From assembly GCA_025716815.1 (NCBI GenBank), contig JAIXMN010000003.1, forward strand, positions 868,001-932,000: a stretch of DNA of 64,000 bases, given 5' to 3'. Of this stretch, positions 1 to 64,000 are shown piece by piece (the stretch's first letter is position 1; the number at the start of each line of letters is the position of its first letter). Position numbers and translations under genes: made by a program. This DNA is from Dichotomocladium elegans. Lineage: Eukaryota; Mucoromycota; Mucoromycetes; Mucorales; Lichtheimiaceae. The notes beneath the pieces were generated by a model. It was not told the origin of the DNA and made no database searches. It saw only the letters and a program-made list of their open reading frames with translations.

Positions 1-1580
1 CCGCACGAGGAGACAGCAGTGCTACTATTGCTCAAGGAAGAGATGGTGCCTAAAGAGGAGGAGGAGGAGGATTCCATGACCTTGGTGTCTACCCATGATG
101 ATGATACTTGCCACAGCGATGGGAATAACAGCACCACAGAGATTATTCATGTAGCGTCCGCCAAAGAGAGTGAGACGGTGGCCGGCTGTGACAGCAGCGA
201 CAATGACGACGACCGTTCATCTCTGCAAGTGAATGCAGATTCTGGCGAGTCTCCTGTCACTCCGCTGCTGGATGATACATCATCCTCAGCAGCACCATCG
301 TTAGACATGCCATCCACTCCCACTGAAGAAGAAGAAGAAGACGATGACGCTGGCGCAGAAGTGGTTCCTGTTGGCCTCTCCACGCCCGTCAATGAATGCT
401 CTGTTTCGGGGCCAGCTGCGGTCATGGCGGACTCGTCCGAGGCTGCTGCCGATGCACAGCGCGCACACATCTCCGAAAGAGCTGTGGAGCAGACATTGGA
501 CCGTCGTGTCAACGCGCCTGTTGCTACTGCGGTGGCGCCGGACTGGTCCCGAATAGCGCTTATGCAACCTCTGCGCTCTCGCGCCACCCTCGTGCCTGCC
601 ATTGACCAGTCCCTCGTTCAGATCGTCGCAAGCTGCATTGCCCATGCCGACAAGCTCGAGTCGCTCGCAACGGACCTGTCACAGTCTGAGGACCGTGTGA
701 GCAAGCTGCTGAATGCACACCAGGCCCTGATCCAGTCGCTCGATGCACGCGAACACCGATATATGATGCATGTCCAGACTTATGAGCGTCTGTTGGCCAG
801 CCAGGCACGCATGATTGCGGAGCTCGAGGCAATCCAGGGCAGACTCTCATCGAGCCCCCTGCGCTGCTGGCAACCGCCGCCTGCCTTAACGAGAGCAAGA
901 ACAGCAGTAGCAGCAACAGCAACAACCATAACAACAACAGCAGCAGCAACAAAACCACCGGTTGCGCGGTCATGGTGGCCCGTGCCTGCACCCTCCCTCA
1001 GGGGCACCATCCTCAGCCAGCACAAGAATGATCTTGGCTATACGACCGACATTGTCGTTGCGGGCATTTGTGTCGCACCCAACCCACCACAGGTAATGTG
1101 TATATTGTATCGCAATCCCCCAACATCTTGTCATTGACACGCATGGCCCCCTCCTCCTTTTTTTTTTTATATATGGTGGATCAGCATCTTTTGCTTGCGC
1201 CGCAAGATACTACAACCCCTACCCTTTACCATCATTACCTTTTGCACATCAAACACGAAGAACGCAGTGTAAAGTATGCCCTCTGTCCAGTCGAGCACTG
1301 GGTCCCCGATGAACAGGCAGACTCGTGTCAACATCTCTCCTGTCAGACCGTTTTTACCCTATTTACCCGCCGCCACCATTGTCGAAGGTAAGCAGTTTTT
1401 TTTTTTTTTTTGCATACATATCTTTTTCTTTGGCTCATACTCGCAAAAAGCTGTGGCCATGTGGTGTGCAACTCTCACAGCCGGAATCGCCTGCCGCTTT
1501 TCAAACTGCTAGATCGTAACCAGGGCGAATGGGCGCGCGTCTGCGACGCTTGCTTTTACCGGCTCCTTGATCCCAATTAA
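1..1580 (+). CDS. FYVE zinc-finger protein (5' partial)
   Basis: The frame is open from the first base of the window, so the N-terminus is probably missing. The first exon is acidic and Ser/Thr-rich, then carries a helical, coiled-coil-like stretch around 600-840 and a Thr/Ala low-complexity run. It ends at a donor at 1093 (CAG/gtaatg). A second exon, probably from about 1181 (gatcag/CAT, phase 0), leads into a FYVE domain: the WVPD motif near 1300, CQHLSC, then RRHHCRR. An intron starting at 1390 follows, and the last exon continues CGHVVC...NRLPLF and ARVCDACF to a TAA at 1578-1580. The WxxD, R(R/K)HHCRxCG and RVC signatures are all present, so PI3P binding on endosomes is expected from the family. 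The FYVE finger is C-terminal. The exact start of exon 2 is uncertain. No specific yeast orthologue is claimed. Confidence 0.85.
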
Positions 1581-1632
1581 CATTTATACAGACGATAAAG
1601 AAAACCGTTTTTTACTATCTTTATATTAGGAG

Positions 1633-4600
1633 TCAATGGTGGGGTGTTATAGGGCGAAAATCGGAGGAGGGATGCTGGTTGGGATATGGCAGATAGCCCT
1701 GTTGAGCATAAATAGATGTGGGAGGAATATTGTGTTGTTGCTGTAACTCGTTGTAATCATGATGCTGGTGTATATTGGTCGATGCACTGGATAGATTCGA
1801 GTGTTTCATGACCTGCTCCACCTTCTTCAAAAAACTCTTCGATGAAAGATCGATGGCCTCCTTCGTCAGGTCAGGGTCTTGCAGGAACGGCTCAAGGTCT
1901 TCGGGCACCAGGCAGAAGTCCTCAAAGGACTCCAGCATCAGTTCGATCACCTCAATGGACGTGAAAGACTCGTCTTTCAGTGAGTCCTTAGAAGTACTCG
2001 TCAGTATGTTAGGCGCAATCACGCGGGCAAGATTGGGTATATCCATGCGGCTGCCGACGTCTGTAGTCACATGGGAGAACGAAGCAACCCAACGGAAGAA
2101 TAAGAACAGCACCTCTACGGCATCCCGGTTCACTCGCGGGAGCATGCAGTATCCGAGCTGGAGGACACGCTTTCGCGCGGCAAGGCTCTCGAGCTTCAGT
2201 GCGCTCGTGAATAGCCCATGCATCTTGTATGTCAAGAGCGGATCAGGCAGCTCGCGCAAAAACTTCTTAAGTAAGGCCGCAATTTGAATGGGGCTCTCCG
2301 CGAAGAGATCGACAGCTCGCGGATCCTTATCCAGTTTCTCGGTCAGGTTCTTGAGCTCGCGGATGTTGCCGTTCTTGCGGAAAATGCCCTCCACAGATAC
2401 ATCTACAACATCCTAGTATGTGAGCAAACTATCTTTCTCTCTCTCTGCTTTGCGCTCAAGAAAACATTCAGTCCTTACCCATCTGTCGCATGGCTGTGAC
2501 CGAATCATCAATAAAAGCTGCCACACGAACCGGCGATGCAGATGCTCCCAGATTAGATTCAACGCCTGTGCGTTCCGTCAGGATATCCAGCGGAACACCA
2601 AAGGTGCCCACATCCTTGACTTTGGGCTTCTTGTTGCTCGGGAACAAGGACGCAAATATTTTTTCCCAGATTGACACCTTCTTCGTCTCAATCATCTGCA
2701 AGAGATCATTCGGAGAGAAGAAGTCATGAACATAAGACTCGATCTGGACTGCTGCCACATGTCGTATGATCATGTCCTGTAATGCTGAGAGTTCAGAGAG
2801 ATACACTCGCGGGCGGTCTGTATTTGCATTTATGGGGGTATGGCCCACTCTCAACAACGCCGGTGACTCAGTCACTGTGCGGGCGACCTGCGGCACATCG
2901 TCCAGTCTTATGCCCTTCGCATATTCCTGTTCTTCTTTTGCGATCTCCTGTATGGATTTAGGCAGGCCATTACGTCTAACGAGGCTGTCTTTACGGACAG
3001 GCAGCGGCCGAACGATCGTCTTTTTGCTTTCTGATATTGACGGGTAAGCTTTCTCTGAGAGATCTGCGTTGCCTAAGATAGTCGCCCGCTTTGCCGACTT
3101 GAAGGACCGCGAGACTTTACGCTCGACACCATTGTCAGCCTGACCGGTGTACGAATGGTCGTTTCCGCTGACCGGTTGGGGTGTGGGTGGGTCTTTAATA
3201 TATGTAGAATGTGTTTTGATTGAGAAATCAACAGATGACAGTTGAGCGTCTAGATGGACACACTCCACATTAGTACCCTTAACCATTCATAACGCAGTCG
3301 TAAATTACCGGTAATATTTAAGAGGCTACATAGGCGACTCAGGGCCACTCGTAGAAGATATGCAAATTGGGTGAGCTTCGTGATGTGCTGAAACTCGGTG
3401 GGTTCATCTGTATCGTTTATATTTGCACAGCTCTTGCAGATGATCGACTGCGCAGCAGTACTGAACGTGGCCGAGGACAAGCTGCTCGCCAGCGGCTTTT
3501 TGCATTGACGACACACAAAGCATCCTGTATGCCACCTGTATTCTCCGTATCGAATACATTCGTCTTCTAATGTAACTTTGCATGTATGGCAAAGATCTGA
3601 ACTTGGTGCAGCCTTTACAAGGCGTTGACTATCTCGGCTAAATCCTTCTTTCCCGGCCACTTCCATAAGGTTATTTAGAAGCGACGCTACTGCAATTGGA
3701 CGACCCAGGATCAATTCCTATATATATCATTTCCCCATCGCGCCAAAAAAAAATCACAAAGAATTCCAGGGAGGGGACTCAGTCTTTGCATGAACAAGCT
3801 TACCAATCGTAGAGCCTTTGTTAGCGATATACGAATGAGGATTTTCAGATAATGGGCCAATCCAGTGACAAGCGAGAGTAATTCCTGCGTGATACCCAGT
3901 CTTCTCATCTCCTGCGTCCTTGACAAGAGAGAAAAGAAATTGATGATCTTTTTGCAAAGCATCTTCGCTTCGCGCGTGTATTTGAAATCTACGATGTAAT
4001 TCCGTAAACAAGCAAAACTCACACAGCGAGGTATCTAAGTGTCACTCACCTGCTTGGTCGTAGTTGTGGTAGATTCTTTCCAATTCATCAACACCAGAGA
4101 AAAGGGCTTCGACATGGACAAGGAAGCGCTCAGAGAGACAAATGCCTTCAACGTAAGCACCGTTTGACACATGGAGAAGCATCTCCGAGATGCATACAGC
4201 CGAGGATTCTATTTCAAGTCAAGTTATCTCCTTGAACAGTGTCCCCTTGTTTGCTCCGTTGTCCCTGAATCCACTCACCTTCGAAAGCCGACAGAACCGT
4301 CCATATGCGATATACCTTTTCCTCCGTAACTCGCTGTCGCTCGATAAGCTCGGCTTCGTTACTGGGAACGAAATCTATCCACGCATAAATTAACCACAGT
4401 ATAGAAAACGACGGAGAGAAACAGGGGAGGCTATTATCGTACCCTGGACAATGCTGACATCGGTGTCTCGTACCTTAGGATCGGCGACTTTCACGTTCCA
4501 GTACTACAAAGTCAGCCCGAAAGTACAGTAGAGCAAAGTCAGTCGTCGGATAGGACCGGTCGAAGTCGTGTGGTAAGACAAAATAAAACGTCTTGTGATA

Positions 4601-5234
4601 ATGTTACCTTATGGATCATGTAGCATTCCGGGTGCCATTGTTCAGTCATTCCGCTCCGGTCGCTCTCAACGTACTGCTTGAGTATGGCCATCTGGCAGCC
4701 TGCGCACTTGATGGCGAACTGGGTCGAGTAATGGAAATGACAAAACACCTGGTCATTGTGTGCATAATAGGAATCGTTTGGGCCAAAAATAGCTGAGCAG
4801 ACGCTGCACGTAAAATGGTCTGTATGGAACTTCTTGCCGACAGCAATAATATAGCGTCCTCGAAGGGCCTCATGGCATCGATCGCATACGAGATTTTGTC
4901 GTCTATAGTAATCGCGCTCGCACAGTGCTATTGATCGGTTGTCGTCGGTTTTCAGAGGATAGAACTTCGATACGACAGCGTCACCACAGTCCTGTATACA
5001 TATATAAATACATATTAGGCACGAGGGCTCGTTTTTTAATGATTATCTGGTGATAGAGCTGTTACAAAAGCTGACCCAGCAAGTGAAACATTCAGGATGA
5101 AATGCGGCATCCAGGGCTCGAATTAGACGATTCCCGATGGGTTGATCACACCGAGCGCAAGTGGATGGGAGATGGTCGAATTCCTCGGTAGCAAGAGTTG
5201 TTGCGGAGGATAATACAGGCTCACTGGCGATCAT
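1633..5234 (-). CDS. LRG1: LIM-domain RhoGAP, Lrg1-like
   Basis: Multi-exon gene read right to left. Exon 1 (5234-5076) opens the first LIM domain (CARCDQPIG...HPECFTCW). Exon 2 (4991-4608) completes it and adds a second LIM (CDRCHEAL...HTDHFTC) and the start of a third (CAGCQMAIL...WHPECYMIHK). A 10-residue exon (4503-4474) reads YWNVKVADPK. Exons near 4372-4280, 4212-4050 and 4000-3800 are helical. The exon at about 3714-3290 has another LIM (CHTCKVTL...HTGCFVCRQC). The C-terminus is a RhoGAP domain (TFGVPL, then GIFRKNGNIR with the arginine finger, then IPNLARVIAPN). N-terminal LIMs, a distal LIM and a C-terminal RhoGAP match S. cerevisiae Lrg1, a Rho1 GAP in cell-wall and 1,3-beta-glucan control. 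The junction near 3290 could not be resolved cleanly. The intron before the RhoGAP core runs from about 2478 to 2403. Confidence 0.88.
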
Positions 5235-5375
5235 TGCCGAGCCAGGCGTGAAGAAAAGAAGGGAGAGAGGGAGAGAGGGAAAAGGTGTGTAAAAAAAAAA
5301 AGAAAGGGAAGGGAAAATGCAACGTTTAATTTTTTGTTCTACGAGGCTTCTCTCCCTCTCTTCCTCTTCCTTTTT

Positions 5376-6310
5376 TTATCGCTCTCTTGTAAAGGCAGGT
5401 GGTGGGGTTTGCTCAATTAAGGGCCGCAGTTGAAATTCTGTGGATACAAGACAAATTACCCACCTGGATCCAGCAGCTTGAGCATCACTTTTTCATATAA
5501 TCTCGGGCGTATATTAGCAATATAGAAAGTAAGCTTGAGTGTCTCGAAATGCGGAGGGAACGGGACAGGCATTGTCGGTCTGGAGCAGGGGGTGGAGATG
5601 ATGGCCAGAAGAAGTAGAAAAGGCTATTCAGACTATGATGGATACAAATTCCAATTCCAGTCTAGGTTCTCGAAACAGGAACCCCGCTATCGTAGCACAA
5701 CGCACAATAAAGAAACTATTTTTAGACTTTCATGGGCGCGGTACGTGTCATTTTCGGAAAGTTTGTTTTTTTTTCTTTGCCAGCCATTCTTTGCTTCTAT
5801 ATTGCTGTTAGCGTGAAAAGAGTCAATGAGATACAACTGACAATTGTTCATTCGCTCGTTCCAATAAATCAAGAAAAAGAAAGGATTATCCCTTGCGCAA
5901 CATTCTTCTTGAGGCATTTATATTACAGATTGCACATGGTGGTCCCCTTCATACTAAGCAGCAATACAGAGAGACACTACTTGTGATGAATAATGGGTCC
6001 CAATGCCTTTTTTAGATTATTCGTTATTGTTCGCCACAATTCCTTTGATGTTATCCTTTTAAAGGAGATGAGTCAAAACCGCATTTCCAGCAAGCATTTT
6101 TCTCTCCAAAATATCTTCTATTTTTTTTTAACTGGGCAAACAAAGAAAAAGACGGATGGCTGACCATTGAAGAGATCAGCTAGGACCGCAAAGCGCACGG
6201 CAGCAGTTTCCATGACATGTAAATTAATATACAGTTCAATTGCCTTAGTTCCAAACTCCAGCTGGGAACCTGATGCCTGGACCCAAACTAGCTGCAAGCA
6301 GTTGAGCTCG
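5376..6310 (-). CDS. Unrecognised small spliced gene (tentative)
   Basis: Between the GGA stop and the Lrg1 start the minus strand has coding-like exons. One, around 6305-6157, reads a helical segment with YELNCLQLVWVQASG and KAIELYINLHVMETAAVRF before a GTCAGC donor. Another, ending near 5468 at a GTGGGT donor, reads MPVPFPPHFETLKLTFYI and NIRPRLYEKVMLKLLDP. It joins in phase to a last exon ending in FTRER and a TAA at 5376-5378. I do not recognise the family. The link between the two halves is not demonstrated, and an overlapping second frame near 6380-6260 (IEDFREAYILALVRAQLL) is equally open, so an exon edge or a sequence error may be misplaced. The same strand and tight packing with neighbours are compatible with a real small gene. 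Confidence 0.35.
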
Positions 6311-6641
6311 TACTAGTGCTAAAATATATGCCTCCCTGAAATCCTCGATGGAAAAGCAGTAAAGAAACATTATCGAAAATATAAACCCTCACGCCATTTT
6401 CTGCCAATTCCTGCTCTTAATAGAACAAAGAGAATATGAAAGAATTACGAGGACAATGAATGAACACACGCATTCAATGCAAGGATCGGAGACTGGCAAT
6501 GCCACGCCTGTTTCATACAACAATGTCTCCCCAACCATAGCAACGTGCCTTGTAGTCGATAGCATTAGGGTCCTGGCTGTTTTAGCTTCCAGTACAAGTA
6601 CAGGACTATGTATTATTATTATTTATCCGCGGGTGCAATTC

Positions 6642-9072
6642 TCAGGCGCGGTAATCGCCCGTTTGCTCCATATCTACTCCAAACTGTTGATAAGTCACCT
6701 TGTATCTCAGACGCAAAGGTTCCTGATCATACCATCTCATTAGTCTATTATCGATAGTTCAGTTACGAATATCATACCTTGTTCGGGTTATTCAGAATGA
6801 TGTCCTGCGTCACTGTCTTATCTGATTTTGGCGGTATAATAGAAGCTGACTGAGGTTCCATTCGCAGTTGCATGGACTAAAAAGGGAGTACGATGGTGAG
6901 TATTTACAAACTACTTTCAAAGTGATCGGTCATAAATATTAACCCGTGGCGCTGCAAGCATGAGTTCGAGATTCTCCATAGGTGCAGTCGAGTGGTTCGA
7001 GAAATAAGCCTTTAATCGCCAGATGGAGTCGACCTGTGCGACGTGAAGAGTAATCTGAAGCCCATTCTTGTTCGTCAATTCAACTACATGACAATACTAC
7101 ATGAGTAAAAGAATAGTCTTCGATACAGGCTTCAATTCAGCATACTAGGATCATGTTTGGTAGCACTGATGCCTCGCTTCTCAGGTTCATTTTGGAGAGG
7201 ACTACCGAGTTCCTGAACAGTTCCTGCGGCTGTAGGGGTGCCAAATGAGGAGGATGACAGGGTGGGTGAAGCAATCGGAGGAGGAGGGAGTGTGTTTATT
7301 CCACCCAGTGACGACGAAGAAGGCAAGGCAGGTGAGGGTGAGGTGAGGAATGCCAGAGGATCAAACGAGTGTTGTTGGTTCTGTGTCTGTGGTTGCTGCT
7401 GCAGAGGTGGCGTTGATATTGATGTACTCTGGCCAAACAAGTCGCTCAACTCGTCCATCACATTTCTTGATCCAACACCTGATTGGTTCTGCTGTTGATG
7501 GCTAGATGAAACATTATCGTCGAGATCTATCAAGCTGATGGCCTGTCGAGGCGCTTCTGCTTCGTCTGTCTGCTTAGGAGGCTTTCCACTAATTTCATAT
7601 TGCGTATCGTAGATTCCCTTTTGGATATCAGCGAACTTTGCGATTGCATTATTGATCATGTCATTCAGCGTAAGCAAGTTCTCTATCGAATGGGTTAGCA
7701 CATGCTATATTATTTCATCTTAAGCTATTCGTTTCTTTCAACACTGTACCAATCTTTTCGGCATCCTCCTCTTCATTGATCATCTTTTGAATCTTCGGTT
7801 GAGCTGCAGCGCTCGCATTCCTGAGCTCCATGATGGTATCGTTGCGAATGATCTGCTCGCCCGGTTTGACATTCTCGAGCATCTCGTACAATAAAATGAC
7901 CTTTTCTTGAATCTTGTGCAATTCATCTTCAAACTTTTGCTGGTAATTGGGTCGCTGGCGCTGGTCCTATTTTTCAAGACTGTCAGGTTTTCTTCATCCC
8001 TCACTCCTTCATTTCTATCCACTTACGTATCCTGTCATAACCTTCATCAACTGGTTGGCTTCAACCAAATCTTGCGGTCGCCCTCTTCGGATGAGCTCTT
8101 GTAGTTTCTGGGTAAAGGAATAACTTAAAAAATCAAATATCTCTGTAGGTAAAAAAATTGCCGGTTCCTTACCGCAGATTGAGCAACTCTATCTTCCTCT
8201 TCGAGTTCTTCTGCTGATTTGAGTGATTGCGAAGGCGCTAGAGCTGCAACCGACGCGTCTCTTAGCTCGGGAAACCGATAACCTTTTACATAATGTTAGC
8301 TCTACAAGCGTATTTTTTCTTTTTCTTTTTTTTTAAAAAAAGACTTCACCTTTGAATCTGAGCAACCTATACATATCCTTGATGTGCACCAGATCATCCT
8401 TATGCCTGGACATATCAGCCAAGGCAACCTTCCATTCCTTGATCAAATAAAGAATACGCTGGATAACGGGGTTTGGGAAGGGCTTTGGAGAAGGATCAGC
8501 CAACCTTCCCTGACACGGGGTTCATACACCCATTCTCTCCCTTTGTCCTTTTTACCGCAGGGCGCTCGGGAAACTTCCGAACAAGATCGTTTAGAAATTC
8601 TTTCGTAGCAATTTGCAAATGAAAAGGATACCCGCAGTTCTTGACGCAGTTATCCAACAGCTAACAAATCCACCCAGTGAGTGCCATGTACCGGTGTGCT
8701 TCTTTCCTCTCCGCGCACGCCCCTCCCACGCCCATGGGCACCCTTGAATTACAGTCAGAGCCAGCATGGATTGGTTTAAGTTCTTGCTGTTGACCAAACG
8801 CACGATTGTCATAGCTGCTTCTCGAGGTCTGTGGAACGTTGTTGCTTGTAAGAAGACGAGGTCCGGTACCCACAAAAAATTGAGCTTACGCGTTCCCTTG
8901 TTTCTTGTTAACCATTTCACAGATCTCGAGGTTGAGCGCCAAGTCGGGTTCGTAACGTGTGACGCTACATGCTTCCTCTAAAGGTGATAAAGAAATGTCT
9001 CACAGTTGTTAGTAATAATCTATTAACCGAAACGAAATAATTACCAATAAACTCCTGGATGGGTCCAGGCAT
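6642..9072 (-). CDS. GGA: GGA-type clathrin adaptor (VHS-GAT-GAE)
   Basis: Translation starts MPGPIQEFI (ATG 9072-9070) and splices into EEACSVTRYEPDLALNLEI, PREAAMTIVRLVNSKNLN and LLDNCVKNCGYPFHLQIATK, a complete VHS domain. The helical GAT region follows (KIQEKVILLYEMLENVKPGE and the exon at 7701-7132). A Ser/Pro/Gln-rich hinge contains an acidic DLDD stretch and FDPLAF. The C-terminal gamma-adaptin ear (GAE) includes NKNGLQITLHVAQVDSIW, then IIPPKSDKTVTQDIILNNPNK, and ends DYRA plus TGA at 6644-6642. GGA proteins sort cargo from the trans-Golgi to endosomes, binding sorting signals through VHS, Arf-GTP and ubiquitin through GAT, and accessory factors through GAE. The gene has many short introns. 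It is divergent from PDX1, with about 1 kb between. Fungi may carry GGA1/GGA2 paralogues, and I cannot say which this is. Confidence 0.9.
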
Positions 9073-10133
9073 TTTTTTCAATGGTGGCTCGGGTAGAAAT
9101 GAATTGCTAGGTCGGCGTCCGTGTTAGTTGGATGAGATGCCTCTTTACTCGCACAAGCAAAGAACCAGGAGGAACCGTTTCTTTTAGGTAGAAAGACAGA
9201 ATAGAAAGACTGCCACTACACCTAAAACGATATCATCGATGTCTGGAATTGAAAAATGCACATTCACACTCAAGAAATCTTCGCGTGATCGTTATTAGCC
9301 GGGAGATTAAGCATTCGTAGTTCCTTCCATGTCTACACCATGAACCCATTCATATTATTTTTAAATCTTGGAACTAGAATGATGGTTTATTACTATTCAT
9401 ATAAGTATCGACTCAAGCTGGACTTGGTGAATCGGGTACAGGGTAAAGTTCATGCCGCTTCACTTCGTTACCAGCAGTTAATCCAACCAAAGATTGTTGC
9501 ACACGAAAACTGCCGGGGGGCATTTTCCCCATTTGCATTCATTCACTATAACCTAAAAGTGTAAACGACTAATGAGTTATTCATTTGCTTTAGTAAGTCA
9601 CCTACATCGTCCATCGGAAATATTTCATTATCATCGCTGTAATAAAATCCACTGTGATAGAAATCGTCTCCACGCCTGCTGCAACCGTAGTTAAGATGGC
9701 GAGTAGTACGTTTCTAGAGGTACGTGAAACTTACCACGTCTTCGTTGCTGAAAAGCAACGATCGTATTTCCTTCCAGACTATTATAAAGCATTACATCAT
9801 TTATGTAATAATTTCACAAACACTTGAGCCAGCAGTCAGCCATAAGGCGGATTGCAGCCATGCATTGACTCGCATTGGCTATAGAGGAAGACTTTGTTGC
9901 TTTAAGTACGATGTTATGAGTAACCCAGAAGTTCTGTCATGTTTGTGTGCACGTCAGTAAACAGAACCTTTTTTTTTTGCTGCAAGGGAAGGGGGTGCGT
10001 CGGCGAAGGTCGGGTATGGGCGGATGAAACCGTCACAGGCTGGGGTTCTTTCCTTCCGTGTTTTCCAGTTTATACCCGTGTCTTTTCTGCCCCATAGCCC
10101 GACTGTTCCTCCCCCCTCTCTCTCTGAACTAGT
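9073..10133. other. Divergent intergenic region (GGA / PDX1)
   Basis: No convincing gene. Only short ORFs without family signatures are present. The stretch separates the divergent GGA and PDX1 starts and so must hold both promoters. A pyrimidine-rich run (cccccctctctctct) lies just upstream of the PDX1 ATG. Confidence 0.6.
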
Positions 10134-11989
10134 ATGCAAAGGTTTATTGCTCGCTTGCCTCCAGCAAAGACATGCGTTGCCGGTATATATCTGCTACAAA
10201 TATCCATCTCTAGCTTACTTGAGTCATGGGGTGATGCTCAAACTTCCCTTTATTTCCTCTTCGACACCAGGCTTCCACACAGCCGCTCCGCGAGCAGCCA
10301 TCAGTCGATTCGGCATGCCTGCCATGAGTCCAACAATGACGGAAGGCACTATTCATCAGTGGAAGGTTAAGGAAGGTAAATGACAATTGTGTTATATGAT
10401 AACCAGCATATACGAGGACGCCCCCCAAAAAAACTCAACCTGCACCTGCGCTCTTTCCTTACCCTTTGACAGGCGAGAGTTTCTCAGCGGGCGATATTCT
10501 TCTTGAACTTGAAACGGACAAAGCCCAGATTGATGTTGAAGCTTCGGATGATGGAGTGCTTGCCCGTATTCTGGTGAGAGAAGATGGGAATGTAATTTGC
10601 GCCAAGAATAAAGACTAATATTGTCCTACTTTAGGTGAACAATGGGGAAAAGGCAGCTGTGAACGCACCGATTGCACTTTTAGCTGAAGAAGGAGACGAT
10701 CTGTCCAATGTAGAGATGCCTGCTGAGATCCAGGCAGCTCCTGCAGTAGAAGAATCCAAGGGTATGGCGTGCTATCCAGTCCAATCAATGGAAGGTCTCT
10801 CAACAAATTCCAAAAAATAGCACCTGAGATCCCCAAACCGGTGTCTGCTGCCTCTACCCCAACATCATCGATGGATCATCACGATCTAGATACCAGCAAG
10901 CTGAAGAAGCCTTTATCTCCTGCTGTTCTCAGCCTTGTTCTCAAGCATCATATTAAAGATCCTAGCTCCATCAAGGCGTCCGGTCCTGGAGGTCGTCTCC
11001 TTAAGGGTGACGTTCTCGCTCATCTCGGCATCATCCCATTCAAACCAGCACCCCCCTTCAAGACATCGGCTGCTCCACCCAGAGAGGAGATTGTGTTCGC
11101 CAAGGTCAGCAAGCATATTGGCGACATTTCCTTGTTTTCATCTTCGTACGTTCTAACCTTTTTAACGGTGTAGACCGAGGCGAAGAAAGCCCCCGTGGCA
11201 GCCAAGCAAGAGGAACCTGTCCGGCCTAATTTCATTAGTAAACAAGTGACAGTAGATCAATTACTTTCTCTCCGTCAAGCATTAAACGGTAAGGAAAAAA
11301 GGGGCGGATGAGACGGTCCGACGCGTTCAAGACGGGAAATGAATACATGCCTAATAACGACAGTGTTGCAGAGCAAAACCGTACGAACGTGAGTGTAAAT
11401 GATTTTATTGGGAAGGCAGCAACGAAGGCTTTGCAAGATACTGTCGCCGGTCCATCAGTGACATCCTCCAAGCACAACGGTGTAACCTATAAGACTGACG
11501 TGTCAGCATTCTCTGGCTCCTACAAGGGTGGATTGTTCAAGTGAGTGTTTTGGTGGAATGGGAAGCTCTATGCACGATGGAGCAAGATGTCTTATATATT
11601 GGAATTATAGTGTCTTCCATTTGTCGCCTCCTACATATGATTTTATTACCGATTCCTATGCACCATCGAAACCGTACCAGCTTGAAGTGAGCGCAGCCAA
11701 GCGCGTCGATGCTGGAAAGCCGCGTAAATCTGAGAATGATGACATGTTGGACTTAATTGGGTTCCTTGGTGGTGAACAGCCTGCGAAAGAAGCACCGCGG
11801 GCTATCCGCTTGACGACGCAGGATGCCCGAATCATCGCAAAGGATGAACCCAAGATTTCGTCTTCGTACCAGGTTGAGATCAAGCTGAAAGATAGTGTCC
11901 CTGGCAAGATTTTAGACAACCAGAAGGCAGCAGTATTTCTTGATCGTGTAGAATATTATGTTAGAAATCCCAGTGAATTGATTGCTTAA
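10134..11989 (+). CDS. PDX1: Pyruvate dehydrogenase complex protein X (E3-binding protein)
   Basis: Exon 1 starts [17 protein letters not shown], a basic, Ser/Thr-containing presequence typical of mitochondrial import. It splices (donor gtatat, acceptor at about 10270) into [20 protein letters not shown]. The lipoyl domain follows, with the lipoylated lysine in [17 protein letters not shown]. After a linker comes the peripheral-subunit (E3)-binding domain ([19 protein letters not shown] and [12 protein letters not shown]). The C-terminal part keeps a degenerate inner-core-like segment ([35 protein letters not shown]), but no DHRxxDG acetyltransferase active site was seen, which points to PDX1 rather than E2 (LAT1). 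Its role is to anchor dihydrolipoamide dehydrogenase (E3) to the E2 core in the matrix. It has about seven exons, with the stop at 11987-11989. Confidence 0.9.
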
Positions 11990-12961
11990 GTATTTTCGGG
12001 GAGAGTAAGCATCTCCACTTCCACCTCCATCACCCTCTTCTTCCTGAGCTGAAAACTAAATATATTTTTTCAAGCGCCCTGGTCAGGCCAACAGCACTTT
12101 TGCCATCCGTCGTGTGTGTGTCTCATATATCCATCCTCCGGGGGTTCCTCTTGGCATAACGCATCTATGCACTATACAGTCTTCTCCGGAATCAGAGTTG
12201 ATATAATTGAGCTATCTCACTTAATTTTTTTTGTCATAGAATTGTTTTCTCATTGGATCGGAATCATGGGGATCATTCTAGCAGCCGATCACTGCGCTTT
12301 ATGGCATACAAACCCTGGTCAGTGAGAGCTTGCGAAATTTCAATCCTTAGTTTCTATTGTCATTATATTACCACTGTTTAGAGCAGCTGAATTACCAAGG
12401 TTCTCTGATCCTACTTACAGGTTGGGTGGAGGAAATCCGAGGAGTTTTCCGACCCAAAAATCCTTGTATTACGCGGTGTATACTGACACAACTGGAGATC
12501 ATTGCAAGCGTGTCACCGACAGGGGGGGGAAAGCTCGTAAAAGGTCAAAAGAAGTAACCGAGATACTTTTTGACTTCATGTGCGCTTTTTATCAAGACGC
12601 GCAAGATCCGAGACACTGAAAAATAAGGGACAGACATGCAGCGGTCCAAGTAAAAGTGGATCCGTTGCGACAAAGACGCATGACGATGAATGGGCAAACG
12701 TAGCTAAGCAGGGGCCGACAATCGGCGCATGGGTAAGATATGGAAATGTATTGATTTCCATATATGGAATCGGGCTTTACATTGTTCAAATTGAAATAAC
12801 AGCACAATAACTTTTTTCAATCTTATCACTGCTTTATCCCACGCCGATTCAGGAACTGTTTTTATTTTGGGAAAGAAGAATAGAATAGAGGGTATGAGTT
12901 TTGTATTGGCCACATGGTGAATAGAGTGGGTAGATATTGTTGTATGTACGACAGGCTCAAG
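11990..12961. other. Convergent intergenic region (PDX1 / forkhead 3' ends)
   Basis: No gene recognised. It contains short open frames on both strands with no domain signature or matching splice pattern. It would include the PDX1 3' UTR and the forkhead gene 3' UTR. Confidence 0.5.
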
Positions 12962-13918
12962 TTAATTGAGAAGATTTTGGATTTGCATGACGTGGGATGG
13001 AGACGAAGAATATGATCTGTTTGGTGGAGAAGGTTGAGGAGGTGATGGTGCTGATGATAGGATAATAGGTGACTGTATGGGATTGGAGGGTAAATCAAGG
13101 GCGGTCGCTTCCGAGCTTAACGCCTGCTGTGATGTCGATTCTGATAATGAAGGTTGCCGCTGTTCATCTCCAGAGATCTTCATCCTTATCTCGCGAGGTT
13201 CTTTCCGCCGCGATATTGAAGTCATTCCTCGCGCGAAGGATCCATTTTTGAATTTTTCCATATAGCTCGGATCCACGGTCCAATACCCGCCCTTGCCGTG
13301 CGGACCAAGCCCGTCCATCTGCACCTTGGGGATCTTTTTGAAGCATTGATTGAGAGACAGGTTGTGTCGTATGGTGTTCTACACAATCAAGAATCGCCGG
13401 TCAACGGATTGAAAGGGGAGGGTCGTTTCAAGATGTGGGCATTTGATTACCTGCCAGCCCGTATCATTAGCGTCGTAAAGCGCCGGGTACTTGTCCATGA
13501 TCCATTTATATATTTCCTGAAGCGTCATGCGTTCATCTTCTGACTCGAGGATGGCTTGTGCTATAAGTGATGAATAAGAGAACGGTGGACGCCGCCGCTT
13601 GCGAGGCGGTTTGACAGAGTCGGGTGACACGGGAATGAAGGATTCTGAGACGATGAATTGCTGTAGTTGCTGTTGCTGTGCTTCGGAAGGATATTGCTTT
13701 ACTGAGGCAACAAGGCGGGGATGCCGTAATGCAACAGGAATGCGAGGTGGGTACTCGACTGCAGTATTTGGAGGTGTATTTAACGGTAATCGCAGAATGT
13801 TCATGTGATGGCATTGTGAATTTGTACGGTTGACTTTGGCACTGTTGCTTCTGGCACTATCACTGCTGCAGCCACGAATGTCAGGAATGAAACTAGACGA
13901 ATCGCCGAACTGGGTCAT
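12962..13918 (-). CDS. Forkhead (winged-helix) transcription factor
   Basis: Two exons. Exon 1 (13918 to about 13453) begins [10 protein letters not shown] and has a Pro/Gln-rich N-terminus, a basic PRKRRRPP patch that may act as a nuclear localisation signal, and the first half of the forkhead domain ([31 protein letters not shown]). Exon 2 (about 13380 to 12962) resumes exactly in the recognition helix, [17 protein letters not shown], then [10 protein letters not shown] of wing 2. The C-terminus is Ser/Pro-rich and ends NLLN plus stop. The protein is about 295 residues with the domain central. Fungal forkheads control the cell cycle (Fkh, Sep1), ribosomal protein genes (Fhl1) and other programmes. 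No FHA domain is visible, so this is not an Fkh1/2 or Fhl1-type protein. Paralogue assignment is not possible by eye. Confidence 0.9.
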
Positions 13919-15908
13919 TCGGTTTTAAGAGAGATATGGAACAGGGAAGATACACAGAGACTTGTACCATATATGAAAACTTTTTTTTTACGTTTCCTCC
14001 ACGGCTATACCCCGAAAAAAAAAGCAGGCAGATACAGTGGTTTCTTTATCTTTTTGGGTGTCAGACCTTTTAAATGCCCGAGAGACAGAATAAGAGAGGG
14101 GCAATGAACAAAACAACCGGGAGTCGCCGAAAGCAGAGCCACCCCATCCAACCCATATTTTTGATACCAAATAGGATTGTGCTCTCTCTCTCCTTAAGAA
14201 TCCAGTCTGTAAAAGGATCAAGTGACCGTGGCCCTGGAGTCTTATTTGCCCACTTCTCCCGGACGTGTTTCCCTCACCCCGCACACCTCCCTTAATGCGT
14301 CACTCTGCAAAGACAAGTGAAATCACACTAATTTGGTCAAACGGATCACCTGATCTTCACCTATTAGAAACTCTACTTTCACTCTTCCCAATTACACACT
14401 TTTCCGAAATCATAAGTCGCATGCCATCATTAGAAAGCAATGTATTGAGCTACCGTCGGCCAAACATAACATGGTGCATATTATATGTGGCAGCCCATGA
14501 CTCACGCAGGACAACGAGTCTGCATTATCGAAGCCTGTGTGGGGTTTGGAAGATCACAATGGACAGTCGAAATACGGAATAAGCTCGGCCGCAAAAACGG
14601 CAATATAAAAGAGGAAGCAGCAAACGCATTGCGGGACATCGAATACAGAAAAGGGCCCTGGGTTAACTGCTGGCTCTCAAGACATGCGAATGATTCTGGT
14701 TGTTGACATCGTTCGATGGTCGCCCGCATGCCCTTCGGAAGACTAAAATGCATAGACAAGGAGCTCCGATGGATACCTGAAACGGTTCCAACGAATGGTG
14801 GCTTGAAACACCACGTTCTGGGGAGGAGGTGGGTCCCGTTGCCAGATTAAAAAGGGCGGGAAAAAGGAGGGGCCTTCTTGTCGAAAAGGCGAGACTTCCC
14901 CAAACGACGATGGTTGGGTTCTAGAGGCATCAGGAGAATATATTTTCCATAGAATTTGCAGAGAGGCCCGGTGCTCGGTGGGGGGGGGGCGGGAGCCATG
15001 CCAGTCCTTTTCCATGTCGGCGGCTCTCGTGGGCCATGAAGTAACCCCGCATCGTAGAGCAGAAAATGGGCATGGGAGAGACACTTCTCCCGTCTGACCC
15101 TGGGGCTGAGAACCAAGTTTCCTAGAGAGTTGGTCATATCCGAATCTTGTTGGACCTCTGGTTCCGCATTCGGTGGCGGCCTTCTCATCACGGGCAGCAA
15201 TAGCTATCTGTTTCCTTCTGGTCGACAGAAAGTTCCTAATCGAGGGCTACTCAAGCGAACGATCAACTGCTCATGACTATGCGGCTGGAAAGCCGTTCCT
15301 CATGGCTTGTTGCAACGAGCATACGTAGTAACCTGGACGAGGTGTTACGGATCGGGCTACTCTGGCGCGCGGCACTGGGGTACCTGTCAGCCCCACTACC
15401 CACCTCCCCCAATAGTTCAACTATTCTTCACAACCCGCTGCCCGCGGCGGGGGGAGGGCAAACGGCCTTTCGTTGGTTCCGTTTCAGGACGTAGTTCGAG
15501 ATGCTCCGTTGGGGGTGATATCCATTAGGCCTATCATTGTTTGGAGAAGGATCAAGAAATTGATTATAGAGCTGGAGCAAGCAGGCTTTTTTCTCTATTC
15601 GTGTTGTTGAATATGCTACGGCAAATCTGTGAGGATGTGACTTCAAGCACAGACAATGGTCCAACAATCTGCCTCGCGGCTTCTGTATTTCTTTTTGGTA
15701 CCTCTGATGTAAAGTCCACTAGAGAGACAGGCCCTACAGACAGAGGGGATGTTGAAGTCTCTTTCACAACTTTCATGGCTATTTTTATTGTCTTTGAGAT
15801 ACTGCATACCATGGGAGAAACTGTTCATTGCATGAGAATATCATAAAGTACGTATTACATAGTCGAATGAAATCAAATCTATTTTTACATAAAGAATCAT
15901 AAGATTTA
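13919..15908. other. Gene-poor interval upstream of the forkhead gene
   Basis: Two kilobases without a recognisable gene. Several 60-117 residue frames exist, but none has a family motif, and some overlap on opposite strands. A G-run (about ten consecutive G) lies near 14980. The left part must hold the forkhead promoter and the right part the 3' UTR of the GATA gene. Confidence 0.5.
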
Positions 15909-17792
15909 TTAAGGAGGCCGAGATGAAGGATTCAATGCTGATAGCTGGTGCTGTTGCTGTTGCTGTTGTTGGATCATATGTTGTAAGAATGCGGTCATTT
16001 CGCTCTGTTGGTGTTGGTGTTGCTGCTGGCGCTGTTTATTCATGGCATGATAGTTGGCTGCTGAGGCGATTAGAGGAAGGACTTCTGGCGGTAAGCTGTT
16101 GAGCTGGGATCCAATGGCCTCGAGGACAGCATAGACATTGGGAGGGAGCGGATTCTGGTGCGATGGCGGCGGAGATCCGCTCGCTGGAAGATATGAAGAC
16201 GGTGGCGAAGGAGTAGATGCAGTCGAGTATGAGGGAATGCGTCGTTGCCGCTTTGAGGTGGTAACGGCTGTAGGCGAGGAAGTGGTAGTGACGGCAGAAG
16301 CAACGACTGCAGCAGTAGAGGAGGACGAGGAGGAGGGGGGCGAGGATGATGCGTTAATGTGTGTGGAAGTATTAGGTGCTATGCTGAGGGCGCTGACGCT
16401 GCGACGGTGCTGGTCGGTTATGGATTTCGACTTTTGCTTTGCACTGTTGGCCGCACTGGCACTGGTGCGGTTACGCTTCTTGATGACGTCGGTTTTTAAA
16501 CTGAGAGGACGGACAACGCCGTGAAGTTTGAGGAAAAGACCACAGGCATTGCATAATGGTTGCCCTTGAGGATTGCGGCGCCAAAGAGGGGTTGTAGTGG
16601 TGCTACAGTTGGAGCACTTTGTCTTGCCGTCGCTAGTGGACAATTTACGGTTGGCAGTAGAAGAAGAGGCAGAGGATGCAGACGGTGGTGGCTCATTGAT
16701 AGATATCGGTGGAGGCGACGGCGACTGGTCTCCATGCAGGTTGTTATGTGATGACAATGGCTGCTGGTGGGGATGATGAGGCTGAATGCTGTTATTCGAA
16801 AACAGGGTCAAAAGCTCTTCAAAGCTTAGGCTCCCGGCGTTCAGTTGATCTTGTAAAAGAGGATGGTCAGGCGACATAGGAGTTGCAGGTGCTGAGGACA
16901 ATGGCGAACCAGAGAGTTCATAGTAAGGAGAGGGTGGGGAATAGAGACTGCTTGTCTGTGGCAGCATGTACTGTTCTGAGACGCTTGAGGGCGCAGAACC
17001 TGTATCAAAAGGGGGATGGTGCTGGTACAACGGATGGATCTGTGATTCGTGTGTAGAAAAGGCTGTAGACATGCTCCGATGGTCATATTGAAGCCGTCCA
17101 GGAGGCGGATCGTGCATAGCTGTAGATGGAAGAGCAGTGCAGTCGTAGGATGGTATGGGGATGCTTGTGCTTGGTGATAGTTGGGGGGAATGGCCCGCCC
17201 GTCGCTTCGCAGGCTGGGACGGATGAGAGACATGTAAGTAGTTGTTTTGCATGGATAGCTCCTCCTTTGCCAAACATACCGTACAGTGATGTAAATTGTC
17301 GGCACGTGCACTTCCAGTGACCATCACACTCTTGGGCTCGTATTCTTCTCGCAAAAAGTCCATCATATAGGGTGGAGCCGATGACGACAAGAGTCCAATT
17401 GTGTCATCGGGGATCGGTGGCTCTACTGAAGATGTCTGCTTGATAGCAATGGATTGTGCCTTTGGCCTTTCGATCTCTTCGATCATCTCCTCATCGTCGT
17501 TGTTACTCTTTTTGTCATTTTTATCATCATTGTTGTCATCATCATCCTTCTTTTTGTTCTTGAGTGTCATTGCCATCATCCGCCACGTCAGGTTTTCGAG
17601 ACGTGTACCATTGGGCAGGTTGTCCTTGGCCTTTGTGTACATCCTCCAGACTCGGCTCGCGAGCGGGTCTTTTTTGCCTTGCTCGTCGTCGACAGGCTCG
17701 CCCGCGGATTCAGACGAAGCTGGGAACAAGGGATCTGCGAGGATCTGGTCAGCAATGACTGATATTTGCTTGTTTTTGTCCTTTTGCGGCAT
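15909..17792 (-). CDS. GATA transcription factor, AreA/Nit2/Gln3-type nitrogen regulator
   Basis: Single 627-residue open frame without introns. Near the N-terminus (about residues 42-78) it has [17 protein letters not shown] and [12 protein letters not shown], the conserved N-terminal block of fungal nitrogen GATA factors. An acidic Asp/Asn/Lys stretch follows, then a long Ser/Pro/His-rich region. One GATA finger lies around residue 390 (CSNC-x17-[23 protein letters not shown], then [20 protein letters not shown]). This loop and C-flank match AreA/NIT2. The C-terminus has poly-Ser and poly-Gln/His runs. AreA-type factors activate permease and catabolic genes when preferred nitrogen is scarce and bind GATAAG. 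A likely target, the ammonium transporter at 62.6 kb, has several such sites. The assignment rests on the finger plus the N-terminal block. The exact orthologue is not proven. Confidence 0.9.
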
Positions 17793-20637
17793 AACGGAGA
17801 GTAATACGAGGATAGTCGAAAAAGTGGGGGAAGAGGAGGAAGCAAGGAAGGAAGAAAAAGGCCGTGTTTTGCAGATGCGTAGTCTCGGAGAGGAGCGATT
17901 TTTTTTATGTTGCGCCCCAATTTTACAATACCAAGGACCATCCGTTGCTGGGAGGCGAAAAGGGAGAGAGCGCGGTGAGCTTGCCGATGGAATTTAAATG
18001 TCCGCGTCCGACTTACAAACGGGTATCACAACCAAACACACATGTGGGCGGGATGGGGGAGCCACTGGCGAAAAAAGGAAATTTGTTGATAAGGCATGAG
18101 GTGTGTCTTGGGAGTGGGGTCTCAGCTTACAACCTTCTCGCACAATTTTCTAACTCTTTAGAGATCAGCCCGATCGTCTCCGACTGAGATAAGAATACAA
18201 GATGCAGGCGCGTCATCGTAATGCAGAGATCCCTCGTTGCTGCTTCTGGCGGCTGGTGCTGCCATTTGTTTTGCTTCAGCTTGCCTTTTTCATAAGGAAA
18301 CAAAGCAAGTGCGGAGCGTACCCCCCTACTTCCCCAGTCTTTGCCTGTGACCAACTCATTCTTTCATGTGTTATCTTATACGATTAGATGGTTACAAGCT
18401 TTATCAGCTCTCTTCCTAAATAATCCTTATCTCTCATCCGTTTTCAGAAAAAAAAGTTCGTGTCACGATGGATTCCGTTCTTTTCAGTCGTCACATGAGA
18501 TCGCACTTTGCTTCCCCTCTCGTATATCCGTCTACTGCTTGCGGACCTGAATACATACTCTCTCCCTCCCTCTCTCTCTCTCATACTTACACGTGTTTAG
18601 GGTAGCAGAGACATTATTTCCTTCTCTCTCGTTATTTAAGCCAATTCTTCTTAGCTTAAATTCGGCAGATGGATCATTTACCTGTATTAATGATGCATCC
18701 GACATTTGTTCCTATGCAACTGCATGCTTGAATCCACCATCTTTTCTCGTCCTCTAGAACCTGCATTACAGGTAATATTGCGATGAACAGCAACCGATGA
18801 TCATCTGACACGGCAGTCGTTAACCAAAACTGGGTCGGGTGGTTTCTTCAGATGGTAGTAATAACAACAATAACGTATACGTGGAGGCGGATGGTATGGC
18901 AACAACTGGGTAGAACGTCACCACCATATTATATGGGAAATTTCTTTCGTCAGTTGCTCGCACTGCTCATCTTTATTTCTGCTCTTTGATTAAAATTAAA
19001 CATATCACCGCAGTTCTCATTAGTTAGCTTTTTTTATTTGCATTAGAAAACATCCGCATCAATCCCAAAAAAGAAAGTCAACCACCAATCGGCGAAAAAT
19101 GATCACAGACGCTTTTGGTAATGATTTACTTGGAATAAAAGATAAGATAAGCGACGATGTCAGACCAGACGGGTACAGATGGCACTGAGTATGCGGACAT
19201 TCACATGAAGCACTTTTTCCTTGGCAGGAACATGCCGTTGAGAGAAGTGAGATACTAAACAAAAGAACAACAGGTCTACAGCTATACTTTACTAGTGCTC
19301 GTGGGTTAGAAAAACCAGATGATTACCAAAGGAAGAAAAGCTTGCATTCCCACAAGTCCTTCCCCCACCCTGCTGGCGACCATGAACATGCACTTTTAGC
19401 GCTGAAAGGCGTGCGTCACTTTTCCGATGTGCGAGACATTTGGTACCCTAGATACTTTCATCAATTCGCCGCCATCGCTCGAATAAGCTTCTTATTTAAA
19501 GTATGATCGTGTGACTTGCTAGGTAGTAGATATGTCTATATGAGTTAAATGCATGTGACTCAGCAACAACACTGAAGTACGTATTGCATAATCACCAGAG
19601 TATCAGAATGTATACCTTAAAACAAAGTGGCATGAGCCATGTAATTTATGCTCGCGTATCTTTATGCTCTTGTTACAAGAAGACTGATATGTATAGAAAC
19701 AGAGGGACTTGAAATAGCCTGTTGTTATTGTGAATCATCTTATCAGGTCTCCCATTCACGTTTAAACATCCGATGTATCACGTCATATTACGCCCGGATA
19801 TTAGCCTATCAGAGTGGCTCTATAATTTGAAATCCTACGACTGCTGGTTCTCATACGTTGGTCAATCTTAACAGTAAGCAAGCTCCATAGAAGAGACAAG
19901 ATACCAACCGGAACCGCTTTCCTTTCCTTCCGACCCCGCTCTTCGCCAGGCTGCTCCTTCCTGTTCGCTCTTCTTAGTGCTACCCTTAGTCCATTGCCTC
20001 CCGACTATCGCCGGGCAGTATCAGAGCAAGAGCGTAAGATCAGAAGCCAACGCCTAATCCTTTTGATTTTCATATCCTTAGATCTATGGGTTTCTTCTCT
20101 TTGGTTATAGCTCTCTTTATACATATAGTCTATCAGCGGCATTGTATGCGTTAGAATTCCAGTTTTATCTTTCTCGATTCGCATGACGCGAAGATTCTGT
20201 TGGTACCTATTCAAGGCTACAGTGACCTGGACAGCAAATGTCAACATACCTATGGAGGCCTATTGATTGTCACCCTGGACTTGGTTATCTTACAAACATT
20301 ACTCCAATGAATTCCCGCATATAACGCACTGCCTTATTGTTGGTGAGCAAACCCTATTACTGTCATATAAACCTGAGCTTATACATATAACATTGTACAA
20401 GACGAGTCAGACGTTTGATAATGCGTTCGTAGACACTTCCGGAGGGATTGAGTTAGCCCTACGGGGATTATACAAAAAGCGGTCTCGCGATGAAATCTGA
20501 AAAGTTAGGAATAGGCTGTCTAATTTTTTTTTACGCGGCAACTTGCTGAATTCGCCATATGCGGACTGCGGCCACTGCCTTGAAATTTTAGAGCGTCCTA
20601 AGCAGACTCCGCAGCCACGTCCTTTACACAAGAACCG
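17793..20637. other. Long intergenic region (GATA factor / RBM22 divergent promoters)
   Basis: About 2.8 kb without a supportable gene. It separates the divergent GATA-factor and RBM22 genes. Pyrimidine tracts (ctctctccctccctctctctc near 18560) and AT-rich stretches are present. Only short motif-free ORFs were seen. Its length upstream of the regulator fits a long 5' leader or complex promoter, which is inference. Confidence 0.5.
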
Positions 20638-22171
20638 ATGAGTGGATTGCAAAAAGCAGACATCAATAAGCAACAATGGGAAGAAGCGGTAAATTGTCAC
20701 TGCAATCATATATTTCTATTGAATATGCTCATGGATGCTGCTAGGAATTTCCAATTGTATGCGAGACTTGTCTTGGTGACAATCCTTATGTGCGAATGGT
20801 AATTGCATGCCGATTGATCTGACTCAACTTTTACTTGCTTAATAACTTTTCCTTTCCCATCTTAGACCAAACAATCATATGGTAAAGAATGCAAGGTAAA
20901 TGATATAACGATGTGATCCAACGGCATCTGAATAACAAAGATCTAGATCTGTTCGAGACCATTTACTGTTTTCCGCTGGCTGCCCGGTACCAACATGCGT
21001 TACAAGAAAACTGAGATTTGTCAGGTTTGCGCCAAGCTGAAGAATGTATGTCAGACCTGTGTGCTTGATCTGCAGTATGGTGAGTTGGTAATAGTGGAGC
21101 ATGAGGAAATGGGCAACATCATGCTACAGGTGCTGAGCATATTTCACCAGGAATACCTGTGCAAGTGAGAGATGAAGCGTTGAATAGACATTCGGAGGCA
21201 CCCAACACGGACGTAAATAGACAATATTATGCGCAAAATATTGCTGGAAAGGTAAAGAGGATAGTGTGTTCTCCCCGTGGTTTTGCTCGGGGTCGTAATC
21301 GACGCCATTCTCCTTAGACTGAAGACGAAAAGAGCTCATACGATCCTGGCAAGCTCAATCCCTCAAGCCGCGATATCCTCCGACGATTAGCTCGAACCGA
21401 ACCGTATTATAAACGTAATAGGCCACACATTTGCTCTTTCTTTGTCAAAGGAGAGTGTACTCGCGGTTCTGCGTGTCCTTTCCGCCATGAGCTCCCAGGA
21501 GATTCTGAGCTTGCGCAACAGAACATTAAGGATCGTTACTACGGTCAGAATGATCCTGTCGCGATCAAAATGATGAGCAAAATGCGTCACATGACATCAG
21601 GTCTGACGCCTCCGGAAGATAAGACTGTGGTACATGCTTTGCAGGCTGTAACGAGTGTGATATCTGTTTGTTGACTTTTTGGCTTTAGACCTCACTTTTT
21701 GTGACGGGCGTGGAGGAGACTATCACAGACATGGACTTGAGGTAAAACTATATACATATATTCCTAATTAGTGTGAGCTCATCGTCTATGTAGAGAATAC
21801 TTTTCTCAGTATGGCCAGCTCAAGTCCGTCGTTGTCGTGCACAAATCGAAGTGCGCTTTTATCAACTTCGCAACGAGAGAAGCTGCAGAAATTGCAGCAC
21901 AACGCATTGCAGATGCTGGACTTTCCTTGAAGGGACAAGTGTTGCGTGCAACATGGGGCAAGGCTAGACCCCAAGGACCTAACTCAGACAAGAAGCAAAA
22001 GGGTAATGATGGGTGATATTGCATTGTGCGCGGGAAAAGATACTAACGGTTTCATGTATAGCAACGACCGTTGATTTGGGTGCTATGCAGCCTCCTGCCC
22101 CTCCATCAGTGAGCGGAACATCTGCCAAATACCCTAGCCAAGATCCTACTGCCAGAGGATCGAACGTGTAA
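20638..22171 (+). CDS. RBM22: Pre-mRNA splicing factor RBM22 / Slt11 (Ecm2)
   Basis: Exon 1 is [17 protein letters not shown] (20638-20688). It splices to [18 protein letters not shown], then [44 protein letters not shown], and [18 protein letters not shown], which enters the CCCH zinc finger ([19 protein letters not shown]). It continues [15 protein letters not shown] and PPEDKTV, an RRM ([30 protein letters not shown]), and a short tail including YPSQDP. The order of N-terminal zinc ribbons, CCCH finger and RRM is diagnostic of RBM22/Cwc2-Ecm2-family proteins, which contact U6 snRNA and the intron in the catalytic spliceosome. The start was chosen upstream of the internal ATG at 20676 because the in-frame QQWEE motif matches the family and exon phase fits. 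The stop is at 22169-22171. Confidence 0.93.
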
Positions 22172-22749
22172 AAAAAGGAAAAGCGCGGTAGTCCTGATTC
22201 TGGAAATTTGTGTTTATTCATGCAGTATCGTAGACAATGTTAATAAAATAGTCAAAGTTCTCAATCATCTGTCGTCCCCTTTGTGGTAACCAATGTTTTA
22301 CGACCATGTCTTGCTGTTGCCGACGTCGACAATAGTCATTTATTATTATGCGGCTTCCATTTGCGTGTGCCTGCTAAGACTTAAACTACCCGCCTACTGA
22401 CTTTGTGCAAGCTTTTTAGCTCTTGCGTAACAAACTAATTTCTGGACATGAATAGAACAAAAGAGATGCATTCGGTAACCAGGTTGTGTTGTACATATCA
22501 AATGTCTATTCTTTTACCTACCAATGCTCCGTCCGACTTCACTTAGAGATTATCATCGTCGGATAGTTGTTTGAAAACAAGGATGAAGGCATTCAATATA
22601 CACTTGTGGAAGATTTACTTCGACCGATGATCCCACTCTTGGTTGTAGACAGGCAGCGTGGTCGAATAGCAGGACTACAGCAAATCGCTTATAGCGCATG
22701 ATTATAATTTCCATCAACCACTGTTCCTTAAAAATAATTGATGATAGGA

Positions 22750-23995
22750 ATGGACATCTGTAAAATAAGCAGATTATGGCCAGGGTGTATCAATAGACAC
22801 TGATTGGACAACGTCGATAGTTCTAGTTCTCCAACTAAAGAATTAATGGACCTTCATATGTTCATACTTATCCATCTCATCCATCGTAGCCTTAAGGAAG
22901 CTGAATAATGTCCAGTTACAATTCCTCTGCTCGCAACTTCAGATTGACCTATCCTCTTTCTTTTCTTGGTTGGTGGCTGCGGGAGTTCCAAGCTACATTT
23001 AATGATGCCTGATACTGAGATTGCTCCCAAGATTGTGGTTGTATTTGCTCTTGTCTTTGGTACTGTAACCACTGCAGGAGTCCCTTTCTTGGACCATGGC
23101 ATGCTGCGTTTCATATCGATATGGAATCCAGACTCATCGAGAAAAATGCAGATTTTTCTAAAAGTCGACATCGGTCCTGTCCCATCTGCGCACCCAGTCA
23201 AGACGCTCTTGGATCTTCGCAGCGCTAGTCCTGTCTACAGGCTGAACCGAGCCATTTTCAATGACAAGTTGCATCCGTTTTCCCTAAATCGATGGAGTGT
23301 CGTTTTAGATACTTTGAGACCATCAAATCTTTGAAGCGATTGTTCTAGAACAACGAAGGGATTCTCATCAATGCATTCTAAAATAACGCTCTTATGCTCT
23401 TCATTGAGAATACGTGAACGACCCCTCGCTTTAGGTTTCTTAAAGATGCTGCTAGGGTCTTTCTCGTACTGTAATCCCCATCGCTGGACTGAACGAACAT
23501 GGATTCCGAGCAGCGGATGCACTCAAGACCTTCTCAAACATCCGTTTGACAAATCTGACCTTGTCTTGATCAGTGTATGCTGTGTAACTGCGCTTCTTTC
23601 ATCCGAATGTCTGTATCCTTTCGCTTGGAAATGAGTGTGGTAGTAAGATCAGAGTTGTCTCTGCAAGATATGCTACGCAGATAGTCAGTGCGAGAACAAA
23701 CGGATTGCAGAGAGTACATTTCTTCATCAACAATATAGTCCATAGATTCAGGACAGCCACGCTCATCAACGACATGAACCTTGGCCATCTTCGTAGAAAA
23801 AATCAAGCTTTTTTTGTGTGACATCTTTCGGTGGATGCATGTGACATTTGATCTGTCATCATGCGTCCTCCGGGCAAAACGCGATTTTATTTTTTTGATC
23901 CTGCGACTTTGATTTTGGAATACTGTTTGTTCTACATACTTCGTAAACCCGATTGCCACTGTCCAGTTTTTTTTACTCATCTGCATCATGCAAAA
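22750..23995 (-). mobile_element. Decayed IS630/Tc1-type transposon copy
   Basis: Read on the minus strand from about 23990. A leader contains AAGTCGCAGGATC and a recurring block near 23900-23830. Then follow MDYIVDEEMYSLQSVC, a helix-turn-helix region (HVRSVQRWGLQYEKDP, then NEEHKSVILECIDENPF) and a DDE_3-like catalytic region (IFLDESGFHIDMKRSMPW, TTTILGAISVSGIIKC), ending DEMDKYEHMK. The reading frame is broken into at least three pieces and the final catalytic portion is missing, so it is inactive. The same family recurs at 29.3, 30.0, 30.7, 31.2 and 41.4 kb. Terminal repeats were not identified, so the ends are approximate. It lies between RBM22 and the C2H2 gene. Confidence 0.8.
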
Positions 23996-24062
23996 TCAGA
24001 TGAATAAGAGGCAAAAACAAAGAAAGGTCTGATTATAGACATACCAAAGATGCTGTAAGAGT

Positions 24063-25320
<1,258 letters not shown>

Positions 25321-26997
25321 ATGACCAGCATGGAATTGACGACGAATTATACGCCTTCCAAGTTTGCAGCCGACAATGCGCTGACAGATCCCGCTGTTGC
25401 TGAAAAATACAAGCTTGCTGGTCACATTGTCAACGGTACGCTAGAGCGTTGATCTACCCGGACGATCTCGATCGACATGCTTACGATTTATGTCCTAGTT
25501 GTTCTCCCTCAGGTTATTGCTCGTGTAGCACCCGGCGTGTCTGCCTGCGACCTTTGCCAGTTCGGTGACGATCTGATTAATGCCCATGTAAGTATACAGG
25601 ATTTATATTTTATGATCGAGTGAGATCATGGTGCTGAGCGATCGGACACATTAGACCAGCCAAACGCACAAGTCAAAAGATAGAGGCGTTGCTGTTCCCA
25701 CCTGTGTCTCGGTCAACAATATTATTCAATATTCCTGCCCTACCCCTGAGACCGACTATACCTTGAAAGCCGGTGATGTGGTGAAGATGTAAGAATGAGC
25801 GAGGAGGTGTGAGGATTACCAGCGGATATTTATGCGAGATGTATTCTGATTGGGACATGGTCGTAGTGAGCTTGGCGTCCATATCGATGGCTACATCGCG
25901 ACAGCTGCTCACACTACTATTTTGAACCCCACTCCTCAACAGCCTATCCAGGGCCCCGCCGCAGATGTCATGTGCGCAACGCATTTTGCCGCTGAGGCTG
26001 CCATTCAAATGTTGCGGCCGGGTGTAAAGGTACCTGATTGAGGCCCATTTGATGTACATAGGGTCCAGCCTTGGCTTACGTCGTATTATCATAGAGCTCT
26101 GAAATTACGCGTGTCATTACTGAGATTGCTGCTTACTTCCGTTGCCAACCTGTTGAGGGAACTTACTCGTCGCCGATGAAGCGGTATGTTCTTCGCGCGG
26201 GTAGGGATATTGAAAACCGATTCCCCCAAGATATGACCGTTCAGGATTTGGAGAAATATGATTTTGTCATTGAGCCCAACCAGGTTTATCAAATGAACAT
26301 CGTCTTGACAAGCGGCGATGGCAAGGTACATAGCGACAGGATTGAAGATGTTGGTGCGAATAATAATCAACCCGATGAATATTTATACCGCATAGGTTCG
26401 GACAGCTGAGGAGAAGCCCCAGGTTTTCCAGAGAGACGTCAACAAGTCATATCAGCTCAAGCTCAAAGGTGCACGTATGGCCTATGCTGAAGTGAACGAC
26501 AAGTTCACTGTCTTTCCCTTTCCTGCACGGTAGGATACTTATCGTTATCGTGCGTTATTCAAAGTATCGCTGACTTCTTTTTGTTGTTTCTAGTGCTCTT
26601 TCGAGCAAGCAAGCGCGCCTCGGCCTCTCCTCTCTCCTCGCACACGAATTGATCAACCCTCTTTCTCCTATGCGTTCCTCCAAAGCATCTGATATTGTCT
26701 GTCAATTCAAGGCTACTGCTCTGGTTACGAATGATGGCGTTGTCCGTACTACAGCATTATTGCCTCTTCCTTTTGTTCATTCTCAGTACTGCATACCTGC
26801 ACAGACTGCTGCTGCACAAGTCCTTAGCGCTCCGTCTGTCGTCAAACTCCCAGTACCCAAGAAGCTCAGCGAAGTGAGCGTCGAGTTCGGAAAGCGTCGC
26901 GTTGAGGAGGTATGTATGGGATGATATATCTTGGAGTGAACTACTGATACCGACACGCTGTTTACTTTTGCAGACTGAGGATGTGGAGATGGATTAA
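25321..26997 (+). CDS. PA2G4: EBP1 / PA2G4 homologue (metalloaminopeptidase-like, non-catalytic)
   Basis: Starts MTSMELTTNYTPSKFAADN and runs through exons reading YKLAGHIVN, VSACDLCQFGDDLI, DRGVAVPTCVSVNNIIQYSC, DVVKMELGVHIDGYIATAAH and FAAEAAIQMLRPG. It continues VITEIAAYFRCQPVEGTYSS, RFPQDMTVQDLEKYDFVIEP and KAREARMAYAEVN-like sequence, then ends in a basic/acidic tail EDVEMD with TAA at 26995-26997. The pita-bread methionine-aminopeptidase fold is recognisable. The family (human EBP1, S. pombe Cdb4) has lost peptidase metal ligands and binds the ribosome tunnel exit and structured RNA/DNA. Five or six introns are inferred. It converges on the DUF4112 gene 200 bp downstream. Confidence 0.9.
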
Positions 26998-27196
26998 AAG
27001 AAAGCGCTGTACATATTATAATCACATATACTCTCTTTTTAAGAAACTATGCATGAACTAGACTCGACACCCTTTCCCCCTTTTTTCCCTCAGTTTGCCA
27101 AACCTCCAAGCGGGAAACAAAAACGAAGGGGATGAATAAATGCTATGAGCCCGCATTATTTGATATTACTAAACAATAGGTCCTGGGGTATATCGC

Positions 27197-27965
27197 TTAA
27201 ACTGGGTAATTGCTGGCTGTTGTAATTGGCGGTGGTGGTGCGGACCGTGTGGATGATCCTGGGCTGTCATGGGTCTGAGTACTGCCATAGCCGGCAGCGC
27301 CTAACTCAGCTCTAATCTGATCTCTGCGGCGCAAAAACAGGTATTCCTCCAGGATCAATGCGTTGCGCCAGTTGCATTGGAACAAAACATCCAGGATGTC
27401 GCCTGCAATAGGGGTCAAGCCGAGACTATAGAATGAGGTCAATATATTGAAATCTATTTGTGTGTATGTGCGAGTAACACACATGAAATCCACAAATACG
27501 TTTGTGAGCATCTTGAGAAGGATATGGTTAGGAAGATCCGCCCGAGCAGCAACCCGTACAAGATAAAGAGCGAGCAACACGCCGACGAAATCGCCAATGA
27601 ACGGGATGAGACCTAGTATGTTGCATGAGCATCATCAGATCCCGAGCCATAGGACAGTGCCCGGTCTTCCTTTTTTATTTTATTGGCTCACCAATCACAC
27701 CATCAAGGCCAACCTGGAAGCAGCAACATTGGAATCCTCGATCAAGATACCACGCCCTCTTTTTGACGGTTCGAAGGATTTGGCGGTCCTGCGGGTTGAG
27801 GATAATATCTGCCTCGGGTCGTCGTTTCCACCAATGCTTTTTGGTGGATTTCATTGCCTCTTCTACTGCAGCACGTATTTCGGGGTCTGACTCGACTACA
27901 GATGGTCTGTTTTGGATATTCTCAACGACTCTGTTGATGGCCGTTTTCTTAACGAAGCTGTTCAT
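27197..27965 (-). CDS. DUF4112 membrane protein
   Basis: Two exons split by an intron at about 27690-27612, which joins GLDGVIG to LIPFIGDFVGVLLALYLV in phase. The protein starts MNSFVKKTAINRVVENIQ. An in-frame upstream ATG at 28022 would add 19 residues (FSFCLSLFWRT), but the internal ATG is preferred because the upstream stretch looks like 5' UTR. The conserved DUF4112 elements are the FQVGLDGVIGLIPFIGD block and GLTPIAGDILDVLFQCNWRN, with two hydrophobic segments. The C-terminus is Ser/Thr/Pro-rich. The family is found in fungi and bacteria and its function is not established. Membrane association is inferred from hydrophobicity. Confidence 0.85.
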
Positions 27966-28317
27966 GGTGTGCGTGCGCCAAAAGAGAGAAAGACAGAAAG
28001 AAAAAATTAGTCGGTCGGACAACCAGGGGGGGGCGGTTTAATGAACTATGCAAATCGGAGTGGCTTTTGCTTCATTGACCATGAGCAACAACCCCCCCTT
28101 TTTGTGTCATGATGATGTCAAACCCTCTATGCCCAACTCATCCGGAAGGTACGCAAAGACATGCGGATGCAGCACAAGAAAAGTCGTACTTCATCTTCGC
28201 AATCCGTTCTCAAAGGGTCATATAAGACTATGCAATGCACGGCGTCTCTCGCTGTTGCTGCTGTTTATTATATGAGGCTTCGTGGGGAGAAAATAATGTA
28301 TACAACAGCCACCGTCG

Positions 28318-29222
28318 TTAATTGTAATAGTCTGGTTTCTTTACGTTGACACCGTATTCACTCAATGCAGCTGATAAATCATCCATGGTGAGGACAGCCT
28401 TTCGATCCTATCATAGACCAAAGAAGATAAGCGGGATGAATTCTGCGTCTCTTCGCCCTTTCTTTCTTCTCTTACTCTGCCAGTCTTCCGGTTTCCAGAT
28501 TGTCGAACTTTGCAGTATTGAAAGGCGTCTGTTGCGATATCCGCAACAAATTTTTGTGCAGTGAGTGCCAATAATCGCTTTCTGCAATAATGATAAGATA
28601 CGAATAAGCAACTGCTTGCATAGTCATTTTCATTATTACTTACATTCGCACGTCGTCGCAGTCAAATCCAGTTCTGCTCAAATAATAATCTGTCACAGCA
28701 TCGGGTATCTATCACAAAAAAGTAATAGGCTTTAATACATAGGTATACATCATCTCTCTTGCTCTCTGTTTTGCGCGCGCTCGCATGCACAACACATGCA
28801 CAAACGGGGGGAGAGAAAGAGAGCGAAAGAAAAGAAGACACACAGGCGCGTATACGTACAATGGGGCTGTAGTTATCCATCATGGCAAGAAATTCGGCCA
28901 GCGTCTTTTCCTTCTTTGCCAGTTCTGGATCGATAACAGGCTCATTTATGGGCTGCATCTGAGGATGCATTGGCATGGGCGCCAAAAAATGTCCAGGAAG
29001 CATGTTGTTATTGTTGTCTCTGGGCGGTGGTGGAGGCATAGACGCACCGTCTTTGCGCTGAGCTGCGGCAGCCATCGCAACTTGATTAGGATTTTGAAAT
29101 TCAGTGGATCCAACTGAATTCATGTGTGGTTGTTGCTGTTCAGGTGTCGTTGCCGCATTGATCTCAAGTTCCATAGGAGTAAGAGAGTTGGTCGCTGGAG
29201 AATCAACTTGATTATCGGCCAT
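28318..29222 (-). CDS. TAF10: TFIID/SAGA subunit TAF10
   Basis: ATG at 29222-29220 gives MADNQVDSPATNSLTPME, a low-complexity Gln/Pro/Asn N-terminus, then KTLAEFLAMMDNYSPI. It splices to IPDAVTDYYLSRTGFDCDD, then to the histone-fold core LLALTAQKFVADIATDAFQY and a CKVRQ tail. An intron of about 65 nt precedes DRKAVLTMDDLSAALSEYG and the terminal VNVKKPDYYN with TAA at 28320-28318. The order and wording of these blocks are characteristic of TAF10, which heterodimerises through its histone fold with TAF3/TAF8 in TFIID or SPT7 in SAGA. The open frame extends upstream of 29222 into transposon-derived sequence, so the internal ATG with the typical acidic-polar start is preferred. Confidence 0.9.
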
Positions 29223-29274
29223 GGCTGCCGATGTGTCTGTATGCGGGAACGAGTTGTATCTCCCCGATTTTCCC

Positions 29275-29460
29275 CCAAAATTCAAAAGTCGCATGCCCAC
29301 CCGATTCAAAAGCCGCATTTGCCCAAGAAATCTTTTGCGCTTGGGGCAAAGTATGTCAGCCTCTTCGGCGCTATCCATCTCATGTTCACCTTTCTGAAAT
29401 GAGGTAATTGGACCTTTACAAAGATGGATAGCGCCATGTTGTTCATGAACAGACATGGTG
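29275..29460 (+). mobile_element. 5' fragment of the IS630-family element
   Basis: This stretch shares the AAGTCGCA leader motif, an agaaatctt block, tccatctcat, ttctgaaatgag and acaaagatgg in the same order as the leader of the copy at 31.2 kb. No transposase frame follows. It lies immediately 5' of TAF10 in its promoter. Confidence 0.55.
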
Positions 29461-29989
29461 CCTTCAATTTGTTTGCTCCCATACAGATTATCTGTATATT
29501 CTATCTTGCAACAGCAACTGGGATTGTCGCCACGCGAAAGGATGCAGGCATTCTGATGAAACGCAGGTTCTTCGCACAGGTGCACAACTTGCACTGACCA
29601 AGCTGACATTGAGAAGGTTTTGGGTGTATCAGCTATGTACTGCGAAACAGCTAGATATGCATGCCTGCTCAGCACGAAGATAGGCGTTGCAGCACATTCT
29701 TTCCGGGTATCAAATTGCCCAATTGTTTACTTTGCACAAAGACATTATATTAATCATTAGCAAAGTACAAAATAGGCAAACGCATTTATTAATTATATTG
29801 GCCTTCTCTTTAACCTCCTCGGTAGAATGTCCACAAAATCCACGGAGATCGCCAATAAGAATCCTAGATCGAATATCTCCTCATACAATATCTTTTCTCT
29901 CAGGATCTTGCTCTTACAAATAGACTAAGTTTGTTCGATTGGATTCAGCTTTAGATACTAGGATGGGAGATATATGCAACAATATCAGT

Positions 29990-30195
29990 GGTTTTATATA
30001 TGCTTGAGGATATTCTCGTATTCATGAATAAGGGCATTATTCTTATCTAGAAGTGTGTTTGTCAACGCTCTGATTTGGGGGACCTTGACCATTGTCCTAG
30101 AACTGTTTCTCCACCAAGCGTATGAACGCTTCACGTTGATATGCAACGCTGCTTCGTCTGCAAATATGCAGTTGCTCAGATATTCCATATCAGTT
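29990..30195 (-). mobile_element. IS630 transposase fragment (DDE region)
   Basis: The minus-strand frame reads NCIFADEAALHINVKRSYAWW, then VPQIRALTNTLL. This aligns with IFLDESGFHIDMKRSMPW and VPKTRANTTTILG of the copy at 22.8-24.0 kb, covering the second catalytic-acid region of DDE_3. It is an isolated piece in opposite orientation to the fragments on either side, so it is either a separate insertion or a rearranged one. Confidence 0.65.
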
Positions 30196-30689
30196 TAAAG
30201 CCATTCTGTCACTTAGGCATGTCGATCTTCCATTTTTTCAGTCATAAAATCATCCAAAAACACTATTCTCGACGTGAAGATCATCAAATTTCTATGTGAA
30301 ACTTGCTATCAGCTCGTCCAGCACAATGGATGGATGTTCATCATTCAAATCGATACGAAATTGTGGATGATGTTCGACAAAATTTGGCGGCCTTCTTGCA
30401 ATCTTACCGCCACGTATATCATCCGTAATCTGACTTGTTGGCTCTTCTTGACCTTTCTGAACCCAACGTTGTGCTTTTCATCTTTTCATTTCAAGCTGTA
30501 GGCCGCAGGTCGCATTAGCATGTCCTTCAAGTGAACCAGAAAAGGATCTCGTCACTCTCAGCATCATTATAATATCGATAGGATACGCAGTTCGGCGTTA
30601 CGGCTTTGTTCGACCTTCATTTGATTCAGTTATTATAGTAACTGTTCGCTTAGGCGACTTCAAATTCATATATCGGCCATAATCTGTGA

Positions 30690-30860
30690 TCAACTCCTCG
30701 CACTCCTGCCATTTCTGGAGCTCGCAGGATCACAAAACTAAATCACGTTTTGCCCAGAAGACGCAGGATGACAAATCAAATGTCACATGCATCTACGGAA
30801 AGATGTCCCTTGGCAAGTCCATCTCTAAAAATTCGTCCTTTTGAGTCTTTTTCTTTTATA
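30690..30860 (+). mobile_element. IS630-family leader fragment
   Basis: It carries the leader string with ctcgcaggatcac, acgttttgcccagaag, acgcaggatgacaaatcaaa and tgtcacatgcatc before ggaaagatgtc. These match the leader of the 22.8-24.0 kb copy (reverse strand) more closely than the copy at 31.2 kb. No transposase coding follows. Confidence 0.6.
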
Positions 30861-31043
30861 CATGTTCACATTCCGCCGTCGCATCCGCCGCTGCTGCTCA
30901 ATAGCACCGGCTGCTTCCTTTCCTCCCTCTTCCGCCTATGTTACCACAATGGTAGACCTAGCAACCCTAGGCATAAGTTGAAAGGTAAGAAGGGTTGATA
31001 TTTTGTGTTGAGTAACGGGTAAAACTAAGCCTTCTTATTTATG

Positions 31044-31076
31044 CGACATTTTTATTTTTGAAAATAAAGTATGGCT
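31044..31076 (+). repeat. cgacatttttatttttgaaaataaag repeat, copy A
   Basis: A 33-nt string almost identical in composition and order to the last unit of the short tandem array at 35010-35086, in the same orientation and about 4 kb away. The two copies bracket the MITE and the Fanzor locus. It could be a transposon end or a common low-complexity tail. Confidence 0.5.
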
Positions 31077-31184
31077 ACTACTCATTTCCATCGATTATAT
31101 TTCCACATCCGTCTTTACTTATGAATGACTTCATGTTAAGCATGTATTGTAGCAGAAAGAGATAAAATATACACTATTTTTCAA

Positions 31185-31870
31185 AATTAAAAGTCGCACC
31201 CTGCCAGTTCTGAAGTCGCAGGATCGCGAAAATACAAATCGCATTTTTGCCAGAAATCTTTACGCATGATGACAAAGCAAATGTCAGATACATACACGGA
31301 AAGATGTCGCATATCCATCTCATCCTTATGACTCTTTCTCTTCATAAACTTTTACATTCTGAAATGAGCAATCTATTTTTTTACAACGATGGCCAAGATC
31401 ATGTCGTTGATAAGCGTGGCTGACCTGGATCTATGGACTATGTCATTGATGAGGAAATTTACTCACTTCAATCCGTTTGTTTTTACACTGAATATCTGCG
31501 TAGCATATCGTGCAAAGATAACCCTAAGCTTACTGCCACGAAGATTCCCAAGCGAAAGGATCCAGACATTCGGATAAAAGAAGCGGGGATCAAGCGCAGT
31601 ACACAGCGTACACTGACCAAGATAAAGCCAGATTTTTCAAAATGGTGTTTGAGGAGGTAATGAGTGCATCAGCTGCAGCAAAACAGCTAGGACTCCATGT
31701 TCGTTCAGCACAGCGATGGGCATTACAGTAAGAAAAGGACCCTGACAGCATTTTAAGAAACGTAGAAGCAGAGGACCGATCGTGTATTCTCAATGAAGAG
31801 CATTTATTATTCTAGAATGCAATTGTCGCTAAAAATAGCCGTACTCAAAAGAATCCTGTATCGAGAAGAC
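31185..31870 (+). mobile_element. Degenerate IS630-family copy
   Basis: The leader (AAGTCGCAGGATCGCG, then acgcatgatgacaaagcaaa) is followed by MDYVIDEEIYSLQSVC, TEYLRSISCKDNPKLTATK, then in another frame AAAKQLGLHVRSAQRWALQ with a stop, KDPDSILRN and CILNEEH. The motifs match the copy at 22.8-24.0 kb in order, with frameshifts and stops. The DDE domain is not present, so this is a dead N-terminal remnant. Sequence from 31.9 to 32.2 kb has no clear homology. Confidence 0.75.
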
Positions 31871-32260
31871 TAAGTTTATTCTTGGAAAGAACAAAGAACT
31901 ATCGGAGTGTGCTTGTCTCTTTTGTCAATGAGCCATTTAGCCTGGGGATTGTAACTCCGCCGCTGGTTATCAAATGGAATAATGAAGTAATGGCTTTCAG
32001 GAGACTCCTGTGTTCTCATTGTAATATTCAGAGAAATTATTCATTATGTACCTACACTTCCTGAACGTATGGATAAGGATGACAGCAGTGTCGTGTTTTG
32101 TTGTGTTGTAAGAGACTGAGAGAGTACGAAAAGAAGTACAATCTTCCTACACTACACAAGTGCAGGATATGTATCGAATTATTCTTGAGATGGTCTCTTG
32201 GAATTACTTGTCGGAATTGTTTGGGATTTCATTGTTGATTTCAGACCGCCCTCGCGTCGG

Positions 32261-32363
32261 TACAGTGGCCGCCCCTTATAGTGATACCCTCGGTTCCAGG
32301 AAATCGCATCACTATAATGAATTATCATTATAATGAATATCACTGTAACGAGCGGCCACTGTA
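32261..32363. mobile_element. 103-bp MITE with perfect 12-bp terminal inverted repeats
   Basis: Starts TACAGTGGCCGC (32261-32272) and ends with its exact reverse complement GCGGCCACTGTA (32352-32363). Similarity of the two arms continues inward (a shared AGTGAT after the TIR), and the middle is AT-rich. TA at each tip followed by CAGTG is typical of Tc1/mariner-pogo type MITEs inserting at TA. No ORF. It lies about 240 bp upstream of the Fanzor ATG. A pogo-type source element was not found in the window. Confidence 0.8.
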
Positions 32364-32604
32364 AAACCTCATTAAAGAACCCAGTGGGAAAAAGAAAAAC
32401 ACTGTGGAGATGGATCATTGCTGACACTATAAATAGTGATGCTCAAGCAAACTGTCCCTTTCCATTATCCACATACAAAACTAGAGCCCATACAGCCTAC
32501 AGAAATAACACAGCACCACATTTACGGTTGAAGGTAATACGGCCGCTTTCATACTCGTCTCTGCGATACTAAGAAATAATATACCCTAGGTCTTCACCCA
32601 CCAA

Positions 32605-34800
32605 ATGGCCCAACCCCACCGCCCCGTCATTCCCGAAGGCATGCGCACTGGCCACAACATTGACCGCACTGGCCGTATAATTGGGGTGAAATCGTCTATA
32701 CGGGGCATCAGCTGGCGACAGCAGTATCGTGAACGTCTGTATCAGTTGGTCGACCTTGTCCACAACACCACAACACAGGCGTACGCGTCCGCCAAATATA
32801 TTTTCATCAACGAGGCAGCGCGCGATCCAAATTTTAACATCCAGGAAAACATCACGGAGAAGTTCTTTTCAGAAGTTTGGCTCTCCATGGTTAACAAAGC
32901 CGAACGCCGCACCCAAGGCGAAACTGCCCGCATCCGAGAACTAATTAATCGCCACAAGGATGAGTACCTTCGGATATCCGGATACGACAGGCCTGCGTTC
33001 CCTTATTCCCAGCAATGTTCTTCTTATGAAGGCACCAAGATTTATACTGCTTACGTGAATAATGTCCACATGCGGTTCGGGCAACACCTTCGGCGTGTCA
33101 TCAATGTCATCCTGAATCTTCGTCAGCGAAAAGCCGTCCGCAAGCGAGAGTTAATCGCACATGGCCCAAGCCCCGATCAAGTACGCCAGGACCTTTATGA
33201 AACCATCACCCGGCATGCCACAGGATTCAAGCTAGCAATTGCCCGTCGAGGTGTTTTGAGGGAAGACATTAATGCCGAACCTGGATTTCTTCGGGAAGCA
33301 TACGATATCCTACAGCCTGTTTTAAACGCTTACCCCCGAAACCACCAATTCCAACACCAGAGTATCTATTACGACGCCAAGGCCAATCCTGTTAAGCATT
33401 TCAACGCCTTCTTCCAGCTTGCACGTGTTTGTCAACAGAACGGAATACGCGGATTCAACTGTTTTCCACTTCGTCGCTCGTGGTCACCATGCTACATGGA
33501 GATTGATACGAAAATCCTTTGCTACCATATCCTGGGCTGCAAAATGGAATCCCACACAAGCAATATGGAGTACTGGAGACGTGTTGAAAATCTGAAATCA
33601 AGAGCTTTCAAACACCAAGAATCCGAGCTGCTCCAATTCCGTGGGACTATTCACACTGATGGCGTCGGTGTTACTGTGTTCAAGAAGACAAATGGCCTTC
33701 AATCGGGTTTCGGACAGAGATTTGGCATCCAGAGCGAAGATATCGAGTACGTCGCCCCACAGATAGTCCGGAACGAAGACTATAGAGGACAATGGGTCAC
33801 CATTGATCCTGGCAGAAGGGACCTGTTGTATTGCGTTCATGAGAATTCTTCACCCGACAACCACCAGACCTTCCGATATACAAAGCAGCTTCAAGATCAT
33901 ACACGCAAGACCAAACGGTACCGCAGACTCCGAGAACGACTCAAAGTTAGAGCGGCCCGAGGTCGCGTTGGCTGAGCAGAATCTATCCCAATTTCAAAGT
34001 CATACGCTTTCCGTGCCCAACTACGACGGATACCTCGCCGCCAAGAACAGGGTCTCTGTAGTTCTCAAGTCTTTCTACACGACAACCACTACGAACCACC
34101 CGAACCCACGATTTCTTTCTCGAAAACTTCGCCTGTCAGCGTTTTACAAGAAGCAGCAAGCAGATGAAAAGCTTCTCGACTCTTTGAATGCGAAGTTTGG
34201 CAGTAGGTCCGTTTTCGTGATGGGAAATTGGTCTGCGCCGCATACAAGATATCACGAGCCTATCCGTGGTGTCGGCTTCCGGCGGCTGTTGAAGAAGAAC
34301 AATTGCAATATTTATTTGATCGACGAGTACAAGACAAGCAAGTGCTGCACTATATGTGACAATGAAAGCCTTGCTACCTTTAAAATGGTTCCTAATCCAC
34401 GCCCATATGGACGACCCGACAATCCGCTCACGATCTGCCATGGCCTGCTACGGTATGAAGGACGGGCATGTTGTGTTATATTTCCAAAAAGATTTTAATA
34501 TTTTGATGTTTTAATAGATGCACAAATCAAAACTGTACAGCAGGCATGGCAGAGGGTGTTTGTCAACCAAGGTTATGGAACCGGGATCTGGCGGCGGTTC
34601 TCAAAATGCATCATATCCTCCGGGGTCTTCGGGAATATGGTATCATCCCAGCAAGGTTCCAGAGAAGAAATGCTGCACAAGTGTCCGCAGCTGGTGGAAG
34701 ACCACACTCACCTGAACCAGAGCAGCGCAGCGTGAGACCACGACGGGCAAGGCCAGGAAGGCCACGAGGTGCATGCTCTGCCGGGTCAAGACGACCGTAA
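32605..34800 (+). CDS. Fanzor (eukaryotic TnpB-like RNA-guided nuclease), frameshifted
   Basis: Exon 1 (32605-34452) starts MAQPHRPVIPEGMRTG and has a helical, basic N-terminal half, then TIHTDGVGVTVFKKT (the TDG motif of Fanzor/TnpB) and the RuvC-I motif WVTIDPGRRDLLY with the first catalytic Asp. Near 33940-33950 the frame shifts by one base: the first frame reads RYRRLRERLK and soon stops at 33975, while the next frame continues ALAEQNLSQF, then FVMGNWSAPHTRYH, the RuvC-II region VDE-like LIDEYKTSKCCTICDN. A GT-AG intron (34453-34517) joins in phase to exon 2, CTNQNCTAG then RLWNRDLAAVLKM, carrying the last zinc ligands and the RuvC-III Asp. A basic tail ends at TAA 34798-34800. About 710 residues if the shift is bridged. 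Fanzors are RNA-guided DNA nucleases of eukaryotic transposons. The frameshift may be decay, a sequencing error or recoding. Confidence 0.88.
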
Positions 34801-34935
34801 CCCCAACCAAGAATTTTCCGCGTCAGTTATCGCTGACGCACCCAGGATAACCACAGCCCTTCGGGGCAAGACACCTTCCTTTGGAAGGACGGTGTGTTGT
34901 AAGTCAACGGGATTGGAGAAGGCGTAATGTTTTCT
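34801..34935 (+). ncRNA. Candidate Fanzor guide RNA scaffold (omega-RNA/fRNA)
   Basis: Directly after the Fanzor stop, three hairpins follow in tandem: GCGTCAG/CTGACGC (34820-34826 with 34833-34839, 6-nt loop); GCCC-TTCG-GGGC (34856-34867, a UUCG tetraloop); and CCTTCC/GGAAGG (34874-34888, 3-nt loop) with an outer ACA/TGT pairing. In Fanzor and TnpB loci the scaffold RNA lies at or overlapping the 3' end of the nuclease gene, with the guide reaching beyond the element end. The position and structure fit that rule, but homology to a known fRNA was not tested. Confidence 0.5.
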
Positions 34936-35009
34936 GCTGACTAACAGGGTTACATCCATGGATGCTAAATCTTTTTACCTATTGATACGATAAATTTATA
35001 TAATTCTAT

Positions 35010-35086
35010 ACGACATTTTTTCTTGTATTTTGCACGACATTATTTTATCTTGTTTACGACATTTATTTTTGAAAATAAAGTATAGT
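35010..35086 (+). repeat. Short tandem array of acgacatt units
   Basis: Three units beginning acgacatt start at 35010, 35034 and 35056 (spacing 24 and 22 nt), each followed by a T/A-rich tail. The last unit (cgacatttatttttgaaaat) is matched at 31044. It lies about 75 bp after the hairpin cluster and could mark the right end of the Fanzor element. Confidence 0.5.
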
Positions 35087-35302
35087 TATCACAGCCATGT
35101 ACAATTTATGCTGCCCAAATGCCTCCTTGAATCTGGCAATTTGTTGTCCGCTCTTGCACCACAGTTTTTTTCCAGAAAGACTGAATGATATAACAATAAG
35201 TCCAAAATACTCATATTACCTCATTGTATCCGCCTTACCTTGTACTCAAGGCCAAAAACCACATTCCGACTTCATCTGCGCATGTGGGACCACCACACAC
35301 TT

Positions 35303-35462
35303 CCCACTCCTAGGACGGATGCCCCAATCCCTGGAATTTCTCACAAGCAGTGCAGGGTACGATGAAGCCGGTGCGGATGCGGAAGCGGATGGGTATACCG
35401 TGAAAGCCGCTCGTACTCGTACCCACTCCTAGGACGGATGCCCCAATCCCTGGAATTTCTCA
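35303..35462 (+). repeat. Pair of identical 41-bp direct repeats
   Basis: The string starting cccactcctaggacggatg occupies 35303-35343 and recurs at 35422-35462. The 78 bp between contains a cggatgcggaagcggatggg stretch. No coding potential or known element was recognised. It could be a short tandem duplication. Confidence 0.75.
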
Positions 35463-36410
35463 ATCAATGTAGCTGACTTAAAGTACGTGTTGCGTTGTGG
35501 CAGAATCAGTACAATGAAACCTAGATATTTTTCCATTGGTCTGAACGTAATGCAGGTTAGCATTATTGAATATACCTCAAAAAATGGGCCATCGTTAAAG
35601 CTTGATTAAGCGGACAACGGAAAAACCACTATCATAACATGGAGATTTTGAGTTTTACTGGAATTTGGCTTTACGAGTTGGCCGTTGTTCTAGGAAATCA
35701 TCTGTAACATACCATGGTAAGTAGGCAAGAGCAATGACAATGGACTGGAAAATTGTTTTTGAACGAAAGATGAGAAGTGAGTTATGTTGTTTAACGGCGT
35801 GCTGAGAATACTCTTACTCGCCAGTTACGACATTGGAATCTGTTTTCTGCCGGATTCTACAACTCACCTATTTTCTTCAGTGAAAGGCCTGCCAACATTA
35901 TGACATTAGCATGAGAGAATAATTGGAAGTGCTTTGCAGATGGAATATATGGTGATGGAAGACAAGAGATCTATTTGCAGCTATGCAAGGACAAATGGCT
36001 CTGTTGTTATAGTATGATACTATTTCATATTTTATAAATTAATATAGATATCCCTTGGAAATGAACCATAAATGTCATCTTGAACAGCAACATTTACTCA
36101 TACCTAACTCTCCATCGTGGTCGTTATCTGGCAATAAAATCCTAGTGTTAGGTGATTGTGACGATTGTGCAGGCCAGTGAAACGGGGGGGGGTTTTCAAA
36201 TAGAAGGCCAGGAAAATCACCCTCTTTATTCATGTGGATTATGTGCAAACATTGAAGTATCGGCGGCATGATATGTTGCTGCGGTAGTTGCTGCGGTGTT
36301 GCGGAGTTGGTATTGTGTTGGTATTGAAGTTGGCATCACTGTAACGACTATGAAGTCATCGCAACGGCATGAGCGGAGTTAGCCAAGTGTTATGACAATC
36401 AAACTGGCGA
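35463..36410. other. AT-rich interval left of the hAT element
   Basis: No gene recognised. A decayed string near 35511 (tacaatgaaacctagatat) vaguely resembles pogo/Tigger ends, without a partner end. The right edge is the target site of the hAT insertion. Confidence 0.4.
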
Positions 36411-36431
36411 TTTATGCGTAGGGTTTCTCAT

Positions 36432-36595
36432 TGACGGATCTGGATCGGATTGGATCCAATCCGGATCCACACCGCGGATCGAATTGCTCACACCGGATCC
36501 GATCCGTTTGCTAAACGGATTGCAAATTGCAATCCGGATCCACACCGCTTCAATCCGTCCCAATCCGTCCCAATCCGTGATCCGTAATGCTGAAA
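36432..36595. repeat. hAT left sub-terminal repeat cluster
   Basis: More than ten variants of GGATC/ATCCG (ggatcggatt, aatccggatcc, caatccgtcc) occur in both orientations within about 160 bp of the TIR. Such clusters serve as transposase-binding sites in hAT elements. Confidence 0.7.
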
Positions 36596-37110
36596 TGAGG
36601 AGATTTATTAAAACACATCAATAGAGCGAAATTGGAAAGAATATGGCCATTCGGCAGTACTGTCAGAACGGAGAAAGGTGAAAACCGAAGTTGATTTTAA
36701 GATGACATTAGCAGTTGTAGCAAAAAATTAAGCGTCAAAGAACAGAAAATCCCAATAGGAATTAAAAAAGTTGGAGGGTTTGATCCATAGAAGGCAAAGT
36801 GGTATAATTGCTGACGCGGGAGCCGTTTGGAACGCTAGTTATGCCTATGGTTGTGGCTGGGTGACGGTCACAAGCTGAACAATTTAATTTTGCACCCATG
36901 CCCACCACATTTCAAAGCTAGTCTGCCTTCAGAGTAACCGCGTATGTAATTGTACTGCGAAACCAGCAACAAAGTATTATTAATCGATGTTAATTGCTGC
37001 AATTACAGCGACGCGAAAGCTTTTTTTATTTATTTACGAGACTCACGCTTAAGGTGACATCTTTCTAGCATAAACAATCTTCTTTTAGTTTGCCGCCTGC
37101 TAACGCCCAT

Positions 37111-37830
37111 CTACTCGCCGAAATATGTACACCACGAGTTGGCAAGTACACTCTCGCGAAGCTTTGCAGGATTGAGTCGATTTCTTGATGCTGGAATGTA
37201 ATGCTTTGCTCGTGAAAATGTGCGCTCCGAACCGACTGACGATGCTGGTATTGCCAGGTATCTGCGCGCCATTGTCTTCAGCTCTTTCCATTCGTTCACC
37301 TCGCCGCGCCAGTAGCTGAGAACAAGTTCCTGATTGACACCGTTTGTCTCATCAAATATACAATTGGCGGAGACGTATGCCTGCAGCTGGTCAGCAATCC
37401 TTTGCGGCCTCCTGATTAAGGCATCTGGATTGCAAATGGACGACTTATGACCAGCAATCGGCTTGTACGCTTCCCAGGTCGCTTGCACTTGCTCTTTCGC
37501 AACATCACCGAAGTGTCCCCAGTTCTTGTCCTCCCACCATTGGAATTTCAGCCGTGGATCCATAGCAGTCGCGACAGCAAAGGCATGTCCTTCGGCCTTG
37601 CAGTAGTAGCCTTTTAATTTTGCCCATCCACAGCGTGCTGCTTCTGGTAGCGCGGGCCATTCCTACGAATCAACATATAAGTTTGGTGTCTGGAATCGCT
37701 TCACTGTAACCTCGCTTACATTTTTCCAGTCCTCCTCAAAGTTTTCCAGATGGTCAAGCAACCGGTTATATGAGAGAATTACAAGGTTCAAGGTGAGTGG
37801 GAATATGTATACTAAATCGAGGCGCAGGTT
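37111..37830 (-). pseudogene. hAT transposase C-terminal remnant
   Basis: Two exons on the minus strand. An upstream piece reads LTLNLVILSYNRLLDHLENF, then EEDWKN. The downstream exon starts at about 37660, passes MDPRLKFQWWEDKNW and contains the hAT dimerisation domain: LVLSYWRGEVNEWKELK, then ARRYLAIPASSVGSERTFS and YIPASRNRLNPAKL. The BED zinc finger and the first catalytic Asp residues are absent because upstream sequence runs straight into the right sub-terminal repeats. It ends TYFGE plus TAG at 37111. Non-autonomous. Confidence 0.85.
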
Positions 37831-38274
37831 GCGTTTGTGATCATTGCTTGGTGAAAACCAAGAAATACTGATCGCTGGAAAATGAGAAAAGGAAATACGG
37901 AAATATGGGGAAAAGCGCATGGCCGTGGATTGATTGATATGGAAGGAATATTTACTTTCGAGGAGTTTGCTTGATTTTTTTACCTTTCACGTTCTGCAAA
38001 TATAAAACCTGAGATATCCTAAAAGAGATGTGTACTGAGCCAGCTTCACATCGAAATACTACCAGCTATTATCTAAGGAGTCGGTCATTTCGCCAAAGTC
38101 AACTATGTATGAGCTATAACGAAGCTACATTTCTTGCTGGTTTTGTTTATTCCGCAATTTTGCACTAATTGTATTCCTTATTCTCAAACTCCCACATCCC
38201 ATTTCTTGCACATCTGTAATTGCTATTGTTATACATTAACAGGATTATAATGGCAGGAACCCAATGTCTAGGTT

Positions 38275-38478
38275 GATTTGGACAGATCTAACGAATCGGA
38301 ATAGATCCGCGAAGTGCAATCCGTGTGCGATCCGGATCGGTTCAGATCCGTGAAGTGCAACCCGTATGAAATCCGGATTGCAAATGTCCTACACCGGATC
38401 CGCAAAATCCGAGATGAGGTCAATCCGAATCCGCACTATTGCCTTTTGATCCGGATCGGATCATAAGATCCGGATTCG
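38275..38478. repeat. hAT right sub-terminal repeat cluster
   Basis: Matching set of ATCCGGATC, GATCCGCGAAGTGC and GATCCGTGAAGTGC motifs, mirroring the left cluster. One pair is a near-exact local duplication (gatccgcgaagtgcaatccg and gatccgtgaagtgcaacccg). Confidence 0.7.
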
Positions 38479-38530
38479 ATGAGAAACCCTATTTATGCGG
38501 TTCTTGCGCCCGTAACTCTGCGTAGTAGCT

Positions 38531-40901
38531 ATGCCAATGTCGAAATACTGGGATGAAAATCCCTGCTCTACATGGAGCCTACTGAACTACGACATGGCGT
38601 TGATACATGAATTACCCGATGTTACCAAGGACCAAGCGCATCATCGTTTTAGTGAGGAGTTAAAAGAACTAGCAACCAAGCATGCAGACAATTCCGAAAT
38701 CATTGCGCAAATAAGGAGTATGCAGAAGCATTTCAAGGTATGAAGATATGCGCTTTTTTTGTCAATCACTTAAAGCTTCGAGATAGAAATGTTCCAGGGA
38801 TGAAATTATCACAAACTTCTGGTTGAAGGAAAAAGCGAAAGTCGCCTCTGGGGCTCTAACTGGCAGGATTCGCGACGTATGTTTCCGCTTTCTTTTAGAA
38901 GGAACCATGGTTTTAACTATATTACAGGAAGGTTTGTCCAACGCCGCAAAAGAAACCATTCGAGTTGCCCTCGAACAGAATGCTGTTGCGGGATCGGCGC
39001 GAATGACTGCGGAAGCAGGTTCAAGCGACGAGGTAATATGGTTTGTCTATCTTGTCTTTTAGATTTTTGATTTGATAGCACGATAGGAGCTGTTTGTCTT
39101 TCAGAAGTGTTCTCACAATTATACTGTGCTATATAGAATTCAAAAGAGGCGAAGAGCAAGAAAAGACGCAGATTGAACCCGTTCAAGTATGGTGGGCACC
39201 GAAGCAGCAATTTGTACCTCGACCATATGCGGGTAAGAGATACAAATGTCGATACATCCAGTGTGAATTGTGGCTAATGAGTTTGTAGTGGGTAGTTGAA
39301 GGAGTGGACGTTTCGGAGGAGTTCATGGAGTTGAGAGAGAAAATACTGCAAAAAAGCAATCATGAGTCGATTACTTCAGAAGAACGACTGTAAGTGAGCT
39401 TAACTGAGCGTCTTGTTATATATGTGGCTCACCGCATGGATGGATGTATCCAGGATTGCGAATTTCATATTTTATATCTGTGAACGCTACGAAGAGTCAA
39501 CATCGCGTGTGCTAGGCCGAGGTTTACACAAGGCAATGTTCCGTAGTTTAGATATACGCGAACAAGTGACGCTGCCATCCTACACATCTACCTGGCTAGC
39601 TGAAATGGAGGTCAATCTCCGTAATGCCAAGGAGCCGATGATGATTAAGAAGCTGGGAATTGACTTGCTCGGAAAAGCTCTTGACAAAGGACAATTTGCC
39701 ATGAATTTAGCAGATATCGTATATCGACTGTTAGTATTATCCTCCTTTTATTCACAAGCCTGGTACTGATTAAGACTGTAGAATTCCGCGCTTTCTGGCC
39801 TATGAGAAGCGGAGAATTGTGGAAGGCACGTTCATTTTAAGCCATCTTGCAGATCTATTGGATGTCATCTTCGGTGATCATGAATGTGGTGAACATTGAT
39901 CCGTGTTAGAGAACTTAGCCGGTTTCACATCACTATCGCCGATATCCTGAAACTAAGACAATGATGAATTTAACACATTGATGTTCAGGGACCGATATTT
40001 TCATATCCGCTTGCGTGACAGGACAATCGCACCTATCAAAGAATTATTATAAAAGAGAGTTATTTTATTTTCAGGAATAAACATCAACCTCAAAGATACT
40101 TTTATAGTTGTCTTTTTTCATTCTCTCTAATCCATCCATCTCAATGAATTACTTACCTATGAATGGTAAATCCCAGTCGCACCCATCAAGTCAGGAGAGT
40201 AGGATCTCTTTGAAAAGTGACACTAATCTTATGAATATAGGACAAATAAGAGAATGGCAACTGTCAGCTTGGAGATAGTGAGAAGCGAGGGTGTGAGACA
40301 GACAACGACCTCGAACAGAAAGACTGAATTAGCACTGATACCTGATTACGTTTCTTCAGCAGTCGGAAGACGCGGTGAAATTGTTGATATATTTGTTGTA
40401 GAAGTGAAGGCCCCGGATAGGAATCAAAGTAGCGACGACTACTTCAAACTCGGTGAAGAGATGAAGCGCATGACAACAAGACTGGAAAATCTTGGACTTC
40501 GCAACGCCAAAGTCTGTGGTCTACTTGTGGACGGCAAGTTATTAAACTGGAATCCCAACATAGTTTTCTTGATTACTTACATGGATGCTCATAGGTTGGA
40601 ATTGCACAGGGTACACCATGTTTCTACGTAATGAAGCAGTCTACGCTTTCGTAGAAATAGGGAGTTTCCAGCTCATCAAGCATCAAAACCAACTTTGTCT
40701 TTTGAAGAATGCTGTTGAAATCTTACAAACTATAAAGGCATGTTTTTATAAGACTGAAAATAACAAGGTAAACATAACTTGTTACTTACCTGCAGTTTAT
40801 AGTTGACGATCTTGGAGACCGCTAAATTAGTTCAAGATAATGATCTCGAACTTTGGAAGAGTAATTTGGTGCGAGAATCGTATACGCCGGGATATGAGTA
40901 A
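38531..40901 (+). CDS. PD-(D/E)XK nuclease-like protein of a multicopy Mucoromycota-type family
   Basis: About ten short exons join in phase. They read MPMSKYWDENPCSTWSLLN..., then KCSRDEIITNFWLKEKAKVA, EGLSNAAKETIRVALEQ, GVDVSEEFMELREKILQK, IANFIFYICERYEESTSR and SLDIREQVTLPSYTSTWLAE. After a GTTAGT donor come IPRFLAYEKRRIVEGTFI and HLADLLDVIFGDHEC. A long intron leads to TNKRMATVSLEIVRSE, then the nuclease core: LALIPDYV (PD) and VDIFVVEVKAPDRN (ExK), KLGEEMKRM, and VCGLLVDG. An intron with a GC donor (gcaagt) joins to WNCTGYTMFLRNEAVYAF. The gene ends ESYTPGYE with TAA at 40899-40901. No stop was found inside the inferred exons. Function is unknown. The C-terminal half looks like a restriction-endonuclease fold. 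The hAT element ends 39 bp before the ATG. Confidence 0.65.
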
Positions 40902-40909
40902 GATCGAAA

Positions 40910-40937
40910 GAACACACACACGCACACACGCGCGCAC

Positions 40938-40978
<41 letters not shown>
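40910..40978. repeat. (CA)n/(TA)n microsatellite
   Basis: A compound dinucleotide run, cacacaca interrupted by cgcg and then tatata, immediately 3' of the PD-(D/E)XK gene stop. Confidence 0.95.
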
Positions 40979-41152
40979 CCTCATTCAAATATCACAATAA
41001 GAATATACTGCCTTTTCTTGATTGGATACTTCAATGACTGATTACTCGAAGTCAAGTCTTGGAGACGGGGTCCTCTTTATTGTATAAAGCTACTTGCTTT
41101 CTATATGATTTCAGCCCAGGGTGGTAGTTGCGGTAGAAGCGGTAGTCATCTA

Positions 41153-41304
41153 GCATTGTCCCCCAACTATTACCAGTGAACGGGCTTCGTAACGTTGGAA
41201 TGGGAAGACAGTCGAGGCGTGCTCTAGAAGAGGCGGATAAGCCGATAACCCGGGCTCAGTACTGTCTGTAGAAGCGCAGTGTCATGAACAGTAGGGCTAT
41301 GACC
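41153..41304 (+). repeat. 152-bp repeat, copy A (3' of the nuclease gene)
   Basis: Starts gcattgtcccccaact and runs to cagtagggctatgac. It is nearly identical to 43153-43303. It lies about 250 bp after the nuclease stop codon in this copy, and in the second copy is fused directly to nuclease coding sequence. Probably 3' flanking sequence that is part of the duplicated unit. Confidence 0.85.
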
Positions 41305-41379
41305 ACTGGCATGAATGGGTGTATATGCTCTGCTTAAACTCAGGTCTGTGCTATGAAATTCCGGGCATAAACTGGCATT

Positions 41380-41475
41380 ATGTGCAATATGCCGTGTTCG
41401 TTCAGCATAGCGAGGGGCACTACGGTACGAAAAGGACCCTGACAGAATTTTTAAGAAACGGCACCATTACGGACA
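41380..41475 (+). mobile_element. IS630-family fragment (HTH region)
   Basis: The string cgttcagcatagcgaggg...gaaaaggaccctgacag...ttaagaaac matches the HVRSAQRWALQ-EKDPDSILRN coding stretch of the copy at 31.7 kb. Only about 95 bp is recognisable. Confidence 0.65.
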
Positions 41476-41559
41476 AATTGCTCTTGCCTAGAGGTACCAT
41501 AAACAGTGTTTACATGTTCTTTTTTGTTCAGTTCCAGCCCATCCTCTTATTATGAGAGC

Positions 41560-42990
41560 AAAAGTATTGCTTTTTTGAATGGGTACTGCAGAAATATTTA
41601 TTTTATCGGCTCTTCTTCGCACACATCGGGGATGTCACAGTCAAAACTGGGTTGTGCAAAGGCACACTTCCATTTGCATTGATTTGCTTCCTGGTCCTAA
41701 ATGTTTTGCTTCTTCCAGCCAAACCATTGCCTTATTGTCCTAGCTGTTCTTGTTTCTTGTCCTTGAAACATCGGGTCTGTCTTACCCTGTCTCTCCGGCT
41801 CTGCCCTGCTCTTGATACTGTACTTACCAGGGATAGTGCATACTGCGTAATGGAAAGTACCTGACACGCACCCGTCGAGAACTAGCTTTTGACTAGTTTT
41901 CTATTCTTCGCTTTGCCCTACCCCTGTCTGTTTCTATCTGGCACATTTCTGGTTAGTAGCGCTAGTGTTATATCCCGTTACCAGCATTACCACAACCTGC
42001 CAGCTCCTTGTCCGCACATTTCTTCTTTCCTTCTCTGTCCAAGCGCAAGTACAGTTGCCTAGATCCTTCTTCCGACCCTTTCTTCGTGTACGACAGGGAA
42101 CATTATTATTATATGATGTTGAAGTAACGAAAAGCTCTATTCACCCATGACGAGGAATGACCTTGGATGGAAAAATTGATACAACAAGAATTAAAATGTA
42201 GTGACAACATTGGTGGATGAGGAGGGGGATGTCGGTGCTGCTGGGAATGCCAGTAGGAAAATTTTGTACAAACAGAGGCCTTCGTGAAGTTGTTTACCCC
42301 ATCCGCAAATGGGATTGTCACCCACTACTCCAGCCTCGATTTCCTATAAATAATGGAGGTTCTGAACAAATTATCAAATCCATTCTTGGCCTCTCTTTGA
42401 TGGGTTATCCGGTATGAATCTTCATATCGTTTTGGCTAATTATTCGAATCTAACACCTTCTGTCCTTTGTAAATTGATCCATCATACCCGTACTCGATAA
42501 AGCATGGAAGAGAGGTTAACAAGGATATCGGACCACTTGGTGGGACACGATTTGGCTGCCTTCGGACGAGACCTTCTTTTTTTTCTCAAAGGAGTCCTGT
42601 CCCCCTCGTGCTTTGTACCTGCTGTCGCTTTGCCGTTTCTCTCACACCTCCGGTGCTCCCTTTTTTTTTTTGGCTGCGGTCTGCCTTGTTCCCGCGCAGA
42701 CCCGGCGTAATTTGCCGCTGGCCCGCCTTTCGCTTGCTTCATGCCGGTATTGTGTCCTCATCGTGCCCCTGCTTTTCCTTCTCGCGTTCGCTCGTGCTCT
42801 CCCTCTGCCGTTGCGTCGCCGCTGCTTCTAGAGTGCCCTTGCTGTTGCTTATTGTGTTGCCTGTCCTTTTGCTCCTGGCGCTGCTCCTGGCATACCACTC
42901 AATCACTGCCGCTCTGGTATCGCCACGCCCCAAACAGGATATGCCTGATGTGAGCCGGATGGTATGTCAAAGTGTAAAAGGTCGGGGTTA
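41560..42990. other. Unassigned stretch in the mobile-element island
   Basis: No gene supported. It includes a C/T-rich segment (42580-42900) with hydrophobic low-complexity frames on the plus strand and basic frames on the minus strand. No transposase, reverse-transcriptase or host domain was recognised. Confidence 0.4.
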
Positions 42991-42994
42991 ATGT

Positions 42995-43953
42995 TTTCTG
43001 TTGATATATTTGTTGTAGAAGTGAAGGCCCTGGATAGAAATCAAAGTAGTGATGTCTACTTTGAACTCGGTGAAAAGATGAAGCATATGACAACAAGTTG
43101 GAAAATCTTGGGCTTCGTAATGCCAAAATCTGTGGTCTACTTCTGGACGATGAGCATTGTCCCCCAATTGTTACCAGTGGACGGGCTTCGTAACGTTGGA
43201 ATGGGAAGACAGTCGAGGCGCGCTCTAGAAGAGGCGGATAAGCCGATAACCCTGCTCAGTACTGTCTGTAGAAGCGCAGTTTCATGAACAGTAGGGGTAT
43301 GACACCTTCAAGTATGGTGGGCACCGAAGCAGCAAGTTATACCTCGACCATATGCGGGTAAAAGATACAAGTGTCGATACGTCCAGTGTGAATTGTGGCT
43401 AATGAGTTTGTAGTGTGTGGTTGAAGGGGTGTACATTTCGGAGGAGTTCATGGAGTTGAGAGAGAGAATACTGCAGAAAAGCAATCATGAGTCGATTACT
43501 TCAGAAGAACGTCTGTAAGTGAGCTTAACTGAGCGTCTTGTTACATATGTGGCTCACCGCATGGATGGATGTATCCAGGATTGCGAATTTCATATTCTAT
43601 ATCTGTGAACGCTACGAAGAGTCAACATCGCGTGTGCTAGGCCGAGGTTTACACAAGGCAATGTTCCGTAGTTTAGATATACGCGAACAAGTGACGCTGC
43701 CATCCTACACATCTACCTGGCTAGCTGATATGGATGTTGATCTCCGTAATTCCAAGGAACCGATGATGATTAAGAAGCTGGGGGTTGACTTGCTCAGAAA
43801 AGCTCTTGACCAAGGCCAATTTGCCATGAATTTAGCAGATATCCCATATCAGCTGTTAGTATTATTTCCCCACCCCCTTTATTCGCAAGCCTGGTACTAA
43901 GACTATAGAATTCCACGCTTTCTAGCCTATGAGAAGCGGATAATTGTGGAGGG
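42995..43953 (+). pseudogene. Rearranged second copy of the PD-(D/E)XK family gene
   Basis: Three blocks homologous to the gene at 38.5-40.9 kb are joined in a different order. 42999-43150 matches the nuclease core (VDIFVVEVKALDRN, but the PD segment is lost). 43153-43303 matches the 3' flank. 43307-43950 matches the middle exons, including SLDIREQVTLPSYTSTWLAD and the GTTAGT donor before IPRFLAYEKR. The order nuclease, 3' flank, upstream exons suggests deletion between two tandem units. No complete product is possible. Confidence 0.8.
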
Positions 43954-44540
43954 GGGGCTGTATTATACTACTGCGACTTTTCCTCCATGTTACAGCTCTG
44001 AAAGTGCGGAAACGTCATTTCATCGAAATAAAATGCGACATGCCAACAATGTGCAATGTCTGTCGTACTGATGATGGTGCTTAGACCCCGAAGACATGTG
44101 TATGTCGCTCCCCGTCTTCAGCAAAATGGTATCCATTCTATTCGATAACATTAGATAGCTTCCGTAACGTCAGGAATATACATTTTTACCATGATATGCC
44201 GTAATCCAGCAGCGTAATTGTTCTCCTGCTCCCCTTTCCGCGTTTCCTTTAGGGAATAGCATCCAGCTGTCTAGCGGAATCTAATGGATCCAGCTGGTAT
44301 ATAGCTACATGTGTTGCAATCCTTTTACATGCTGATAAAGTAAAAGACAGATATAAAAGATTTATTTACATTTACATAAAAAAGGGGGGAGATATGCGTA
44401 TACACAACAATACTATCTAAAACAATAGCTGTACATCATATGAATAAGAGAGAAAGGAAATGATAGATCAAGAGAGGGGGAGGGGTGATGAATGCATATT
44501 CGAAACGAGAGAAAAGAGTGGGAGGAGTGAATGGGAGGAT
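43954..44540. other. Interval between nuclease pseudogene and CSL 3' end
   Basis: No gene. It probably includes the CSL 3' UTR on its right. Confidence 0.4.
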
Positions 44541-46349
44541 TTATGATGAAGGAGAGCTAGACATGGAGATCACTGACCAATGGCCAGCATCTCCGTTCGG
44601 GAGGATATCACATGCCAACCCCTTCCCAGAGGAGAAGGTGAATCCATCCTGTTGCCTCTTGAGTACCAGAGAGAGCTCGAGATATCGAGAGCCGTCTTGA
44701 CGGGTGACCAGGACGTCGTGATGGGATACTAGAAGGTCTTGTGTCGGCGGCAAACTCAGACGAACTTGGTTTCGTTGTTCGGCGGCCAAGAACTTCAATG
44801 GACCTTGGGAGCCAAGCCAGAATTCAAAGGGCTTGACATGCTGGCCTGTCAGTTCAATGATATGACTTAATGGCTGGTAGGTCACGTTGTCAATGAGAGG
44901 AAGGGGCATGATGCGGCGTGGGGGTGAAGGAGGCGGCGAGAGTTGCGCTGGTTTAATGGGATGTGATTGCTCGATGGCTTCCATGGGCAGACGTGGTGAA
45001 TGCATGGTTGGTGCGGGAGCTGTCGTGGAAATGGTAGCGGTAGTAGTGGCCGGTGTTCGCTCGTTGATTGTAGGCTCAATATAACTATACTCAAATTTTG
45101 CAATACCGACGATGGTCCAACAGAGATAGTCGTCGACTTGCTCCTGGTCGTCTGCAGTGAGTTTGGAGGTCCCAAATTCTAGCCAGGTAGCTGTGAGGGT
45201 ATTGTCCTCAGACGCTTTAGCACTCAGGTACACTGGTTCTGTAGATGAGGCCAGCTGCAGAGCGATTTTCTGCATCTGGCTGACGGGTCCACAGGCTGCG
45301 GGTGCGATGTTGCCCTTATCGACTTTGCGAATAATCATGGGGGGCGATTTGACCCCTGTCTGGGCATCTTTGAGTACAATCTCTGAACCGTAGTTGACGG
45401 GTGCACCTGCAGACGACGTCAGGTCATCCATGCATGTTGTATGGTTGCTTGGTTGACGGACGACGATGATGTCGAAAGGTGTCCATGTCGCGTTCTTTGC
45501 ACAGAGCTGGCCGCGCTCTGTTGTCATGTATTTGGTGCGTACCGTCTGAGAGTTGATACGGTTAAAGAGAGATACAGCGGAGTTGGCGGTGATGCAGCTG
45601 GAAACGTTACGTGCCTTGGACGTCTTCTTTGAAGGCTTGGAAATAATGGCGATCGGGCGCGAATAGAAAGTTACGTAAGGTTGGCTAGGAGGTGGTGGTG
45701 ACATGGTCGTGCTGCCAGTGCTGTTGCTCGCACAGCCGTGTGAAAGGCTGACGCGCAAGTGGAACTGTTTTGCCTTGGCTGTGCCGGTGACGTGCAAATA
45801 TTTGAAGCTTCCGCATTTCTCATCATCCAAAAGAATTTTCTGCTCTAAAAATCGGTCGCCGTTTTCGCAGACAACGGCCATTGAGACAAGGGGTTGCGAG
45901 GCCGACTCACCCTGAATGGAAACAATAGGTGGCGGGCACAGGAACCGTTTTTCTGAGCCGTATGATTTCTGGGCAACTGCTGCGTGTAAGCAGGTCATTG
46001 TGGTCATGGGATGATGATGATGTGGTTGCTGTTGTTGCTGCTGCTGTGGGAGCGTGAGTACACGGCGAATCTTTGTTGAGCGTTCTTGGAGTTCGTTGTT
46101 TGCCCATCGGCGTTTCTCTGCTTCAAAGGGATTCTTTGGATAATCTGAATCTAAAAGCGATTCAATGGACATGGAACGTGAGGTGCCTCTGCTGTTGAAG
46201 TTCGGATGCGACGAGGGGGCGGGGAGATGAACACTGTTCGCACAATTGACAGCGTTGAGGAGCGTGTCCATTGGAGACATGCCAATAAGCTGGATCCTTT
46301 TACTGGAACCAAAGGCTTGTTCTGATATTATACGTGGTTGTTGATCCAT
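44541..46349 (-). CDS. CSL-family (CBF1/RBP-J/Su(H)/LAG-1) transcription factor
   Basis: Single 602-residue frame beginning MDQQPRIISEQAFGSSK. After a Ser/Gln/His-rich N-terminus it reads CLHAAVAQKSYGSEKRFLCP, the hallmark of the CSL Rel-like N-terminal DNA-binding domain. MAVVCENGDRFLEQKILLD and GSFKYLHVTGTAKAKQFHLR follow. The basic KPSKKTSKARNVSSC block enters the beta-trefoil domain (ANSAVSLFNRINSQTVRTKY, TPFDIIVVRQ, APVNYGSEIVLKD, IIRKVDKG, DDYLCWTIVG). The C-terminal Rel-like domain is recognised from YQPLSHIIELTGQHVKPFEF and WLGSQGPLKF. Fungal CSL proteins (S. pombe Cbf11, Cbf12) exist without Notch and regulate adhesion, lipid and cell-cycle genes by binding GTGGGAA-type sites. A Pro-rich insert separates the trefoil from the C-terminal domain. 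It has no introns. Confidence 0.92.
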   Translation of the reverse strand: MDQQPRIISEQAFGSSKRIQLIGMSPMDTLLNAVNCANSVHLPAPSSHPNFNSRGTSRSMSIESLLDSDYPKNPFEAEKRRWANNELQERSTKIRRVLTLPQQQQQQQPHHHHPMTTMTCLHAAVAQKSYGSEKRFLCPPPIVSIQGESASQPLVSMAVVCENGDRFLEQKILLDDEKCGSFKYLHVTGTAKAKQFHLRVSLSHGCASNSTGSTTMSPPPPSQPYVTFYSRPIAIISKPSKKTSKARNVSSCITANSAVSLFNRINSQTVRTKYMTTERGQLCAKNATWTPFDIIVVRQPSNHTTCMDDLTSSAGAPVNYGSEIVLKDAQTGVKSPPMIIRKVDKGNIAPAACGPVSQMQKIALQLASSTEPVYLSAKASEDNTLTATWLEFGTSKLTADDQEQVDDYLCWTIVGIAKFEYSYIEPTINERTPATTTATISTTAPAPTMHSPRLPMEAIEQSHPIKPAQLSPPPSPPRRIMPLPLIDNVTYQPLSHIIELTGQHVKPFEFWLGSQGPLKFLAAEQRNQVRLSLPPTQDLLVSHHDVLVTRQDGSRYLELSLVLKRQQDGFTFSSGKGLACDILPNGDAGHWSVISMSSSPSS

Positions 46350-48538
46350 TGGATTTAATAAAATGTCTGTATGTTTATGTACGTTGTGGGGGAGAAGCGG
46401 AAGAGGAAGAGAATAAGGGGAAACTAAATAATCACCTATATTTATTGGATACTGATAAGATCCTGGATCTCATCACGTGCCCGCTCTTTCCCAGGGTACT
46501 TTCCCAGGATGTTTAACAATAGTCTTGGTCCAATATTTGCATGTGATTGTAATATTACTTTTGCCCAAAAGAACTACGGGTCGTATAAATACAAGATCGG
46601 TCATCGTTGGCGCAAACAGCTTAGTTGACCCATGCGAAAGTTCGTCACTACCGGTTGAGCGGGCGAGGCTATTGGCCAAAGATGGAAATGATAAGCTTTT
46701 GGAGAGATAAGAAGCTGTCTTTTCATTCGCTGTTGCCGATTTTTAGGGCCGTGGGAATCTTTCTCCACCTCCCAAATCCTCCCCCCCATTAAGCTGCTCA
46801 CAGATCCCGCGGCTTTTTTTTGGTCTTGTCCAATCACCACTACCGGCCTCATCCGTTCTGACTGTAATATATCCGGGTCGGACCTCATATAAAAAAGTAA
46901 ACCATCGCCACATCTCCCACTTTTGCTGATCATCATCTCGTAGTGATCAACCATGCTAGCTTGTTACCGTCGCTAAGTTATAACTTGGACCGCCACAGAG
47001 AAACGTGTGTGTATATGGAAGAGGAAGAGGCGGGGTACCCGATTCATTAATGAGTTCTACACTTTCTTGTACAAACGATAATGTAGCATCGGAAAATGAG
47101 GAGCCTCCTGATCTTTTTAGGAGACAAATGCTGCTCTTTGACATGAGATTTCATCGGTTGTGCAGCTGATCAAATACTTTGTGTCCAGTGCGGTGGTTGT
47201 CTGATCATTCGCGAATGACAGTGCGCGCATATGTGTATGTGTATGTGGAATTCAATTTACTCTAACGGTTTATGGCTAACAGGATATATACATCACACCT
47301 CTTCTACAAGTAGTGATGCAGTATCCGCGCCTTCAGAGAAGTTTGGGGGTTTACAGATGGGCATGGGTGAGTGGGGGTCCCTTTGTCTTTCCAACTGACC
47401 AATAGCGAAACTTTGTTCAATTCTAATTCGCCAGCCAATTGTGACTCATTCCCACCATTTGATACCATTCCACCAAAAAAAAAAAAAATATCGGATAATA
47501 AAAACGGCATGGACACAGGCCTGTCAAGGCTGGAATTTCACACGGTCTACATGCGTTGCCCAGCAAAACGACAAACTGGGAAACAGTTACACAACCGTAC
47601 TCACGTAAGACCTGGGTTAGCATTCGGATGATTACGGCGCTTATTCCTCTTCTCTTTTCCGTCCAAGTTTTCTTGGTGGTAGAAAAATAAATAATATAAT
47701 AATAACTGCGACCTGCCTATTCATTACGCTCTTATCAAAATGACGTGCGCCACCAGATGCTTCAGGAACCCATACCATGCGTGTGCACACACCCACTTCA
47801 TTCTTCCCCGTGTCTGCTCTCAAATTACATATATATTTATATTAAAGAACATAAAAGTCGGGTATAGGGGGGCCTAGTGGGTGCCACATGAAATAAATAA
47901 GCTTCAATTCAGCCATCCCACGTAATCCCGTCCTTCGTTAAGCAGCACAAAAATCTTCCTTTTTTTGTTTTATTTTTATTTTTTTGTGCGCATGAACGTG
48001 ACAAATTCCCCTTCTCTGCCTAAAAGAGTCCCCACACGATAAATCGCCGCAATAAAACAGCCAATGAATGTACTAACCGAGGAGGGTAGAAGACTGACAT
48101 TTAGTAACAAATTTCCCCGCCCTTTGCAAAAGAGAAAGTAAGAGAGACGCAAGCAATGAAGACATAGATATGCACTTGCACATGTTCATGTGGGTGTGGA
48201 AGTGTCGGATGCGATATCATGAACACAAACAAAATTGGGCAATCATGTGGTAAAGATAATGCAAACGAGCCGACCCCACACCTCTGTCACCCCCATCCAT
48301 CTCTCGGAACTGCAAGTGTTTTGCTTGCGGATGGCATACTCTTTTATACTATGACTGTATTATAAAATATTCCAGGTGGAGGAATGCATCCGGCGTCTTG
48401 TATTTTCTCCCATTCATCCCTCTGTTTATGCTATTAATAACGATAAGCATATGGTACGGCGTGAGAAAAACAATGAAGATCACATTGCTGGATGGGATAC
48501 AAAGTGCTGCAGGACATAAAACTGCTTCTTATTGGATA
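46350..48538. other. Intergenic region between CSL promoter and Sec7-PH 3' end
   Basis: About 2.2 kb, no gene recognised. ORFs here have no domain motifs. The left side holds the CSL promoter. Poly-A and poly-T runs near 47475 and 47960 occur. Confidence 0.5.
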
Positions 48539-51065
48539 TCACAGCGGAACATTGCCTGTGAGCTGGAGTTCTTCATTAATTTCCTTCAATAGATCCATCT
48601 CAATGACTGTCCATGTCGGTGTATTGTTTGGACTAGATTGCTGCTGCTGCCGCTGCTGCTGCTGCTTTGGCTCCTGCCATACTTTGTTTTGCTTCCTTTG
48701 CGGTTGCTTTTGATGTTTTACGCGCAATTCGAGTGCGCCTGCGTAGGCGGTATGCTTCTGTATCTCCCTATCAATGTAATTCTTTTTCGCCCACCAATTC
48801 GCCTCAATCCGGTTCCATTTCGATGTCTTTTTCGCAATCTATTAGGCACATACATAAGCGAAAAGTTAGAGGCTCCCCACCTCCTCTCCGAGATCCTCAT
48901 TACCAGTCCCATCTGCCTATAAATAGCCATGTGCCTGCCACGATCCTCAAGCAACTCTTCAAGGCGCGACTTGATTTGTTTGAGTTTATCCATCTCACTC
49001 TTCACTTCACACCGGCCGAGCGACCCGGCAACAACAAGCGGTGGCTTCCATTCTTGGATTGGCATTCGATCCAAATCAATCCGGCCTTTGAGGACATGGG
49101 ACTCCCATCCAAAGATGGCATTGCTGACACCCTGACCTGGCTGAAGCACACTGGTCGCACAAACAGCCCAATAGTTGCATTGGTTCACCCATTCTGCTGC
49201 CTCCTTCTCAGTCCCGCAACTATAGACATATGCTCTCCCATCCGGTAAATCAAGCTTAAAGGCATGATGTGACGGTTTTTGGCCGTGTGGAATTACAAAG
49301 GCATGCGCTAGAGATATTTTCTGCGTTGCTTTTGTTTAGACGGTGAAGAAGGGGCAGGAAGAAACTCAAACTTACTTTAGTGATACCGTCCTGGCTTGTG
49401 CGCGGACGATCAAAGTGAGTTGCTGAGCGAGATCGGTGGATCGGTGCTGAAAGTTTTGCGGAGGACGAAAGTGCTCCTCCACCTATTGCCGCTGAGGTAG
49501 TTGTTGATACCGTTGTTGCCTGGGATAAGCAAATTTGTAAATACCCAGGAAAGAGCGTAAGTTGGCATTCTCGGACATCCGTTGTCTTTTTGCGGCCTTT
49601 CACAGATCTCGTTCTTTGTAGATTTTTGCAGATAAAGTATCCTTCTAAAATAGAATCCTCTGCTTGGATTTCGGTCTTCTCACCTGCCTCCCGTTGTTGC
49701 TACTCGTGAGAATGGTAATTAAATGAGCAAGGGGTGTGTGATCGCCATGACAATTTCTTTTGCGGTACCTTTTTGAGCCGCAGGGACCCCATTCTCTGCA
49801 GCAGCGAAGTTTCAGGTGTTGTTGTTATTGCCGCCCGTGCCTGTTGGGTAGCAGCAGGTCGAGTAAACCCCTGATATTTCACTGAACCATACAACTCCTA
49901 CTTGTGGATATTAGCCAACTTCCTGCTGATTTCCTCCTCTTTCACTCATATTACACCTTTAATTTTCTAACCTTTAAGCGGGAGTCCATTTCCAGTTTCC
50001 ATTGCTCCAGCCCTCCAAATCGAGAAACGTCGACCGATTGGATATGGTCTAGTAAAGTATTCATCGTATTTTTGCAAAAGGCTGAACGAGACATTCGCTG
50101 ATGACCGGTTGCGATATGCAGATCTGTATTCAGGAGCATCAACGAGTAAACAACGGCATATACGATATCTATAATAAGCAATTTAAGCAACTGATTGCCT
50201 ATTTCCGCCTAGGGAGGCAAATGGGAGCCGAGTGACGAGAGAGGAAGGGAAAAAAGCCTAACCTGGACTGCCAAACAAGTCGTGCCTGTTACATGTCCAA
50301 TATCGGTGCGCAAAGACCTCAAGGATTCGATCAATTTCTTGCGCCTCAGCCTTGAAGTATAATTTTTGACATAGCTTTCTTGAAGGACTTAGCATACATG
50401 CATACGCAGGCACAGGGTTGTGGGGCCGGGTTTACGGCCCACGGGCGGATCTAGCCCTATCAATGGGGCCCTACCTGAATGCGTCGTCGAGTTTGAGATG
50501 GGTGAAATCGAATTTTGCAAGAAACAGTTTGAGCGTGCATTGCGCAAAAGCGTTACTAGGTATCGCGAAAAAAAAATAATGCCAATGAGTCTCTCGGTTA
50601 CATACGATGGTGAAGAGGGAAACCCTACTCGTGGCCGAGAAACGAAGCCATGCTCTGGTTGGACGGGATCATGGATATGTCACCAGTCCAAAGCCGGTCT
50701 GCTACTTCCTGACATTCGTCTTTCTCTGTCATCATCGCAGGGAATGGATCCGAGCACCAGAGGTCTGTCGGAACAAGGATATTAACCCAATCAATACTGC
50801 GCAGAATGGAGCATCGCTTCCACTCGAGAAGTGACTGAGCTTCGTCATGCTGTGTGCTCGTGACACTTGGTACGGTTGTCGAAGCAGTACTACTATTACT
50901 GCAGCTAGATGATATCCGTGGTGTAACTGCACTTGTTGCGGACGACGATGTTGCTGTGGATGACAAACTCGAGGAACGAAGAGGTGGATCGATGGCCTTG
51001 TATCTTAACGAGTGGCTCCCTTGAGGTAAGACAAACATGATCAAGATGTGAGAAGGAGAAGACAA
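48539..51065 (-). CDS. Sec7-PH Arf guanine-nucleotide exchange factor (PSD/EFA6/Yel1-like)
   Basis: The first exon (51065 or the ATG at about 51036) has a Ser/Thr-rich start, then EVADRLWTGDISMIPSNQSM, the opening of a Sec7 domain. Exons then read AKFDFTHLKLDDAFR, KLCQKLYFKAEAQEIDRILE (with the conserved glutamic-finger Glu), VFAHRYWTCNRHDLFGSP and VVYSLMLLNTDLHIATGHQ. A PH domain follows (YKGYFICKNLQ-like and KKTTDVRECQLTLFPGYLQ; DLPDGRAYVYSCG-like; WVNQCNYWAV). The C-terminal helical extension is typical of this class (GVSNAIFGWE, QEWKPPLVVAGSLG, KSRLEELLEDRGRHMAIY, and a Gln-rich tail ending LTGNVPL). The family activates Arf6/Arf3 at the plasma membrane. Exon edges are approximate and upstream exons are possible. 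Confidence 0.85.
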
Positions 51066-52392
51066 AGAGAGAGAGAGAAGTGAACGAAACCGATGTTGTT
51101 CAAATTTCAGGGACTTGTCAATCTATAATTATAAAGACTGGCACGTGAGAATGTAGTAAGCGCGCCCTGTTACTTGCACAGTGTTGCCAAAAACATCACA
51201 GCCTGCAGCAATGCCGCGGTCCTTGAAGGATGCAATGAACGCCGACCCGTCCACTATCTCCTCTTTCTTCATCTCATGAGGTGAACCGGTCAGGTTAACT
51301 GAGATTAATTTCTGTATGACCTATTCTCGATTATCGTACTGGAGAGATCTTCTGCACGCTTCACAAAAGCTGCTCATACAGTTGATTCTGGTATGTGGAG
51401 TACAATGGTGGAAATACAATCACTTGATACTTTAGAATGTGATCTCCATCCTACAGTATGGAACAAAGCTCCAACTCGATCGCCTATTTTCAGTTAATTC
51501 CTAATTATTGCCATAATGAAATAGAGCTCCTTGTCAAGTCAGAGCTTTATTTCAACCAACTCAGATGGTCAGCGGGAATGCAGGGATTAGAAAGAGGAAG
51601 TTGACACCGTGGAACAGACAGAGAGTCCTATCGATGTTTTAGTTTATTAATTCGTACCACATTATCTGTCAGCATGCGAAGCATTCTTTCAAAGACAACT
51701 AAAAATAACGTGGGAACCATCCTATTGTCTATCTTGCGATGGAAACTCTGAGCTTCCATACGTTGTATGGTAATGGACAACACATCTACTCATAGAGCCG
51801 GTGTATCCTTAAATATGTGAAGTTGTTGATTACATACGTCCATGCTCTCACCTGGATAGGCTTTGGCACAGTATTGAACTGACTGCATTTTCTCTTCATA
51901 ATCGTCTTTTTTTTTGGAATTGGTATAGTGAAAATAAAGTAAATGCTGATCCTAGCCACCACCTGTTCTCGCACATTGGTGCTTAGCAGTACGTAGGCCA
52001 TTATAGCAACATCATTCACTTAAATGCTTATCACCAAGATGGATAACTTGCAAGTTATGCTCTTCTTTTTTAGTGGGAGATAGATACATGTGACATCCGT
52101 TTTTGTCGCGGATGCAACAGATGCTTACAGCAGACGTTGCTCATGTTCACCGGTCTCATGGACTTGTATATCCTGGAGGTAACCAATTTTCCTCTCAATA
52201 GGGACAGAGTGATATACAATCATTAAAATGTCGCTGCGCGCGCACACACAAAAAAAGCTCCTTTGGGAGCTCCCTGGCAAATCGGTTTTTGGTCGGCCCA
52301 GAAGAAAAAGACCTCTCTGATCGATTGATTAGCCAAAACGGCTCTTTCCTTTCTTCATTACTTTACCGCCGCCCCTCATCTTTCTCATTAAT
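51066..52392. other. Divergent intergenic region (Sec7-PH / quinone oxidoreductase)
   Basis: No gene recognised. It must hold the two promoters. Short ORFs only. Confidence 0.5.
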
Positions 52393-53902
52393 ATGCGCGC
52401 AGTCCTTTTGAAACAGCCAGGTTGCAATGCGTTTGCTGAGCGTGATATGACGCGTCAAACGATACTAATGTTGCATTTTCCGTAGGCGATGCCTCTCAAT
52501 TCTACATCGGTGAATACCCCATGCCGACGCCAGGAGACACGCAAATCCTTATCAAAGTAGAATATCTCATCAAAGTGTACATTTGCTTTGTTCAATTGAT
52601 GGATTGTCTTCCCCTCCGCCCGGAGGATGTGGGCGCGAAATAGGTCAAATGCTTCTGTCTGAACCGCATGGATATCCTTCAGCGCCAAGGTACTTATCCC
52701 CCTCCTCCTGGAGCCAGCGAAATCTTGGGCGTCGAAGTTTCGGGCATTGTGGAGTCGATCGGAAAGAACGGTAAGATAAAAAAGATAGATCAAAAGAGCC
52801 TCGTCTATTTCGATCTGACGGCGGTTAAAGTGACCAAGTTCAAGGCCGGTGATGCAGTTTTCGGCTTGATGGGCGGCGGCGGCTATGCCGAGGTATAGTG
52901 GGTGGGTGGAAGGGTATGTGCAAGCCTTACTCAATGTTGTACGCAGTATGCTGTGATGGAAGAGGGCCTTGCGATGCCCAAGCCGGCTAACTTGAGCTTT
53001 GAACAAGCGGCCGCGATTCCTGAGACCTGGTTTACTGCATATCAAGCTCTTTTTTTCGTTGGTAACCTCCAGACCGGTGAGGACGTTTTGATCCATGCTG
53101 GTGCTTCTGGGGTTGGTATTGCCGCCATCCAGTTGGCCAAGAATGCCGGCGCGTAAGTTGCGCACGAGAAAAGGAGGGAGATCATCGGGATCGTTGAATT
53201 AGTTTATTTCACTGTAGCAAGCGCATTTTTATCACGGCCGGGACGGATGAAAAAGTTGCATTTTGTAAATCGCTTGGGGCTACCCACGGCATCAATTACA
53301 AGACCCAGGACTGGGCAGACATTGTGAGTATGCATTCACAAAATACCTTCAGTTTCTCATGGGCACGCGTCTGCTTTGATTAGATTGCGAAGGAGACACA
53401 CGGCAAGGGCGTCAATTTGATCATTGATTTTATTGGCAAGGACTATTTTGAGAAGAATCTCGCAACTTTGTCTATTGATGCCCGCATGGTAATTCTGGCA
53501 TTCCTGTCAGGTAAAGTCTAAAATAAACTCTTTCTCGTCTCCCTCTCTCTCGTTATCGACAATCCCACTTTAGGTCCCGTGTTGGAAAAGGTCAACATTG
53601 GCCCCATTCTCCGAAAACGGCTCAGAGTAATATATCAACATCCCCCTACCCACCGTAACGCTGACACTGTTCTCTCGGTTGTCTAGATTGAAGGCTCTGC
53701 TCTCCGTAGCCGTCCGCTTGACTACCAAATACGCTTGCGCGATGCGCTTTACAAAAATGTTGTTGAAGAGCACTTTGCCAAGTCCACTGGCGGTTATAAG
53801 CTGTTCATTGAGGAAGAGTTTGACTGGGCGGATATCAGTGCCGCGCATCGAAAGATGGAAAGCAATGCCACAATGGGCAAGCTTGTCGTTAAAGTCACGT
53901 AA
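52393..53902 (+). CDS. NADPH:quinone oxidoreductase, TP53I3/PIG3-like (MDR superfamily)
   Basis: Starts [10 protein letters not shown] and splices to [20 protein letters not shown], then [20 protein letters not shown] and [17 protein letters not shown]. It continues [40 protein letters not shown] and the nucleotide-binding [19 protein letters not shown], then [36 protein letters not shown] and [17 protein letters not shown], ending KLVVKVT with TAA at 53900-53902. The zinc-free medium-chain dehydrogenase layout and the [16 protein letters not shown] signature match PIG3-type quinone reductases, which reduce ortho-quinones with NADPH in the cytosol. About 325 residues, with six or more introns. 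It converges on RPL12, whose stop lies only 42 bp away. Confidence 0.9.
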
Positions 53903-53943
53903 TACGTTTCGTTTATTTGCATGTTGGTGAAAAAGATATGCAT

Positions 53944-54717
53944 TTATTTCTCCTACAATAAAAAATTAGTTAAAAAAATGCCCGGGGGAAAACCATCTGT
54001 CGATCAGGTAACTTACAGGGATCTCGACTTCACCAGCATCGATGGCGGCGCAGAGGTCCTTGGGGCTCTGACCGTCAACAGTGCAACCGACCGAGTTGGC
54101 AGTACCGAGGATCTCCTTGACGGTACCCTTGAGCTCACGAGCAAACGACTTGAAGCGCATGGTGCGGGCGATCTCGATGATCTCTTCAAGAGGGATGTTG
54201 CCAGAGTGCTTGACTATCGTCGATTATCTTTGTTAGTCCCCACGCGTGTGCATATACCCGCACCTTCCATCTTCCGAGCTTACTGTTCTTCTCCTTCTTG
54301 CGATCACGTGGGGGCTCCTTGAGAGCCTTGATGACAAGAGAGGAGGCAGAGGGGACAACGGCGACCTGAGCCTGACGGTTCTGGATGGTCAGCTGGATGG
54401 TAACACGGAGACCCTTCCAGTCCTTGGTGTTCTTCATGATGTCTTCGCCGACCTTCTTGGGCGACAAACCAAGAGGACCAATCTTGGGGGCTAGTAGAAA
54501 AGATTCAAGCATTCAGTTTTCTCCTCCCTTACTTTTCCTTCCGTCGCATTGTTATTAAAATTACCCAAGGCAGAAGAAGCAGCCAATTCACCACCTAAGA
54601 AAAAAGCGGACCATGGTCAATTCGGGTGCTCAGTTTGACTTGAAAGAAGAAAAAAACCTTACCAGTAGCGCGGAGGTAGATGATCTTAACCTCAGAAGGA
54701 TCGAACTTTGGAGGCAT
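53944..54717 (-). CDS. RPL12: 60S ribosomal protein uL11 (RPL12)
   Basis: Exon 1 is [19 protein letters not shown] (54717 to about 54662). Exon 2 is [10 protein letters not shown]. Exon 3 is [20 protein letters not shown], then [20 protein letters not shown] and [13 protein letters not shown]. Exon 4 is [40 protein letters not shown] and [15 protein letters not shown] final two-codon exon (GAG AAA, then TAA at 53946-53944) closes the frame after an intron that starts gtaagt. This is the full-length eukaryotic L12, about 165 residues, which sits at the GTPase-associated centre with the P-stalk. The tiny last exon was chosen because reading through the gtaagt gives an atypical tail. Confidence 0.95.
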
Positions 54718-54742
54718 CTATTATTCCATGGAAAAGTGTCAG

Positions 54743-54774
54743 GATGGATAGATGGATGGATGGATGGATGGATG
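54743..54774. repeat. (GGAT)n microsatellite
   Basis: Seven to eight ggat units just upstream of the RPL12 ATG, within its 5' leader or promoter. Confidence 0.9.
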
Positions 54775-55234
54775 ATGAGTCTGTACCTCTGGTCAGTTGT
54801 ATGAAGGAAGAGGAAGTGCCTAGTTTGCAATCCACGCTTGTACCCATACAGGCGGCCCGACTTGGTCGGGCTTCTAATTCCGGGATTTGGGGGGCGTGGA
54901 AGGATGCAAGCACGTTGGGATAATTTATGCCGTAAATTTTTTGAAAGGGTGGGGGAGCGAACTGTTTTTTTTTTATTAAAGCAAAGTAAAATTTTGTGGG
55001 CATCATAAGGCTTTTTTTCCCCTATGTGGAAATCTGATAACTAGAAAGAAGGAAGAATACCAAGAGAACAGAAAATGGTCAGGTAAATCGAATAGCGGAT
55101 GGAAAATCACACTATTAAACGGTGAGCCAAGGAAGGGACAAAAGGACGTAGTCCGTGGTCTCTTCAACCGCAGTGCTGGAGGGAAGAGACAGTGAATAAG
55201 TATAAAGTGCTTTAACCTGATGCATGATGGTCAT

Positions 55235-56024
55235 TTACCTGGGCACGACGTCAGTGACGGTACCGGGCACGGTTGTGGTGGCGACAGTCTGGGTGAGGGT
55301 TTGGGTAGGGTTCGCCGAGGGAGAGACGGTGTGGTAGACATAGACGATCTTCTTCTTCTTTCCATCCCACTTCTTCTCCTCCTTGTCCTCCTTGTAATCT
55401 TTCTCGTCATCTTCGCAGTCTTCATCGTCATCATCCTTGTCGTCATCACCGTCGTCGCCGGCGAGGAAAGAGTTGACCTGGCGGACAAGACGGATGGCAC
55501 CCGTGCCGTCGCTGTGGGGCGAGGCAATAACGTTCAATGAAATTTCGTGATGGCCTGGAGCAAGCACGAAGGAGCCATGGCTGAAACGCTTATCCTGGAG
55601 AGCATTCTCGGGCATCTCGGCCATAATATTGGCGCCCTCATTGGTCTCGGCTTCAACTCGCGTAGAACCGATCACAGCACCGTTGTCGACAACCTCGAAG
55701 GAGTCTCCACCTAGCAGCGTTTTGACATGTCAGTTGCTACACACAAACAGCTAAAGAGGAATGGAACTCACCAAGCATGTAGTCGGTGATCTGGAGCTCG
55801 GCCGACTCAGGGAGATCCAAAACAAAGGTGCGGTCGACGACCTTGCGGTCATCCTTCATGGAGAAGTGGAATGCCTGGAATGCCTCACCCAGCTCGAGGG
55901 GGATGGCCGCGGCAGGGGCTTCTGAGCTAACCTTCATATCGGTGTTATCGCTGCGAAGAGCGGGAGCGGCAAAAGCGGCAGTGGCAAGCATGGCCGAAGA
56001 GACGAGAGCAAGAGAGAAGCGCAT
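55235..56024 (-). CDS. Secreted or cell-wall acidic protein of unknown function
   Basis: Starts MRFSLALVSSAMLATAAFAA, a clear signal peptide with an AXA cleavage motif. The first exon ends ITDYMLG and the second starts GDSFEVVDNGAVIGSTRVEA. It continues HGSFVLAPGHHEISLNVIAS and GAIRLVRQVNSFLAGDD, then an Asp/Glu/Lys-rich run and a Thr/Val/Pro-rich tail (TVATTTVPGTVTD). I do not recognise the family. The frame stops at 55237-55235, but the stop overlaps a strong donor (CAG/gtaaat). Splicing to an acceptor near 55178 would replace the last residue and add about 20 residues (AVEETTDYVLLSLPWL), ending at 55115. Both ends are possible. The tail resembles linkers of wall proteins, without an evident GPI signal in the shorter form. 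Confidence 0.8.
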
Positions 56025-56307
56025 GATGAGGATGAAAGTATGAATGAGATGCTAAGATGTTGATGATGATGGATTTCGATGGGTCTAGGATCGCCTTCAT
56101 TTTATATGAAAAAGATCTTCGTTGTCTTCAAATCTACGATCAGGCTCGGCGATATACAGCAAAGTGTATCCAGAGGGCCGGAGCATTTTGCTGCTTGTCC
56201 ATCGGCCATCAAACATGGTCAAAAGACTTATGCTTATCGGACAAATACAAGGGGTGCATCTGCGTCCACGAGGATGTTTATTTTTATATGCAAGTGTATG
56301 TTTTCTG

Positions 56308-57245
56308 TCAAATGGGCGTTAATCCAGACGCGACCATCTTCTTCGCCTTCTTTGCGCGGTAGAGTTCAATTGCCCGTTCACGCTCTGTCTCGAGTTGCAG
56401 TTTTGCAGAGGCACTCATATTTTGAAGTTTCCGCTTATGGGACGCCTTCAGCTCCTCCATCTGCTGGTCGCCTTCCGTTGCAAGTTTCGTCTTGGCCTCT
56501 AAAGTCTATTCGTGGTTGCAAATTAGTATTTGTTGAATTTAAGTCTGGCTAGTTCGGTTTCCAAACCTTCCCCCGGTTTTCTTTCTCTCTTTCTCTCTCT
56601 TACCTCTTTGCCTTTGCCTCGTGCTTTTGGCAGCTTGCTGAGGACTGGCGGAGCGTCTACCACCTCTCCGAACTTGACATCGTCTTTGAGATCGTCGAAA
56701 TCCCGTCCACCATACAGCTCACGCTGCCGTTGTTTTTTTGCTTGCTCCTTCTGTTTCCGTGCTTCGCGATTGCGTTTCTTGCGTGCGCTCAACGGCTTCG
56801 CGCTCTTGATTGATTTATTTAATTCGATCTCTACTCGGTGAGAAAACTCGCGAAGCCCCTCGCCTTCGAACATGCGAAGATTGGTTTGTTTCTATCCATC
56901 GGTGGCATAAGTTAGTTTGTCAATAAACATTAATTCTGCCCGGTCACAACCACTTCAAATGCAACCAACATAATCTCTACGAACCTTGGCATCGCCAGCA
57001 CCTTTTTTCTTTTGTTTTTTCTCTTGTTCCTTCTGCTGTTCCTTCTCTTGTTTTCTCTTCTCGGCATATTCCTTAAACTGGAATAATCGGGTAAATGCTT
57101 TGGGGGTGTCGTCCAATTGCTTAGGGTCAATGGGGAGATCGGATCTAACGGGAGATTTAGCACCTGATCCGCGAAGCCCATCCAAAGGAGTTGCTACCTA
57201 CTCGCCCTTTATCCGTTTGGGACCCTTTGCTTTTTTATGTGGCAT
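56308..57245 (-). CDS. CCDC137-like nucleolar coiled-coil protein
   Basis: Exon 1 (57245-57202) reads MPHKKAKGPKRIKGE and would hit an in-frame TAG, but a 57-nt GT-AG intron (57201-57145) bridges to SDLPIDPKQLDDTPKAFTRL and FQFKEYAEKRKQEKEQQKEQ, a Lys/Glu/Gln coiled coil. The next exon reads MFEGEGLREFSHRVEIELNK, then KRNREARKQKEQ, DDVKFGEVVDAPPVLSKLPK. The last has LQNMSASAKLQLETERERAI and ELYRAKKAKK, ending SGLTPI with TGA at 56310-56308. The DxVKFGEVVxxPPxL block and ERERA-YRxxK end match human CCDC137, a nucleolar and chromosome-periphery protein. The molecular role in fungi is not established. Confidence 0.85.
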
Positions 57246-57862
57246 AATAATATTTTATTTCAAAAATATAAAAAAAGGAAAACAAAAAGATTTCGTATCC
57301 GTGAATTGAAACCTTTTGTCAACAGAAAAAAAAAAGACACTATACCTTTGAGCTCACACTCATGGGACCCACTGGGACTCGACTGTTATTCTGCGCTCGT
57401 CTAGCAATAACCGGCACGGAAAGGAGAGAAGGAGTGTCAGTACGCCAGACGAGGCTGGCAGCAGTGGATAGAAAGGAGCGAATTTTTGTAATAAATTACG
57501 TCCCATAGAGATACATTATCCTTTAGATCCTGGAAAGGTGTATGCGATGTAATTAAGTCGATCTGATCGTCACGTGAACTTTGCTGACTTCGCCATACGT
57601 CTCTGCATCTACTATTCCTTGCCTAGCAAAACTGATTACAGGCTTCATAAAGCTTTTGGGTATCAGCGCCCTATCTGAGAAAACCTGCAGTGCTTAGCTA
57701 TTCTCCCCGAAAACGGCCAGCATTCTTCTTTTCCGTTAGAAAATCGATCCACCTAGATCTTGGCGCATTCTTGCTTTGGCAGGATTCACGCAATATGAAA
57801 TTTATTCTAATATATTACAATGTCACATTGTTCTTCAATGATATCTACGAGTATTGGATGGA
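57246..57862. other. Intergenic region between CCDC137 and MED27
   Basis: About 600 bp, no gene seen. It holds the CCDC137 promoter and the MED27 3' UTR. Confidence 0.5.
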
Positions 57863-59452
57863 TCACTGGTTGATTTTTGCCGCCACCTTAGTGGCACCCA
57901 CAAAGCATAGCATATGATACGCCATTCCCGCCGTCGTGTATGCTTGCGGCATCTCGCGATCGGGTTCCATATAGTCGACCTTGTTTCTCACCCATGTCCG
58001 CACCATGGGGGGCAAAAATTTATAATATGGGGAGTCGAATTGAAGCCTTCGATGACATCGGAAACATGGTTCAGTGAAGAGATTGTGGTAGCTTGCTAGC
58101 CAGTGCTATTCAAACCACGTGTCAAATTTGGCCCTTACACATACAAAGTGGATGTGCCATCTTACCAAGATGCTGAATAGCGACTCGCGAGCAGGTAAAA
58201 CTCCCATATCCTGGAACGCGCTGTCAGCTAGGACATTTAATTTTTGGAACAACAGCTGGTCCTGCCGGGTATTCTTAAAACAAAGCATCCGAGAGATATT
58301 TAATCTGCTTGTCTCGCGTTAATGTCTTTTTCTCAGTCATTACCTCATCAATGCTGCTCTTCATTTCGTATCGATGGATAGCGAGGGTGTCAGAGAACTT
58401 GTAGTAGTCCAAATCGAGTATTGCAATCAGCGCTTTGTGGACATGTATCTATTGCATACAGTTCAAGTCTGTCTACAAAATCTTGTCCTTTTCCTCATAT
58501 TCTTACTGTAACACTGCATGTTGATCCAGATATGGTTGCCCGTTCTGGGCTTTCGAAATTGATCGATATGTTAATGTTTTCTGGTTTCTCGTCGCCCAGC
58601 CATTGATTGATATGGGATGTAATGAAGCTATAAATGTATTAAGAATGAGTACTTCCTCCTTGATGCTCCGAATCCAATGCGCTTTTACACATACTCGGCA
58701 TGTGATGTAGCCGTTCTACGCTCCAAGGCGACAGACGACAATTGCCTATCACGTTCGTTAACGTCATCGCCTTCCTAACGCGAAGCAGCGACGCGCCAAG
58801 CTATGTACCTGAGCACCTGATCTGATGTCTTTTTGATATACTGGCTTGAATCTTTTAGCCGCCCTTCACCATCTGCCTGCCGCCGTTCTTCTCCGGTTGC
58901 GTCGTTCTGCAATGAACTAGTTGAAAAGAAATAAGTCTGGTGTATATCTATATATACCTCCGATGCCTATTCCTCACTTCTTGATCGTTGTCCAATTGTA
59001 ATTGTTATAGGAAGATACCTGCGCGTAAGCAAGCGCGCCTGCTCACCGGTATTGCAATGGTTGGTGTGAGCTTTATTGTTTTTCTTCCTTTCAACCCCGT
59101 CTTCTGATGTCGTCCAGATCACTTCACCTTTGATGCCATCGCTTTCGGATGTGAGGCGATTCAAACAGTGCTTCACGCTGTTAAGACGCTCACCAAACGT
59201 GGTGATATAGGTTGGGCCCTTATGTTCCTGCTGCACGAGCTTTTTGAAATTACGCAGCGACGAACGAAGTTCAGAGATCTGAGTAGAAAAGATCCAGGAG
59301 GGGTGATTGGCATGTTACATGAGCAGCATTAGTTTTGACTTTGAAATCAGCGCCGTGTGGTATTATTTTTTACAGACTGTGGACAATGCTTCGTTTATTT
59401 TGATAACATCCTGCTCAATTTCGGTGGCAGATCGCGTAGTGCCCTCTGCCAT
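57863..59452 (-). CDS. MED27: Mediator complex subunit 27
   Basis: Starts MAEGTTRSATEIEQDVIKIN, then short exons read ISELRSSLRNFKKLVQQE, YITTFGERLNSVKHCLNRL, RLKDSSQYIKKTSDQVLR, VNERDRQLSSVALERRTA, FITSHINQWLGDEKPENINI, ILDLDYYKFSDTLAIHRYEM and TRQDQLLFQKLNVLADSAF. The last exon carries the diagnostic C-terminal Med27 motif: HWLASYHNLFTEPCFRCHRR, then LPPMVRTWV, then AGMAYHMLCFVGATK, with TGA at 57865-57863. The CxxC plus final His/Cys arrangement is the conserved Med27 zinc-binding tail. Med27 sits in the Mediator tail and links activators to RNA polymerase II. Exons are assembled from frames and splice signals, and some edges are approximate. Confidence 0.8.
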
Positions 59453-59628
59453 GGTTGTCGTTACACTGAGGAAATAAACAGGAAGAAGGGAGCCCACTAT
59501 AAATTTCAACAGAGGGGAGGGGATATTATTATGGTGGGTGGTTTCTTTCTGACTTTATTCCAATTAATATGGTGGTATCTTCTACGTATGCTATACAAAC
59601 CGCAGCAGCGGACGCATTGCCCTTACCG

Positions 59629-60420
59629 CTACTTTGTAGAGCGTTTCTTTTTCAGTTTCCAGATCTCGATATCCTCATTGCCCACCAACTTCGATCGCAA
59701 CGTCTTTTTCGGGATCATGCGCGCATCAAAACCAAATTTCTTTGCCTGCTCGACAAAGTTGTTGACGACAATATCGTCTCTTCGCTCGAGAGCAACAAGA
59801 ATAACTGTTGTTGGGGATGCGAGTTTGTGACAGCTTTTGAGCAATGGGGGGAGCATTTCGAGGCAATAGATACAATCTGCAGCGAGAATGTAATGGTAAG
59901 GGGCTCTGAGGAAGTTGGATGCATAATCATGCTCATTCTCGTCAGTGAAGCGAAGCCAATCGAGAGGTTCAACAGTGATCGGCGGATCAGCCAATGTGGG
60001 CCGTGAGGATACATAGTTTGGGTTTTGTGCCAGAAGCTGGTACCACCAATCCTTGATGGTGCGAGTGTTGCGCTCGAGATTGGTTCGCAAGACGTGGTCG
60101 ACCACAAACGGCAGATCCGTCACAGTTGTCTCGTACCCCAAAGCGGCCATTGTCAGACCTCCGAGCCCACATCCACTGCCAAGCTCAATGCACCGCTTTG
60201 GGTTCTGAAGCATTAGTTTGCCATCGTCTGAGAACGTCCACGAAGAAGGCCGCTTGAGGGTATCCATCAGGTAAAATGCGAGCACCTTGGCACTGTCCCA
60301 GACTGTGGTGCCGTGCATCTGCGTATTGTTGAGCTGGGACAGGTCGAGGGACAGGCCCGGTGAAAGCGTGATTGAAAAGGTGGGCAATCCTTTAGTATCT
60401 TTTAGGTTCTCTTCCTCCAT
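59629..60420 (-). CDS. METTL21-type protein lysine methyltransferase
   Basis: Single 264-residue exon from MEEENLKDTKGLPTFSITLS. It has the class-I methyltransferase motif I RCIELGSGCGLGGL, DLPF, the WDSAKVLAFYLM lead-in (the W-x-x-A/G-x-x-L motif of Methyltransf_16) and the family-typical DxxY as ILAADCIYCLEM. It ends KKKRSTK. The family (METTL21/VCP-KMT, yeast Efm-type) methylates lysines of chaperones, AAA ATPases or elongation factors in the cytosol. The substrate here is not determinable. An in-frame upstream ATG at 60498 was rejected because the extension is low-complexity, matches a UTR, and is absent from the family. Confidence 0.9.
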   Translation of the reverse strand: MEEENLKDTKGLPTFSITLSPGLSLDLSQLNNTQMHGTTVWDSAKVLAFYLMDTLKRPSSWTFSDDGKLMLQNPKRCIELGSGCGLGGLTMAALGYETTVTDLPFVVDHVLRTNLERNTRTIKDWWYQLLAQNPNYVSSRPTLADPPITVEPLDWLRFTDENEHDYASNFLRAPYHYILAADCIYCLEMLPPLLKSCHKLASPTTVILVALERRDDIVVNNFVEQAKKFGFDARMIPKKTLRSKLVGNEDIEIWKLKKKRSTK

Positions 60421-62631
60421 GATCCGAAACTGAGAAAAGGAAGACAGATTTTTTACTGGCGCGTTTAAAAAAAAAGTTGGGGGAAAAAGAGGGCACAAGC
60501 CTCTCCCCCGAGAAGATAGAACAGAAATCTTTTTTTTCTTCCGTCCACGCTTTACAGTCCGAGGAAGAAGCGTCTCTCCTAAAGCCGTTTTCTTAATTAT
60601 GTTTTGCCTCCATCGGTACTACGCTGTTTGTGGCGCCTGCAGTTGTCACCATGTATACGTTGTTGAAAATTCACAAGATACAATAACTGAATAATTTAGA
60701 GGGAGGCAGTACATCGATCATTGGGTTATTTCAGCGTAGTATATGCGACGTCTTTACTCATGCTATTAGCATACAATATTCCGCAACGTTGGCTGAATCT
60801 TCATCGCTCGCTCAAAAGGCTTAGAGATGGATCTTCAACTATGAATTCAAAGCGAAGTGGTTTGCCAGTGCTTCATATTGCATTGTATCCGATCGCTGTT
60901 TATATTAAAGGAAAAAATTACAAAGCAAGTGGCATTCATGGTGTAGTGGCCGATGATTTTCTTGGCAATTGCAAGTTTTCTGTTATCATTTTACCAACGA
61001 CAAAAGCATTCCTATTTTCAAGTGAACTTTAATAGCTAGAGAAGACCTCCTTCTGGAGCGATATACGATCCGAGACTGATGTTATCCTGAACAGAGCAAG
61101 TACCTTTTAATAGATACTAATGGGTAACTGCATAACTACCTTTTTCAACAATTTCTAGTGCAAAAGTCCATATCATTGCATATATTGCTAGTTATCATCG
61201 TCATGACGATCTACAAAAACGGCCAGCGATCATGCGATTGCATATTCCAAGCACCAAACCGACGCTATACCACCGTATATCTTTTTTCCTTGCAAGAGAT
61301 TTCATACTTTGCAATTGCATACAATTTTTGGCTTGACTAACTGCCAGGCCTGACATCGGCAAAGAGTCTTTGAGACCAGGCAGACGGGCATACATGTGTG
61401 CGTAACCGAAGCCATTGGTTTCATTCTACTCTTCGACAAAACTGCAACCGTTGATAAGCACAGTTGCGATACGGTGGTACTTGGACAACCTTCATTGTCA
61501 TTGAAGAGCAAAGCGCTTTTTTTTTTTTGGTTATCATCTCTCTTTTGATTTTTGCAGTGCTTGATTCATGCAGACGCTTGTCACTTGCTACATTGTCAAA
61601 TAGTATATTCGCCGAAATCAAGCATCGCCGGACAAACGCCAGATCAATTGGGCGGCTGGTACATTAATGGCTCCAAGAAATTGTATGTATTGTATAAATC
61701 CATCGATCTGTTGTGTTCGATTGTAAGGGAAATGGCTGAGCAGGTCGGCCAATAAAAACGCAGACATGTGTATCAGAGGAGCACAAAAAGATAACAGCAA
61801 CCCGAAAGATGCCTGATATTGCTGCCCGAGATTGAGATAACAATGTAATCGTTCAAATTTGGGTAATGAGGCAGACTAAGATGCTTCCGCAGACTCTATC
61901 CATGGATTCCCATATGTACTTTTTTTTATGGTTGTTTGATACGCACTTGCAGTATTATTTTTAAGCATGACACCGCCCCCCAAATCCTTACACTCCACGT
62001 GAAGTCCGCATCGGTAAAAACCGTACGAGATCACTTCTCGCAATGTTATGCTCTGCATAATGAATTACAAACGCTCGTCTGATGACTTCGAGAAAGCTTT
62101 TGTGGTTGATATCTTTTCACAGATCCACAGTCGATTGCTCTGCTACGCAGCAGACGAATGTAAAAATGACAATAAATGAGAAAGAAACTGGCGAAGGCAG
62201 CCGAATGATAAGATGCAAAGCGAAAGAAAACGCTGAACTCAAGTCTGATAACGATAAGTAGATTTCGCGGATGGAAGGTTACACGGGGTAGTTATTGGAT
62301 CACATCTCCAGGTCGACAGTGCGTTTTTGTCATTGCTACCGTTAAAAAGCAAGGATTAACAGACGTCTTTCTCCGAGTACTAAGCGGCATCGAAGAGATG
62401 TGCTGGAGCATATTGTTATCGTGGCCACAAGAACAGAATGGAAAAAAGAAAAGAAACATGATCGGTGGTTGAAACTGACCATGGCGTTGGCTTATCAGTA
62501 ATTTTTTGGTGTGGTTCAATCCATCGGAAGCGGCTATAAAAGAAAAAGGGCAACCTTCCCCACTTGTCTGTAGTTTTTTTCTCCTCGTCTTCTTCAATTA
62601 GCCTTTCATCGCTCCCTTATTAACGGCTCGC
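60421..62631. other. Long intergenic region upstream of the ammonium transporter
   Basis: About 2.2 kb, no gene recognised. It contains the methyltransferase promoter on the left and the ammonium-transporter promoter on the right. Short ORFs (for example around 61158-61755) have no family motif. Confidence 0.5.
62207..62496. promoter_or_regulatory. Cluster of GATA boxes upstream of the ammonium transporter
   Basis: GATAAG at 62207-62212, GATAAC at 62247-62252, GATAAG at 62253-62258, GTTATC (reverse GATAAC) at about 62416 and CTTATC (reverse GATAAG) at 62491-62496, all within 430 bp upstream of the ATG. These are the preferred sites of AreA/Nit2-type factors, one of which is encoded at 15.9-17.8 kb. 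Confidence 0.6.
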
Positions 62632-64000
62632 ATGGATCCAGAATACGGAGCAGATTACAACGCCGGTGATATTGGATTTATCCTCATCTCCATGGCCTTT
62701 GTCTGGCTCATGATCCCCGGCATCGGATACTTCTACAGTGGCATGGCTCAATCCAAGAACGCCTTATCATTAATCATGTGCTGTCTCTTGTCACTCGTTG
62801 TGGTGACTGTCCAGGTGAGAGGGATATGATATTCAACAAAGAGACAATCAGTTGTATGAGTTCTTGCTGACTGTTTGTATCATAGTGGTTTATTTGGGGC
62901 TTCAGCTTGACCTTTAGCAAAACGTCCACTTCCCCCTTCCTCGGAAACATGGAGAACGCCTTCTTGCGCAACACCCTTGGCGACGCGTCCATCGGCAGCG
63001 CCAAACTCCCAGACATTGTCTTTGCCATCTACCAGTGCATGTTTGCTGCACTGACGCCCGCCTTAGCAATTGGCTCAGCTGCCGAGCGTGGCCGTATCTT
63101 GCCCATGATTATCTTCATCTTCATCTGGGCGACAGTCGTATACGATCCTATTGCCTATTGGACTTGGAACCCGAACGGCTGGAGCTTCAAACTCGGCGGG
63201 CTTGACTTTGCTGGTGGTACGCCTGTTCATATCTCCAGTGGGTTTGCTAGTTTGGCCTATGCCATTATCCTCGGCAAGCGACGCGGCCATGGCAGCATCT
63301 CCAACGCCAATCAATTCAAACCGCACAACATGTCCAACGTGGTCCTTGGCACGGCCTTCCTCTGGTTCGGCTGGTTTGGCTTCAATGGCGGCTCGGCGTT
63401 GGCTGCCAATATGCGAGCAGGCATGGCTTGTGTCGTCACGAATCTTGCTGCAGCCACCGGTGCCATCACCTGGATGGCCATGGACTATCGCATTCAGCGC
63501 AAGTTCTCTGCCCTCGGTTTCTGCTCAGGTGCCGTTGCCGGCCTTGTCGCGATCACCCCTGCCTCGGGTTTTGTTGGGCCCGCACCGTCGGTCGCTATCG
63601 GCTTCATCGGCGCTGTTTTTTGCAACCTCGCAGTTCGCCTCAAGCATTATCTTAACTATGACGATGCAGCCGACGTCTTTGCTGTCCACGGCGTGGGTGG
63701 CTATGTCGGCAGTGTCCTGACAGGTCTCTTTGCAGAATCTTACATTGCCGGGCTGGATGGCGCCACGGTCATCAACGGTGGCTGGATGGACCACAACTGG
63801 GTCCAGCTCGGCCATCAGCTCGCTGACTGCACTGCGGGTGCTGCTTGGTCTTTCTGCCTCACTTATATTATTCTCTTCGTGATGGATCGCATTCCTGGAC
63901 TCTCGCTCCGTGTTGATCCCGAGGTTGAACTTCAGGGTTTGGATGCCGCTGAAATTGGTGAGGTCGCTTACTACCATGTCGACAAGATCGTCACGATCGA
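62632..64000 (+). CDS. Ammonium transporter, AMT/MEP family (3' partial)
   Basis: Starts MDPEYGADYNAGDIGFILIS, then MIPGIGYFYSGMAQSKNALS of the first two membrane helices. An intron (about 62815-62884) joins VQ to WFIWGFSLTF. It continues FAIYQCMFAALTPALAIGSA, then FIWATVVYDPIAYWTWNPNG, GGTPVHISSGFASLAYAII (first conserved pore His), FLWFGWFGFNGGSALAAN, NLAAATGAITWMAMDY, GLVAITPASGFVGP and VFAVHGVGGYVGSVLTGLF (second conserved pore His). The window ends after SLRVDPEVELQGLDAAEIGE at the start of the cytosolic tail, so only the C-terminus is missing. The family has 11 membrane helices and imports ammonium at the plasma membrane. Nitrogen-GATA regulation is suggested by the promoter. Confidence 0.95.

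Follow-up and report, generated by a model that had tools for sequence, protein, structure and literature searches.

A Fanzor1 family on a transposase-less Tc1/mariner-type element of Dichotomocladium elegans, with a candidate omegaRNA and a possible TAM imprint in its insertion sites

Results

A decayed Fanzor1 gene in a mobile element

The window, by which we mean the whole stretch of 64,000 nucleotides analysed here, holds a gene which by homology is a Fanzor1 gene of two exons with the codons for the RuvC D/E/D residues, and which lies inside a mobile element (Table 1). Fanzor proteins are relatives of the CRISPR nucleases and cut DNA under the guidance of RNA. The element is surrounded by host genes for a GATA/AreA factor, a LAG1/CSL-type factor, and forkhead and RhoGAP proteins (window positions 15912-17993, 44544-46469, 13382-13924 and 1636-2412 (minus strand)), and a lysine-methyltransferase gene in the window has its closest named matches in Fennellomyces (71%), Zychaea (68%) and Phascolomyces (64%). 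Other mobile sequences are present as well. The C-terminal part of a hAT transposase (PF05699, 1.7e-13) lies on the minus strand at 37114-37662, while a small relic at 30698-31070, probably a MITE, stops roughly 100 bp short of the Fanzor element on its upstream side; it is similar to both the left and the right ends of the same element family, and by eye its tail looks like the last part of the guide-RNA block.

Table 1. Features of the Fanzor element, in window positions
Feature	Position	Strand	Basis or remark
TA target-site duplication, left copy	31168..31169	.	TA in 27/27 left flanks with matching end motif
Family A Fanzor element, transposase-less Tc1/mariner-type, 3911 bp	31170..35080	+	Limits of identity with sister copies
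Left terminal inverted repeat (TACACYATTTTTCAAAAT...), imperfect relative to right end	31170..31199	+	
Tc1-type transposase remnant, N-terminal part	31610..31810	+	By link through L005, L065 and L064
Fanzor1 exon 1	32605..34452	+	Frame lost between RuvC-I and RuvC-II in the window copy
RuvC-I catalytic Asp codon (IDPG)	33805..33807	+	Aligned with SpuFz1 and Parasitella Fz1
RuvC-II catalytic Glu codon (DEYKTS), in shifted frame	34325..34327	+	Alignment
Predicted GT-AG intron, 65 bp	34453..34517	+	Splicing joins LLR to CTNQNC of the zinc ribbon
Fanzor1 exon 2: second zinc-ribbon pair, RuvC-III, basic tail, stop codon	34518..34800	+	
RuvC-III catalytic Asp codon (NRDL)	34585..34587	+	Sequence; NRDL in 16/16 intact copies
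Candidate omegaRNA scaffold region, stop codon to right end	34801..35080	+	
Candidate stem-loop 1: 7-bp stem, UUAUCG loop	34820..34839	+	Pairing and double-sided changes
Second small hairpin, GCCC-UUCG-GGGC in family A	34856..34867	+	
Right-end hairpin UUUAUUU-UUGA-AAAUAAA in inverted repeat, adjoining putative guide	35062..35079	+	Sequence, computed fold
TA target-site duplication, right copy	35081..35082	.	TA in 36/36 right flanks with matching end motif
Right flank: TR of putative TAM/scaffold junction, then putative guide	35083..35105	+	Inferred from site statistics

The TDG motif, WVTIDPGRRDLLY at RuvC-I, DEYKTSKCC and NRDLAAVLKM, on which the initial annotation had founded its call of a Fanzor, are all present where it had read them, with phmmer E-values far beyond chance. 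Searched separately, the window frame with RuvC-I matches the Fanzor1 of Parasitella parasitica (PpFz1) at 1.4e-80 and that of Spizellomyces punctatus (SpuFz1) at 9.1e-23, and the second frame matches the same two at 1.1e-31 and 5.3e-14; within E 1 there was one further match only, at chance level. Exon 1 of an intact sister copy, read slightly into the intron, reaches 8.2e-120 with the former and only 1.4e-43 with the latter, and the homology extends over most of the length of the characterised proteins. After splicing the gene has a C4 zinc ribbon (TNB), CPVC ... CTNQNC, which PF07282 matches weakly in Pfam (E 0.021); NCBIfam guided_TnpB scored 0.002, below its cut-off, and Pfam gave no match on the first window frame.

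The claim that all three catalytic acids are kept holds for the codons, each of which is present, but they do not share one frame and the copy is broken. The frame of RuvC-I (32590-33975) meets a stop soon after that motif, a different frame (33767-34498) carries RuvC-II together with the initial half of the zinc ribbon, and the product spliced as annotated has its last residue at 456, before RuvC-II. Since intact sister copies are uninterrupted at this place, the break does not mark an intron. Judged by its reading frames the window copy is dead, the frameshift between RuvC-I and RuvC-II leaving it no usable active site. The stretch of about 390 residues before RuvC-I, which had been singled out as long, has the length described and is nothing out of the ordinary: an intact copy of 709 residues has its RuvC-I Asp at 401, and in SpuFz1 it is residue 383, the catalytic residues of that protein being given as D383, E541 and D606 (PMC11423790). 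The intron measures 69 bp in most sister copies.

Of 115 database relatives, the top match shares 47% identity across 98% of the query length and none exceeds 51%, so that the proteins form a Fanzor family without a close representative among these relatives. In a tree of 26 rows, which has no Fanzor2 or TnpB rows (both matched PDB sequences are Fanzor1), families A and B are joined (100/98), family C stands beside them (82/84), and the two Parasitella proteins fall apart from all three in another clade. PpFz1 (PDB 9cf0-9cf3) is the closest solved relative by sequence, from a host that also belongs to the Mucorales, but its FRI (cyclophilin-binding) insertion of about 93 residues (chain positions 1001-1095) has no counterpart in the family described here. 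SpuFz1 (PDB 8gkh) agrees with the family in its domain order, its RuvC acids and its zinc ribbon.

An element with Tc1/mariner-type ends and without a transposase

The element combines inverted repeats, which are imperfect (TACACYATTTTTCAAAAT... against the complement of ...TTTTTGAAAATAAAG), with a duplicated TA at its borders; the flank counts in Table 1 cover ends with a matching motif and leave aside decayed ends such as those of L043, L053 and L066. One nested insertion is informative on the length of the duplication. L032 sits in the right end of a relative, L065 (75% identical), and its flanks give a gapless alignment across the junction once one TA is removed, from which the target duplication is 2 bp, TA. 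Such a 2-bp TA duplication is that of Tc1/mariner elements. Duplications of 3 or 4 bp (TAT, TATA) were rejected in view of the variable right side after TA and the gapless L032 junction; the left side is TATA in nearly all ends read. The Fanzor1 homology and the mariner-type ends together bear out the earlier proposal of a Fanzor on a fungal transposon.

A DDE transposase was not found in family A, which retains only a short N-terminal remnant, and as relatives with the same ends carry DDE_3 we file family A as non-autonomous. The remnant, which we take to be the helix-turn-helix part, has by itself no Pfam match. It belongs to a decayed stretch that makes up the left 0.6 kb of the family A element: over its leftmost 600 bp, sister copy L005 has 91% identity with L065, where the sequence runs on into a DDE_3 transposase relic, and 90% with L064, whose transposase relic was recognised by eye only. 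At C57:1660083-1663557 (G000, of which L076 covers part) a divergent Fanzor, 52% identical and with an open frame of 609 aa, faces, in convergent orientation, an open frame of 475 aa that matches DDE_3, possibly a complete element with transposase and Fanzor. A sister element type (L146-L151) has CA (TATG on the other strand), not TA, before the left end in 6 of 6 ends read, and at L162:383 two elements stand end to end, one of them of family C and placed immediately at the TA that borders the left end of the other.

Fanzor1 genes are already known from mariner-type elements, Fanzor-only ones with TA duplications included, and the published lists of Fanzor1 families have entries for Rhizopus, Mucor and Phycomyces (PMC3627910). 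The same source describes PUl-4, a Fanzor1 without transposase between mariner-type inverted repeats and with a TA duplication, as here, although it belongs to another family; ROr-4, PBl-3 and MCi-4 from the Mucorales are MuDr-type with 9-bp duplications, unlike the element here. Its passages on Fanzor1-only Mariner elements make no mention of a guide RNA or of a bias in insertion sites.

Intact sister copies and selection

The assembly (39.4 Mb in 122 contigs) contains at least 100 matches to the Fanzor family (92 of 676 candidates scored) and at least 40 family A right ends (40 of 227 candidates scored). Thirty loci were read (L004-L033, L004 being the window copy). Start, donor and acceptor are all present in 25, which divide into 16 with an intact two-exon ORF and nine that are broken, the window copy included; the other five lack a landmark and stand unscored, among them L012 with an open frame of 639 aa, and the figure of 16 is thus a lower bound. 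Fifteen of the intact ORFs encode 709 aa and one 702 aa, for 14 distinct proteins, and IDPGRRD, DE[YF]KTS and NRDL occur in one frame in 14 of the 16, L015 lacking the second pattern as searched and L018 the first.

The 15 copies of equal length are 98.7-99.8% identical in their coding sequence, with 45 synonymous and 36 nonsynonymous changes among them; pN/pS is 0.34 (p=2e-6, with a transition bias of 7 and an expected nonsynonymous share of 0.70), or 0.24 uncorrected. On these substitution counts the intact sister copies are under purifying selection. By comparison with them, the window locus is one decayed member of a recently multiplied family and not a lone locus.

A candidate omegaRNA between the stop codon and the right end

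Beyond the stop codon, four element families share a UUAUCG loop on a 7-bp stem in equivalent positions, the stems being GCGUCAG in family A, GUGUCGG in B, GUCCUGG in C and GUCCCGG in D, with C (L162) and D (L065) represented by one sequence each. Across 37 sequences of the four families (38 loop-stem matches less L044, a chance match; 21 distinct rows), standard pairs fill 98.6% of 147 pair cells against 88.9% in shuffles, and none of 500 shuffles was as high. Changes on both sides are seen in five of the seven pairs, and pairing drops to 20-60% when the partner is slid by 1-3 columns. Single unpaired positions occur in two of the 37 sequences, the family A copies L061 and L068, and an earlier count on 11 sequences also supports the pairing. 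The right inverted repeat also has the form of a 7-bp hairpin, adjoining the flank, and at the place of the second hairpin other families have different small UUCG hairpins (by eye, uncounted). An Rfam search at the right end gave no match, and folding energies are mixed (z of -1.48 and -1.57 for the right-end region; -2.10, -0.41, 0.00 and -1.98 for shorter pieces), so that the case for an omegaRNA rests on covariation.

As in OMEGA systems, a conserved RNA structure lies towards the element's end, with a putative first stem-loop of 7 bp. All three Fanzor1 complexes studied have a first stem-loop of 7 bp (PMC11423790), and PpFz1 and SpuFz1 are like the candidate here in this respect. We infer that the conserved stem after the stop codon is stem-loop 1 of an omegaRNA. 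A weak point of this reading is the spacing. In family A about 240 bases separate stem-loop 1 from the right end, and some 220 lie between the two hairpins, which implies an RNA longer than the published omegaRNAs of 75, 90 and 150 nt (PMC11423790), that of SpuFz1 being the one of 90 nt. Families C and D agree with A and B in having the RNA module at the right end, but their Fanzor gene lies on the opposite strand (L162; L065), and we read this as a probable flip of the nuclease gene inside the element; further antisense cases are known by their coordinates only.

A pyrimidine bias on the putative guide side of insertion sites

The exact 21-bp right end, up to TA, occurs 161 times in the genome, followed by T in 90 cases and by another base in 71. 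We placed in a sense-Fanzor class those with a sense Fanzor or a family A right-end match at most 2.6 kb upstream among the matches listed, a class that also takes in a few more distant Fanzors. The base after TA in these copies is T in 44 and C in seven of 51, with no A and no G, and with one more Fanzor among the matches listed, at C28:758748, T 44, C 7 and A 1 of 52. The remaining 110 elements were rejected as a clean control, the group being mixed; apart from the one moved to the Fanzor group, they were split into 38 siblings, which combine the shared 21-bp end with DDE_3 or an antisense Fanzor among the matches listed (31 with DDE_3 upstream and seven with antisense Fanzor, two of which also have DDE_3), and 71 unclassified elements. 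The siblings have A in 23, T in six, C in five and G in four. Among the matches listed, T thus follows in 44/52 sense-Fanzor copies and 6/38 siblings (p=5.7e-11), and a pyrimidine stands on the guide side in 51/52 and 11/38. The unclassified elements show T 40, C 16, A 14 and G 1 among the matches listed, which counts against a bias specific to the Fanzor.

C24:649315 and C76:61807 have identical flanks, the one duplicate pair in the 60 of 110 control flanks checked, and 37 of the 38 siblings are independent as far as seen. The 36 distinct right flanks of Fanzor copies have T in 31 and C in five, against a background frequency of T after TA of 0.34 in the window, and a purine occupies the second position in 31 of the 36. 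On the left, in counts blind to an outward G, the outward base of Fanzor copies is A in 16, T in 11 and C in three of 30, and that of siblings is A in 17 of 19. The comparison of T at 44/52 on the right with 11/30 on the left (p=1.8e-5, among the matches listed) places the T bias of families A and B on the guide side only.

Family C is less clear. Its right ends with antisense Fanzor (n=10, Fanzor assigned by eye) have T in five and C in five, and all 29 right ends of its type have T 17, C 10 and A 2, neither count having asked for G. Its left ends, read by eye, have T in 13 of 16; this sample includes L160, which lacks a Fanzor among the matches listed, and omits L143 and L145 (end altered), L155, L158, L159 and L161 (end not found) and L146-L151 (other end type). 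As the left side is also T-rich, a transposase preferring ATAT could explain family C. Family C was also considered as a flip test of the T bias, a reading that was rejected because L162 has its RNA module at the right end too.

The TAM of PpFz1 is 5'-ATN (PMC11423790), and the TA-T-R pattern of the sites is compatible with a TAM of that kind; SpuFz1 differs, with CATA (PMC10432273). In the titles and abstract openings of the open-licence papers among the matches listed, we found no report of a TAM bias in Fanzor insertion sites.

Discussion

Two of the alternatives concern what the Fanzor and its RNA do at all. The nuclease could be a passenger, spread by the transposase alone and decaying as cargo, which would agree with the many fragments and with the broken ORFs in nine of the 25 loci that have both splice landmarks, one of the nine being the window copy; against it stand the 16 intact ORFs among near-identical copies and the pN/pS value, and we regard it as very unlikely. 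It is unlikely, though less so, that the covarying stem-loop is a terminator or a transposase-binding hairpin instead of part of an omegaRNA. Such a role would suit the roughly 240 bases that separate it from the family A right end, and its presence in L065, with a decayed transposase and antisense Fanzor fragments, and in L162, with the Fanzor on the other strand. Both of these elements also carry Fanzor, however, and the invariant UUAUCG loop, the exact 7-bp stem and the position towards the guide end fit stem-loop 1 of a Fanzor1 RNA.

The site bias is harder to assign. The Fanzor may be real and yet have left no mark on the location of copies, if two transposase lineages differ in their targets, one preferring TTAA and the other TATR/ATAT. 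The siblings, which favour A on both sides, family C, which is T- or pyrimidine-rich on both sides, and the 40 of 71 unclassified same-end elements with T among the matches listed would all agree with such preferences. Against this, the sense-Fanzor copies share their 21-bp end with the A-preferring siblings, yet have A on the right in 1/52, and a roughly twofold-symmetric complex should bias both sides, whereas the T excess is found on one. We consider a pure transposase preference a serious candidate that stops somewhat short of being probable, and a TAM imprint in the insertion sites is an equally tentative reading.

In the reading that we favour, the sequence of events would be as follows. 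A transposase acting in trans would excise the element and paste it at a TA. The omegaRNA would be a transcript that runs past the right end, made up in this order of stem-loop 1, the AU-rich right end and, as guide, the flank. Fanzor and omegaRNA would recognise an empty donor or allelic site beside a TAM formed by the duplicated TA and T (TATR), the Fanzor would cut this site, and repair would restore the element by copying. In this way an insertion at a TA that bears a TAM would be retained more often than others. Retention by RNA-guided cutting has been proposed from TnpB (PMC10432273, Discussion). IS607 TnpB/reRNA offers a precedent for the proposed TA-T as scaffold and TAM at once: its guide-RNA scaffold includes an invariant nucleotide of the right flank, which is dictated by the transposition target (PMC10711439). 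IS607 TnpB differs in being bacterial and recombinase-driven and in having another TAM.

A Fanzor1 family on a transposase-less Tc1/mariner-type element, with an omegaRNA candidate at the right end, is well supported by homology, element ends and covariation. Taken together, the evidence makes it likely that this is a new Fanzor1 family whose putative RNA-guided cutting keeps its transposon in place, cleavage, TAM and retention being read from sequence patterns. The guide-RNA structure and the insertion sites of the sister copies suggest that the system has been at work.

The many near-identical intact copies, together with transposase-bearing siblings that have the same end, permit a direct test at TAM sites of the role of Fanzor for eukaryotic transposons; copies of families A and B sit preferentially, and in an orientation-dependent manner, at putative TAM sites. 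A family that lacks the PpFz1 insertion and has an omegaRNA candidate is a natural subject for biochemistry. It is conceivable, if still short of probable, that the genome preserves a fossil record of Fanzor activity at TAM sites, and that omegaRNA and nuclease are separable modules that have been swapped in evolution.
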